From positions 1,860,001 through 1,924,000 of the forward strand of contig NC_089457.1 in assembly GCF_026210795.1 (NCBI RefSeq): DNA of 64,000 bases, in the 5' to 3' direction. The notes beneath the pieces were generated by a model. It saw only the letters and a list, made by a program, of their open reading frames with translations. It searched no databases and was not told where the DNA came from. Below, one piece after another: positions 1-64,000 of this stretch; the first letter of the stretch is position 1; every line of letters starts with the position of its first letter. The position numbers were made by a program, and so were the translations under genes. Origin of the DNA: Rhizophagus irregularis. Taxonomy: Eukaryota; Glomeromycota; Glomeromycetes; Glomerales; Glomeraceae.

Positions 1-983
1 GACGGTATTAATTTATTGTTCGTTGTTTTAGAGTTAACAATTATTGGAGACCATGATAATGTAGGTGCTTTTGATACATCCAACTTATAAAGATCGTTTA
101 ACCCATTGTTATTTTCATCAATTCCACCAAATATATAGATAATACCTTTATTATTTTCAAATGATACCATAGAAGATAATGTTCGAGGTATTGGAGGTAC
201 TTCATTTATTATTGGCTGAATAAAAGTATTAGTGAAAATATCGAAAATATTACAATCATTAATAACTTTAGTATTTGCATCTATACCAAAGCAAGATATT
301 AAATAATTATTAACTAATATTGATGAATGCCCTGCAATTGGATGAGAAGGTTGGTTTATGAAATTCCAACTATTTGAATTAAGGTCTAAATAAAATAGAT
401 CTCCTAGAACTACTTCATCCTTGTTTCTGCCACCATATATAAAAATTTTATCATCATCAATTTTTGTAGTCGTATGATCATATCTTGATTGAGGAACTTC
501 ACCTTTAATAAATTGTGGAGAAGGAATAACATTCATTGTATTTACATCAATTTCTTGAATTGGGGTTGCAAACATTCTTTGTGGGGCTATTGCTTGAATA
601 CCGAACGTTATCAGAATTTTTGAGCCACGTATGGGCACAGCCCCGTGACCCAACACGGGCAATGTTACTTTCTGTTCGTTTACGTTCAACGAAGTAGAGT
701 TTAAGACAAGCGAATTTGACGGTAAAATCCCTTCGACTGACTCACTACCACCTATTAATATTATACGGTCGTCAATAACAGTGGTAGTCTGACCGAACCT
801 GACTTTAAGAACTTCAGATTCGTTATTATTTTCGGCTCGTTTAAACATTTTCGTTGAACGGGAAGGTTGGGAAGGATAGTGGATGAAGTTGGGTTCTCCC
901 AACCCTCCTTCCGCATAGAGGATAAGGAGAGCATGGTCAGCGGCAGGTTGGACCTCCGTACTAGTGTGTTGCGCGCTGAGCAT
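1..983 (-). CDS. Kelch-repeat (beta-propeller) protein, 3' end cut by window edge
   Basis: One open frame runs on the minus strand from about 1110 to the left edge. It reads as kelch blades: IILIGGSES near 750, KIFIYGGRNKDE near 450 and IIYIFGG near 130, each preceded by the H/Y-T-T type strand and followed by W residues in the usual spacing. Kelch propellers are protein-interaction folds; no catalytic domain is visible and the specific role is unknown. The ATG at 983 (MLSAQHTSTEV) is the first in-frame Met, but the frame is open about 125 bp further upstream, so an upstream exon or signal peptide may be missing. The 5' part (about 600-1060) is markedly more G+C-rich, with codons such as CCG, TCG and GTG, than the AT-rich 3' part. 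Family call is firm, gene start uncertain. Confidence 0.8.
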   Translation of the reverse strand, partial: MLSAQHTSTEVQPAADHALLILYAEGGLGEPNFIHYPSQPSRSTKMFKRAENNNESEVLKVRFGQTTTVIDDRIILIGGSESVEGILPSNSLVLNSTSLNVNEQKVTLPVLGHGAVPIRGSKILITFGIQAIAPQRMFATPIQEIDVNTMNVIPSPQFIKGEVPQSRYDHTTTKIDDDKIFIYGGRNKDEVVLGDLFYLDLNSNSWNFINQPSHPIAGHSSILVNNYLISCFGIDANTKVINDCNIFDIFTNTFIQPIINEVPPIPRTLSSMVSFENNKGIIYIFGGIDENNNGLNDLYKLDVSKAPTLSWSPIIVNSKTTNNKLIP

Positions 984-1110
984 TGCGGGAAGGAAAGGTA
1001 TGGTGTATTCACCGTAGCGGGTACGATTGGAGCATAGGTTGACCACGAAGGGTTCGTGGATGAAATTTAAACTTACTATAACAATATGATGATACCTACT
1101 TGTACTTCAA

Positions 1111-1914
1111 ATTCCATACTAATTAAGGTTCATGTACATTTTTGGAAATAAGTGTATTACAATACTTCGATTGGTACACGAAAAACTGCCTTTACCTAAT
1201 AAGTTCTTCAACACATTACGCATTAATAAAAAAAAAAAAGATAGACGTACACAAAATTATATTATATATTTTATATGTAAGGAGCTGCATGTTTGAAATC
1301 AAACAAACAAATAGATTTTTTTTAAAATTAGAACTTCTACAATTTTATTTAAAGATGTCTTTTTTTGGGAAATTTGCCAATTTTCTTTATAAAATATGAT
1401 GTCACAAAATAAATTAGAAAATATTGTCTTGTAAAATTTATTTATAATGGATGAATTGAGTTAAAAAATAACTTAATTTGTCTTAAAGTTTTTTGATCGC
1501 TTTGCTTTGCTCCACTTTTCGACATTGAAAGTTATTTACTTTGTTGTAACAATTCAAATATCCAAATAGTATTGTAGATACCAATTAGAAGAAAAAAATT
1601 TTTTTTTTTTTGTTCTTATCTTATTAGTTCGCATATAATAATTATAGCCTTATAATATTTCTAATTAATTAATTAATTTAAATTATAAATAAATAATTTA
1701 TTATCTCATAAATATTGCAGGGAAATTAGATTTAGAATATCTTAGAATATTGATGAAAATCACTATGAGGTGTTCTAAAATAAGATTAAAAACGGAAATA
1801 CCGAACCTAAATTTAACAAAAGGAAGACACGTGTTATGTCAAGGCACGTGACTACTGGTAGATTCTCTACATTGATAATCAATAATAAAATAATGTTCTA
1901 CATCGGTCTTTAAA
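1111..1914. other. Intergenic, AT-rich, between kelch gene and uL6m
   Basis: No convincing gene. An 85-codon open frame at 1142-1399 is K/F/I/Y-rich, resembles no family I know and looks like chance in AT-rich DNA. The right part (about 1800-1914) should hold the uL6m promoter and carries two CACGTG hexamers. Confidence 0.6.
1828..1850. promoter_or_regulatory. Paired CACGTG E-box motifs upstream of uL6m
   Basis: Two CACGTG palindromes lie at 1828-1833 and 1845-1850, about 65-85 bp before the uL6m start codon. In other fungi this hexamer is bound by bHLH factors of the Cbf1/Pho4/USF type; binding here is inference. Confidence 0.45.
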
Positions 1915-2712
1915 ATGTTAACTCTGAAAATTTCTTTAAATAATATAAAATCTACACTTATTACATGCGTCTCTTTATCAGTAAAAAATGACTATAGATA
2001 TAATTTTTTTCAATCTCAAATCCTTCCAAGGTTTCTGTCCACAACTCAATCACTTTCTTCGCAAATTGGACGTAAACCAATAACTTATCCATCTGAAGTT
2101 ACTATTACACATGATCCAACTCCAATTACTCAAACACAAATCCAAGCAGATCTTTTTTCTACAACATTAACAATATCAGGGCCTTTAGGTACTCATTCTA
2201 TGCCTATTAAACCTTATGTAAAACTTAATTTTAACGATTCGAAAAAAAATGATAAAAACACCAGTAAGGACAAATCTTCAGACGAAAGTGTGTTCGTAGA
2301 CGATAGCGATCAGGATAAAAAACTTAGCGTAGAAGTTAGGGATAAAACTATAAAACAGCAAAGACAAATGTGGGGAACAACAAGAGCATTAATTAATAAT
2401 TGTGTTATTGGTGTTAGTGAAGGTTATAGAGTGTTAGTGAGATTTTCTGGAGTAGGTTACAGGGCTAACATGGAAGATGATAAGCTTGTTCTTAGAATTG
2501 GATATGCTCATCCTGTCATAATGGATGTTCCTGATGACATTAAATGTATCACACCTAGTCCAACGAAGGTTATATTAAGTGGAACTGATAAGCAAAGAGT
2601 ATTTCAATTTGCTGCAAATATAAGAAAACACAAACCACCTGAGCCATATAATCAGAAGGGTATATTTGTCGGAGATGAAACAATCAAGAAAAAAGTAAGC
2701 AAGAAGAAATAA
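1915..2712 (+). CDS. MRPL6: Mitochondrial large-subunit ribosomal protein uL6m
   Basis: Single-exon gene of 265 residues. The first ~40 residues are basic, S/T-rich and nearly free of acidic residues, as in a mitochondrial targeting peptide (LKISLNNIKSTLITCVSLSVK). The body has the two L6 halves: an SGPLGTHSMPIKPYV segment near residue 80, then TTRALINNCVIGVSEGYR near 150-168 and the RFSGVGYRANMEDDKLVLRIGYAHPV core. The C-terminal signature KVILSGTDKQRVFQFAANIRK and the KPPEPYNQKGI tail are typical of L6 proteins that contact 23S-type rRNA near the factor-binding site. A charged insert (about residues 107-135, DSKKNDKNTSKDKSSDE) separates the halves and is longer than in bacterial L6. The ATG at 1915 is chosen because it supplies the targeting peptide. 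AATAAA-like sequence follows near 2780. Confidence 0.93.
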   Translation: MLTLKISLNNIKSTLITCVSLSVKNDYRYNFFQSQILPRFLSTTQSLSSQIGRKPITYPSEVTITHDPTPITQTQIQADLFSTTLTISGPLGTHSMPIKPYVKLNFNDSKKNDKNTSKDKSSDESVFVDDSDQDKKLSVEVRDKTIKQQRQMWGTTRALINNCVIGVSEGYRVLVRFSGVGYRANMEDDKLVLRIGYAHPVIMDVPDDIKCITPSPTKVILSGTDKQRVFQFAANIRKHKPPEPYNQKGIFVGDETIKKKVSKKK

Positions 2713-2929
2713 TCGCCAAAGCAGGATGAATTTTTTTCCCTCAAAAAGTATGTGATTTGCAATACTTTTTAATGTAATTTAATAAATTTTTTTTTAAAGT
2801 ACTCTTACAACGATGGCTTTAACTTTACAAGTATTATTTAGTTAATTTCCTTAAACAATATCTCACAGGCTTTAGACTGGAAGATAGTTAAAAAAAGCTT
2901 CAAATAAAATTTAACTTACTTCTCGCTTT

Positions 2930-3335
2930 AAAAAAACTATTTCTTCACCTTCTTCACCTAAAAATAGACCGATTGGATGATCATTAATCCTAAACAATAA
3001 ACAATTTGCTGTATTTCTGTTATAATCATTAAATCTGAACCTGCATCAATACTGGGCTGTCTGATATAATCTTCAAATGCGGTTATAAAATCCGAATCAG
3101 TTTCAGACTCTGTTCCAGATGAATCTAAATCAGACCAGCTGTTTTCCTCGAAATTCTTGATATGGATTTCTAGATCAAGTGAATCGAGCCGATCTACAGC
3201 TTTTTTACTAATATCATTACACCCTCCAAATCAAGAAATTTTAAATTGAGGCATGAGCGAGCCATTTCCTCAATAAGTGCATCAGTGAAGTTACAAAAGC
3301 TAAGGATAAGTATAATTTGATGCATCATTTTGAGA
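2930..3335 (-). pseudogene. Relic of a leucine-rich-repeat (F-box/LRR-type) gene
   Basis: On the minus strand, LSFCNFTDALIEEMARSC is followed by LNLKFLDLEG, a classic LRR repeat. After a one-base frame change at about 3226-3232 it continues as CNDISKKAVDRLDSLDLEIHIKNFEE and an acidic serine-rich stretch ending near 2930. C-N-x-I-S after an LxLxG repeat is the usual cysteine-containing LRR seen behind F-boxes. The frame change sits in a G run, consistent with loss of one G (or a sequencing error). No F-box or start is found upstream, where stops accumulate, so this is probably the 3' remnant of a gene. Confidence 0.7.
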
Positions 3336-5796
3336 CCATGGACCACTAAAAATCAAGATATATACTGAGGCCTGTTTAGCATCTCTGGAACATTCGCTAT
3401 TTTGCTGTCAATACGAAAGCCCCTTTAAAAAAATCACTCAAAGAACCTACACTACCCGCTTCTCGTCCCCGGCTGCTATTGATAAGACTATCAGAACAAC
3501 ACAAACTTCTACAGATTGGAAAATTATTAAAAATCTGATCAGTCACTCGATACGCTCATCTCGGGGCTACTGATCATTAATCGTGACCACGGTTAAATTA
3601 TTCCTCAAGAACTTCAAGAACTGATGTAACTAACAATATTTGTGCCTGATTGACAACTTGACAACCTGTCCGAATTTCATGTATCAATATAATCAATGAT
3701 GTTACGTTGTAATTTTTTTTTACTCTTTATTTTTTTTTACTCTTTTCAAAACGATTATCTACTACACTACATCTATTTTTAACAAAAAATTAAAATTAGA
3801 TAATTTATATAGAAGAAAAAAGTATTAAACTCACGCGCTTTTTTTACCAATTTGGTATCTTCTGCATGTCTAATATTACCACCCGAAATTGATATGGTGG
3901 TAAATCTCTTCAAGGTTACACAAATTTAAAATGAAGTTATACATAAGCGATGTGAATGCGATTCCTGAACTTGTCTCGACATTATTTACACATGTAACAT
4001 CCGCAGTGTATACTGCAAGTTTATTTTTCCGGAAAGTTCTAGCACATAATTAACGATTTGCGCGGGTAAATCTGATGATCAGATCTTCGTGATGCGGTCG
4101 GTCACTTATCTGTCTTCGCAAATATAAGCAAAAAAAATCAAGTGAAACTAAATTTTTTTTTGTTTACTATTAAGCAATTTGCAAAAAAAAAATCTTGTAT
4201 TATTTAGCTCGTGTAATCAAAAAATTTATTAGTTTACTCACATAGTCTTGTATATTTTGTGTGCGGATGTGATGTGAGGGTGCGAATAGAAATCTCCGAT
4301 AATAAAAATGCAATTATTGATATGCAAAAAATTTTTTTTTCTATATATATTTTTTTTTTATGCTTTATAATTTGTAATATTGGCAGGGCATTTTTACATC
4401 GGATCAATAAAAAAAAGTTATATCAACATTTCATCACTTTACTATTTTATTGCATTATACAGACATCTATGTGTATTACGAGAATTTTTTTTTAACAAGT
4501 GATCGGTGTTTCATTTCAGAACACGTGATTTTTTTCTTGATGCACTCCCAGTTTGGCAATAACTAGATTGTACATCCAATTATTTGATGCAAAAAATAAT
4601 AGAAAGAATTTTAGTTAATTAACCAATAGAATTTAAGCAAATCCTAAGGTAAGATTTCATATGAAAGTGAAATTTCTACCGGACATATCTTAATAGTAGA
4701 CGGGTCCTCTTTTACCAGCACAAATTATAATAAAAAATATTTATCAATACATAACACATAACAAAAATAGGCATATTTAAATTATTTGGTTATAATTATA
4801 TTTCAGTTATTTAACCATATGATCACAAATAATAAATAGGAAAAAGGTATGGAAAAGTGATTTCAAAGGTAAGGAATATAATAGGAAAAATAAGAAGATA
4901 TAAAAAATTATCACATTTAAGTTATTTAATTATTTATCGCTATTTTCAAAATAGTTGATGCTGTTATGTTTAAATGAAAAAAAATGAAAAACTGAAAACC
5001 AAATGAAAACTAGATAAATAATGGACAAATATTGGTATTCGAATATTTAATTATAAATAAATAGCATCAACTATTTTAAAAATGACTGTAATTAGATTAT
5101 TTAATCATATCCAAATTATTAACTTTAGATTATTTATTATATTTAAATTATTTAGTTATATTTAGTTTATCTAATTATATTTAGATTATTTGGATTATTT
5201 AGTTATATTTAGATTATTTTATATTAAATAACCTAATCTAAGCTAATTATAACTAAATAATATATTATATTATTTAGTTATAATAGGCTACCTAAAAGTA
5301 GTAAAAATTTTAAAATGCAAAGTTAAAGTTATGTTAAATCACATTTCTAAATAATTAGAATTTTTATAAAGCTAAAAGACTTTTTCAAAAAAGCAAAGCA
5401 TTTTTTTTTTTCAAACTTTTTGCAAAAAAGTAAGTATAATAATCTAAAAAGAATACTCTAGAATTATTATATTAAAAATTTAATTTTATTGTTAAAAATC
5501 TTCATTTTTTATTACACTTAATATTTTTATAGCAATTAATTAAAAACTTTTAGTTTTACAGCTATTTGCAAAAATAATGGACCATCCAATTTAAATCAGT
5601 ATAATTCTAGCTAAATTATAAATTTTAACCAGAATTATAATTTCCATTTAGAAAATTGATTGTTACATAAATTCCAAAAAGGAAATTTTCATTTTTTAGA
5701 AAAAGTAAAATTTGTGGAATGGCTATCACCAAAAAAGGATATGATCAGCATAGCCATTTTATAATTCTGGCCAAAATTATAATTTGGCCAGAATTA
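3336..5796. other. Intergenic DNA, increasingly AT-rich
   Basis: No gene found. It contains an inverted repeat (arms about 4940-4967 and 5056-5083, sharing ATAGTTGATGCT and its complement). A degenerate ATTATTTAGTTATATTTAG tandem array lies at about 5090-5290. A near-perfect 34-bp palindrome built on AATTCTGGCCAAA lies at 5763-5796. A 78-codon frame at 4259-4495 is low-complexity and not credible. Confidence 0.55.
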
Positions 5797-6710
5797 CAGA
5801 TGGTGGCCTAAATGATTCAGCCAATTAATTTTGCCAAAATTATACAGATCATTACATGTTAGCATAATATAAAAAATATTTAATTTTGTATTAATAATAG
5901 CAATAAATAAATTTCCATACTTCAATTCCTTTATAAAATTTCAGAATTTTTTTGGAAATATGGAACCATTTACTGCATAAATTTTTACAATTACACAATA
6001 ACAAAATTTATAAGATTAAAAATATTGTAATTCGGTCAATATCGATCAGATAATTATGAATTTACCACCATCTGAATCGTCTCAATAAGGCGAATCTAAT
6101 GAGCCAATAATTATTAAAATCCAATTATTAAAAACAAAAAATATTATAAAAAATTTCCAAATTTAATATTTAGACTTTTAAGGTGTAATTACATGCCAAA
6201 GATTGAATCCTACAAAGTACAAATACAAAATTTTTATAATTCTAATCCTCTTAATGAGACAAATATAATAAATCTAAAATTATGAAAATCCAATTATTGA
6301 ATGATTTTTAAATTTAAATTATATGAACTTACAAAGCTTTAAAAACTTGCATAATAATTACATTTGCATAGAACCTATAATTATAAAAAATATTGTTCTG
6401 TAAGACTTATACAATATTATACTTACTACTATCTTATTAAATTTTATGTTAAAGTACTTAGAAAGAACATTGAAATCATATGGAAAAATATTTTTCTAGA
6501 ATATTATAAAAAATTAATTAATAGCATACTATCTCAGTATTGATAAGCCATTATTGCAAATAGTGATAGAATTTATTATTAAATTTTTGTTTAAATTAAT
6601 AAATAAAAATGTAATAATTATATTTGGCTTAAAATTTTATCTTTAATATATAATATGTATGTAAATTTTTTTGCATTGAAAAGTGGCCAGATCATTTAGG
6701 CCACCATCTG
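5797..6710. mobile_element. Fold-back element flanked by TA, ~0.9 kb
   Basis: Terminal inverted repeats: left end CAGATGGTGGCCTAAATGAT at 5797, right end its complement ending at 6710. Both sides are flanked by TA, so a TA target duplication (Tc1/mariner-type insertion) is likely. No coding frame inside. Near 6070-6110 it carries a GAATCGTCTCAATAAGGCGA segment, with a diverged inverted partner near 6240-6290. These match the hairpin core of the larger fold-back elements at 52.5 and 60.1 kb. Confidence 0.7.
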
Positions 6711-6958
6711 TACTACTGATCAATAATAATCTTTGTATATGACAGTTGTATGACAGTATGACTGCATATGAATCTTTAGAGAAAAAATGAATTAAGTGGT
6801 TCATTATAAAAGTTTTGGATAATTCTATAAATGGTTAAAAAACTTTTTTTTTTCATGATGAAAAAGAATTCGATTGAAAAATTCTCTACTATTTTAAATA
6901 TACAGTTATTACAGTATGTTTGTATTGTGCTCATATTGCCACATATAGAGAATGTCTA

Positions 6959-7350
6959 AAGTAAGGGCAAATCACGTAACTCTGAAAAAAATTGTTTTTT
7001 ATAAATAAATCTTTTTACCATATATACAACCATTTTAAACATACATGCTAAATGTATTTTTGCCTGCTCTGCAAGTTTACTTAGAGCGCAGAGTAGGGTT
7101 TTGAATCATGTTTTTGATTTATTTGACTTTTTTCATTTTTGTTATCCATTTTTAGATATAATTGGCAAAGTTTTGTTCATTCATATGTAAAGTCAAAAAC
7201 AATATTCAAAATCCACTTTTTTTCCTTAAGTGAACTTGCAAAGCAGATTAAAATACACTTATTTTATGATTTTAAAGTTTATATTAATCTTTGCTTATAA
7301 AAAATTAATCTAATCAAAATTATAACGAATCACGTGATTTGCCTCTGCTT
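6959..7350. mobile_element. MITE-like inverted-repeat element
   Basis: Left end AAGTAAGGGCAAATCACGT and right end ACGTGATTTGCCTCTGCTT are imperfect complements, flanked by TA (6957-6958 and 7351-7352). Inner arms at about 7049-7112 and 7202-7265 are inverted copies of a ~65-bp module that includes AACTTGCAGAGCAGG. No coding capacity. The right arm contains TCACGTGA at 7330-7337. Confidence 0.6.
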
Positions 7351-7354
7351 TAGA

Positions 7355-7558
7355 TTTACCCCAAGATTTCTAAGTAAAATTCCACCCCCACGTGACCGGT
7401 GATGTTTAAGGGGAGTGAAAAAATTCTTTTCACCACTAAAAATTTTCTTAGTCCCCAGAATACTTATGAAAAAATGAAAACGGTGAGGTGTGACGCGGGG
7501 TGACATTTTATGCAGGTCACGTGGGGGCGAAAAATCTTGGGGCGACACTGGGGAAGAT
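7355..7558. mobile_element. G+C-richer palindromic element flanked by a 10-bp direct repeat
   Basis: Arms CCCCAAGATTT (7359) plus CCCCCACGTGACC (7385-7397) pair with GGTCACGTGGGGG (7516-7528) plus AATCTTGGGG (7533-7542). The direct repeat CTGCTTTAGA occurs at 7345-7354 and again at 7559-7568, as expected for a target-site duplication. A 9-11 bp duplication is typical of MULE-type insertion. Two open frames here overlap on opposite strands and are shadows of the palindrome. Confidence 0.5.
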
Positions 7559-7748
7559 CTGCTTTAGACGACCTCCACATATAGAATTACTATGTAGAGA
7601 TAATCGCAGCAAAAGCAATCCCTTTTTTTTTTGGTCAAAGTCGGAGATCGGTTGTGTAACCGATGGGTCAATTATGAGTCATCCAAAAAATTTTTTTTTT
7701 TGATTAAAAATTAACCTGACTGTATCAGTAACATAGCTTTTAATCACA

Positions 7749-9169
7749 ATGTCAAATCCACAGCAATTTCAATGCCGCATGTATGAGGAAAGGTTCCCTG
7801 AGAAAGAAGATCTGGTTATGGTCAATGTTCGCCAAATCGCAGAAATGGGAGCTTATGTCAAGCTGGTATTGTATTCGTATTCTTGTAATTTTTTGTATTA
7901 TTCTCAATTAATTAACTAATTTTTATTATTTAGCTAGAATACGATAATATTGAAGGTATGATACTATTATCCGAATTGTCTAGAAGGCGTATTCGTAGTA
8001 TTCAAAAACTTATTCGGGTTGGCAGAAATGAAGTTGTAGTAGTATTGAGGGTGGATAAAGATAAAGGTAAACTTATCCTAATCATTTAATTATATTTTAT
8101 TTATTAAACATCTTAATTAATAAATATCTCTTGATTAGGTTATATTGATTTATCTAAACGTCGAGTTTCTCCGGAAGATGTTGCCAAAGCTGAAGAGAAA
8201 TTTAACAAGTCTAAAGCAGTTTCGTATCGTTTTGTAATTTTCTTATTCTATTTTAAAGTAATTAACTAATCACCATTATTGACAGGTTCACAGTATAATG
8301 CGACATGTTGCCGAAAAGCAAAACCTTGTACTTGAAGATCTTTATCAAAAGATTGGATGGCCATTATACAAAAAATATGGTCATGCATACGAAGCATTCA
8401 AACTGGCAATCACGTAAGTTATTATATTGTTATTATAAGTACAATTGATTAGACTATATTATATTAATTTATTTTATTCGTTAAGAGAGCCTGAAAAAGT
8501 TTTTGAAGGTCTCGAGATAACTCCTGAAATCAGTGAAGAATTGTTAAATAATATAAAAAGGCGATTGACACCACAACCTATTAAAATTCGAGCTGGTTTG
8601 TATTTTTTTTTTTTTTAACGTATTCTTCTTATCAGTAGAGTCTCTAACAGTTTCTCTATGAACAGATATCGAAGTTACTTGCTTTGGTTATGATGGTATC
8701 GATGCTATTAAATCTGCACTTAAAGCTGGAGAAGCATGTGAAACAGGGGATATCCAAATTAAGGTAAAATTTCAAAGGTATCATCAATTATATCCTCTTA
8801 TTTATCTTAACTTTGCTTTCTAGGTTAAACTAGTAGCTCCTCCGCTGTATGTCATGATTACCAATGCACTTGATAAAAATATGGGAATTGAATTATTAGG
8901 AAAAGCAATTGAAACTGTTCGAGACGGTATTGAAAAATCTGGGGGCACATTAACAGTTAAAATGAAGGTTTATATTAAGATAACTTTTTTTTTTGTTTAT
9001 TATTGGTCTTAAAATTTAATAACTAATAATTATGATTATTAATAAGCCAAGAGCTGTTAGTGAAACAGATGATCTTGAACTTGCAGCGCTTATGGCACGT
9101 GTAGAGAAAGAGAATGCTGAAGTTTCTGGTGATGAAGATACTGATCCAGAAGCTGATGAAGTCGAATAA
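7749..9169 (+). CDS. SUI2: Translation initiation factor eIF2, alpha subunit
   Basis: Eight exons: 7749-7865, 7934-8066, 8139-8218, 8286-8413, 8486-8595, 8666-8763, 8824-8967, 9047-9169, giving 310 residues. eIF2-alpha is the regulatory subunit of the heterotrimer that brings Met-tRNAi to the 40S ribosome. An N-terminal S1/OB domain (about residues 20-95) contains [13 protein letters not shown]; Ser55 is the equivalent of the Ser51 phosphorylated by Gcn2-type kinases, so stress control should be intact. The helical domain follows ([10 protein letters not shown], about 115-185), then the C-terminal alpha/beta domain with [16 protein letters not shown] and an acidic tail ([14 protein letters not shown]). 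Introns are short and GT-AG. AATAAA lies at 9214-9219. Length and every block match the family. Confidence 0.97.
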
Positions 9170-10619
9170 TGAATATTATTCACTAATTCAACGAAAAATT
9201 TTGGAATCTTGAAAATAAAGTTAACTTTATTGAGTAAAAATTATATCATGTAAAGTGTTGTTCTCATAATTTTTACCGTAATTTATAATAATATTGCTCA
9301 GCGGTAACATTAGATTCAGTCTGTTGATTCTTTGTATTATCACAAAAAAAAAGTAGAATAAAATAATAAATCAAGAACAATCCATTATAAATAGATTGTG
9401 GTACGATCATATAAGATCTCACGTGACTTAATATACTTATTTGTCACATGCCGTTCGTTACACAGTCGCAATCACGTGTTAGTGCATAATGCCATAATGA
9501 TAATGATGTTCAAAAGGATCACAATATCACATAAAGTTCAAATATTTCTAATTTAACAAGTCTAGAAATTAACGATGATGTTAATTATAAAAGAAGATAT
9601 GTGAAACAACCGCTCTTTCCATATGAATGAAGGTAAATTGTCCACACTAAGCACAGATCATAATCCTTCAACATGTTACGACAACAATTACAACAAACGG
9701 GCTATAAGTTTTTATTCTCATAAAATTTTTATTTTACAAAAACTATAGATACCTATTTGTTCTTTTCATTGTTACATTAATATTTTTTATAATTATATTG
9801 GGAAATTACAAATCTAAATTGTTAATTATAAACAATAAAGTAATGAAAAAGAAAAGCTTTCGTTGAAATTGCAAATTTTTTTATATATTTACGTGTAATA
9901 TAAGCTCTATGTGGATGAAACCTTGTTGCGTGATTGCGTGGATACAGAATAAACTATATTAGGAACAGTAAGATAGATCGAATCTACGTCGAAGTTTTAC
10001 CAGTTATGCACATGGCCAGCTAATATGTATGATCAGCTCTTTCCTTTGGAAATACTCACTCTTGTTGGAAATGTAAAGTTATAAATTTCAATCAATCAGA
10101 GTTCCATCTGTTTATATCATACACTATAATTTTCATTGTCTATGTTGCTTATCTTTTTTAGCGTTCTATTAACCTTAAGTTTATCGGAAAAAATTAAACT
10201 TTAATTTAATGAAAAAGTTAATGTACATGTGACGTCACAAGCATACACTAAACAGTATGTAGTACAAGATTATGCACATCTTGTGACACGTTATAATCGT
10301 TCTTTTCCAACTTTTTTCTTTTCAGGTCCCAAAGCTATCGAAATTTCTACTCGAATAATTTAATTAGAAAAATCATGGATTATGGTATTATATGGATTTA
10401 TTTTTAAGAACAATGTCTGTAAAAGGAAGGATGATAAATTACGCCAAGAGAATTGATTTTGAATATGGTTAACTCGATTAACTCAATATTGAGGTAAAAA
10501 ATAATATTCTGGATTAGTTAGCTGTACTGTCAAGCGACCAAGGTATATCAGTTTATTAACTCTTTTTTATGACACATTCTTAGTGTTCGTTACTACTATA
10601 GCACGGATTTTTTCCCTCC
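9170..10619. other. Intergenic, no complete gene
   Basis: Two CACGTG sites (9420-9425, 9473-9478) lie just past the eIF2-alpha 3' end. A short frame MYDQLFPLEILTLVGN near 10027, followed by GTAAAG and an AG acceptor near 10160, looks like a first exon of an F-box-like or other small gene. It stops soon after the putative splice, so I treat it as a fragment at best. Confidence 0.4.
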
Positions 10620-11840
10620 TATTTGTTTAACCGATCCAAATTCTCACATCAATGCCAAATTTAAATTCATTTCCTTCTGGACGTCGTCCTTGCAATAATG
10701 AAAGTACAAAAAAAAGATATTTTTTACCAAAACGAATCAAGATCCAGACGAAATTTTACTTAAAAAAAAATTTATCAAATAGTAAATAGATTTGGACAAC
10801 GACATGCATTAGAATCTGCTAAAAGATCTAGCCCAGAGAAAGTATAAATCGGAAGTGGAAAATTGATTGTAACTTCATAAAAATATTATTATTCAATATT
10901 CATACTTATCCTGATTTAGCTAGTTTGGTTAATTATCAAGAGAAAATCCTGCCTCTATGGTTAGTGATATTTCTTTCGACCACCAATTTAACTACAATTT
11001 GTTACATATCCAAATTAAGTTAGTGGACGTGAAATATTAGAGTCCAAATCTTATTTGAGTTTATCAGTAGGTGTAAGCAATTGAGTATCAAAAACACAAT
11101 TATTAATTTATTATATTACAATTTTATACCATTTGGGAATGACATCTGTAGAATCATTACTTGAAGCAATCGATTCACAAGATTGCTTGCAAGAGTATAT
11201 ATCAGGTTTGTGTTTATTTTTTTGCCAACAACTATATTAATTATTAAACATAATATGTAGGATCGTCTACTTTATTAAGATGAAATTCTTGTTTAACCTT
11301 TGTGATATCCAAATTAATATTGTATAGAAGCCAAGTAAGTTCTTTATTTTAACAGATTGTTAAAAACCGATACTTTTTTTTCAAATTCTATTAATACAAT
11401 ATTGTTTGTTGAATAAGATGGGTAGCGGAAATCCATAATTCTTAATAATATTCATTTAGCATTAATTCAGCAAAGGATACAAATACAAATTTTATTCTAA
11501 AATTTTAATTTCCAATCAGGTTATGAATTATCGGCGGTAATTAATCCTAACCACATTATAATTTTTTGTCAAGTAAGTTTCAATTTTAATTTTGATAAAT
11601 AATTTTATGGTATTATAAATTTCCTTTATTTCATAATCATTATTAAAATTTGTGCAATCAACTATTAAAAGTTTAAAAGATAGATTTCCGAAATCTACTT
11701 ATGTTAAGAATATTAGATCCAAATGTAACTCTCAATAATCGTAACAAGTTGAATTTGCTTTAATGGTTCCAAATTTAAATGATGTTATTGAGCGGATATT
11801 TCGTATCAAATGTAACAACATATCAAAATCTTAATGAAAA
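10620..11840 (+). pseudogene. Decayed multi-exon gene of unknown family
   Basis: Several short stretches read like protein but are broken by stops. They are MPNLNSFPSGRRPCNNES near 10652, RFGQRHALESAKRSSPEKV near 10785-10846, MTSVESLLEAIDSQDCLQEY at 11139 (with a GTTTGT donor and an AATATGTAG acceptor), and FVQSTIKSLKDRFPKSTYVK near 11655. Their spacing and orientation agree with one plus-strand gene with small introns that has lost its frame. I do not recognise the family. It could instead be two unrelated fragments. Confidence 0.35.
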
Positions 11841-12571
11841 TCCTACTTTTTGGCCTAGATTTGATTATTACTAAATAGGTAAAAAGTGATATGAAAACAT
11901 AGCAATTTGATATTTACGAGTAATATGATATCCAAATTTTTTCACATTATGCACATGACTTTCAGTTCAAAATACTTGGCATGCGTGCTACATAAAATAG
12001 AGCTGAAAGATAGAAACATAGATGAAATAGATACTTCCTTCATTGGCTAGCTAATTTCCCAATAAAAATACCCGGTTTTTAATATATGCTCTTTATGGTT
12101 AAGATAATTAAATAATTCACTTTTTGATCAAACATTTATATGAACACGCGAACTGATGTTAAAATCGGCCACAATTGCTCAATCGTTTATGTAGCACTGT
12201 TAGCAGTAACACTATTACAATCTTTTTAATCTTTATATAGAGTTCTGCTATACGTCACAACGATGTGAGATAAATATCATGTGAAATGTGGGTGCGACGG
12301 TGCGTGATATCCATGTTCTTAGTGTGACTTTAAAATCTGCACACTTAAAATTCAACGATATCCAACACGCCCGAACAAAACTCGAAAATACGAACGACTG
12401 TGTTGACGACCTCCATCCATCCGTCAGTAGACATCCAACTATCTTAACGCCTGGCATATATCTGGTCGCGCACGTTCCTCCAAAAAGACGTCTTCTTGCT
12501 TGATTATTTTTTCCTTCCTATCTGAAAAAAGCCGACTTCTTTCTTTTAACGGGTAATACACTTATACTAAT
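11841..12571. other. Intergenic / promoter region of B55 gene
   Basis: The part nearest the gene (about 12240-12570) is more G+C-rich than the surroundings. Two overlapping open frames on opposite strands (12248-12503) look like composition shadows, not genes. A CT-rich stretch precedes the start codon. Confidence 0.4.
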
Positions 12572-14698
12572 ATGGCCGATTCGGACAGTGGTTGGAAATT
12601 TGCTCAATGCTTTGGTGACAAGGGCGAGGTCGAGGACATTACAGAAGGTAATTGTCCTTTTGACCTTCTGGACTTTTTAACTTACAAACCGAGATCGAAC
12701 CACCGGTGTTTGATGAACATTAGTTTTTCCTACCTTTTATGGTATTCGGTTGATGTGCAAGAGAATTTTATGTACTCACAAATAAGCGCCGAGATTGCGT
12801 GTCGATCATTCTTTGATTTTTTTGGCACTTATTGTGATCAATTTCTTGCAAATACTCTCAATCGATCGTCGTAGGGTAGAGAAACTATAGTTTAGTTGCA
12901 TAAAAAACAGGTTTACTAGAATAAATATTGGCGTGGAGCAGTTATGAATAGGCTCCAAATGCCAGATCGTGAATCATTTTGATGTCGCTTTCTCTTTTAC
13001 ATCAGAGATTCAATAGGTCTCACAACTATATTTCCAATATGCAGCTGACATTATCTCGACCGTGGAATTTGACCATACTGGTGATTACCTTGCCACTGGA
13101 GATAAAGGAGGACGAGTAGTATTATTTGAACGCAACGATGGGGTATGTAATTCATTGTAATTGTTATTATTTTATTCTTCTAGAATTTCTCTAATTTTAA
13201 ATGAAATTCAGAAGAAAGGTTGTGAATACAAATTCTACACCGAATTTCAATCGCACGAGCCTGAATTCGATTATTTGAAAAGCTTGGAAATTGAAGAAAA
13301 GATTAACAAGATTAAATGGTGCAAGCGACAGAATGCTGCGCATTTTTTATTGTCTACCAACGGTAAATACAAATAAACCATGAAAATTTTATCAAATTCC
13401 AATCAAAATTAAATTTAGTTCTTTCATTACAGACAAGACTATCAAACTTTGGAAAGTGTTTGAAAAATCTTTGAAAGTTGTCGCCGAAAATAATTTAAAT
13501 GATGGTGCACGACCTCAAAATGGCAGAATCCAACAGCTGAAGTTACCGAAACTTACACATCACGACACAATTATTGCTGCCGTTCCTCGCAAAGTATATG
13601 CTAATGCTCATGCATATCATATTAATTCCATATCTATTAATTCTGATGGTGAAACGTATATATCTGCGGATGACCTAAGAATCAATTTATGGAATTTAAA
13701 TATTAGCGACCAAAGTTTTAGTATCCTTTTTTAGGACAAATAATGACTAATTTTAACATTTTTTTTTTTAATAATTAAGGTTCCTTAATTTTAGCCATTT
13801 TTTAGATATTGTTGATATTAAACCAGTTAATATGGAAGAATTAACTGAAGTTATTACCGCAGCAGAATTTCATCCTCTTCATTGTAATTTGTTTATGTAC
13901 AGTAGCAGTAAAGGGACTATAAAATTAAGTGATATGAGGGCGGCGGCATTATGTGATCAACATGCAAAATGTGAGCTGGTTTTTTTTTTTAACTAAATGA
14001 TTATGAAAATTAGCCAAATATTTATAAATTTACTTTATTTTCAAAGTATTTGAGGAACAAGAAGATCCTGCCAATAAATCTTTTTTCTCAGAAATTATTT
14101 CATCTATTTCTGATGTTAAGTTCAGCAAAGATGGAAAGTATATTCTTTCGCGTGACTATTTGACTCTGAAAATCTGGGACATAACTATGGAAAATCGACC
14201 ACTGAAAACAATCAATATTCATGATCATTTGCGAAATAAACTTTGTGATCTTTATGAAAATGATTGTATTTTTGACAAATTTGAATGTACTTTTAGTGGG
14301 GATGGACAGTAAGTTATTTTAGAAAATTCTTCAATATGTATATATATATACACATATATTTAGGTTTATCAAGATTGACTAAGAAATGATTCATATTCAT
14401 TTTTCATTCTAGAAATGTCCTAACTGGCTCGTACAATAATTATTTCCATATTTATGACCGAGAGGGATTGTCCGATATTGCTTTGCAAGCTGATAAGAGT
14501 GCATTCAAAGCTAAGCGTGTCGGATCAGCAAAGAATAAGTCGATGCTTTCGCGTGGAAAAACTAATAATAGAAAGGAAGAAATTAACGTTGATGCCATTG
14601 ATTTTAATAAGAAAATTCTTCACGCTTCATGGCATCCAAACGAAAATTCGATTGCTGTGGCTGCAACTAATAATCTTTTCATTTTTACGTACGTATGA
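12572..14698 (+). CDS. CDC55: Protein phosphatase 2A regulatory subunit B55
   Basis: Seven exons: 12572-12647, 13045-13142, 13212-13362, 13433-13720, 13806-13970, 14047-14308, 14413-14698, giving 441 residues. The first intron is long (~400 bp), the rest 69-105 bp. B55 is the WD40 propeller that directs the PP2A core to substrates in mitosis and morphogenesis. Diagnostic blocks are [50 protein letters not shown] and [20 protein letters not shown]. They continue with [72 protein letters not shown] and ATNNLFIF. Length is that of yeast and animal B55. The model ends FIFTYV with TGA at 14696. A GTATGA donor overlaps that stop, so a different last exon cannot be excluded. AATAAA is at 14735-14740. 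Confidence 0.96.
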
Positions 14699-17600
14699 AC
14701 TTTATTATTCGTTTTTGTTTGCCATTAACTCGCGAATAAAGATTGTTTTACTTATCTTTTCTTTATTCTAAAATTTTTGGCTGTACTTGAAAAAAAAAAT
14801 AAATAAATATTTATTATTAATTAGCGAGTAAGTTGTTTTTTTTTTAAAAAAAAAAATTATTACTTGTTTTCATCTCAAAACGTTATATAATATGAACTGA
14901 TTAAATATTTTCATTAAAATGCTTTTTTTATTTATTTATTTATTTATTATTTGAATATCCAGGTTATAATAGATAGACTTTTTTATTCTTTTTTTTCCTT
15001 TAAAAACATCATTTGTAAATTCTTTGTCACGGTCGTCAAAATTGATTTTTTGGTTAGAGTAGTGGTGTGCATTTTTAGTTGTTCACTTTTCATGTCATTA
15101 TTTATATTTTCTTTTGGGCTTGGTTTCAAATTTGTTTTAAAAACATTCTCTCACTCACATCTCTAATTATTTTATATCTGAAATGGGGTAATACTTTGAA
15201 ACATTTGTAACCTTGCTTCTTCTATTATTATATATTTTTTTTTTCTGTTCATTCTCCTTGGATGTTTATGTTGATATTTTTTTTGTAAGTAGATTTATTT
15301 TCGTTTCTTTTTAATTAAGTTGCATTAACTATAGTAATCTCTGATTTGATTCAATTAGTTGTTGTATCAGGACAGGACTGTGATCAAGAGGCGTTTATAG
15401 CTGGTAAAGTCAGCTATATGCAATTATATAAAATACCAAATACTATTTAACTTACTTGTATACTAAATTGTATACTTTTTGCGTAATTTAAATTTCTTAT
15501 TTAAAAATTTGGTCTAACTCTGGCCGATTAGTATTGACTATATATAATGCTGGTCAGAAATAGATCTAGTATAATGTGTATTTTTTCCTTTTAATAAACC
15601 AAGATTCATAAAAAATATATAGACAATACTTTTTTTTCTTTTAGAAAAAATAAAATAATAATAAAGCAGCATTCCGTGTGATAAATAGATAATTGGACTA
15701 TTGGTATTAGAATACACGGAAACACTATAAAAAGATAGTATAATTCAATCACAAATTTGTTTACTTACATGATAAATAATTAATCAACTTAATGGTAATC
15801 CATTGGAATTTCATCAAGTATTAAATATCAATAATTCTAATTAAATTTTTTTAATTTTAAACAAAGTATTGGCTATTTAATAAAAATTTAATAAATTGAT
15901 AGGTTTATATTTCTTTTTATAAGAGCCAATTTGTAAGAGATCAGCATTATTTAATAATAAATTTTAGGTAAAATACCACTTTTATAATTCAACACCTATA
16001 AATATAATTCATTTGATTATTTTACTAAGATGAATTATTCCAAAAAAATTCTTAAAACTTTATTAAAAAATATCTAATTGGTATATATACTCTTGATTAT
16101 GAATTTATTATATAATATATTTTAATATTTATTATTTATCTATATTAATTTTTATAGTATAAAAAATGCATGAGTTTTTGTTTTGTATTAGAATAGTGAT
16201 ACTTATATCTTCATTTAATAAAAGTATAATGCAACTTTTTAACTTTTTAACAAAAAACAAATTTATATAATAATTATACTAATTTTTTATAAATTAGTAT
16301 TTAATATGATTATTTTTTCTTTTGGAATTTATAATTTATTACATCTGCAATGCATTATACTCTTTTTTGTCACCTGTATTACACTCCTCCTCTTTTCATT
16401 TTTTATATGTATTTTAGAAACTTATGTAATTTTACCTAAAATGCTTAATATGCAATATATTACAGATATCACAGATATAATAAAAAACAAAACTCTTTCT
16501 TTTAAACTAATAATATTTTATTATTTTTATTTTTATTTTATTTTTATTTTTATAAATGCAGTTTTATTATATTATAACATTTATAATAGTTTATTATTAA
16601 AATTTTATTTATTATAATTTATTTGTATTTTTTACATTAAATAATTTAAATAGGTTTAACTTAATTTTAATTAAAGTTAACATCTCAACTATTTTAAATA
16701 ATTGTGCTTAAGAGTTGTGATTATAAATTGCAAGTTGTAATTAATAAAGTTTTATTATAATTACATTTTTAATAAATAGATAGATTAATTTTACAATATA
16801 TAAAAATTGTATTATTATAATTTTTTTTAAAAAAATATAATTGATTTTTGCTAAAATTAATTAGTTTTATAAAAAATAAAAAAATAATGGAATTTATAAT
16901 TTTAAAATAAATGAATTACTAATTAGTAAAATAATATTTATTTTAAATTACTTTTTTTAAAAAAATTTATATTTTTTAATATAAAATTATTTAAAAAATT
17001 GGTAAATTAAAATTAAAAGTATTTTATCTAATATTTACATCTACATATTAGATAAGTAATTTTAATGCATTTAAAAAAAAAAATTAGAAGTATTATTAAA
17101 AATTTACCAAATTAATTAGTTTTAACAATTATTATAGCTAATTTTATTAAAAATTTATAATTTTAATTTTAAAAAATTTTATGTGTTACAATCAAAAAAA
17201 AAAAATCTTAAAAAATTTAAAAATTTAAAAAATATATAGGTTTTTTGCAATAAAAAGAAAAGAAACTGCTAAAAAAATTTTTAATCAATATTAATTCTAA
17301 ATAAATTACAATATTTAGAGTATTATTAATATATAAATATAAATTTTAATTTTTCTAGTAATTTTCCCTCCTTTCTATTGCAATAAATTTATTTAATATC
17401 AATTATAATTTTACTTTTATAATTATTATAACAATAAAAATTAAAAATTATAATTTTAATTAAAAATTCAAATAATATAAAATTTTAAAAATTTAAAATA
17501 TATAATAATTAATATTATTAATTTTTAAAAAAAGTAAAATTTAACTTTAATAAATAATATAATAAAATACAGATTATTAAATTTTATTTTATAATTATTT

Positions 17601-18032
17601 ATTAATTAAAGACGGATAACATAGTATAAATCAAAAATGAAGTTTTAAATCCCCTTTTACCATAATAAGTAAAATTGTAAAAAAGGCAAAAATACATATA
17701 ATATAAATTTATTTATAAGTGTATAAGGTATAAATTGTGTTTATTCAAAAAAATCAGAAATTCTTTAGTATTGCATGATAAAATAATCAGTATTTTTATT
17801 ATATAAAATTTTCAAAAAAAGGAAGTGCATTCAAAATGCAAATGCATTCAAATTTTATATAATAATATACAGTATATATAATTAAACTAAAAATTATTAA
17901 TTATTACATGGCTATAAATTAAATAAAAAAATGAAATTTTATAATTTCTTATAAATTATCATATAAATTTTATCAGATATACAAATAAAAAAAGTTAAAC
18001 ATATATAATTTAGGCAATTTCTATTTGTATAT
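14699..18032. other. AT-rich intergenic desert
   Basis: Extremely AT-rich with TTTA runs (about 14925-14950). Long open frames here (for example 16306-16617) are F/I/L/Y-only translations of T-rich DNA. A pair of inverted TTGCAATA segments at about 17236 and 17375 resembles the ends of the MITE at 51840 in decayed form. No gene seen. Confidence 0.6.
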
Positions 18033-18259
18033 GGGGTGTTTAAACACAGGTCATATTAGTAGATTAAAAACGGCATTCAAACCCTCCTTTAATGCCTTAA
18101 GTAAACTTGCAGAGCAGGTGAAAATACATATATTTATCTGTAATATAATAAGAATAAAAAGTAAAAGAGTATAATGTCGGTAGCATTCAATTTCAAATTA
18201 AAAAACAAAAAATTAGTCTATTAAAAATTATATTTATATGACCTATGTACAAACACCCC
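18033..18259. mobile_element. MITE with GGGGTGTTT ends
   Basis: Left end GGGGTGTTTAAACACAGG and right end CAAACACCCC, preceded inward by TATATGACCTATG, are imperfect inverted repeats about 230 bp apart. It contains at 18072-18145 the same ~65-bp module (TAAGTAAACTTGCAGAGCAG) found twice in the 6959-7350 element. No coding capacity; target duplication not clear. Confidence 0.55.
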
Positions 18260-18361
18260 GTGTAAACTTAGAAATTTTCTATAATTTATTTATTTATTAA
18301 AATATTAAATTATTTGTTTGAATATATTTAAATTATAACTAAAAATAAAAATAAAATAGTA

Positions 18362-18540
18362 CAGTCTATTCTTGATATAGCGAAGAAGCTGTTCTGCACC
18401 TCAAATTCATTATAGCAAGTTAACGAAGAATTTGAAGAATTTGATTAGTTACTTCATTATAGTAAGGAAAAATTGACATATTTTATTAGCTAAGCATCAC
18501 GTGATTTATTATATCAAAATTCGCTATAGGGAGGTAAACT
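18362..18540. mobile_element. Pogo/Tigger-type MITE
   Basis: Left end CAGTCTATTCTTGATATAGC after TA (18360-18361). Right side ATTCGCTATAGGGAGGTAAAC is the eroded inverted end. Ends beginning CAGTC..A.C..T.GATATAGCGAA are shared with the elements at 62849 and 63862 and resemble pogo ends. It holds a TCACGTGA site at 18497-18504. Confidence 0.6.
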
Positions 18541-19145
18541 ATAATTAGTAAAAATTTTTATTTAAATAAATAATGCATAATAATTTTTTGGTATAAATAT
18601 TCTTAAATAATGTATTATTAATTTGTGAATTTTTATAAATTTAAAGCTAATTTGAAAGTATATTCTTTAGGTGATTTATAACTTACTAAAAGAGATTTGT
18701 AACTTTATAATATAATATTTAATATAAATTCTATTATAATTTATTTAAAAGATAAAAATTTTGACTTTTTAATAAATATTTTTAAATAGGTTTACAATAG
18801 ATATTGAAATTGATTATAATATTAATTATTTCTACCTTTAAATATTATATAAATTAATAAAAAAATCAACTTTATTACTTGATATTTAAACATATAATTT
18901 AATAATTATATAAATTCATCCCATCCTCTTGGTAAACAAAGAGCAATTTTAAATTATATACCTCTGTTTTTTAATTAAATAATAATCCAAATTTAATAAA
19001 ATTTATACCACTGAATTCATTTTAATAAAAGAAATCCAATAATAATAATTTTATTTTTCTTATTTCGCTAATTTTAATATTTACTAAAATACAATATAAA
19101 GTAATTTTTAATTAATATAAATAAAAGATATTTGAAATCCTATTA
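18541..19145. other. AT-rich intergenic DNA
   Basis: Only A/T-rich sequence without frames, repeats or sites that I can support. Confidence 0.6.
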
Positions 19146-19324
19146 CCGTATTTTATTGAAAATAAGCACCCCTTTTTTGCAAGGATTTTGAGAGAAAAGT
19201 TTAGGGTGGTGCTTATTTTTGATACTATTTTTATTAGTAATATATATAACTTTTTCACAAAAAATTTTGAAAATTAGGAGAAGGTGCTTATTTTCGAGGG
19301 GTGCTTATTTTTGATAAAATACGG
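19146..19324. mobile_element. Small TA-flanked MITE (CCGTATTTTAT ends)
   Basis: About 179 bp. Left CCGTATTTTATTGAAAATAA, continuing GCACCCC, pairs with the right end GGGGTGCTTATTTTTGATAA, continuing AATACGG. TA is present on both sides (19144-19145 and 19325-19326). The arms are long and nearly identical, so it is relatively young. TA duplication and size fit Stowaway/Tc1-mariner-derived MITEs. Confidence 0.8.
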
Positions 19325-19525
19325 TAATAATACCTATAATTTTTAAAGTAAAATTTTAATAATAAAAATAAAATTATTTTAAGATTTATATAGTAAAACC
19401 ATTTTATTAATATGAAATGGGAATTTAGTTAATTTTATTTAATTTTATAATTATTTATCATTATAGAAAAAAAAAAGAAGAGCTCAAGCGGCAAACTATT
19501 TAATAGAAAATAATGATAAATACTA

Positions 19526-19764
19526 AGGTTGCTTGCTGAAACCTAGGGGTTTAGGCAAGATGGTGTTTTGCCGAAAAGTGAAATTCTGCCAAAACTATAT
19601 TAAAGTTATATTAAAAAACTGGCAAAACTTTGGAGAAAAGCGAAACTGCCAAAACTTATTATAAATGCCAAAACTGCTGAAACTCTGCCAAAACTATAAT
19701 AAATCTATAGTAAAATTTTGATGAAACTAATTGTAGGATTTTGAAGAGGTTTGACAAGCAACCT
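19526..19764. mobile_element. Small TA-flanked MITE (AGGTTGCTTG ends)
   Basis: About 239 bp. Left AGGTTGCTTGCTGAAACC, right GGTTTGACAAGCAACCT, TA on both sides (19524-19525, 19765-19766). The interior carries repeated TGCCAAAACT and TGAAACT segments. No coding frame. Confidence 0.75.
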
Positions 19765-20789
19765 TAATAAATACATTTGTAGATACCCAGAGAAGAAGCT
19801 TGTACAAATAAATTATAATTTTTTATATTATATATTTTTATAAAAAAAATGTAAAATTAAATTTTTTATAAAATTTGATATAATAGAATTTTATATATGC
19901 TGTTTAAATTATTTTAAACTGCTATAATTATAAGTAAAATCCCAAATTTAATTATAGTATTTCAAATTATTACAATTATAATATTCTCAAATAATTTGGA
20001 CAAAATATATAATAACTTATTAGGAATATTTGCTAATTGAGTGAAGTATTTTAGAAATTACTAGTATTTGTAATTATATAGATTAATTATCATAATAATT
20101 AAATATTATCGCACTTTTCAAAATTGTGCTACCTCCTATAAATTATCTAATAAAAAAATTATTAGATTATAGAACAATTACCAGACAAAAATTGGACAAT
20201 GTTATCCTGTAATCGTCTTGTAATTGTCCTGCAATCATAATCACTCAATCATCACAATATACACAGAATTCTGAAAACTGCGATAATTCCTATAAGGTAA
20301 ATAAATAAAATAAATAAATAAAATATATAATAAAACTATCTATTTTATTAATAAAATTTATTAAAATCTGTTATATTAAGAATTTTAATATATTTAAGAG
20401 TAAATTAGTTATATATTATTTATGATAATTTACAATTCTAAATTATATATTATTTATAATAATCTATTTTAAATCCAATTCTAATATATCAAAATTTTAT
20501 TATGTTAAGATTTCAGTATATTAAATTTATAATAAATTTTAATTTTACATAATTTTTATTAATTTTTATATACTAATTATTTTCTTATTGCAGAATAGTA
20601 AGGTTTTGAATCATCTATTTATAATTACAAAGCTATTGCTAAAAATATGCAAATTGTAATATAGATAGCATATATGAAAAATATAAACTTATTTTATATT
20701 TATTTAATCTAATAAATATTCTATATATTCTGCAAATTATAAAAAATAAAAAAATAATTTTAAGTATTATAAATAATTTTTATAATTGC

Positions 20790-21430
20790 TTTTTTTAAAA
20801 AATTTTATTATTTTTTTAATTAAAAAAAAATTTCATAAATTCTAATAAATCTTTAAAAATTTAAAAAATTTATTATTTTTTTAATTAAAAAAAATTCATA
20901 AATTCTACAATTCTTTAAAAAATCTATAACAATTCTTAAAATTTTATTATTTTTTGATTAAAAAAAAATCTATAACAATTCTTTTAAATTTATTATTTTT
21001 TTTATTAAAAAAAAAATCCATAAATCCTATAACAATTCTTTAAAATTTTATTACTTTTTGATTAAAGCATATCCACAATAAAAATGAAAAAGAATTTATG
21101 AATTTTATAATAAATCTTTAAAATTTTATTATTTTTTTTGATTAAAAAAGATTCTATAATTCATAAATTATCTTTAAAATTTTATTATTTTTTTGATTTA
21201 AAAAAAAATTCTATAATTAAAAAAATCCATGAATTATCTTTAAAATTTTTTTATAAAATCCATAAATTATCTTTAATATTTTATTATTTTTTAATTAAAA
21301 AAAAAATTCTATAATTTAAAAAAAAAATCCATGAATTATCTTTAAAAAAAAATAAATAATCCATTTTTTTGATTAAAAAAAATTCTATAATTTTAAAAAA
21401 AAAATCCATGAATTATCTTTAAAATTTTAT
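20790..21430. repeat. Degenerate AT-rich tandem array, unit ~50-60 bp
   Basis: About ten loosely repeated units of the form ATCTTTAAAATTTTATTATT, a T run, GATTAAAAAA and a TTCTATAATT segment, with variable A/T runs. Every unit is imperfect. Confidence 0.6.
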
Positions 21431-22646
21431 TATGAATTTCGTGAATTCTATAATAATTCATCTATAAATTCTATACCCTGAAAATTTTTGGTTTAAAGCG
21501 GGAGAATTAAACTTAAATATTTTTAATATGTATGTATATATGTAACAATGTTCCATATAACATATACATGTATATCAGCGTATCAGTTTATATCATCACA
21601 AAAAAAATTTTATTTTTTGTTTTCCTATTAAAAAGTTTTTAAGCATTCCTGCATGTTAAGAATGTTACCATTCATTTATTATAAATGACATAATAATAAC
21701 AAATAATAAATTCTTTTTTGATAAACGTGATAAACGGTAAAAAAAAATAATAAATAAAAAAATAAATATTTTAATTTAATAAAAACAAAGGAATTTTTAT
21801 TTTGATTGGTAATAATTTTTTTTTTATAGTTTAGAAAAAAATTTCTCGGAAAATAGTTTTTTTTTTTTAACCATGTGAGAAAATTACATTCTTTTCGGTT
21901 AATCCCTTAAAAATCGATGAAAGAAAGATAGGTTGAATTCGGAGTTACTCAAGAATTTTACCAGTATCGGTTTATAGATTATCGCTTACGTTTTTTTTTT
22001 TATCTGCTATATAACTTTCTATTTTAATAAATTATTACATCTTAAAAAATAAAGTGAATGAATGAATGAATGAATGAATGGAGTTGATCTTGTTGATGAG
22101 TTGATTTAAAGTCCATACGATTGTTACTTGGTTCTTATTAAGCAGAAATTTGCATTTCAATCACTTCAATCACAAGTCACAACTAAATCCAACTAATCCA
22201 GCTAATCCAGCTAATCCACAGGTTTTTTACCAACTATATGCATATATATATCCCTCAATTTACAGTATTTTTCTTTTAACAATATACACAAAACTTGATC
22301 TTAGTTTGATGATTTTTTTTAAAAAATCATGTGATGACAAATTTTTTTTTTTTAAAATTAAAAAAAAATAATCCAAAAGAATCAATGAATGAAATCGAGA
22401 TTCTTTTTTTCTTTAAAAAGAGAAAATGATGATAATTTCTTGAATCTTAATTTTTTTTCTTTTTTTTTCTTTTTTAGAAAAAAAAATGATTCTTTTTTTT
22501 TTGTTATTTCATTAATTGATATTTTTTCTAAAGTTCCTTTTTTTTTTTATTGGAATTTTTGAAAATAATTTTCGTTTTTGACTTTAACAAGAGAAAGGGC
22601 TTCTTTTTTTTTTTTAATTAATTAATTAAGAAAAATATGAAGAAAA
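21431..22646. other. Intergenic with microsatellites
   Basis: Contains an AATG/GAAT microsatellite at about 22055-22080, a short TAATCCAGC triplication near 22195-22220 and many poly-T tracts. The 73-codon frame at 22150-22371 runs through these repeats and is unlikely to be a gene. Confidence 0.5.
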
Positions 22647-23016
22647 TCAATTCAAGAAATTCAAGTTCTATTGAACTTTGAAAATTTTTTATTAAATTCT
22701 GATTCTCTTTTATTATCGAACCAAAATTACAATTCTAAAATCAATTCAAAAATTCAAGTTCTATTGAACTTTGAAAATTTTTATTAAATTCTGATTCTCT
22801 TTTATTATCGAACCAAAATTACAATTCTAAAATCAATTCAAAAATTCAAGTTCTATTGAACTTTGAAAATTTTTATTAAATTCTGATTCTCTTTTATTAT
22901 CGAACCAAAATTACAATTCTAAAATCAATTCAAAAATTCAAGTTCTATGAACTTTTTGAAAATTTATATTAAATTCTGATTCTCTTTTATTATCGAACCA
23001 AAATTACAATTCTAAG
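22647..23016. repeat. Four tandem copies of a 92-bp repeat
   Basis: Copies begin TCAATTCAA at 22647, 22741, 22833 and 22925 (spacing 94, 92, 92) and end ACCAAAATTACAATTCTAA. Copies are nearly identical; the last has small changes around the GTTCTATTGAAC palindrome. It lies about 170 bp downstream of the tafazzin stop codon. Confidence 0.9.
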
Positions 23017-23186
23017 TATTTTTTAAAAATCTAGTTGAAAAAAAAAAGGAAATTAAATTAATTTATTTTTTGTACAAATATGTAATAATATATTCTATTT
23101 TATTTAGCTAAAAAAAAAAATAAAAATAAAAAATAAAACAATATATTTTATATATATTATTATATCTATATGTTTATATGATTCGA

Positions 23187-24579
23187 TCATAATGTTTTAT
23201 TTTTTGTTTTTCCAGCTAAAGATTCAGCTGTTTTCTGTAATTCATCCATGGCACGAAAGACCGTATCAGTAATGCTTATCCTTGTTGTCACTTCATCAAC
23301 TCTACCTTCATGATAATCAATTAAAAGATCTTTAAAATCTATAGGATTTCCATAAACAATTATAATCTTTTTACCGAAATTTGGTACCCATGGACGATCT
23401 CTATCTTCTGGCATAATTTCTTCAAGACCTTTTTTTTTTAAATAAAGGATTATTAAAAATTTAATTAATTTGACTCTTATTTCGAAGGTAAAAATCTTTG
23501 AAATATTTTTTTTATATTTTAACTTTAACGAACGTTGCAATAAATTAAATTCGCCATTCACCGACCTTTATGCCATATTGGAACTACTATAGGTAAGTTA
23601 GTTGATTCCATCAATAAACGACCAATTCCCCATTTGAATCGCAACAAATCAGCAGTTTGATTTATTTTCCCTTCAGGAAATATGTGAACCTGAAAAAGAA
23701 ATTTGTTATTCATGATTGGTATTGGAATTTTACCGTCTAATGACGCATAATAACTTACCCACTTTCCTTCATTCAATCTATCTAATGCAAAATTCATTGC
23801 AGGTTGATAAATTCCGGCACCTCGAACAGTTGGAACAACTTGACCAAGAGAAAAAAATTTAGAACGAAATCTAAGATAATAATAATAATAAATCTGATTT
23901 GTAGAATAATGATGAGGTATTATAGAAAACAAGTGACATTTTTTTTTTTTTATTCAACATACGGAGTAGAAAAACATATTTCTTGAGCACCAAGAGTCCA
24001 ACGGACTCTATAAAGTCTTAGGAAAGTACCAAATGGTAAACTTCCCCAGATTAACGGATCATCAACCCTATGGTGGAATGATAAAAATGGGTTAGTCAAT
24101 TGGATAATGGATATATTTTGGATATGATCAGATTTTTTTTAAAAAAAAGAATGGGTTGAAATACAAACGTAGACAAATGATTTGCGACTATAATTATAAA
24201 TAGTAAATAATGTTAAAGTTTGAAAAATTTTATTCATTCTTTTTAAAACAAAAAAATTACCGGTCAAAATTGGACGAGTTCTTTTAGGATCCATCAATTC
24301 TTTCAAAAAAGGTTCTTTATTATAAACGGTGGTTGAAGAACAAAAATTTAAGAAAAATTTACATATAAAAACGCAAGAAGTTATGGCGCACCAACTAGCA
24401 AAATTCCAAAAACGATTAGTTGATGGTTTAAGTATCATCTTTCCACCATCAATATAATAAGGTAAAGGAACCTTAACGGGTTTATTTGTGGTAGGATAAG
24501 GTTCTTCAAGAGGAAGTGGGAATTGATCTTCTGCATCAAGAACTTTGGCAGAAATTTCTTCTTCTAATCTCGGAGGCAT
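23187..24579 (-). CDS. TAZ1: Tafazzin (cardiolipin transacylase)
   Basis: Six exons: 24261-24579, 24169-24187, 23963-24067, 23759-23870, 23566-23689, 23187-23428, giving 306 residues. Tafazzin remodels cardiolipin acyl chains at the mitochondrial membranes (PlsC/LPLAT acyltransferase superfamily). A hydrophobic anchor (about residues 73-95, NFASWCAITSCVFICKFF) precedes the acyltransferase motif I, NHLSTVDDP (HX4D, His110/Asp115), which a 19-nt micro-exon supplies. Motif III is HIFPEGKINQ (187-196). RFKWGIGRLLMES and VVPIWHKGLEEIMPED are tafazzin-specific. Donors are standard except the fifth (GTCGGT), chosen because it alone keeps the KGLEEI frame. Long retained-intron frames at 23558-23932 reflect unspliced sequence. 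Confidence 0.95.
24169..24187 (-). other. TAZ1: 19-nt micro-exon of tafazzin carrying the HX4D catalytic motif
   Basis: The minus strand reads ATTATAG acceptor, 19 nt, then GTTTGT donor. Joining it to flanking exons (phase 1 in, phase 2 out) yields T-V-A-N-H-L-S-T-V-D-D-P. Without it the catalytic histidine is lost and the frame shifts. Confidence 0.88.
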
Positions 24580-24631
24580 TATTAGATAGTGAAAATAGTG
24601 AAAATACTAAAAATAAAAAAAGTAAATATAA

Positions 24632-24673
24632 AAGGAAGTAAGGAAGGAAGGAAGGAAGGAAGGAAGGAAGGAA
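24632..24673. repeat. GGAA microsatellite
   Basis: About nine GGAA/AAGG units in the tafazzin 5' flank, roughly 50-95 bp upstream of the start codon; on the coding strand a pyrimidine (TTCC) tract. Confidence 0.85.
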
Positions 24674-27600
24674 AAAAGGGAAGAAACGAAAAAGGGAAAA
24701 AACAATAATTATAATTTTGATTAATACTGACAGACTTTTTAGTTGGTTCAAATGAAATGAAAACTGTACGACCTTTAATGGAAGATGTTACACGAAACTA
24801 ATGAAAAACTATCCGTGCGGCATGGTAGTTCAGTGTACAACATGATTTTATATAAACATTTCAGTTATAAAAAAAAAGAGTAATATTACAATTGATTTAC
24901 TTGGAATTTTTAATATGCGAGAAGGAAATCTTGTGATATGTGAAAAAAAGAACTAAACAAATATATTAACCAACGCAATAAATTCAAAATATGACACTAA
25001 GATGACGCCAGATTTCCGGAATTGATAATTTTTAATTTGGGCCCAAATTAGTTAAACTTGTTTAGTTAAAACAGCAGAATTAATCATGTGAATTGATTAT
25101 AAATTGTTAAAGCGAAAAGTGCGAAACAAATTGAAAAGGGGGATAAAAAAATATTTGAAAAGGGTTATTAAAGTTATTTAAATAATGATGATTTAATAAA
25201 TATATATATATAGTAATATATATAAGTATCATTAATTAAGAATTTCGATTTTTTTTTTTTGTTTCGATTTGATTGATTTTCGATTATCGAAATTTCAATT
25301 AATTGTACCACGGTAAATTATAAATGATAATGCCTTAATGGTTAAAATGAGCAAATAAATTATTTTTTATCTAGTAATTTGGCTATTTTGAACTACGTCA
25401 AATTTCATTAAATTTCGTAATTTTCGTAAAAAAATATGAAATTTTTTTTTTATGTAAGAAAATAATAATTTTTTTTTAACATATTATTTTTCTTAAACTT
25501 TTTTTTTTTTTTTTTTTAAATGGAAATGAATTAATATATAATAAGATATTCCCGCCGAAAATATTTCTTTTTATTTTTTTTTTAAAAAAAAAAAATTCCC
25601 ATTCACAAGGAAAAAGGGACTTGTAAAAAAAAAAAGAATCTGGGGGAGGCGCAGTAAAATACAACTAAATAAGTCAAAATAGGGATTACAAAAAGTTATT
25701 CTGTTTCATTGAAACTATTTATGGTTTATCTCTAAAAATATATAAAAAAATTTTATTTAGGAGGTTGTAATCAAGGAAATCAAGAAAAACAAGCATTATC
25801 TTTTATCGATTGGCGATTTGCAGTTTTTTTAAAAAGAAAATATTATTTTTTTTTACATAAAAGTAAATGTATATAAAACAAAGTTTCGGATTTGCCTTAT
25901 TATCATTATCTTTTTAAAATTATTTGTGTGTGAGAAAATAAATATTTTTTTTTCAAGTTTTTATTTTAATTAGTTGAAAATCAAAAATAACGTAAAAATT
26001 CCTTATCTTATAATATCAAATTTTTTTTTGAAACTTTAAAAAAATAAAATTCATTTTCAATATCGTAAACTGTTTACTGATTTCATAGATAAAAAAATAA
26101 GATAAGGATCCGATTATGTAAAAAAACGTTTTTTTCCTTTATAATATAATAAATATAAATGTATGTGTATATTATATAATATCTTAGTTAGGAAAAATGT
26201 TACCAGGAAAAAAGTTCTCGACATGATTTTCTTGTATAATCATATAATGAAAAATATTATTCTTTATTCTTATTCACGATCTTCACCAATTTTTTATAAA
26301 AAGTGAAACAACGGAAATCGAATAAAAAAAAAAAAGCCAATTAACCCATATAATTTTTTACTAAACTAAATAAAGAACGCGTCTAAAATATATGCGAGTA
26401 GATGTTTATTGAAACATCTTTTTTCTGCAAATTGAGAATTCCACGTGTATCAATTAATGTGATTTACGGTAACATAATAGGGCATATACAAAGTATATAC
26501 AAAGTATATACAAAGTTTATAAGTTTATACAAAGTATATATAAAGTATATATAAAGTATATAATAGTATATGGTGTAACAAAGTGTAACAAAAAGTGTAA
26601 AGTGTAACGTTATTATTATGTTAATGGCGGAAAAGATGGGTTCCTTATCAAACCAATACAAACAAGGTTAAATAAATATTTGTGATTCGGTTGATCTACG
26701 TCGGATATTGGCGTGCTTTTTGGCAAAAAATCTATTTGACTGCGCTTTTTTTGGTTGATTACATTTTATTAAAATTATATTGTCTTTAAAAAATTCTTTT
26801 TAACTTTATTTAGTTAAAAAATTTTTTTTATTTTTATTACCCTTTCAATTTCTTGTTTGTTTGTTCCATGCAAAAAAAGTTCGGGCTATTTTAACGATCT
26901 TATTTTGCCAACAAGCCCAAAGTTCCCATAATATCTTAGTATATTATATGTGGATTAATAATTTATTATGAATATTCATTAATGAATTCTTTAGGAAATT
27001 AGGTTAGGTACTTAGGTATAATCATGTAACATGTAAATATGAGTGGTCTGGATCAAAAAAAAAGACAATACAAAATATTATAAATACCCGAGGGTCCCAA
27101 TCTCCATTCACAATAGGGTACCCGATTTTACCTGAGTATTTATCTGAGTAATTCAAATTTCAAATGTTGATTATCATTTTTAAGGTAACTTTGCGTTATT
27201 GTGATATTGTAATTTTGTTTATTTATTTTGAATTCCTGCGAAAAAAAAAAAAAAAGATTCATCCCAAAATTTATCCTGAGTCAAATAATTCATACTTAAA
27301 ACAATATAACCTTTTTTCTTTCAAAACCTTTTTAAATATTCACATAACCCATTTGATAATACTAACTAATTTAGGTTAATCATTCTTTAATCCGACGTTA
27401 TTTCATGAAAGTCGGATAAGACCGGAAGAAGATTTAAACTAATTTTGGATTATGGTTTTTTGAACCAAGGATATTTTTTACGTCCATATTTGTAACAATG
27501 CATAAATTTTTAAAAAGTTGGTTACTTTATTAAGGTAATCATTTTTAACTCGGTAACAAATAAATTAATTAAATTTATTCGAGTATAGAATTATTTTTTT

Positions 27601-29465
27601 TGATAGTTGTCTTAATTTGGTCTCTTAAAATTCAAAAGATAAAAAAATATAATTATTATTTTATATTTTAAACAATTTTTCCTTTTATTAGTTAAAATCA
27701 AATAAAATAAAGTTTAAAACTAGTTAAAATCAATCCAAAGTCTTTTTTTAAGGGAAATTTATCAAATGATTCAAAAAATATATGATTTATATTATTATAG
27801 GTTTTTTTTTTTTCATAGTAAAAATATAGTATTAATATCATACGATAATGTTTTGGTACGGGTTCACCTCATTTTATTCGTACGATCGTACGAACAAGCA
27901 TTAAAAAAGCATTAAAAAAGCATTCTTTAATAAAATATATAATTATGCATATTTTATGATTATAACCGATCATATAAATATAATAATATTATAAAAAATA
28001 TTATGATTCTCATTTTCTTCTTCTTTTATTCGATCCCAATTATTAAAGATTTTCGTATTGCATTTTTATATGAAGTGAGATTTTCCTTGAAAAGGTTTAG
28101 TATTTATAAAAAGTATTACTTAAATTAATTAAGGTTAGGGATATTACCGTTCAAGTTTTATTACAAGTTGTTCTATATTTTTAATAATGTGTGTGCGAGA
28201 GAAAAAAAAAACAACAATATCATTGAATAGATACCATTGATTAGCGTTACGTTTGATACTTTTGATAAGCAACATTAAAATGCATAAAATAACCGAAGAT
28301 CTTATCTTGAACCCATTTTTATGATAAAATCACGTGAAATCCGTGAAATCCGTGAAATCTTGAGTTTTTGCCTCTTTCTTTGTGTTATTGTTTTTTCTCT
28401 TTTTTTCTTTTTCTCTCCCCCAAACTCTTTATTTGGGCGCTAAAATAAAAAACATTACTATGAAGATACCGCATGCGTATTGTAGATTGCGTTATGTTTA
28501 TGTTACATTATGTTTGTTCAAACTCCGAGAATACTAGTTTGGTAATTAATATATACAACTCATAAAAGTAATAAAAAATCTAAATATAAAAAAACTAAAA
28601 TATAAACCAATATAGTATTATGTTCACTTTTGGTAATCTATTATTTTTTTGATGCTTATCATTCAATGTCATCCAAATTAAGTGATCATTTTCTGCGGGG
28701 TAAAAAAAATATTATTTGTGATAAATTTGTGAATTTTTGGAATTTTTGTGGTTTATCTTGAATATCAAATTATCAATTATTGAATTCATTATCTGAAATT
28801 TATCTTTTTCTATCTTGATATCGTTATTGATAAACTTGTTTGATAAAGTGCATAATCGAAAATATTTTTTTTTTCTTTTTTACTTTCTCCGAAATTTCTA
28901 CTGCGCAGATAAACTATTATTGGTAATATTGTGTGCATATAATTTCATATAATTGTATTAAATTGTATTAATTGTATTAATTGGTTTATTCGATATTTTT
29001 GATATTTTTATGAAAATCTTTTCTTTCTTTATTCTTTATACCGTTTTTATGGTTTTTGTGATTTTTTGTGGTTTTTTTGTGGTTTTTGTGCCCTTTTTTT
29101 TTTACCAAAATATATATATATATATATGAGAACGGAAATATTTATAAAAAATATTTCCTGCTGCGGACAATCAATTTAATGATAATCGGCCTTCCTTTTC
29201 CCCTTTCTTTTTTTATTAGTCATAACTAATAATTTTAAAGTCGGTAGATTTCGGATTGGTAAAGTATGACTGTTTGGGTTGACAATGGCTCAGTTTGGTC
29301 TCACATATCTTAATGTTGAACCTTTTTCAGCAAAAGTATTAGAATAAATCTACCGGAATTACCGGAAATTATAAAAAAAAATTATTCACGATAATCATCC
29401 GTAATCCATTATATATTGCTTCCGATTTTTTCCGATTTTTTTAAAATTGATTGAGTTATATATTA

Positions 29466-29499
<34 letters not shown>

Positions 29500-30871
29500 G
29501 GTATATATATCTATCTATCAAGATATCCATTACCACCATTATTTCATCATCGCCAAGATTTTTTTTTTCTAACTATAAATTTTTTTTCTTTCTTACTTTT
29601 TCTTTATATTTTTATTATTACTCGCTGGACGAATCATGTTATATATATAATTATTAAACAATAATGATATAACATCCAATTTTTTTTTTTTTTTTTTTTT
29701 TTTTGCCCAAACACTAAAATTCCGATTCGGATTGATAACCTTGACAAACAAAAAAATCCTTTCTATACCAAATATAATCATTTGTAACATATTTTATACA
29801 GTTGATATCGATAAAACTATTACTATTACTATTTACAAAACACGTTTTTTAATATATAAAATATAAATACCATGTAATATATATATATAAAAAAAAACTT
29901 ACAATCCATCCATATAAATTCATTTTTTTATATATTACATATATAAAAAAAAAAAAATTTTTTTTATATAATTAATAATAAAAATAATTTAATCTCACTA
30001 TATCTTTTTGAAAAAAAATTTTCGTTTTTTTTTTTTTATATACGCTTTTATATAACTTTATATAACTTTATATAACGCTTTTGTAATACTTTTTAAAATA
30101 GTAAATAAATTAAAATAAATAAATAAAAAAAAAAAAAAAAAAAAAAAAAGATATAAAAGCCAAAGGTCCAAATCTTTTCCCTTCTTTGAAAATATTCTTT
30201 TTTACAAATTGAAGAACTAAAAAAAAAAAATATAATAATAAATTTTTTTTTTTATGTTAAAATCTTGTTTAAATACATGAAAAAAAAAAAAAGAATCATT
30301 TCTTAAAAAGAACTATTTCATAAATTATATTTATTATTAATTAAAATATTTTTTGAAAAAATTTCTCATAAAAACCTCGATAATTTGACTCTCTCCCGAA
30401 TTTTTTTTTTTCTCGTTTTCTTTGGACAAGTACCTTTTGGTCCCTCTCCTCTTAAAAAAAAAAAAAAAATTATTTTAACGTTTTTTCCTTTGTTCTATAA
30501 TTTTGTAAGTTTTCATTATTGTTTTTTATATTAAAATAAATATATATACAACTGTACCTTATCTTTCTCAATCGGTATTTCAATTGTATCTACCAAATCA
30601 ATATAAAATAACGTTTTCTCATTGTGTCTCATTCTCTATCTCTTTTATCTTATCTTTTTATTAGGTATCTTTACGAACAATTTTTTTTTTACGCTCGGTT
30701 AACCATTCTTTTTCACGAAAAAAAGTTGTTGAATATATAATATATTCAACGACAAATTTTGTTAAATTCATCAAACTGCCTTCAATAATAACAACGACTT
30801 GTTCTTCCGTGGCTATTCCTGCCACCAAAACAAAATCAACCACCACAATTTGTCATAAAAGAAGTTGTTCA
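24674..30871. other. Low-complexity intergenic desert (~6.2 kb)
   Basis: No gene recognised. Dominated by A or T runs of 8-25 bases (for example T run near 29682-29704, A run near 30126-30149). Also present: TA dinucleotide tracts (29465-29500), a GTATATACAAA-type tandem tract (26480-26570) and an 18-bp perfect palindrome at 27877-27894. CACGTG lies at 26442 and 28331. All open frames here are I/Y/F/K runs. The part from ~30540 is presumably promoter and 5' leader of the next gene. Confidence 0.6.
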
Positions 30872-31877
30872 ATGCAAATTCAATCAACAAACATGATTCC
30901 CGATGATAATTTAAGTGGTATTATACCGGGTCTTCAATATGCTCCAAAAATTTGTGTTGATTATCTCTCTCATGAATGGACTCAAGAAGATGATATTTGG
31001 ACTTCTTGGAAAGTAATGTCAAAACAAAAAAAGGAACTTTCAAATGGAATGCGACTTGAAAATGCTTCTTGGAGAACCTGGGCAAAACAAAAATATAACC
31101 TTAAAACCGTTAACCCTAAAAAATTAAATTGGTAAGTTTTTTTTTAAAAAAACACACACTACATATATATATAATCATTACTTTGGTATTTACTTTATAC
31201 TTTATAATTTATAATTAGGTTAAAAGACAGCGATGTGACTTGGCTATATGGGCCTTTACATACGGCTTGGACAAGTAATAGTGAAACTTCACCTAAATTA
31301 CAAACTACTGAGGATAAATTAAATCTCTTGGCATCAACAACATCTACAAAATCATGTTTAAAGAAAAAATCAATATCAGAAATACTGCGCCCCAAAGGAA
31401 GATATGGTCCTTTAGTATCAAGTAATTCCGATACTCAATTATATAGAAGGGACAAAGAAAAGGATCGGGATAATGATTCAGATGCAAGTGATTGTGAAAC
31501 CGCCTCAACTTGTTCTTCAATATCCGGGCCAACAACCCCAACGACAGGTCCAACAAAATTACCCGTTGAAAGAATTAACCGAAAAATTCAATTCAACGAT
31601 CGTGTTGAACAATGTATTGCCGTCGAAAGTGATGACGATGTTGATGAATTAAATGATTCAGATAGTAGTAGTGATGATGGAATATTGATGAAAAATTCTC
31701 CTCCAAAAAAGAAAAATAGAGATTTATCAACAATATGTAAATTGGCTCCAACAAAATTAAAAGAGGATCGTATTCATAACAATGAATATTCTTCATTATA
31801 TTCAAGTTCAAGACGTCGAGCAAATTCTTCAAATTCATCATCATCTTCGAGTACTGTACCATCAACATCAACATCAT

Positions 31878-31918
<41 letters not shown>

Positions 31919-32173
31919 TCAACAACATCATCATCTTCACAAGATCAGTCTTGGATGTATGATGACGACGATGATTTAGATATAGATCTAATCGATTTCG
32001 ATATTCCTACATATCATCATGCTGAAGCCATAATACCACCGCCAAATAATTTCAATGAAGATGACGAAGAAGACAAAGATGATATTGTAGATAAGGCTGT
32101 TAATATTGCCAATGGTGTCCGAGAAATCATGCATTGGTGTTCTGATATGGTTCTCAAAGGACGAATTTTTTAA
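30872..32173 (+). CDS. Reg1-like protein phosphatase 1 regulatory subunit (DUF1752-type)
   Basis: Two exons, 30872-31131 and 31219-32173, 404 residues. The N-terminus has RLENASWRTWAKQKYNL (61-77), the WRxW block of the fungal DUF1752/Reg1 group. SCLKKKSISEIL is at 132-143. RKIQFNDRVEQCIAV at 208-222 matches the conserved Reg1/Reg2 segment, where K-I-Q-F is the PP1-docking RVxF motif. In yeast Reg1 brings the Glc7 phosphatase to Snf1 for glucose repression; the same role here is inference. The rest is disordered: acidic blocks, a PPKKKNR basic motif (possible NLS), a long S/T tract from a TCA/ACA repeat (about 31830-31940) and an acidic D/E region. It ends VREIMHWCSDMVLKGRIF. The frame is open upstream of 30872 but lacks an ATG; Met8 is an alternative start. 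Confidence 0.85.
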
Positions 32174-35100
32174 TGAAGAATTGATAGGATACAAAGGGTG
32201 ATCAAAAAAAAAACCGGAATGAAATTTTAAGCCCTTTCAATCTCTTCATTTTAAATTGTTTATATTTTTCATCCCGTGACCTTTTTTTAAGATAACCTTT
32301 TTTAAGATTTCATGATTTTAAATATACATTTAATTAATTATATTAAAAAAATTTTACGATTTTAAAACCATGGACAATGAAAAAATTTACAGTAGGATTA
32401 TATTATCACAAAAAAAAGAAATAATTATAATTATAAAATCATGCTTTAAAAAAAAAATTATTGTTTTATTAATTTCAAAAAAAAAAAAAGATTTAGAATT
32501 TGTTATAAAAATATACACATTATGTTTTTTTTTACCACATGAGAAAAAAATACAAATCAATTACAAGATTAAAAAAAAATGTAAATAATATCTAGGTCTA
32601 GACTTTTTATATATATATACACTTACTTTTTTTTTTTTTAAGAAAAAAGATAAAAAATTATACGAATTAATAATTATTATGTAGTATAAATTATTAATTG
32701 ATTATTCTACAAAATAATAATAAAAAATAAAAAATAAAAAACATCAACACAACGATAAAAAAAAAAAAATTTTTTTTTCAAAAAAAGTTTTTGAGAAATT
32801 TTGTAAAAATGTTTGTAAAAATGTTAAAATGTATGTAAAATGTTAAAATGTATGTAAAATGTTAAAATGTATGTAAAATGTTAAAATGTATGTAAAAATG
32901 TTTGTAAATTTTAAAATATATTTTTTATAAAAATGATTTTGTTTCAATTGTTGTATGAAATTGTCGTAATTGTCATTTTTGTTTCATTTTGTTTTTAAGA
33001 TCAAAAAAAAAAAAAAATTCGAACGTCTAATTCTTTTTTTCCAGTATAGGATATTCTATTCATATCCAGTATAAAGATATTCTATATATCGAACCCTTTG
33101 ACCCTTTACGTTTAGATTTACAACTTTACGTATAGATTTACAACCTTCACGTATAGATTTACAAGTAAGATTATCTTTAAAAAAAAAAAAAAATTATTTA
33201 TATATCATTCAATTGGTATAAAAAAAAGGGTCGCTATTGTTATATTGTTAACAAAAATAGCAAGTGCTTATTTATATATAACTTATTATTGGCAATAAAT
33301 TATTGGTTTTGTTATTAAAAAAAAGGGGATTAATTGTTTTAAATTAATAATATTGAAACACGGGCGTACTTTTTTTTTATCCCTCCCTCTTCTCCCCCCC
33401 CTAAAAAAAAAAAAATAAACGGTATTTTTTTTATTTTCGATTTTCATTCGGAATTATGGAAGATCTTTATTTTTGGGAAAAGTTTCACTGATCAAATAGA
33501 TTATTCACAGGTTATAATAACAAATATAGTAAACAAAAAAAAGAAAAAAAAAAAAAAAGGGCTAAAGAGAACTGCTTAACCGATTAGACGCAAAATGATG
33601 ATTTCCTTTATACATATTGTTACATATCTTTACATATCTCGTATGTTCTTTTTAGTATGTATGTAATAAAAAAAAAAAACAAAGAAAATCATTCATCACA
33701 CCATCTCTTTCAATAATTAAAACATTTGGACTTTTTGAAGGGGGGGGAAAGGCGTAAAAAAAAAAAAAAAAAAATAATTAAAACAAACAAACAAATAAAA
33801 TGAAAAATGGTAAAATATTATAGAAAGATGATGATGAAAAAAAAAAAATTTTTTTTTCTTCCATTGATGAAAGAAAAAAAAGCAAAAAAAAAATTTTTTT
33901 TTTCTGAAAGAATAAAAATTATCCTATAAAGGAAATATGAAAGAAAAATATTAAAAAAGATGTTTTTTATATGTACATATTTATACATGATCTATAATAT
34001 TATGATATTATATGATATGTATATAATATGTATCTATATGTAAAACGAACATGTATATGTAGAATGTATATTGTAGAATGTATATTGTGTATAGTGTAGG
34101 AATGTAATATTGTTAGTGTAAAATAGAATGTAAATAAAAAATACATTTCAAATTGCAAAATACGTTACATTTTAAAATACGTTTACATTTTACATTTCTT
34201 ACATTTTAAAATACTTTAAACCATTTAAAATACGTTACATCTTACATTTTAAAATACGTTACAATTTACAATTTTACCATTTATCATTTATTTCTTTTAT
34301 TATTAATAACAAAAATAGGTTTATTTAAATTGCGTCATTCTAAATGATCTAAACCTTTTTATTTGTTTTTTTATTACCTAGTTTGAATGCCAAGTATTAT
34401 TGAGTTTCGGATATTGTTATTGAAAAAAAGCCGTAGTTTATAAACACTTTCGGTCTTTCTTTATAAAGCTGTGTAGCGTTGAAATACATTTGATTATTCG
34501 TTCTCTTCAATATAAACAAATTCTTGTTAGTCTTGTTGATTTTTATTACTCCAAATGACAATTTTTTTTTACACGTGGAGTTATTTATAGATAAATAAAA
34601 AAAAAAGATAAATTTATTAATCACAATGAGTAATTTTAATGGGTTTAACATATGTATTATATATGTAAGGTGGTGTATAACACATTTGAGTTTCACATAA
34701 CATTGCATAAATATTTTTGTTGGGCAGACCCGAATGATGAGTATGAGAATGATATGAGAATGAAAAAAAAAACGGCAAGAAAAAAAAAAATAATTATTTT
34801 TTTTTTCACACCATTTTTTAGAGGTGGATAATTTTCAATAGTAAGCACTTTTTAATAGTAAATACAGTAGATACTTTGTAATAATAACCCACTTTTTTTT
34901 TCACAATTAATAGTAAACCACTTTTTTTTTTTCTCACAATTAATAATAAAACACTTTTTTTTATTCTCACAATTAATAGTAAAACACTTTTTTTTCACAA
35001 TTAAAAATACTTGATTTTTTTTTCGTAATTGGCTGTAATCATTTTTTTTTTACAACCAAACCCATTTTTTTTTTACAATAAATAAATAAATAATTAGTAA

Positions 35101-38100
35101 ATAAATAAATAAATAAATATTTTTTTTTTTCGTCAAAAAAAAAATTTATAAATTTACATATATGTATCTTATATACATATATATTTGTATATATTTATTT
35201 TTTCAATGAGAAAATTTTTTATTTTTTTTAACCGTTTTTTAATGAAATAATAAATAAATGAATAAATAAATAATAGAATATGATATATAATATAAAATTA
35301 CATATATATATATTTCAAAGTAAATCTTTTCGAAATACAGTATCATTTTACCGTTTTTTTTTTTAAAAAAAAGAATTATTTTTATAAAAGAATTATTTTT
35401 ATAAAAGAATTATTTTTATTTTTTATTTTTTATTTTTATCATCATTTATCATTTCAATCATTTCAATCATTTATCATTTCATCATTTATCATTTTATCAT
35501 TTATCATTCTATCAATTTGTTATTCATTATCTGTTATTCATTATCCGTTATTCATTATCAGTCTTCTTTATCAGTCGCATGATCGAATTTAAGGTTGATT
35601 AATAATATTTTTTTTTAAGTTTTGATAAGGTTTTTTGATAAAGTTTTTTAATTAAATTAATTGAAGCATAATGAAGCATACATAATAATAATAATAAGTA
35701 ATAATAAGTAATAATATTGCGTAATAAAAAGTATTGCGTAAGATATCAGCGGCAGATAGGTGTTTGTTATTATTTTTATCCGTTACCCAATGCATATCTA
35801 ATACGTATTATATAATTACGTAATTCAAAAAATAATGAATATTCCCGAGTCACAAATTCTAGATTCTTACGTTTTTCTGCATTTTCTGCGTTTCTGCGTT
35901 TCTGCGTTTATGCGCTTCTGCGTCTGCGTCAAATTGTCACAAAAGTCCGGAATTTTTCATTGTGATACGTCCGATTACGTCCGAATAAATAAATTTCATA
36001 TTTTTTCATATTCCCAACAATTTTATTTATTAAGTATTAAGTATTAAATATTAAGTATTAAGTATTAAGTATTCGAAACTACCCAAACTGTTAAAACTAT
36101 TCAAAATTACCTAAACTTCATAAACTTAAGAAAAACTACTTAAACTTAGCTACTTAAAACTTTAATATTCAAAAACTACTTAAAATATTACGAACTATAT
36201 CAGACATTTTTTTTTTAAAAAAAAAAACTTGTTTTTCTCTTTTTGCGTAAAAAAAAATATTGAAACGTAAATAATAATAATAATAATAATGAGGTACAGG
36301 TAATTCAATAATTCAAGTTTTTATTATAAAGTAATTAACAAATATTTTTCAATATTTTCCAAAAATATCTACTTTACTAAATTAATATTTTTCAAATATT
36401 TTCCAAAAATATCTACTTTACTAAGTTAATATTCTCAATATTTTCCAAAAATATCTACTTTGCTAATTTAATATTTCAATATTTTCCAAAAATATCTATC
36501 TGCTTTACTAAGTTAATATTTTCAATATTTTCCAAAAATATCATTTTATTCATTTTTTTTTATTTTTAAATTTTTTTTTAAAAAAAACCGATTTAAAAAT
36601 TCCTTCGTATGACAAAAATATTACCAAATAAATCAAACAAATAAAAAAAAATAAAATAAAAATAATTATTGTTATCATTATTGTTCATTATTGTTATTGT
36701 TAAAAAAAAAAAAAAATCCTGTCAATTGTCTTTTTCTTTATGTGATACACAAAAGGAAGGTTATATTATGCATAATAAAAATTCATTAATCCTTTTTTTA
36801 AATAAAAAGAACCAAATTATGGGGAAAATTATGGATCATCCGTGATACCTAATACGTATAGTGAAAAGGAAAATGAAACTTTTAATTGATCATATTGATC
36901 ATTCTTTTTTATTCATTTCATTATTTGAAAAAAAAGGAATTTCTTTGAAAAAAAAAAATTATTTGTTTATTTTATGGGGTGAATTTTAATTATTAATGAT
37001 GTAAGTAAAAAAAAAAATATTCCCAAAAAAAAAAAATACAATCGTTTGAAGAAAATCGATTGAAATTAAATAAACTAAAAAAGGGACGTGACTTGATCAT
37101 ATTACATCGCCCAAAAAGAAAAGAAGAAAGGTTGATTTATTTGGCTGAATTTTGTTTGGTACCGAGTCAAAGTTATCTGAGTAAGAACTGAGTCATAATC
37201 TTGAATTCAACCAATTTTTAACAAATAAACGATATTTTTCTTTTCTCTCTCTTGCACTATATAATTCTCACGTACAAAAAAAAAAAATCACATAAGCGAA
37301 TAATATTAATGTATCTAATATATAACTATATTGATTTTTTTTATTCAGTTCAAATAAATTACTTTGTAAATATTATATTGAACCAATTTTCATAAAAAAT
37401 TTCCATGAAAAACTTACTGCGCCAAAATTCAAAAAAAATTAAATTAAGCCAAGATTTGCAACATACCGCTTATTATAACTACTAATATAATTAAGGTAAT
37501 TATTTTTTTCTCACCCCACAAAAAAAAAAATAATAAAAATATTTATTATAAGTAAACAAAAAAAAAATAGATTTCTTTTTTTTTTACCCCACACTTTTAC
37601 GTTTCCTAATTTAGTTACAATGTTTTAAAAAAGTATAATGAGTTCATACTAACAAAAACAAAAAAAAATAAAATATATATATTGTGCCGCTTATTTAGGT
37701 ACTATGCTTAAAAAGAAAAAAAAACGAATTTATGTTGTGTATTATATTATATATAATATTGTTATTTTACTCATTTTAGAAAATTTTTTTTATTGTCATT
37801 ATTATCAAGTGAAAATTATGAGAAACAAAAAAAAATAATATTGTATCATATTGTTGTTGTTGTACACATCATTAAAAAAATCTTGCTGTTACTGTACATA
37901 CCAATTAAATTTCGTACAATTTCGTACATTTGTACAATACAATGATTTAGCAGGTTGAATAAACGTTAATAAAGTGGATTGAAAATTTTTACATATTACA
38001 TAACATCACAACATTTATTCTCATGGTTATTTCTCACACTTTATCATCTCTCTCATACACAACATACGAATAATGACTTATTCATAAATTTCATTTAAAT

Positions 38101-39731
38101 TTTTTTTCGGAAAATAATTTGCTTTTGTTTACACTTTATATGCATGTTAAAAAAAAGATGTGGGGAAAATATATTCACAATTAAAAAATTTTAATTTTTT
38201 TATTTTTATTTTTATTTTTTTTGTATTACATTATATAATATTGTATATACTGTACAAGTGCGATGAATTCCCTCAAAAAATCTATTCTCCTTGTTTCTCT
38301 TATTTCTATTATTCTCTTACTCCCAAAACTTCAATCACTTTCTGAGATAATGGTATTGTATCACCATCAAAATATTTCGATCATATGCTTCTTTTAAAAT
38401 TTTCATACTAGAATATATGCTTCTTTTCATACTAATCACATTTCTATATGTATACACGTGTTACACTAAGTAATTTTAAACCGAGTGAACGGACCAATTC
38501 TTCTTTAAATTTACACTTAACTTAATTAAGTTTAGTATGCGGAGAAGGTCGTGTGTTAGTCTCCTTATTTTGGAACTTTCGACTCAGGACCATTTGTAGA
38601 TCCATTTTTAACTTTTATCGGGTGATGACGGTTAAAGATAAGAAATTTTTAATTAATTGTTTTCACGTGATATTTTTGACAGAACTCAGGAACTTAATAA
38701 AAATAATTGATTTTTTTTTTTTTTTTTGAAACTTTCTTTAAAAAGTTAGTGGTGAATTTTAAATTTCGTCAAATCGTAAAATTCTTTGTTTAATAAACCG
38801 TTTATTCTTTAATTCTCATTGGATATATCTATTCATCATATACTGTACTTTTTAAAGTCGTATACGTGATACATATGTACTTACTTACCTTATCTATGTT
38901 ATTTTTAATCAAAATATATATCAGGTCTAAATAACCTTCCTCCCTTCCTCTTATTAGTTACATGTAGATAATAGTTCGTTTCTCAAACAAAGGAATTCAT
39001 AGAAATGAAAAACCGGTTTATTCTTTGATTGAACATGATAACCGAAAAAAAAAAAGTTACTATTATTATAAATATTCCCATCGTACAAATTTATTACGCA
39101 ATATATATAATATATATATGTAATTTATGTAAAATTAAGTTGTGAATGGGAAGAAATTTTGAATTCCCCACATTTTTTCCCAAGCCATAATACATATTGC
39201 ATTAATGATCTTCAATTCACATTAACCCTAAAAATAATTCTTTATTGAAAATGTATATCTCCGCATCAAAGAATTAACAAATTAAGTAGAAACTATCAAA
39301 GATAAGAAATCTTTAATCTTTTAACGAAATAATTCGGATGTCACAGCAGAATTTTAATAATAACTTTTTTAGAAATGTTACATTTTTTTATTATAATTTA
39401 TACTTACAAAGTTGTGTACATAAATTATTTATTATTGTAAATAGATGTAGTAACACTTACCTTTTTTAAAAAAAATTATCATCAAATATTTTCATTCCAA
39501 TGATCGGTAATTTTGATAGCTGTATAATTTGCTCGATAAAACTTTTTGGTATATTTTTATTTATCAAATTTTATATAATGATCAATTAATTCACATTTAT
39601 TCTAAATCTCACCTTTCTATCATTGTAATCCAAAATGACAAAGCCTCATACTTCAAGAATTTGCTTATAACTAAAATATAGCACTGACAATAGTGGAGTG
39701 AATATTGAATAAGACTGAATCGTTTTTTTTA
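32174..39731. other. Low-complexity intergenic desert (~7.6 kb)
   Basis: No gene found on either strand. Contents are poly-A/poly-T runs and short tandem arrays: a 19-bp GTTAAAATGTATGTAAAAT unit (32803-32900), AAAATACGTTACATTTTA units (34140-34270) and CACAATTAATAGTAAA units (34880-35060). Further arrays are ATCATTTATCATTTC (35440-35540), TTTCTGCG (35875-35925) and AAGTATT (36030-36075). CACGTG is at 34572, 38455 and 38664. Open frames (for example 34397-34708) have no credible protein composition. Confidence 0.6.
36335..36545. repeat. Five-copy tandem repeat, unit ~45-55 bp
   Basis: Units share CAATATTTTCCAAAAATATC followed by TACTTTACTAAGTTAATATT, with length changes in the T run and one CTATCTG insertion. 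It contains the palindrome ATATTTTCCAAAAATAT. Confidence 0.8.
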
Positions 39732-42700
39732 TTATTCTACATACTCGCCTTCTTCCGCGCTTGAATCATCATGTTTGATGACTTCTATTTGAGATTCATC
39801 ATTTTTGGGCGATTGAGATTTTAATATTTCTTCTGATTTAGGTGATATATTTTTATAAACAGTTTCTTGTTTAGGGGAATGAATTTTATAATCATGGTGA
39901 ACTCTAGTAGGTGATCTTGAAGAATGAGATATATAATCACTATGTTTTTGTTCATTATATCTATTATATTCTTGATACCTAGATTCTGCATATCTTGTTT
40001 CAATTTTGGATTTTTGCTAATTTTAAATGTTAAAGTATATAATAATGAATTTTATTTTTTGTATAATATAAACAACTCGATCTTACATATAATATAGACC
40101 TGGCAAGTTTAATTTACCTTTCGTCGTTTACGTTTATCACTACTATCCTTTTCTCTATCTGAATAATCACCACTCTCAGCCGAATAATCAGAGTAATGAT
40201 GGGATCTTCGGTGATGATAGGATCGATGACTACTCTTATGCTTTTTTTTACGTTCGCCAGACACATGTCGATCATCATCAAGATCATCATCTTTAAGAGT
40301 ACCTTCTTCTTCTTCACTATCATCCCCTTTTTTCAGAATCTTTTCCTTATAATAAAAATAAATGAATATATATAGGTGTAAATAAATGAAATCAATTTAT
40401 AAAATTTTTTTTTTTTTTTTTTTTTATTACCTTGATCCGTTCGATAAATTTATTAAAAACTTCAATACGTTGCTCCTCAGATTCTATTGCTTGAAATTCT
40501 TCGGTTTTCTCAATTATTGGTCGTACCTATTAAAAAAAAAATGTAATAAAAAACAAGCCGTAAAAAGCCCAATGACAAGAATAATAAAATGAAATTGTTC
40601 CAAAATGTTCAATCATAAACAAATGAGTCTCGATGACTTGATAAATAATCAAGTTGTATTTAAATTGTAATATTACGAATATAATGTTGAGGAAAAAAAA
40701 AAAAAAATTTCATATCGCACCTTCTCCCAAGTAGCATCAGGCGTGATATTTGCTTCAAAATGCTTAAGAATTGTTTTAAATGCATCTAATTTTCTACGTT
40801 GTCTTCTTTCTTGTTTTCTTTGTAACTTCAATTATCACAAATAAAAATAGTATTAATCATAATTATAACGAAAATGAACGAAATTTTTAAAAACAATACC
40901 TGTTCAAAGATTATCCTTAGATTGGTTTCATTTACTGAAGAAATACGATCATCTGAACTACATGCGACTTGAAATTGTTCAAATGACATTCCAGAATTTA
41001 TAGTGACATCTTTTGTCTTTTATTTAATACAAATGTATATATAAGGTTATTGTGTGATTAAACCAAAAAATTACGATTTACAGATTTACAAAAAATTACC
41101 TTCATAATTTCAGTAACAATTTTACGTTGCTGATATAATATTTCATCAAGTTCTTCGACTACATCCCAAAATAATTCAAGAGGATTTGATCCAGGTTGCC
41201 CAAGCATATTTTGATACTGCTCATCAGTATGAATTAATGGATATATTTCTTTCCATTTCGATTTAGCATTTATCACATTTTTCTGCCGCAATTCGTTCAT
41301 CAAAGTTCTATATGCATCCCTATTTCTTCGCTGTTGTCTAGTTTGCTCTTCAAGTTCTCGTTTTTTCTTATCAGCTGTTTCACGTTCTAAAATTTTAATA
41401 TGCTCCTCATATACAGCCAAAAAATCTAACATATCCATTTCTCGAAGGGTTTTATCTTGCTGATATTCAGGAGTATTAGCATATATTTGTTGAGCATCCA
41501 CCCATCGTGTAGTTTCTGTAATACTCGGAAGTGATTTTAGAAGTTGATTAAACTTTTCCATATTCTCTTTACGAATAGCTCTTTGTACTTCCTGCATAAA
41601 CAAATTTTAATTTAATATATAAATTATCTTAATGAATTAATCAAGTTGTTTACCTTTTCTTGTTTCCGAAGATCATAAATATATTCACTGAAAATTTCTT
41701 CGCGTAATCGATCATCCTCAACAGCTTTAAATGCCGTCTTTTCACTCAGAACTTCACACACTTTTCTAAAATATGAAAGAAACAACATTGACCGTTAATT
41801 TTATTCGTGATATTACTGAGTACATAATAAAAAAAAATTTAAATCAATACCGATAACGAGTAGAAGAATTAACTTCTGGATGCGTTTCAAGTAGGGAAAT
41901 AAAATCTAGCCGAATTTTAATGGCTTTCGCTCTTTTTTCTTCCTGTAATGTAACGTAAAAATACATAAGATAAGTATACTCAAACGTTCACAATGTCTAA
42001 CCGACATTTTTATCTATGTCGCGGTGAAAATGGCCACGTGAACATTTTCACCATTCCCCCATCCAATAATATAATCCTAGAACTTACTTCTTCCTTTTTT
42101 CTGAGGTCATCTACATAATCTTGAAAAGCTTGTTTCCGTTCTACTAATGTTTTAAGTGCACGATACATAGGTTTTGCTATTATTGCTCTCATGGTTTGTT
42201 CCCAAGTCCAATCTGTTTTAACACCCTGAAAAAGAAATATAAGTTTAAAAAAAAAATCAAAAAATTAAACGAGGATTCATTTTCAGCAAGACTTACGGAT
42301 TCTTTAAGCAATTCTCGATAAGCTGCCTCAGCATCCTCTTTAGTCTCAAATTCAATTTTTGGAAGTTTAGGTTGTTGAATTGGTATGGGTATATTAGGAC
42401 TAACCACAGGAGCAGCTACTCCCATTGGTCTTATAGGTACATTTACAGGAGTAACATTAACAGGACTAACAGAAGGAACACTCAGTTGTCTAGCGCGCTC
42501 TATATCTTGTTGATTTGGTGAAACAATTGAGCCATTTGATTGATGTGAAGTTTCAATATGCCTAAAATACAATACCAGAAAAGAATTAGATACACTTTAA
42601 ATCCCAATTCAAAAATAATAACAAAATCATACGATGGCTTTTTATCTCTTTCCAACTTTTCGAGAAATTCTAGAATGAGATGAAAATAACAACAATTAAT

Positions 42701-43358
42701 TATATTATTAAATTATTATAATGCTTTATTAATCATTTACTTACCTTTATATTCAGGCGGAATTTCCCATTTAGATTCATTTGTGATAGAATTATAATAA
42801 TATTTGCGACCACCTTCTGCTGTGAATTCTTTCCAAGCACAAGAACCTAGTGCTAACTGAAACATCGAGAAATTCAATTCAAATTTATCATATATAAAAT
42901 TATTTTAGCTTAACTATTACCTCTTCGGAAGTTTTTAATTCATCAGGTTTGTCCCAACTACTTTGTTTAGTAATTGAATTGAAATAATATTTACGTCCGT
43001 CAGGTGAAGTATGTTCTGTCCAAATTTGCATCTAAAAAATAAAAGAGTTCAGCTTTTTGTAAAGGGAGAAAGAATAAATATAATAAATAAAAGTAGATCG
43101 TACGGGCTGAGGTGCAAAAGGAGCTTGTCCAGGTACAAAGGGCTGATTTTGAACTGGACGTGGAGCATATGGAGAAGCTTGATAGCCGGGTCTTTGCGGT
43201 GGCTGAAGAGTTAAAATGAGTAAGAAATGTTTAAGAAATTTTTTTCGATTAAACACAAAAAAAATTAGTGAATCAATAAATTTTGAGCTCATTACATAAA
43301 TGTTTGGCCTTGGTTGCCCAAATTGTGAGGGAGCACCTGGGGGAGGATTCCACGACAT
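39732..43358 (-). CDS. PRP40: Pre-mRNA-processing protein Prp40 (WW and FF domains)
   Basis: Fifteen exons: 43296-43358, 43104-43202, 42921-43031, 42745-42856, 42633-42669, 42297-42561, 42088-42225, 41851-41942, 41654-41765, 41100-41591, 40900-41016, 40721-40825, 40431-40526, 40118-40345, 39732-40016; 783 residues. Prp40 is a U1 snRNP component that bridges the 5' splice site and branch-point proteins. Two WW domains lie at 58-83 (W58, W80) and 99-125 (W99, W121, P124). A Pro-rich linker follows, then at least five FF domains (about 212-268, 278-340, 345-400, 430-490, 555-613). The tail is K/R/S-rich and basic/acidic ([20 protein letters not shown]), ending EEGEYVE. The start is the only ATG upstream of the Pro-rich N-terminus [10 protein letters not shown]. 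The 37-nt fifth exon is short. All junctions are GT-AG and close in frame. Confidence 0.95.
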
Positions 43359-44540
43359 CAAACAACAATCAATATGCGAAAGAGAGAGTAAAGTGATTGC
43401 ACGTAAATGTCGTAAATTTTAATGCTAAAATCAGCTCAGCCAATCATTTGTCTGTCCCCTTATCCGGTTATAGCAATACTTAATAAATGTAATCGGCGTT
43501 CATTTCTAACCTGTTCTTGGTGCTATTTACGAATATAAGTTGAAAATAAAGCATGAGTTTTTCTAATATTTATATATAACATTATATATGACTAAAAGGA
43601 ATTTAATAAGATTTTAACCCAATTAAAATATTTTTATTATTTATTTCTCGCCGATTTCCAAGTTTAAAATTTGGTGTAATATAAGTTAAATCCACTGATC
43701 TAATTATCCATCCTATCCAACTAGCAAATATTTTAAAGAAAAATGTGGTATCAAAGTTGAGTCGACATATCGGCTGATCAGAAAAGCCTCCCATAATTTT
43801 ATCAACTGAGCTTAAATATTAATTGGCTTGATTTTTCCAATCAGCCGATATGACGATATGACCTATTTATCTTGATCTGTCCGTAATATAAACTCTATAA
43901 TGCCACAAATAAGAAATAAAAAGAAGTATAAAAGAAAAATAATCTAACAAAAACAAAATTTAATCTATGAAAATAAAGAAAAAAAAAAGAACAGAAACCA
44001 TCTACTCCATAAAAATGCTTTGTCTCAGTCCTTATCATATTTACATCTTTGCACAGCATTAAATTGATGTACAACATTTTAATGCATCTAAATTAGAAAT
44101 AATGAATGGAATTCAACCCGGAGGTGATGAAATAACCATTCGTTATTCTAAGAAAAAATTAAGGATGCAAAATTAGCTAATTGTTCCATATATTTCAACT
44201 GAAAATGCATTAAAAAAATTATTTTGATTATTCTATATTACTGAAATTGGTTTGACGATATAATTCATACTTATATTTTTTATCCTAGCAAAAAAAAAGT
44301 TAAATGATTGACGTCATTATAATATTTGAAATGTAAACTGAAATTGATTTTTTCATACCGATCAATGATGTCTTCCTAAAGGTATTTTATAAGTAACTTT
44401 ATTTTGACCTTTTTACTCATTTACAATTATTCTGAGTTTTTGCTTGTAAGTTAATAACAAAAAAAATATTTAAAAAAGAAATAAACTACAGCTACCTAGC
44501 CGCAGCTTAGAAAAATAAGAAAAGTATAATGATCGTATGA
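43359..44540. other. Intergenic upstream of PRP40
   Basis: Presumed PRP40 promoter. It contains a hairpin with arms at about 43767-43785 (CATATCGGCTGATCAG) and 43838-43857 (complement). A 24-codon frame at 44102-44176 (MNGIQPGGDEITIRYSKKK) reads like protein but is isolated; it may be a gene fragment. Confidence 0.4.
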
Positions 44541-44548
44541 TCAACACA

Positions 44549-44700
44549 GTACAATCTCAATTTTCCAAGATGTTATACGAAACAACTTCTACTTCTTGTA
44601 GTTCTTCTCAACAAGGTTTCATAACCTCTTTATCTGATCCATTAGATGCAGATGAGCAGGCGCTTAGAATCTCCGAAATTTATGTTGTACCGTAGATTTG
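44549..44700 (+). pseudogene. Inverted paralogue fragment of the Uma2-like gene (5' part)
   Basis: Plus-strand reading MLYETTSTSCSSSQQGFITS, continuing to SLSDPLDADEQALRISEI, matches the N-terminus of the 45090-46523 gene (MVYEITSSTSSCSSSQQDF, then FDSLDANKQAFIECI), but in opposite orientation. It is followed by stops, and no downstream domain is found. Confidence 0.7.
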
Positions 44701-45089
44701 AAATTATATCTAAGAAAAGTTCACCTGCGAAACTTAATCCTTTATATGGTTTGTTTGGGAGTGATATAAATAGACAAAAGATATGAGTGGGATAATTTAT
44801 CTTGAAAATCTGAAATCTTGTAGTTATTAATCATAGAAACAAATTAGCTTTAGAAATTTCCATATAGCAAAGAAATAATATAGCAGTGTCAATTTATTTA
44901 AGTTCTCTTCTTTGCTCCCTCTCTTGAAAGCACATCATATATTTTGCTTTTTCATTATTTTTAATGTAGTAAAAGTGCATTCACTACCTAATTCATTTTA
45001 TTATATAATTTTCTCCAATGATCTTGCAAAAAACATGCACTGAATTTTTTTAAAAAAATCATTTGCTACTAGTAAGATATAAGCACACA

Positions 45090-46523
45090 TCACTTTTTCT
45101 TTATAAATCTTTTTTTCATAACTCCTTTCTTCATAACATTTTTCTTCATAACATCTTTCCTAATAACATCTTTCCTAATAACAACTTTCCTAATAATATC
45201 TTTCCTAATAACATCTTTCTTCATAACTGCAAATATTTCCTGCTGGATGCTAAATAAATCAATGACTACATCATCCGTAAGAGGATATGGATAAGTACAG
45301 CCTTTATAAATACAATGTGGAGAAATACTTAAGGTGCAACTTCCTAGAGTAGAACATCCATAATATGGATTCCCATCTGAATTAATTGTTCCAAATTCAA
45401 TCTTATAAAATACACAAAGTTTATACTTTATATTGTGAATCAAATAGAAATCAATTGCCACAAAAATACTAATCTTACCACTTGTATTGGTTGATAATTT
45501 CCACACACATCTTTAGGGCTTGTTCGGCGACAGAATTTATAACACTATTGAAAATATAGAACAATTATTGGGCAAATGAAATAAATAAAGCTAAATACAA
45601 ATACTAAACTGTTAGCCTGCGTAAAAGGTTTCTGTTTTGGTTCCTTCCCAATTTTGAAGGCCACAATTTAAAAATAATAATATCTTCCACCCGATTTGGT
45701 GCCAACCAAAATTTGGTAGTTTTTTGAATTATGCTTTTAAGACTTTGGGTGCTTGCTGTCTCACAAATAATAGTAGGCCAGGTATTACCCTATGATCATT
45801 GTAAATTAGATCAATATTTGCATTTTTACTAATGTAAATAAAAAAAATATTACCTCAGAATCACTTAGATATTTAGGCAGATTAGGCAAATATTTTGGAA
45901 CAAGTGAAACATCTGCCTGTTTGCTAGATCCTTTGGATCCTTTAAATCCTGCAGAATAACAAGATAAATACTAAAGAGTTAGAATCAATATAATAATATC
46001 ATATATACATAAATTAAAAACTGAAGAATACATACTTTTTGATCCTATATCTCTAACTATATCCTGAGGATCCTGACGTATAAATTGTCTAATAAATTCT
46101 CTATGTGCTACTTCATAATCCCCCTTTGGAAGCTCAATTATAATTACATTTTTGTCTCTATATTCCCAGAACTTTGATGCAGTTGCCTTTTCACACTTTT
46201 TTTCAAACTCATCGTAGGTTACATTTTCCATAAGAATTAAAGGCAATCTAATAAACAAATCTAAACTTCAGGCAGACAGTAAAAATAGGATTTATACAGT
46301 ATACACCTTACCTGTTTTCATCAATAAATTTGTAATTTCCATCAATCCACCATTTTTTTTCTTTTTCATTGGCCTTATTAATAATAATATCTTCTATATT
46401 AGCTTCAATGACTTTGATACATTCTATAAATGCCTGCTTATTTGCATCTAATGAATCAAATATAAAATCTTGTTGAGAAGAACTACAAGAAGAAGTAGAA
46501 GAAGTTATTTCATATACCATCAT
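45090..46523 (-). CDS. Uma2-like PD-(D/E)XK-fold protein, lineage-expanded family
   Basis: Six exons fitted: 46312-46523, 46036-46247, 45854-45948, 45610-45789, 45479-45544, 45090-45401; 358 residues without stops. The middle resembles bacterial Uma2/DUF820 proteins (restriction-endonuclease-like fold). YDEFEKK and YRDKNVIIIELPKGDYEVAH (the 'ELIDGEIIEL' region) are followed by QADVSLVP (Asp154, as in PDVSFV) and WPTIICETAS (Glu183, as in PDLVVEV). SLKSIIQKTTKFW then RVEDIIIFKLW match the closing helix and strand. The C-terminal part (YKFCRRTSPKD, IEFGTINSDGNPYY, VIDLFSIQQEIF) is fungal-specific. The tail is a K/R-rich pentapeptide repeat (VIRKD). The exon 4-5 junction is the least certain. 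Whether it has nuclease activity is unknown. Confidence 0.72.
45105..45232 (-). repeat. 15-bp coding tandem repeat (VxxKD/KN pentapeptides)
   Basis: About eight units of a 15-bp repeat, TCTTTCCTAATAACA-like on the plus strand, encode the basic tail of the Uma2-like protein. It also makes a shadow frame on the other strand. Confidence 0.8.
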
Positions 46524-46561
46524 TTTAGAAAATTGAGATTTTATTGATCAAACTATTAACA

Positions 46562-47520
46562 ATCATTATATATAAAAAAAATATTTATCAGCATAAAAGT
46601 TAAAAAATGATTAATAATATAATCATAATAGTATTATGAAATATTTTTAATATTGTGAAACATTTTTTAAAAATATTTAAAATGTTTTTAACAAGCAATA
46701 TTTTTTTGTTAAAATAATGTAAAATGTTTTTAATATATAATTTAACAAATAAAAAAATGTTTTGTACCATTTTTTTATTAAATCAATTAAAGAATATTTT
46801 TTTAAATTACTAATATACATTTGATATTACATAATTAAAGTGAAACAATCAGCCACATTTTGAAGTATAAAGAATAAATATTATCATATTAATATATATA
46901 TTTATTTAATTTGTATAATACTTTTAATATTACAAACAATATTTTGTATTTTGTACTAGTTAGATTTAATTATAAAAACTGAGTAATTTAATAAAAAAAT
47001 GGTTCATTAATAGAAAATATTGCAAAAATATTTTTTATTAATCATTATATATAAAAAAAATATTTATCAACATAATGATTAATAATATAATTATAATAGT
47101 ATTGTGAACCACTTTTAATATTGTGAAACTTTTTTTAAAAATATTTAAAATGTTTTTTAACAAGCAATATTTTTTATTAAAAATAGTTAAAAAATAATGT
47201 AAAGTTTTTAATATATAATTTAACAAATAAAAAAATGTTTTATAATATTTTTTTATTAAATCAGTTAAAGAATATTTTTTAAACTACTAATATACATTTG
47301 ATATTACATAATTAAAGTAAAACAATTAGCTACATTTTTAAAACATAAAGAATAAATATTATTATATTAGTATATGTATTTATTTAATTTATATAATACT
47401 TTTAATATTATAAATTTTCAATATTTTGTATTTTATACTAATTAGATTTAATCATAAAAACTGAGTAATTTAATAAAAAATTTTTCACTAATAGAAAATA
47501 TTGTGAAAACATTTTTTATT
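46562..47520. repeat. Tandem duplication, two copies of ~479 bp
   Basis: Copy 1 starts ATCATTATATATAAAAAAAA at 46562 and copy 2 starts with the same at 47041. Blocks such as ATACATTTGATATTACATAA, TTTAACAAATAAAAAAATGT and AAAAACTGAGTAATTTAATA recur at the same spacing with scattered substitutions and small indels. No coding frame. It lies directly upstream of the Uma2-like gene. Confidence 0.85.
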
Positions 47521-47733
47521 AATTAATTTAATTAAAAAATTTTTATAAAAATGTTATGATTTGATAAAAAAATATTTTGCAATATTTTTTATATTGCAAA
47601 ACTATTTCAATTATTAAAGGTATAGAAAATCACGTGATAATTTATTATAAAATATAAATCAATATGGCAAATCGTAACTCTAATTTCCTGTGTAATATAA
47701 ACTTTCATAATACTTAACATAAAAGAATAAAAC

Positions 47734-47952
47734 TTACATGGTTAGAAAGCTATGAACTAGAAGAATGTTATTTTGATTTAAAAAGTTATTATTACTTAAT
47801 AACCTTTTTTGAAAACCTTCATATGAAATTGTGAATGAGCTTTTTTTTGCGAATGGGCAAATAGGAATTTTATTGGTTTCTCCAGTTACTGATGTCGATC
47901 GATTTATTAAAAGAACATACATGTAATACTTTGGTTTCTTTATTAAAAGCAT
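47734..47952 (-). CDS. Small hypothetical open frame (72 codons)
   Basis: Composition is more protein-like than neighbouring AT frames (TGETNKIPICPFAKKSSF, ISYEGFQKRLL), but I recognise no family and see no second exon. It may be an exon or fragment of a decayed gene. TCACGTGA lies just downstream at 47630-47637. Confidence 0.25.
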   Translation of the reverse strand: MLLIKKPKYYMYVLLINRSTSVTGETNKIPICPFAKKSSFTISYEGFQKRLLSNNNFLNQNNILLVHSFLTM

Positions 47953-48499
47953 TACAATTTCAAAATTTATTTCAAACTATTTTAAAGGAATAATTACTAT
48001 ATTTATTGTATAAAATTATTAATATTTATTATATAAATATTTTGCTTTTTATGCATTTAATAAGCTCTTTCTTTCGCTTCTTCTTTAAGTCTTATTGTAA
48101 AGATACTTATTAATAAAGTTCGTGCATTTTATAAAAAATAGTAAAGATTTTTGTTTTATATAGTCACAGTAAGGTAATAATTTCGTTCATATTCTTGCTT
48201 AAAATATACAATTAATAAGATCTTTAATTCTCTTTATACTATTTTTTATTCAAATAAATAAATAATTTTTTATACAACTTGTTTTAAATTGCTGATATAG
48301 AATTTGAAAAAGTTATTTAAACAACTCACGCTAATTTTAGCCAAAACTCTGAATTTTATTCTTAAGTCTTCCTTTAATATGCTTCTGGCTTTGTTACCAT
48401 CATATCCTGCCTATCTCAAATTTGTTATATACAAAAAAAAGAGAAAATATATTAAAATACTTATTGCTAACTTATAGATCAGTGGGTTTGAGTTGATTT

Positions 48500-48870
48500 T
48501 TTACCTTATTTCTTCAAAAATTTTATTGATTCTCACTTTCAACTTGTATTAAACTTCATCTAATTTTGATCCCTTTTTCTTTTTCATTAAAAAAATTTCA
48601 ATTAAAATAATTTTATACATATTTTGTTAAATTTCATTTAATATCATTCCTTATCTCATTGAACTTTTACTTTCATACATATTTTTTTTTTGTTAAATTT
48701 TATTTAAAATTTTGTTGATTCTCATATTTTATATTATTAAATTTCATCTGGCTTTACTCTCTTTCTCTCTTTTATTAAAAAGTTCAACTATAACCATTCT
48801 TCATACATATTTTTGTTAAATTTCATTTAATTTTATTTCTTGCCTTTTTTTCATAAAAATTTTATTATTA
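48500..48870. repeat. Degenerate tandem repeat, unit ~185 bp, pyrimidine-rich
   Basis: Two and a fraction copies sharing TTGATTCTCA, TATTAAA(C/T)TTCATCT, an S/Y-rich TTTCT stretch, CATACATATTTT and GTTAAATTTCATTTAAT in the same order (about 48525, 48711). Strongly T-rich on the plus strand. Confidence 0.6.
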
Positions 48871-49007
48871 CTTTCCAGCTTCCATATTTTTTTTACTAAA
48901 CTAACAAATACTTTTTTGACTTGAGGTTATTTAAGCTTTTTCTTTATAATTTAAAAGAATAGGTAGGAATTGTTTAACAGTAAGTGTAATTAAGTAATTT
49001 TATATTA

Positions 49008-49023
49008 CAGTCAGACCTCTATA
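49008..49023. repeat. Extra partial copy of the pogo terminal repeat
   Basis: CAGTCAGACCTCTATA directly precedes the element end CAGTCAAACCTTTATA at 49024. It is a 16-bp tandem copy of the terminus, itself preceded by TA. Confidence 0.7.
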
Positions 49024-51450
49024 CAGTCAAACCTTTATATAACGATATGTTGGGACATATATGAAATTTTTAGAAAATATCGTTATATCAAAGTTATACC
49101 GATATTTATATGTCCTCACATATAGTGGGAAAATAAAATTTTATCGGTATAACAAGTTTTTAATAGTATATTGGTATATCGAATATCGGTATATCGAGGT
49201 TAGACTGTATACCGATACAATATATACCGATATTTGCTTATACCGATGATTTTTAATTTCCCCGTTTTTTATCTAATAAAAAACCTCGTTATACCGATTT
49301 TTTATATGATTTCACGATATAACGTTATTCGATACTATTTGTTTGTCCCTCATATAGTAACGTATATGTAGATCTGGTTTATATACCGATATATTAACTA
49401 TTTACGGTTAGATCGCGTAAATGAAGTTACGCGATTTTCCCTTTTCTCAATGTCGGAAAAAAGAAAAGCCGTTCAAACTCTTTCACAGCCACGAAAAAGA
49501 GTGACTTTAACAAAAGCACAAAAGTATCAACTTTGCTTAGACTATCAGAAAAAACCACGACTTACCCAAGAACAACTTGCTATTCAATATGGCATTAAAC
49601 AGAACACGGTTTCTGATATTTTGAAGAATAAAGATAAGTGATTACTTCTAGATTTAGACTCTGAGGAAGTAAAAACAAAGAGAAGGCCTGTGCAATTTCC
49701 AGGGAAGTGGAGGAAGGCTATGACACTATGGGTTACAAACACGCTTGAAGCAGATCTTGTTATTAATACTGATATTTTACGTGAAAAAGCAGAATTTTTT
49801 GCTAGGAGTTTTGAAGTTAATAATTTTAAAGCTTTTAATGGTTGGATTTCTAATTTTAAAAAACGTCATAACATGAAAGAATATGTTAAGTGAGGTGAAG
49901 CAGCAAGTGCTCCACTTGAAACTTTAAATGAAGAAAGACAAAAGTTGCGTGAAATAATTAAGGATTATGATTTAAATGATGTCTTTAATTGTGATGAGAC
50001 AGGTAAATACTGAATTTTTCAGATTTTACATGCACTTATTTGTGTTGATATTTTTTTTTGTTATTTTAGGTTTATATTGGGATCTTGAACCTTCAAAAAC
50101 TCTAGCAAGAGGTCCGCTCTCTGGAAAAAAGAAATCAAAAAAAAGAGTTACAATTCTTCTTACATGTAACGCAACTGGAACAGAGAAATTAATGCCATTT
50201 TTTATTCATACTTCTAAAAATCCACGAGCACTAAAAGGTAAAAAAAAAGATGATTTACCTGTTAATTATTATTGGAATAAAACAGCGTGGATGCAGGTCT
50301 CTATTTGGAACGATTATCTCAAAAAATTGGATACAAAAATGCGATTGCAAAATCGCAAAATTCTATTGCTGGTTGATAATGCTCCTGTGTATATTACAAA
50401 TGAAAATACCCAATTAACAAATGTAACTCTACATTTTTTACCGCCAAATACTACTTCTCATTTGCAACCATGCGATGCAGAAATCATTAATTCCTTTAAG
50501 GTTAGCATTTTTTTTTTCTTTTATTATTTTTTAATGTTTTTACTTGTCTATTCGACAATTTTAGGCGAAGTATCGAAAACTCCTTGTAAAAAATAGGGTT
50601 GAAGCATATGAAATCTCACAGCAATTGAATAAAGGAGCCGATTCTTTAAATATTCATGATGCTATTGTTTTTTGTACAAATGCTTGGAATGCAGTAACAC
50701 AAGAAACAATTTATAATTGTTGGAAGCATACAGGTATACTTCCATTAGTAAATCAAGAGAAAGTGAATGAAAGTGTTAATCAATTAGGAGAAGATAATAA
50801 TCAAGTGGAACGGGAAGAAATACAATTTCTAATTGATCAACTCCCATTTGATGATCATATGGACGCGGATGAATTTATTCATATTGATGATCATCTAAAA
50901 AGTAATAAAGGGCTGACTGATAAAGAAATTATATCTTTAGTAAATTTAGATAAAAATGAACTAGAAGTTGAATCTGATGAAGAAATTCCATCGGTAATTT
51001 CAAAAGTTCAGACCTTAAATGATTTGGATGATCTTGTTATGTTTTTTAAATATTCATCATTAAATAATTCTATTAATCAAAGTGAATTAAATACATTACA
51101 AAAATTGAGACATGAAGTATTAAGATCACATATCACCGATTTAAAGCAGGCTACATTAGATAGCTATTTTACTTCTAATCCTAATAACGTAATTATATAA
51201 TTGATATTTACTTCTAATCCCTAATGTAATACATAATTGATATAATTGATACAATTTTGTTAATAAATTTTTTGAATTTTATAAATATAGAATAAAGTTG
51301 CATGTTTATATATATTAAAATATTTATACCGATATTAATCACGTTACTTATAATAATATCGGTATACAAAATTTTTTTTATAAACCGATAATTTGATATA
51401 CCAATGCTTTTTTCCCAAAACAGCAATATCAGTATATAGAGGTTTAACTG
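49024..51450 (+). mobile_element. Pogo/Tigger-family DNA transposon
   Basis: Left end CAGTCAAACCTTTATATAAC at 49024 and right end TATATAGAGGTTTAACTG ending at 51450 are imperfect inverted repeats. Each is flanked by TA (49022-49023, 51451-51452). Subterminal regions contain many copies of TATACCGATAT in both orientations, likely transposase binding sites. An inverted end-like GAGGTTAGACTG followed by TA at about 49196-49207 suggests that 49024-49207 could itself be a 184-bp MITE at the left end. Encodes one transposase gene (49450-51200). Confidence 0.88.
49450..51200 (+). pseudogene. Pogo/Tigger transposase (CENP-B-type HTH plus DDE-1), two in-frame stops
   Basis: Exons 49450-50002, 50070-50500, 50565-51200; about 539 codons. 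The N-terminal psq/CENP-B helix-turn-helix (TLTKAQKYQLCLDYQ, EQLAIQYGIKQNTVSDIL) is followed by a CENP-B-like second HTH (FARSFEVNNFKAFNGWISNF). The DDE_1 catalytic core has FNCDETGLYW (first Asp), ILLLVDNAPVY (second Asp) and LPPNTTSHLQPCDAEIINSF (third Asp). There are 32 residues between the second and third Asp. Two TGA stops interrupt the first exon, after NKDK (49639-49641) and after EYVK (~49891-49893); both can arise by one transition from Trp or Arg codons. All else is intact, including both GT-AG introns, so inactivation looks recent. It could still supply ends for nearby MITEs. Confidence 0.88.
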
Positions 51451-51452
51451 TA

Positions 51453-52480
51453 TACTTATACAATCAATAAATTGCTATTGTTTATTATTAGTTATTTATT
51501 TGAAATAATATTATCTTTAAATATTAAAAGAACAATACTTTGAACTTATTTTTTATAGTTCAAAATTTTTTTACAATAGTAATATGATTATTGAATATGT
51601 ATCATATTATTATATGTCAGTGAAAGAAAAACTCGATTTAAACCCTACTTTTGTGTACTGTACCGAGTTTTTGAAACCTCATGTGATCAAAATTATTTGC
51701 CACTGCACACTTATGAAAAATGATCGACATATACTATATTTTTAAGCAATTTAATAAAAAATAAATATATAATTATATTATTAATCATTTTTTAATTTTT
51801 ATACTGATAAATATTTTTATATATAATAATAATAATAATTGGGGTCTTTGCAATAGAAAGGTACGAAATTCAAAAAAAATTAAAAATTGAATTAATATTA
51901 AATTTGCATTTATTTCAGTAAAAAAAACATAATTAGTATATAAAGTAAAATTAAAATTTTTTTTGAGTTTTGTACCTTTCTATTGCAAAGACCCAATTAT
52001 GATAAACAATATGATTAATAAAATCTCTTTTATTTCTTCTTGTAGTTTTTTTTAATAAAATTTTACAACTTCTTTATTTGATCTATTAAATGCAAATAAG
52101 CAGACACTTAAACTAATATAAAGCTAATAAAAAAAAAAGAAATGGAAATTACAAACTTATTAATAAAAACAAATAAAGTTAATATTATATAAATTCCAAT
52201 TTTACTATATACTTGAAGTTTAGGTTCATTTATTAGATTGCCTTTAATCCTTATAACTTATATTTTTATAATGAGTTTGAAAAAATGGGAAAGAGCAATT
52301 TTTAGAATATAAAGATGAAAATATACTTTATTCTGAAAAGCTGCACCTTGAATATTTCTTTACATTATATTTATTAAGACTGTATTCAATATTTATTTAT
52401 ATTAAAGCTTTGCATATATTAGATTAAATCAGATTACCTGATTAACCTAAACTAATATTTTTTTTTGGGTCAGTTCAGAT
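51453..52480. other. Intergenic with a MITE and a third Uma2-like fragment
   Basis: Apart from the MITE at 51840-51993, the stretch near 52035-52130 (TTCTTCTTGTAG, then CTTTATTTGATCTATTAAAT and GCAAATAAGCAGACACTTA) is a strongly decayed copy of the serine-rich N-terminus of the Uma2-like gene. No gene seen in the rest. Confidence 0.45.
51840..51993. mobile_element. MITE with GGGTCTTTGCAATAGAAAGG ends
   Basis: About 154 bp. The left end GGGTCTTTGCAATAGAAAGG, continuing TACGAAATTC, pairs over about 38 bp with the right end GTACCTTTCTATTGCAAAGA, continuing CCC; only a few mismatches. No coding capacity. Target duplication not clear (AATT occurs close to both ends). Confidence 0.75.
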
Positions 52481-53678
52481 TAAAGCTCTAAACAGTTCAG
52501 GCTAAACTGGGGAACTGATCTGAAACTGGCTCAAAATTCAGTTCAGTTCAGTTTGGGTATTAGAACTGAAAAACTGGCGGTTCAGTTCAGTTTAATCTGA
52601 TTTTTTATAAAAATGTGAAAAATTGAATAGCCATCCATCTAGTGATATTACAAAGTCGAGTCATATATTATTGGATTCATCTCAATGAGATGCGTCAAAT
52701 GGCGATAAGATCATGTCTCTAGCATCGATAGATCACACGTTAACCCATGTTAATGATTTATAAATAATTGGAATTAGAAAGCTATTGATCAGTACTAGAG
52801 ACATGATCTTAGCACCATTCGACGCGTCTCAGTGAGACGAATCCAATGAATATAAATTCGTCCGTGTATGACCACTGGATGGCGAATAATTTCTAGTTTT
52901 GAATTTTTTAAAATTTTTGAGCGTTAAAAATTAAAAATTCCGATACATGAATTTATTCATCATCTAATGGTCATACAAATACGAATCAGGACTCATTAGA
53001 TTCGTCTCGATGAGATGAGTCGAATGGTGGTCAGATCATGTCTCTAGCATCAATAGATCATAAGTTAATCCATGCTAAATGATTTATAAAAAATTGGCAT
53101 TAGTAAGCTATCTATCATTGCTAGAGATGTGATCTTACCACCATTTGACTCGTCTCATTGAGATGAATCCAATGAGTCCTAATTCATATTTGTCTAACTA
53201 TTGGACAATGAATAAATTCATGTATCGGAATTTTTAATTTTTAACATTCAAAAATTTTAAAAAAATGCGAAACTTGATATTATTCACCATATTCAGTGGT
53301 CGTACATAGACGAATTTATATTTATTGGATTCGTCTCACTGAGACGAGTCAAATGGTAGTAAGATCACGTCTCTACACCAATAGATGACTTGCTAATTCC
53401 AATTATTGATAAATCATTTAGCGTGAGTTAACTTGTGATCTATCAATGCTAAAGACATGATCTTACTACCATTCGATACATCTCATCGAGACTAATCCAA
53501 TGATATATGACTTGACTTTGTATGATTACTAGATGAACAGCTATTCGATTTTTTGCATTTTTATAAAAATCGGATTAAACCAAACTGAACTGCCAGTTTT
53601 TCAGTTCAGTTCTTATGGATTTCAGCTCTAATTTGAACCGTCTATAATCCAGACCAAACTGACCCATTTGGAGCTTTA
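52481..53678. mobile_element. 1.2-kb fold-back element with 8-bp target duplication, triple-hairpin interior
   Basis: Ends TAAAGCTCTAAACAGTTC (52481) and CCATTTGGAGCTTTA (ending 53678) are inverted. The octamer GTTCAGAT lies directly outside both (52473-52480 and 53679-53686), as for hAT-superfamily insertions. The outer arms (about 200 bp, many CAGTTCAGTT-type repeats) are complementary. The middle holds six copies of a GTCTCA-TGAGAC core at about 52674, 52815, 52998, 53139, 53325 and 53470. They alternate in orientation, so that each neighbouring pair forms its own hairpin. No coding frame; non-autonomous. Confidence 0.88.
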
Positions 53679-53686
53679 GTTCAGAT

Positions 53687-55251
53687 TAGGTAACCTATTC
53701 TGACCTGACTCAACCTGTTAACTTGAAAGTATTCAGATTAATTTGAATTACTTTAAATAAAATATTTTTTTAAAGTAAATTATCTAAAAAAATATTTTTA
53801 TAATGTTTTTATTAAAATTTCAAAAAAAAAATGTTGCAAACATTTTTTTAATTAAATTATTAAAAAAAAAATGGTTTGGCAACATTTTTTTACTTAATTA
53901 TAAAAAAACATTGCAAAATATTTTTTTATTAAATATATAGTGGAATCTTTAAAAATTTTCAATTATAAATTTTACCTTAGATTTCCAGTAACTTATTTTA
54001 TAAGTAAATAGGATCCTGTCAAATTGAGTACCCAGTTGACACTAACCTGGTCTGATGAATTTAATGATCTAACCTAAATATTTTGTGTCAATCTAATCTG
54101 TCAAATCAGATTGTAGAGCTTTAATTTATATCTTCTTACAAATAATATAATTATTAATTTATTTAATATTTAGTAGGAAATATTTGCAGTTATAAAGAAA
54201 AATATTATAAGAAGTTATAAAAAAAATATTATAAAAAAAAATTATAAAAAAAATAATGTAATACTTATATTTTAATTTTTAATAAATGATTTTTTTTAAA
54301 AAAAAATTTAGTATAGAGTAGTATTCTATATAGAATTATGGATTGAATCAAATTGAATTTGGTTAGATTTGAATTTTAATTTGATTAATTAAATCTAAAA
54401 ATTTCAAATCTGAATTTGATTGAATTATTTAAATTTAATTCATGATTTAATTTGATTTCAATTTAATTTAATTTAAATTTGATTTGAATTTGATTTAAAT
54501 AATTTGAATTTGACTTAATTCTGATTTAATTTAATTTAATTTGATTCAAATTTAATTTGAATTTGATTTATTTGATTTGAATAATTTAAATTTAATATTA
54601 AATTTATTTTTTAAATAAAATTATCTATTAGTTAAAATTTATATGCTATATTATCATAATTTATAAGCATTAATATTTCCTTTTTTAGATAAATAAGTAA
54701 AAATAAAAGTAGAAAAAAATTGGTGATATAATATTATAACACATGTAAAATCCTTTCAATTCATTATTATTATTGATTTTACAAAATATATTAATTAAAT
54801 TCAAATTTGATTTAATTTGATTTAATTTGATTTAATTTAATTTAATTTAAATTTGATTTAATTAAATTAAATCACTTTAAAATTTAATTTGAATTTAATT
54901 CAAATTTAAATTTAAGATTCAGATTTAATAAATTATCAAATTGAATTAAATCAAATCTGAATTGAATTTAAATCAATTTAATTTGATTAAATCTTTTGCA
55001 AAATATTAGCATAGAATTCTAAATGGATTAGATCAAATTAGATTAATTGATAAACCTAACCTGAAATTTTTTTTCAAATTAAGTTAAATCAAATTATATT
55101 AGATTATTTATTTAATCTATTCTAAACTAAAACCTAAAAAATTTCAGAACTATTTTTATTAAAATATTAAAAAAAACAGAATTCTACAACTTATATTTAA
55201 GTTTGCTTAAATTTTATATTAAAATTTTTCAAAAATTATATATTAGCCCAT
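53687..55251. other. AT-rich intergenic, including an AATTTGATTT array
   Basis: No gene. From about 54330 to 55000 the sequence is a degenerate array of AATTTGATTT/AAATTTAATTT words, bounded by similar TATAGAATTATGGATTGAAT and CATAGAATTCTAAATGGATT segments. A+T repeat unit about 10-11 bp. Confidence 0.55.
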
Positions 55252-55470
55252 ACAAACTTGATTTTATGGTTTTCATAATATAAAAATTTTATCAATAATC
55301 CAGCAACCCGGCTTTTAATTTTTTTTTCAAAAATTTTATATGTGAAATTTTTTTTCAATTTTTAAAAAATTTTCACCCGGCATAGTAATAATATAAAAAA
55401 ATTTTTTTTTAAGACTTAACAAAACTAACCCGGCCGGACTATGAAAACCATTTTTACTACTTTGTGTCAC
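55252..55470. mobile_element. Putative MITE, ~220 bp
   Basis: Left TACAAACTTGATTTTATGG, continuing TTTTCATA, and right TATGAAAACCATTTTTACTA, continuing CTTTGTG, are imperfect inverted repeats. The interior has three CCCGGC words, unusual in this AT-rich setting. No clear target duplication. Confidence 0.45.
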
Positions 55471-55556
55471 CTTAGAGATATTTTCAAAATTTCATTATTC
55501 TACATATCTCTATTTTTAATATAACTAGTAATCTGATTTTAATAAAATTTATATTA

Positions 55557-56520
55557 TAGGCCGGTGTAAAAAGATTGGTACCTCACCCGAAAAGGAAAGG
55601 ATTTTACACCAAGAAAAATACCGTATGACTAAAACAAAATGGGCTGAAAAAAATATATATATTACAATGACTTCGAATAAACATTTTTACTTATATTTTT
55701 TTACCCTACTATTGATAGTTTCTCTACAAAATGAAGCAATGCATCACTAACTGATAACGAAAAGTTGATGATAATTAATGTTTACAATTATTTTTCAGGG
55801 GCTAACTTTAAAAAGGAGGATCATCATCAGGTCACATTACGCAAGCGTGTTGCTGAGGTGTTTGGGCATAGGGGAAAGTACAGTTGGAAGGGTAGTTTCA
55901 AACTGGAAAAGCCATAGAGATGATACTTTTACACTACACAAAATGCTTAAATATCCTAAATTACAATTGAATGGTTAAATTCTTATGATATTGCTTTTTC
56001 TGATGAATTAAGAAAATCAGAACTTTTGCAGCTGGTTCAAATAAACAAAGAAAAGGTTCCATTTTCTTGTGTTAACATTGCAGAACAATATGAATATAAA
56101 GTTAAATTTACCCCTCCATACCATAATTGTGAACTCCAACCTATTAAAGGTGTTTAATCAGTTGTAAAGGGTAAAGTTGCATGCTCAAGTCCACACCCAA
56201 ACCTTTTATTTATTAGAAATTCACTTTTAAATGTATTTAAAAAAAAATTTTCTTCAAAGGTTATTGTAGGACTTCGGGAAAGAGCTTTTAAAAATGTTAA
56301 GAAATATTTTGAATCTGATAAAAATATACAATTAATTGATGAAGAATTTGACGCTTATAGTAGTTCTGATGAGGATCACATGACATAACATAATATTTAT
56401 ATTGTATTTTTTCCAATACATACTGATAATATTAAATAAATAAAAAAAAATATTTATATAATAAAATTTTTTTTTATTGATGCAATGTTTGAGATACCAA
56501 TCTTTTTGCACTGGCTCATA
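55557..56520 (+). mobile_element. Tc1/IS630-type transposon relic
   Basis: Ends AGGCCGGTGTAAAAAGATTG (left) and CAATCTTTTTGCACTGGCTC (right) are inverted repeats next to TA. Inside are the broken pieces of one transposase. Confidence 0.75.
55785..56389 (+). pseudogene. Tc1/IS630-like transposase remnant
   Basis: N-terminal pieces in two frames: TLRKRVAEVFG (frame 1), then IGESTVGRVVSNWKSHRDDT (frame 2), an HTH typical of IS630/Tc1-type fungal transposases. After a gap that lacks the first catalytic acids come FSDELRKSELLQLVQINKEK and VKFTPPYHNCELQPIKGV, then a stop and SVVKGKVA. The last block is the P-P-Y-H-x-x-L-Q-P-I-E region of the DDE core, with the acidic residue changed to Lys. It ends FDAYSSSDEDHMT. 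Frameshift, internal deletion and stop make it dead. Confidence 0.75.
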
Positions 56521-57904
56521 TTGGATTTGTTTCAATAAGAGGATTCTAATTATAGTAAAATTATATTTATTTATGAATTATAGATTATATTATGACTTAC
56601 AGACAGCTATTTCACTGATATGAAATTGATTGATATTACTTTACCAACTTCCATTTTGCCGATATAAAAAATCATCTAACTTCATTTTACTGAAATACCA
56701 TTTTACCAACATGAAGATTATCTAACTTTTTATTTTACTGAAATTTATTTAAATAAATTTATCAGTTTGCTATGTCTTTATTGTGCTTTAATTTCAAGTG
56801 CTGAAAGTAAAATGAATAGACTATAAAATATATTAATACAGCAAGCGATCAAAAGTATATGGGCACCTTGTTTTACAAAATTATGTAGATTACCATATGG
56901 TCATATAATATAAATAACACATGATTTTGAATTTAGGATCATGATAAACAAATGCACTTAATTTTTCAAACTTTCCTTTTTTAGTTAATTTTTTATCAAA
57001 CAATGGAATCATTTGCACTAAATTCATCAAAAACATTAAGATTAGGAATCTGGTTTTAAACTTATTGATGAAAATCTCTGGGTAGATATAAAAACAATTA
57101 TTTATCCACTTCCTGACATATTTTACTATTATTTTAACTTGAAAAAAATAATAGAAAATGCACAAAAAAAATATTTCTTCAGAATATTCATTATAAAAAA
57201 ATTAATCAATATGACGCATGGAAAATTGAAGTGATTATTACCATAAATTAAATTATTAGCACCTATATTTTTATATAATTCAATAAATGAAGATAAAATA
57301 AATATGTTTCTTTATATTTTTGGTTTTATTTTATATTATATGTATAAGAATTTTTTTAATTTGAGAGGTGTCTATATAATTATACATATATTGGGTATCT
57401 ACAGTATATATTGGTAAATACCAATCAAACTTCAAGGGCTTAAATTTATAAATGAAGTTTTTTTAATTATTCCTTTATAATTTTTTCTCTATTTTTTCAA
57501 AAACACAAAAATAAAAATATATATATTATTGTTCATTAAAATAAAAAAACATATTTTGCTTTTTTATTATTAATACTTTAAAATGAATTATGAAGTATAC
57601 AAATTGGTCAAATCCATATGTGGTAAATTAAAGATAATTGTATATAAATACTTATTAGTTAAAAATAAGAACCATGATGAAAAATATTACTGGTGTTGTG
57701 AATATAGACATATATATCACTGTAAAGGAAGAGTAACAATGATTTTAAATAGTTAAGAACATGAATTAATAAAGTTTATTGAACATAATTATGCTTCTAA
57801 AGTAAGCAGAGCAAATGTAGTATAAATATTTAATATAATAAAAAAGGCAGCATCTAGTACAAATGATCGACCAGTTCAAATAATTCAAGATACCGTAAGT
57901 AATA

Positions 57905-58403
57905 CAATCGCACCTCCATAAGTGCACCCTCTATAAGTGCATTCCCTTCCTATATGTACACCATAGCTTGGTTCCAAGATAAGGATTTAGAGCTAAGTGC
58001 ACACCTTCTATATTTTATACGTGTATGTAATTCTGAATTCTGGGTATATCAGAACACTTTTCATAAATGCATTCACATGACAATTATATAATATTGACCA
58101 ATCATCGATAGCTGTTTGATTCTTTAAAATAAATAAATTTGACAATTTACTGTACATTTTTTCAAATAAAAAATATTTTTCAATATTTTTAATTTTATTA
58201 TAATATTATTTTACATTACAGATCATTTTTGTATGTGCAATTTTTTCATTAAAATGAAAATATAAAATAAAAGTAAATTAAATAAATATTCTTTCTAATT
58301 ACTAATATTGATTTTTCTATTAGCTGTTCTTTAAATGTACACTCTCCCTAACTGCATGTGCATGGCCAGATCCCAAGTACATACACTTATAGAGGTGTGA
58401 CTG
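57905..58403. mobile_element. TA-flanked MITE inserted in the MULE coding region
   Basis: 499 bp. Left end CAATCGCACCTCCATAAGTG, right end CACTTATAGAGGTGTGACTG, TA on both sides (57903-57904, 58404-58405). Ends resemble pogo-type termini (CAGTCACACCTCTATAAGTG). Internal copies of AAGTGCAC/TGCAC words repeat near both ends. MULE protein similarity stops at one edge and resumes at the other. Confidence 0.8.
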
Positions 58404-59194
58404 TATATCTCAAAATTCCTATTCTTTTCTGCCAAATAGACAAGTATTATATAAACAAATTAGTTGTGTAAAAGATAAAAATATGCCTCTATAGCCAAGA
58501 TTATTGCAAAATATTAATATTTCTTTTAATTTGTACTTAACTATCAATAGCGATTAATTTTTGGTAAAGGAATTAGAAATAAAAAATGAAAAAATAATCA
58601 TTTTTTGTATACCATCTAACCTTTAGCATTTATAGGAAGTGGATTACTAAATGATAGATAGTTTAAACAGTACTAACTCTATTTCTGCAGATATATACTA
58701 TTCATATTCCAGTTAAAGATAAAGATAATGCATGTATTTTTCTCTAGTGTATACATTAATGATAAACAAAACAGAAGAAAGTTATAGGTGGTTATTTTAA
58801 AAATTAGTTAACTTGGGAGAAGAGGCTGAACAAAATTTAAGTCCATTTATGATTTTTATTAATTTTGAATAAGCAGCAATTAAAGCAGCTCGTTTTGAAT
58901 TTTCTGAATCTATTAATAAAGGCTGTTTTTTTATTTATGTCAAAATATATAAAAGAAAATTTAAGCCATAGGATTGGTTACTAAATATGAAAATAATGAA
59001 AATTTTGGTCTCAAAATGTGCCATATCAAAGCCTTTCCATTTCTTCTACTTTCTGAAATCCCAAACTAAATGCTTTGATTAAATTAAGTCTCTTTTATCT
59101 TCAAATGCAAAAAAAATTATCCAATATTTTAAGAAAAATTATATTTATGGGAGAGTTTAAAGATAGCATAGAAATAATACTACACTTCAACACA

Positions 59195-59582
59195 AGTCAA
59201 AAAGTGAAAATTAGGCATCAATCAGTCACTAATCGATCACCGATTAGGCAGTTTGCTAACTTTTGATTCAGTGATCAGAAAAGGATGAAATATAGCTTAT
59301 TGGAATCATCTCAATATGACGAATCTAATGGTAGTAAAATCACATTTTTAGGATTAATACTTGATGAGAAATTAAGTAAAATATAAAAATAAAAATATAT
59401 CATTTATATTTTATTTAATTTTTTATTAACTATTAATCCTGAAAATGTGATTTTACTACCATTAGATTTGACTTGTTGAGACAATTCCAATGAAGCATAT
59501 TTATCACTCTAATCACTGGATCAAAAGTTAGCAAACTGCTTGGTGGTGACTGATTGATGTCTGATTTTTTACTTTTCGACCT
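59195..59582. mobile_element. Short fold-back element inserted in MULE relic
   Basis: Arms: left GTCAAAAAGTGAAAATTAGG then CATCAATCAGTCAC; right GTGACTGATTGATGTCTGAT then TTTTTACTTTTCGAC. A second inner pair is CAGTTTGCTAACTTTTGATC and its complement. The centre is one hairpin built on GGAATCATCTCAATATGACG plus AATGGTAGTAAAATCAC and its inverted copy, the same module as in the 52.5-kb and 60.1-kb elements. It interrupts the MULE relic between TTLQHN and RAPPLF. No perfect target duplication. Confidence 0.7.
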
Positions 59583-60102
59583 ATGCGAGCTCCTCCATTA
59601 TTTCTACCAGAGCTTTAGTTCGTGCATAAACTAATTGAACTTGATTATCTCACATAAAATTTAGTTGAAGAATAGCATTATCATTAAAATACATTAATTA
59701 GTAGAGCACATGTTGGAATATATACGATTGTAAAAGCAATGCATAAAGAATAACATGAAACAGAATTGTAAATAGAAAATATTATGTGTGAAAAATCCAG
59801 GCCATTCAAACGAAAAAATTACATCAATCATGAAAATCATATCTTATCAGTATTTAATGATTGATATAATCATTCTTTTGTTGATTTTCTAAGAGAAATC
59901 ACTTATAATTATAAAGAAAATTTACTGCTTTTAAAAATTGTAAGCTTATTTACTTTCAAATTGCAATAATAAATTATTTAATAAATAATATTAATTTATT
60001 AAAGTTCTAAAATTTTTATTAAAAATTATAAAGAATTTTATATATATATATATTATAAAATTAAATTATAATTTTCAGTTGATATTGCTATATTGATCTA
60101 TG

Positions 60103-61296
60103 TAGAGCTCCGAATGGTTCCAGTTTGAACCGGGAACCGATCCGAAACTGACCAAAAATTCGGTTCGGTTCTCGGTTCAGTTTTGGAACTGGAACCGTTC
60201 GGTTCGGTTCGGTTCTATTTTATTTTAAGAAAAAATGCGAAAATCGATATAACTCGGCAACTAGTGATCGTATAAAGACGTACAATAGCTCATTAGAATC
60301 GTCTCATCGAGACGCGTCGAATGGTGGTAAGATCATCTCTCTAGCGTCGATATATCACGAGATAATCAATGCTCAACATTTTTTATAAAACTAGCGATAG
60401 AATCATATCTATTGATCCTAGAGACATGATCTTGGTATCATTCGATAGGTCTTAATGAGATGAATCTAATGAGCCTTTTTATCATTTTTTATGATCACTA
60501 CATAACGAGTTATCTTAATTTTCGCATTTTTTTAAATTTTCGAACGTCAAAAAATAAAAATTCCGATCTAAGATATAACCCATCATCTACTGATTGTATT
60601 AGAACAATCTTTAGCTCATTAGAACCGTCTCATCGAGATGAGTTGAATGACGTAAGATCATGTCTCTAGTATCGGTATATCATGAGATAAATCATGCTAA
60701 ACAATTTAGAAAATCAGTATTAGAAAGGTATCTATCGATGCTAGAGACATGATCTTACTGTCATTCAACTCGTCTCGATGAGACGGTTCTAATGAGCTAA
60801 AGATTGTTCTAATACAATCAGTAGATAATGGGTTATATCTTAGATCGGAATTTTTATTTTTTGACGTTCGAAAATTTAAAAAATGCGAAAATTAAGATAA
60901 CTCGTTATGTAATGATCATAAAAAAATGAAAAAAGGCTTATTAGATTCGTCTCATTAAGACCTATCGAATGATGCCAAGTTCATGTCTCTAGGATCAATA
61001 GATACGATTCTATCGCTAGTTTTATAAAAAATGTTTAGCGTTGATTATCTCGTGATATATCGACGCTAGAGCGATGATCTTACCACCATTCGACGCGTCT
61101 CTATGAGACGATTCTAATGAGCTATTGTACGTCTTTATACGATCACTAGTTGCTGAGTTATTTCGATTTTCGCATTTTTTTTAAAAATCGGATAGAACTG
61201 AACCGAACTGGATGGTTCCGGTTCGGTTTTCATTCGGTTTCGGTTCCAACCCGAACCGGAAAAAAACTGCACCGAACCGACCCATTCAGAGCTTTA
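60103..61296. mobile_element. 1.2-kb fold-back element with 8-bp target duplication, triple-hairpin interior (second copy)
   Basis: Ends TAGAGCTCCGAATGGTTC (60103) and CCCATTCAGAGCTTTA (ending 61296). The octamer GATCTATG stands on both sides (60095-60102 and 61297-61304). Outer arms are full of CGGTTCGGTTC repeats. Six module copies at about 60292, 60439, 60615, 60760, 60938 and 61085 alternate in orientation, as in the 52.5-kb copy. The central pair is almost perfectly complementary over more than 60 bp (for example 60585-60650 against 60765-60828). Arms keep many CG dinucleotides, more than in the 52.5-kb copy. No gene inside; a 69-codon frame at 60460 is a shadow. Confidence 0.88.
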
Positions 61297-61450
61297 GATC
61301 TATGTCAATTATATTAGTAAAATGGATAGAATTCATTGAATTAGTTTCAGAAAAATGGAATGTCAGTGAAATAGCAAGTTGGTAAAGAAAAATCAGTAAA
61401 TTTTATGTTACTAATATCAGTAAAACAGGTGTCGGTAAAATGGGTGAATA

Positions 61451-62224
61451 CGTAATTATATTAGTATTAATCAGTTTTTAAAAAAATAGTGCAAAATATT
61501 TTTTTTTTAATATAATATTACAAAAAAAATGTTTTTATTAAAATATTGAAATATAGTCTATATACTATCTATATAATGAAAAAAAACTGTTATATTTAGA
61601 TTACTTGTATAAATAAATTTGAATTGTGTAATATTACTCTATTAGTATTTTATCACATAATATTTTACAAATATTTAAAAAAGAAAATTTTACTTTTCAC
61701 AAAAATAAGGAATTTTAGTTTTACAAATATTTTTAAAAAAAAAAATTTTTACATTAATTATAATTCCAGCCAAAATTAAAATATTACTAAAACTGTTCTA
61801 TTTAGCACTTTGTTATATGATATTATACAAATATTCAAAAAGAAATTTTTACTCTTATAATAAGAATGCCAGACTTTAATTTTACAAATATCTTAAAAAA
61901 AGAAATTTTATACTAATTATATAATTCTAACTAAGATTAAAAATATTATCACTTTTGCAAAGTAACAGATCATAATTAATAATATTATAAAAACAATATT
62001 TTTTATTAAGCAAAATATTTTTTTAATATAATATTATACCAATCAAAAAATATTAAATCAGAAATTTATCAGGAAAATCCAGTAATTCAAATTCTATTTA
62101 GTTGATCTTTATTTTTTTAATTTTCATCAATCAGGAAATCTGATTGCTATTAAAAAAAGAGAACATCTAGTTTTCAATTAAAATATTCAAATAGAATACA
62201 ATTAGGTATTAATAATTACTAATA
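61451..62224. other. AT-rich intergenic DNA
   Basis: Contains two diverged copies of a segment with TATTTTACAAATATTTAAAA, AAGAAATTTTTACT and AATTATAATTCCAGCCAA (about 61650-61770 and 61800-61930). No gene. Confidence 0.5.
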
Positions 62225-62542
62225 CCGTATAGCGCTGCATACAGTACCCTCTTGTAATAGTATACCCTTCAAATAGTATTAGGGTATTATTCAAATTTAC
62301 ATTCGGGTATTTTTGAAAAATACCCCAGTACTAATCAAAATTCAATTTTAAATAGTACCCCAGATACTAATTATATCCTGACTTGAAAAACTAATCTAAT
62401 TGTAATAAAATCAAATGTACTACCTTCCAATATATCCCTTTTAATAGTACCCTCCTCCTCCTATAGTATCCCTCTGGATATTATTCAATCTAAGCAGACT
62501 TTCTTAAATAGTACCAGAGGTACTATATGTAGCACTATATGG
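62225..62542. mobile_element. TA-flanked MITE with ATAGTACCC repeats
   Basis: 318 bp. Left CCGTATAGCGCTGCATACAG, right end GTACTATATGTAGCACTATA then TGG; TA at 62223-62224 and 62543-62544. The interior is rich in AATAGTACCC(T) words in both orientations. No coding frame. Confidence 0.75.
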
Positions 62543-62848
62543 TAAGTATTTACTATTAGATATATTAGTAGTGTTGCTGCCTGAAATTTATTTAACCATA
62601 AAATTTAAAATCTGAAACTCAAAAACTTTATTTTTAATGAAAAAATTGGTAAATCTGAAATTTTTCTAAATTATAATTAGTTTCAAAAAAATATAAAAAC
62701 AGTTTAGGCAATTAATTTTATTATAAAAATAGTTTCAAATTGAATTTTGACTAAACTAAAATTTTAAAAAAATAATTTTAGCAAGCATCTTTATAATAAA
62801 TAAAAGTTATTGCATCAAATAATTTTTTTTTTATTAAATTTAAAAGTA

Positions 62849-63362
62849 CAGTCAGCTCTTGATATACGTCTGGGCTGATTAGCCCTTTGTTATGAGAAAA
62901 TTCGCTAATGCTATAACGAATTATTCGGTATAGCGGAAAAATTTGGTATAATGCGGTAAAATATAGAAAAATCAAATACATTTGTAAAATGTCAGATCAT
63001 GGAGGCAAAGAAATTTCAAAGCATAAATCATTCATCTTTTGATAAATGAACTAAAATGGTAAAATTGCTTATTTGAGAAAAATTTCATGAAAACAACATC
63101 AAATTATCTATTATATTAAAATTTATCTTGCAAAAATCTTCGTTATATTAAAAAAAAATTGGTTTAAAAGAAATTCATTATAAAAAGAGTCATTTACATA
63201 TGTAAAATCATAAATTTTTCTTCGTTTAACATTATAATACATTTTATTAGTAAAATTCAGTATAATAAATTTTTTTTCATATGACTAAATGTGTACCACA
63301 CTAAAGATTTGTTATATCATAAAATTCATTATATCAAAATTCGCTATAGAAAGGGCTGACTG
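62849..63362. mobile_element. Pogo/Tigger-type MITE, 514 bp
   Basis: Left CAGTCAGCTCTTGATATACG, right ATTCGCTATAGAAAGGGCTG ending in ACTG, TA on both sides (62847-62848, 63363-63364). Inner ATTCGCTA/TATAACGAATT words repeat near the left end. No coding frame of its own; a 67-codon frame at 62778-62981 is a shadow. Confidence 0.75.
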
Positions 63363-63861
63363 TATATTTTATTCAATATACAGTATTTTAAATTGCTAAT
63401 AATTAAACATATTAATGATTTATATTATTTTTTAGAGTTTATAGTTTATTTTTTAAAAAAAAACGTGCTGACATTTTGCTACTTTATTTCTTTTAATATT
63501 AATCACATTGCTTAATTAAAGTATTTAACACATTAATGATTAATGCATTTCAGTTTTTAATTTCTTAAAGTTTAAAATATTTTCTTTTAACTTATTATTT
63601 ATATTAAAAAAAAGAAACATTTTTTTAATATTGCCTGTTTTTTTTAAATTCTTAGTATAACAGTTTTGATAGATAATTAATAGACATTTATAATACAAGT
63701 CAATTTAAAAAGAGTAATTTCAAGAGTAAAAAATTTAATTTGGAATTGCAAAAAATTCCTAAGAATTGGAATTTTTTTTTGGAAAAAATACATAATTGTT
63801 ATTTATATATATATTTCATAATTTATTACTTTGTAGATATAAAAATATTTGTTTATTAGTA
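63363..63861. other. AT-rich intergenic DNA
   Basis: Nothing beyond A/T-rich sequence; a TATATA tract at about 63805-63820. Confidence 0.55.
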
Positions 63862-64000
63862 CAGTCAAACCTTGACATAGCGAACCCTTGATATAGTGAA
63901 TTTTTCAGACAACTATAATAAATTTCCCCTTGCTATAACGAATTAACCAATCAAATCTCTTAAAATCTTCACTATAGCCCTATAGCGAAGTTAAAGTCTG
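63862..64000. mobile_element. Pogo/Tigger-type MITE, ~139 bp, reaching the window edge
   Basis: Left CAGTCAAACCTTGACATAGC after TA (63860-63861). The right end CTATAGCGAAGTTAAAGTCT then G finishes exactly at the last base. The flanking TA on the right cannot be seen. Confidence 0.65.

Follow-up and report, generated by a model that had tools for sequence, protein, structure and literature searches.

We analyzed a 64-kb stretch of Rhizophagus irregularis DNA (the window) with a focus on a 1198-bp element at positions 52481-53678 that opens with TAAAGCTC and closes with GAGCTTTA. In this element, the repeat finder detected a 165-nt stretch present three times, at spacings of 326 and 328, together with inverted pairs whose centers lie ~163 bp apart, and a module profile (built without E1, A4-A6, B4, B6 and C6) gave six matches in the order + - + - + -. 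No reading frame of 120 amino acids was found in the element. The features of the window that are discussed below are as follows.

6027-6144, - strand: lone decayed module (profile match 6039-6108, extended)
52473-52480, no strand: left 8-bp target-site duplication, GTTCAGAT
52481-53678, + strand: complete non-autonomous foldback element, subfamily A, six modules (end sequences, repeat finding, genome copies, module profile)
52481-52590, + strand: left end (LE), TAAAGCTC terminus and subterminal repeats
52626-52743, + strand: module 1 (profile match extended to 118 columns)
52774-52891, - strand: module 2 (extended to 118 columns)
52951-53068, + strand: module 3 (extended to 118 columns)
53100-53217, - strand: module 4 (extended to 118 columns)
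53280-53396, + strand: module 5 (profile match, extended)
53428-53545, - strand: module 6 (extended to 118 columns)
53570-53678, - strand: right end (RE), GAGCTTTA terminus
53679-53686, no strand: right 8-bp target-site duplication, GTTCAGAT
59191-59585, no strand: element of family G (relative L086) with different ends and two modules, an inverted pair at 59255-59372 (+) and 59418-59532 (-)
60103-61296, + strand: complete element of subfamily C, 1194 bp, also with six modules; exact 8-bp duplication GATCTATG (60095-60102, 61297-61304)

The repeated unit measures ~163 bp and holds a homologous 118-bp module with a 61-bp core. The original prediction, made on this DNA before the present analysis, had described a ~35-bp module occurring six times in alternating orientation; the number and the alternation stand, and the size has to be revised to these values. 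The inverted repeats carry TAAAGCTCYGAACGG at both termini, and in the family consensus GGTTCGG-type subterminal motifs are repeated in both LE and RE, those of LE having decayed in the window element. The second six-module element lies 6.4 kb away from the first. Just ahead of the first element, at 49976-51200, two overlapping frames match the DDE_1 endonuclease domain (PF03184); we take them to be what is probably a decayed pogo-like transposase.

Copies of the element and the number of their modules

The genome searched comprises 146,748,485 bases in 32 contigs. A whole-genome search with the window element returned 745 candidates, 40 of which were scored; 39 of these cover the full length of the query, and the remaining one is split. 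An exact end pattern matched 381 times genome-wide, compared to no match for the reversed pattern, and as a census by exact patterns this misses decayed copies. Thirty copies were read, which as the best matches to a six-module element are biased towards six modules, and 18 further copies, a fairer sample, were picked from facing end pairs among 100 of the 381 end matches. The 8-bp target-site duplication is exact in 26 of the 30 copies, matches at 7/8 positions in three and is absent from one; in the further sample it is exact in 14/18. The proposal that this is a mobile element with a hAT-type 8-bp duplication and inverted ends is thereby upheld, and cut-and-paste movement by a hAT-type transposase acting in trans is well supported by these duplications and ends.

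All 30 best-matching copies have the module order + - + - + -. Among the 18 further copies, 13 have six modules, two have four (872 and 873 bp), one has two (398 bp), one has eight (1526 bp) and one, with five modules, is broken by a nested hAT element (L071 and L072 were omitted from the counting). In six-module copies the module centers are mostly 149 and 178 bp apart. Copies outside the six-fold arrangement had been named as counting against the original prediction; they exist as a minority with two, four and eight modules, and most copies have six. A half-core pattern, ATTRGAWTCNTCTCRNYGAG, matched 824 times genome-wide and its control not at all; 100 of these matches fell into 42 clusters, at least 17 of which read as alternating arrays. 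Decayed arrays may appear as single half-core matches, as in L095, which retains one exact core and is a decayed A-type array.

Long, internally repetitive inverted repeats form most of the element, as is characteristic of foldback elements. The elements are non-coding, present in many copies and as a rule ~1.2 kb long, with the 398-, 872- and 873-bp forms as exceptions; for MITEs, which are short, non-coding and numerous and have inverted ends, the size range in a curated library is 50 bp to 1 kb (PMC11075540).

Arm symmetry, interior inversion and folding

The copies could be assigned to subfamilies A, B and C, with consensus sequences of 1199, 1199 and 1194 bp that are colinear; consensus A was built from 30 copies, B from five and C from one, the second element of the window. 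Module matches start at 147, 296, 475, 623, 801 and 950 in A and B, and at 147, 297, 473, 619, 795 and 944 in C, and a unit shares 63-79% identity with its counterpart in another subfamily. Forms C and D within the TAAAGCTC group are strongly diverged. Because three diverged subfamilies keep the same six positions, the six-fold order is not the product of a recent internal duplication, a possibility that had been raised against it. This order is instead old and a trait of the family (30/30 best matches and 13/18 others). The view that the interior of the element is not filler is likewise supported.

Within each subfamily, the arm partners 1-6, 2-5 and 3-4 are far more alike: 98.8, 99.4 and 91.1% identical in A, 95.7, 98.8 and 91.2% in B, and 95.1, 92.0 and 89.2% in C. 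Since the partners are 89-99% identical within subfamilies and the units only 63-79% between them, the arms must have been homogenized after the subfamilies split. In addition, 11 of the 30 A copies have an interior that runs in the opposite direction with respect to their ends. A single inversion event was rejected because the tree of interiors, with three changes, forces at least two; on the tree of ends there are nine changes, and 318 of 500 shuffles were as low. Near-identical arms and flipped interiors together indicate that arms recombine or are copied onto each other, and homogenization with inversion explains the large palindrome without selection for a palindrome. The palindromic order itself thus arose largely as a side effect of duplication and inversion together with conversion between arms.

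Folded as DNA, positions 52590-53575 gave -320.6 kcal/mol, well beyond chance: 20 shuffles averaged -93.0 (SD 6.2), and not one was as low. The lowest-energy single-strand fold is one long hairpin, so that of the three hairpins within one large palindrome that had been proposed, the large palindrome is found and the three hairpins represent an alternative fold only. RNAalifold found no common base pair over 25 modules of several families. For the module palindrome in these 25 modules, covariation was 0.137, compared to 0.143 after shuffling, and 78.1% of cells were paired, compared to a shuffled mean of 78.9. When the palindrome pairs were slid by one to three columns, only 28-40% of cells paired, as expected because the structure was derived from the consensus. 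Neither an Rfam match at gathering score nor a tRNA (ARAGORN) was found in the window; at a relaxed threshold, four copies gave 52 Rfam matches, all below gathering scores, 49 of them to microRNA hairpin models. A structured RNA or microRNA precursor was rejected on these results. The earlier suggestion that the order reflects selection for structure is therefore not sustained: covariation does not exceed that of shuffles, RNAalifold finds no pairs, the symmetry follows from arm homogenization, and selection is visible instead on the 61-bp sequence core.

A slowly diverging core and its occurrence in repeats with other ends

Between subfamilies, the core (module columns 44-104) differs at 180/1096 positions (16.4%), compared to 388/1026 (37.8%) in the remaining module columns and 271/764 (35.5%) outside the module, and it lies below the rest of the module in 18/18 module-by-pair comparisons. 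Non-CpG change after insertion, determined from 19 of the 30 A copies (the 11 with a flipped interior were omitted), is flat by comparison: 117/5699 (2.1%) in the core, 131/5623 (2.3%) in the rest of the module and 84/4368 (1.9%) outside. Fisher tests of core versus rest gave p values of 4e-29 between subfamilies and 0.34 within, which assume independent sites although the six modules and three pairs share history; a circular-shift control was weaker, with 3/161 shifts at least as strong, the unshifted arrangement counted.

Because the limits of the core had been set after viewing alignments that included A, B and C, the test was redone with columns taken from modules outside the TAAAGCTC group. 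The 55 columns conserved in 18 such outside modules differ by 14.9% between A, B and C, compared to 37.1% for the other 63 columns. The rank correlation was -0.44, and no other of the 118 circular shifts was as low (1/118, the unshifted arrangement itself). For post-insertion change the rank correlation was -0.11 (p 0.25), and the columns conserved elsewhere showed a slight deficit there too (1.84 versus 2.50%). The 18 outside modules include lone modules of no set family of origin and were extended gaplessly, at least one of them (window 59418-59532) out of register, which lowers conservation at that place.

Slow change is not confined to the core. Ten columns ahead of the module (-15 to -6) show zero difference between subfamilies, and stretches near consensus positions 421-460 and 740-780 have changed little as well; all of these may belong to one signal together with the core. 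An A+T-rich block, AAAAATGCGAAAA, stands just ahead of each module in consensus A. It is invariant between subfamilies, resembles stretches beside the H modules, and is possibly a second conserved element.

The low divergence of the core is most simply read as purifying selection during the mobile phase, since lineages would not diverge more slowly through neutral conversion inside their elements. Alternatively, subfamilies could have exchanged sequence by recombination or conversion in the core alone.

The module was also found in repeats with different ends, which the original prediction had not anticipated. Across families the module alignment is nearly gapless over 118 bp. F2 elements have the ends TATATATGAAG and TATACATGAAA and direct modules of 190 bp each, with sizes of 419, 801, 1369 and 1560 bp corresponding to 1, 3, 6 and 7 modules; their 8-bp duplications are exact at L025 and L087 (the latter read from flanks) and match at 5/8 positions at L084 and L085. 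The G repeats, L086 and window 59191-59585, are 89% identical and have one inverted module pair and ends with GGTCGAAAAGTG; no target-site duplication was found by eye in either copy. H is represented by L090, a three-module palindrome that measures at least 932 bp and shows neither A nor F2 tips in the piece examined, which stops short of the true ends, and E by the L002 flank and L091 (258 bp at 86%), in which one module lies within another repeat. Lone or paired modules occur in L092, L093, L094 and at window 6027-6144. In the regions outside the modules, matches between A, F2 and H extend over only 11 to 22 bases, and some of these lie in the A+T-rich block next to the module; no match was found between G and A, F2 or H. 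At L085 (431-1344), an F2 element with three modules has inserted mid-module into a C-like element that is 92% identical to the C element of the window over 519 bp.

Candidate roles of the module array

We lean, by a narrow balance, towards the interpretation that these are non-autonomous foldback elements of hAT type and that their modules are bound by a protein which promotes mobilization. The core would be the binding site of a sequence-specific DNA-binding protein, with several sites per element, and protein at the cores would raise the chance of mobilization by the transposase acting in trans; such a site is suggested by the sequence constraint on the core, its near-palindromic center and its repetition. 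A binder encoded by a transposable element, either the DNA-binding domain of a hAT transposase or an accessory protein, seems slightly more probable to us than one supplied by the host. Since repeats with different tips have this module in common, the binder is probably more than the transposase that cuts the tips of a single family, and the common occurrence points to a docking site used jointly by such elements and favoring their spread.

A more far-reaching reading has, in our estimate, a chance just short of even. The array would be the DNA-transposon counterpart of a SINE central domain, a single selected module spread through several non-autonomous families with different ends, as alternating arrays, direct arrays, single pairs and lone copies, and recruiting one common factor that aids spread or escape from silencing.

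The strongest rival, which we regard as a substantial possibility though clearly the lesser one, is that the site is directed at the host: the array would recruit a chromatin, anti-silencing, transcription or replication factor, as do arrays bound by VANC, and would help different families equally. The occurrence of the same core in repeats with different ends and the variation of module number by tandem or paired steps fit this reading, and the partial texts available to us describe both methylation and small RNAs at R. irregularis transposons (PMC8647823) and the VANC precedent (PMC5735166). However, neither a TE-encoded anti-silencing gene nor a host factor was identified.

On the origin of the module, it is conceivable but rather unlikely that the 118-bp module was once a tiny palindromic transposon, with ends TAACTC..GAGTTA, which invaded several transposon families and has since been propagated and amplified by them. 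The nearly gapless between-family alignment across the module would follow from such an origin, as would lone near-palindromic modules (L093, and in decayed form L094 and window 6027-6144), but no lone module has a demonstrated target-site duplication, and lone modules may be remnants of larger elements, as the decayed array L095 is. The lone module at L093 (212-336) has TTAA on both sides (TTAA-ATAACT..AGTTAT-TTAA), which could be a target duplication or chance.

We disfavor as improbable the explanation that repeated duplication and arm-to-arm gene conversion alone built a passive structure in which the conservation of the core is only apparent. Homogenized arms and flipping interiors within subfamilies, unit numbers that change in pairs and the slow stretches outside the core are all compatible with it, but conversion within elements leaves the slower core divergence in every comparison unexplained, given that post-insertion change is flat, and modules from other repeats show conservation at these columns too.

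It is likewise doubtful that this is an ordinary hAT family in which a partner encoding the transposase has an identical kind of array and the modules are simply its normal internal sequence. Two TAAAGCTC-ended copies, L074 (3953 bp) and L089 (5557 bp), contain hAT transposase frames, as such a partner would, but both transposases belong to separate nested hAT elements. In L074 the nested hAT has its own TAGAGGTGCAGCC ends and flanks, GATGTAAC and GATAGAAC, that match at 6/8 positions; the same hAT, without modules, has an exact duplication, GGAAAGAA, in L081. In L089 the nested hAT has TAAAGATGGTC ends and the duplication GCCATAGC and lies inside module 1, and its ends resemble those of the element in no more than TAAAG and a stretch of AACGGT. 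No TAAAGCTC-ended relative with a transposase of its own was found among 100 of the 381 ends and 83 undecayed ends. The locus L071+L072 (G000:C4:4641477-4652144), with two facing TAAAGCTC left ends 10.3 kb apart and a short repeat near the join of the two pieces, was set aside: its flanks are inverted complements, it has no modules, and no transposase was found in three frames searched with Pfam.

Finally, that a transcribed long hairpin feeds small RNAs or a structured RNA is very improbable, for although the hairpin is very stable and small RNAs occur at transposons in R. irregularis according to the portion of the source available (PMC8647823), RNAalifold gave no pairs, covariation did not exceed that of shuffles, and nothing in the window matched Rfam at gathering score, the relaxed matches in four copies all being below it.

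Among known systems, the element resembles Galileo of Drosophila (P superfamily), which has foldback-like long inverted repeats with inner tandem repeats that were shown to offer the THAP domain of the transposase additional sites for binding (PMC3688188). Galileo differs in its P-superfamily transposase and in having its repeats in the inverted ends of one family; here, the duplications are of hAT type, alternating modules fill the interior, the module is also present in repeats with other ends, and binding is putative only. The Drosophila virilis foldback element Tetris / DAIBAM is similarly non-autonomous, apparently, with 8-10 bp duplications and ~220-bp internal repeats of varying number, but it has three structurally complete copies and tandem arm repeats that also form satellite arrays (PMC4079207), compared to 381 exact ends, alternating modules in even numbers, a conserved core and modules in other families here. 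The VANDAL elements of Arabidopsis have motif arrays in their non-coding parts, multiplied by tandem duplication (PMC5735166, PMC10398659) and bound by the TE-encoded anti-silencing protein VANC (PMC5735166); the nine-base VANDAL motif is rare outside one family, whereas the 61-bp core with its putative binder occurs in several repeat families. SINE central domains (CORE, V, Deu, Ceph) likewise form a conserved central block common to distant families, for which selective constraint for retroposition has been proposed (PMC3272025). SINEs are retroposed, unlike the present DNA elements, which have cut-and-paste-type target duplications and each contain many blocks.

Inner repeats in foldback elements, non-autonomous hAT elements and shared conserved blocks (in SINEs, PMC3272025) are each already known. 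In a literature search limited to open-licence papers, we found no description of a selected module common to non-autonomous DNA elements with different ends, nor of this element or module. The history of the inner repeats of a foldback element can here be separated into a symmetry kept by arm homogenization and a 61-bp core kept apparently by selection. Uncharacterized repeats make up 24% of the R. irregularis genome, in which DNA methylation and small RNAs are found at transposons, as stated in the available part of PMC8647823. Should the core be recognized by a single factor across families, that factor would offer a handle on the persistence of non-coding transposons in an arbuscular mycorrhizal fungus.

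Two further observations concern the arrangement of elements. At L083 (G000:C21:1749600-1756000), two TAGAGGTGCAGCC hAT copies lie inverted and almost back to back. Among the 100 of 381 end matches, some facing end pairs lie 12-18 kb apart near contig ends (for example C1:7977667-7989976 and C3:45247-62789), possibly as a result of subtelomeric accumulation.
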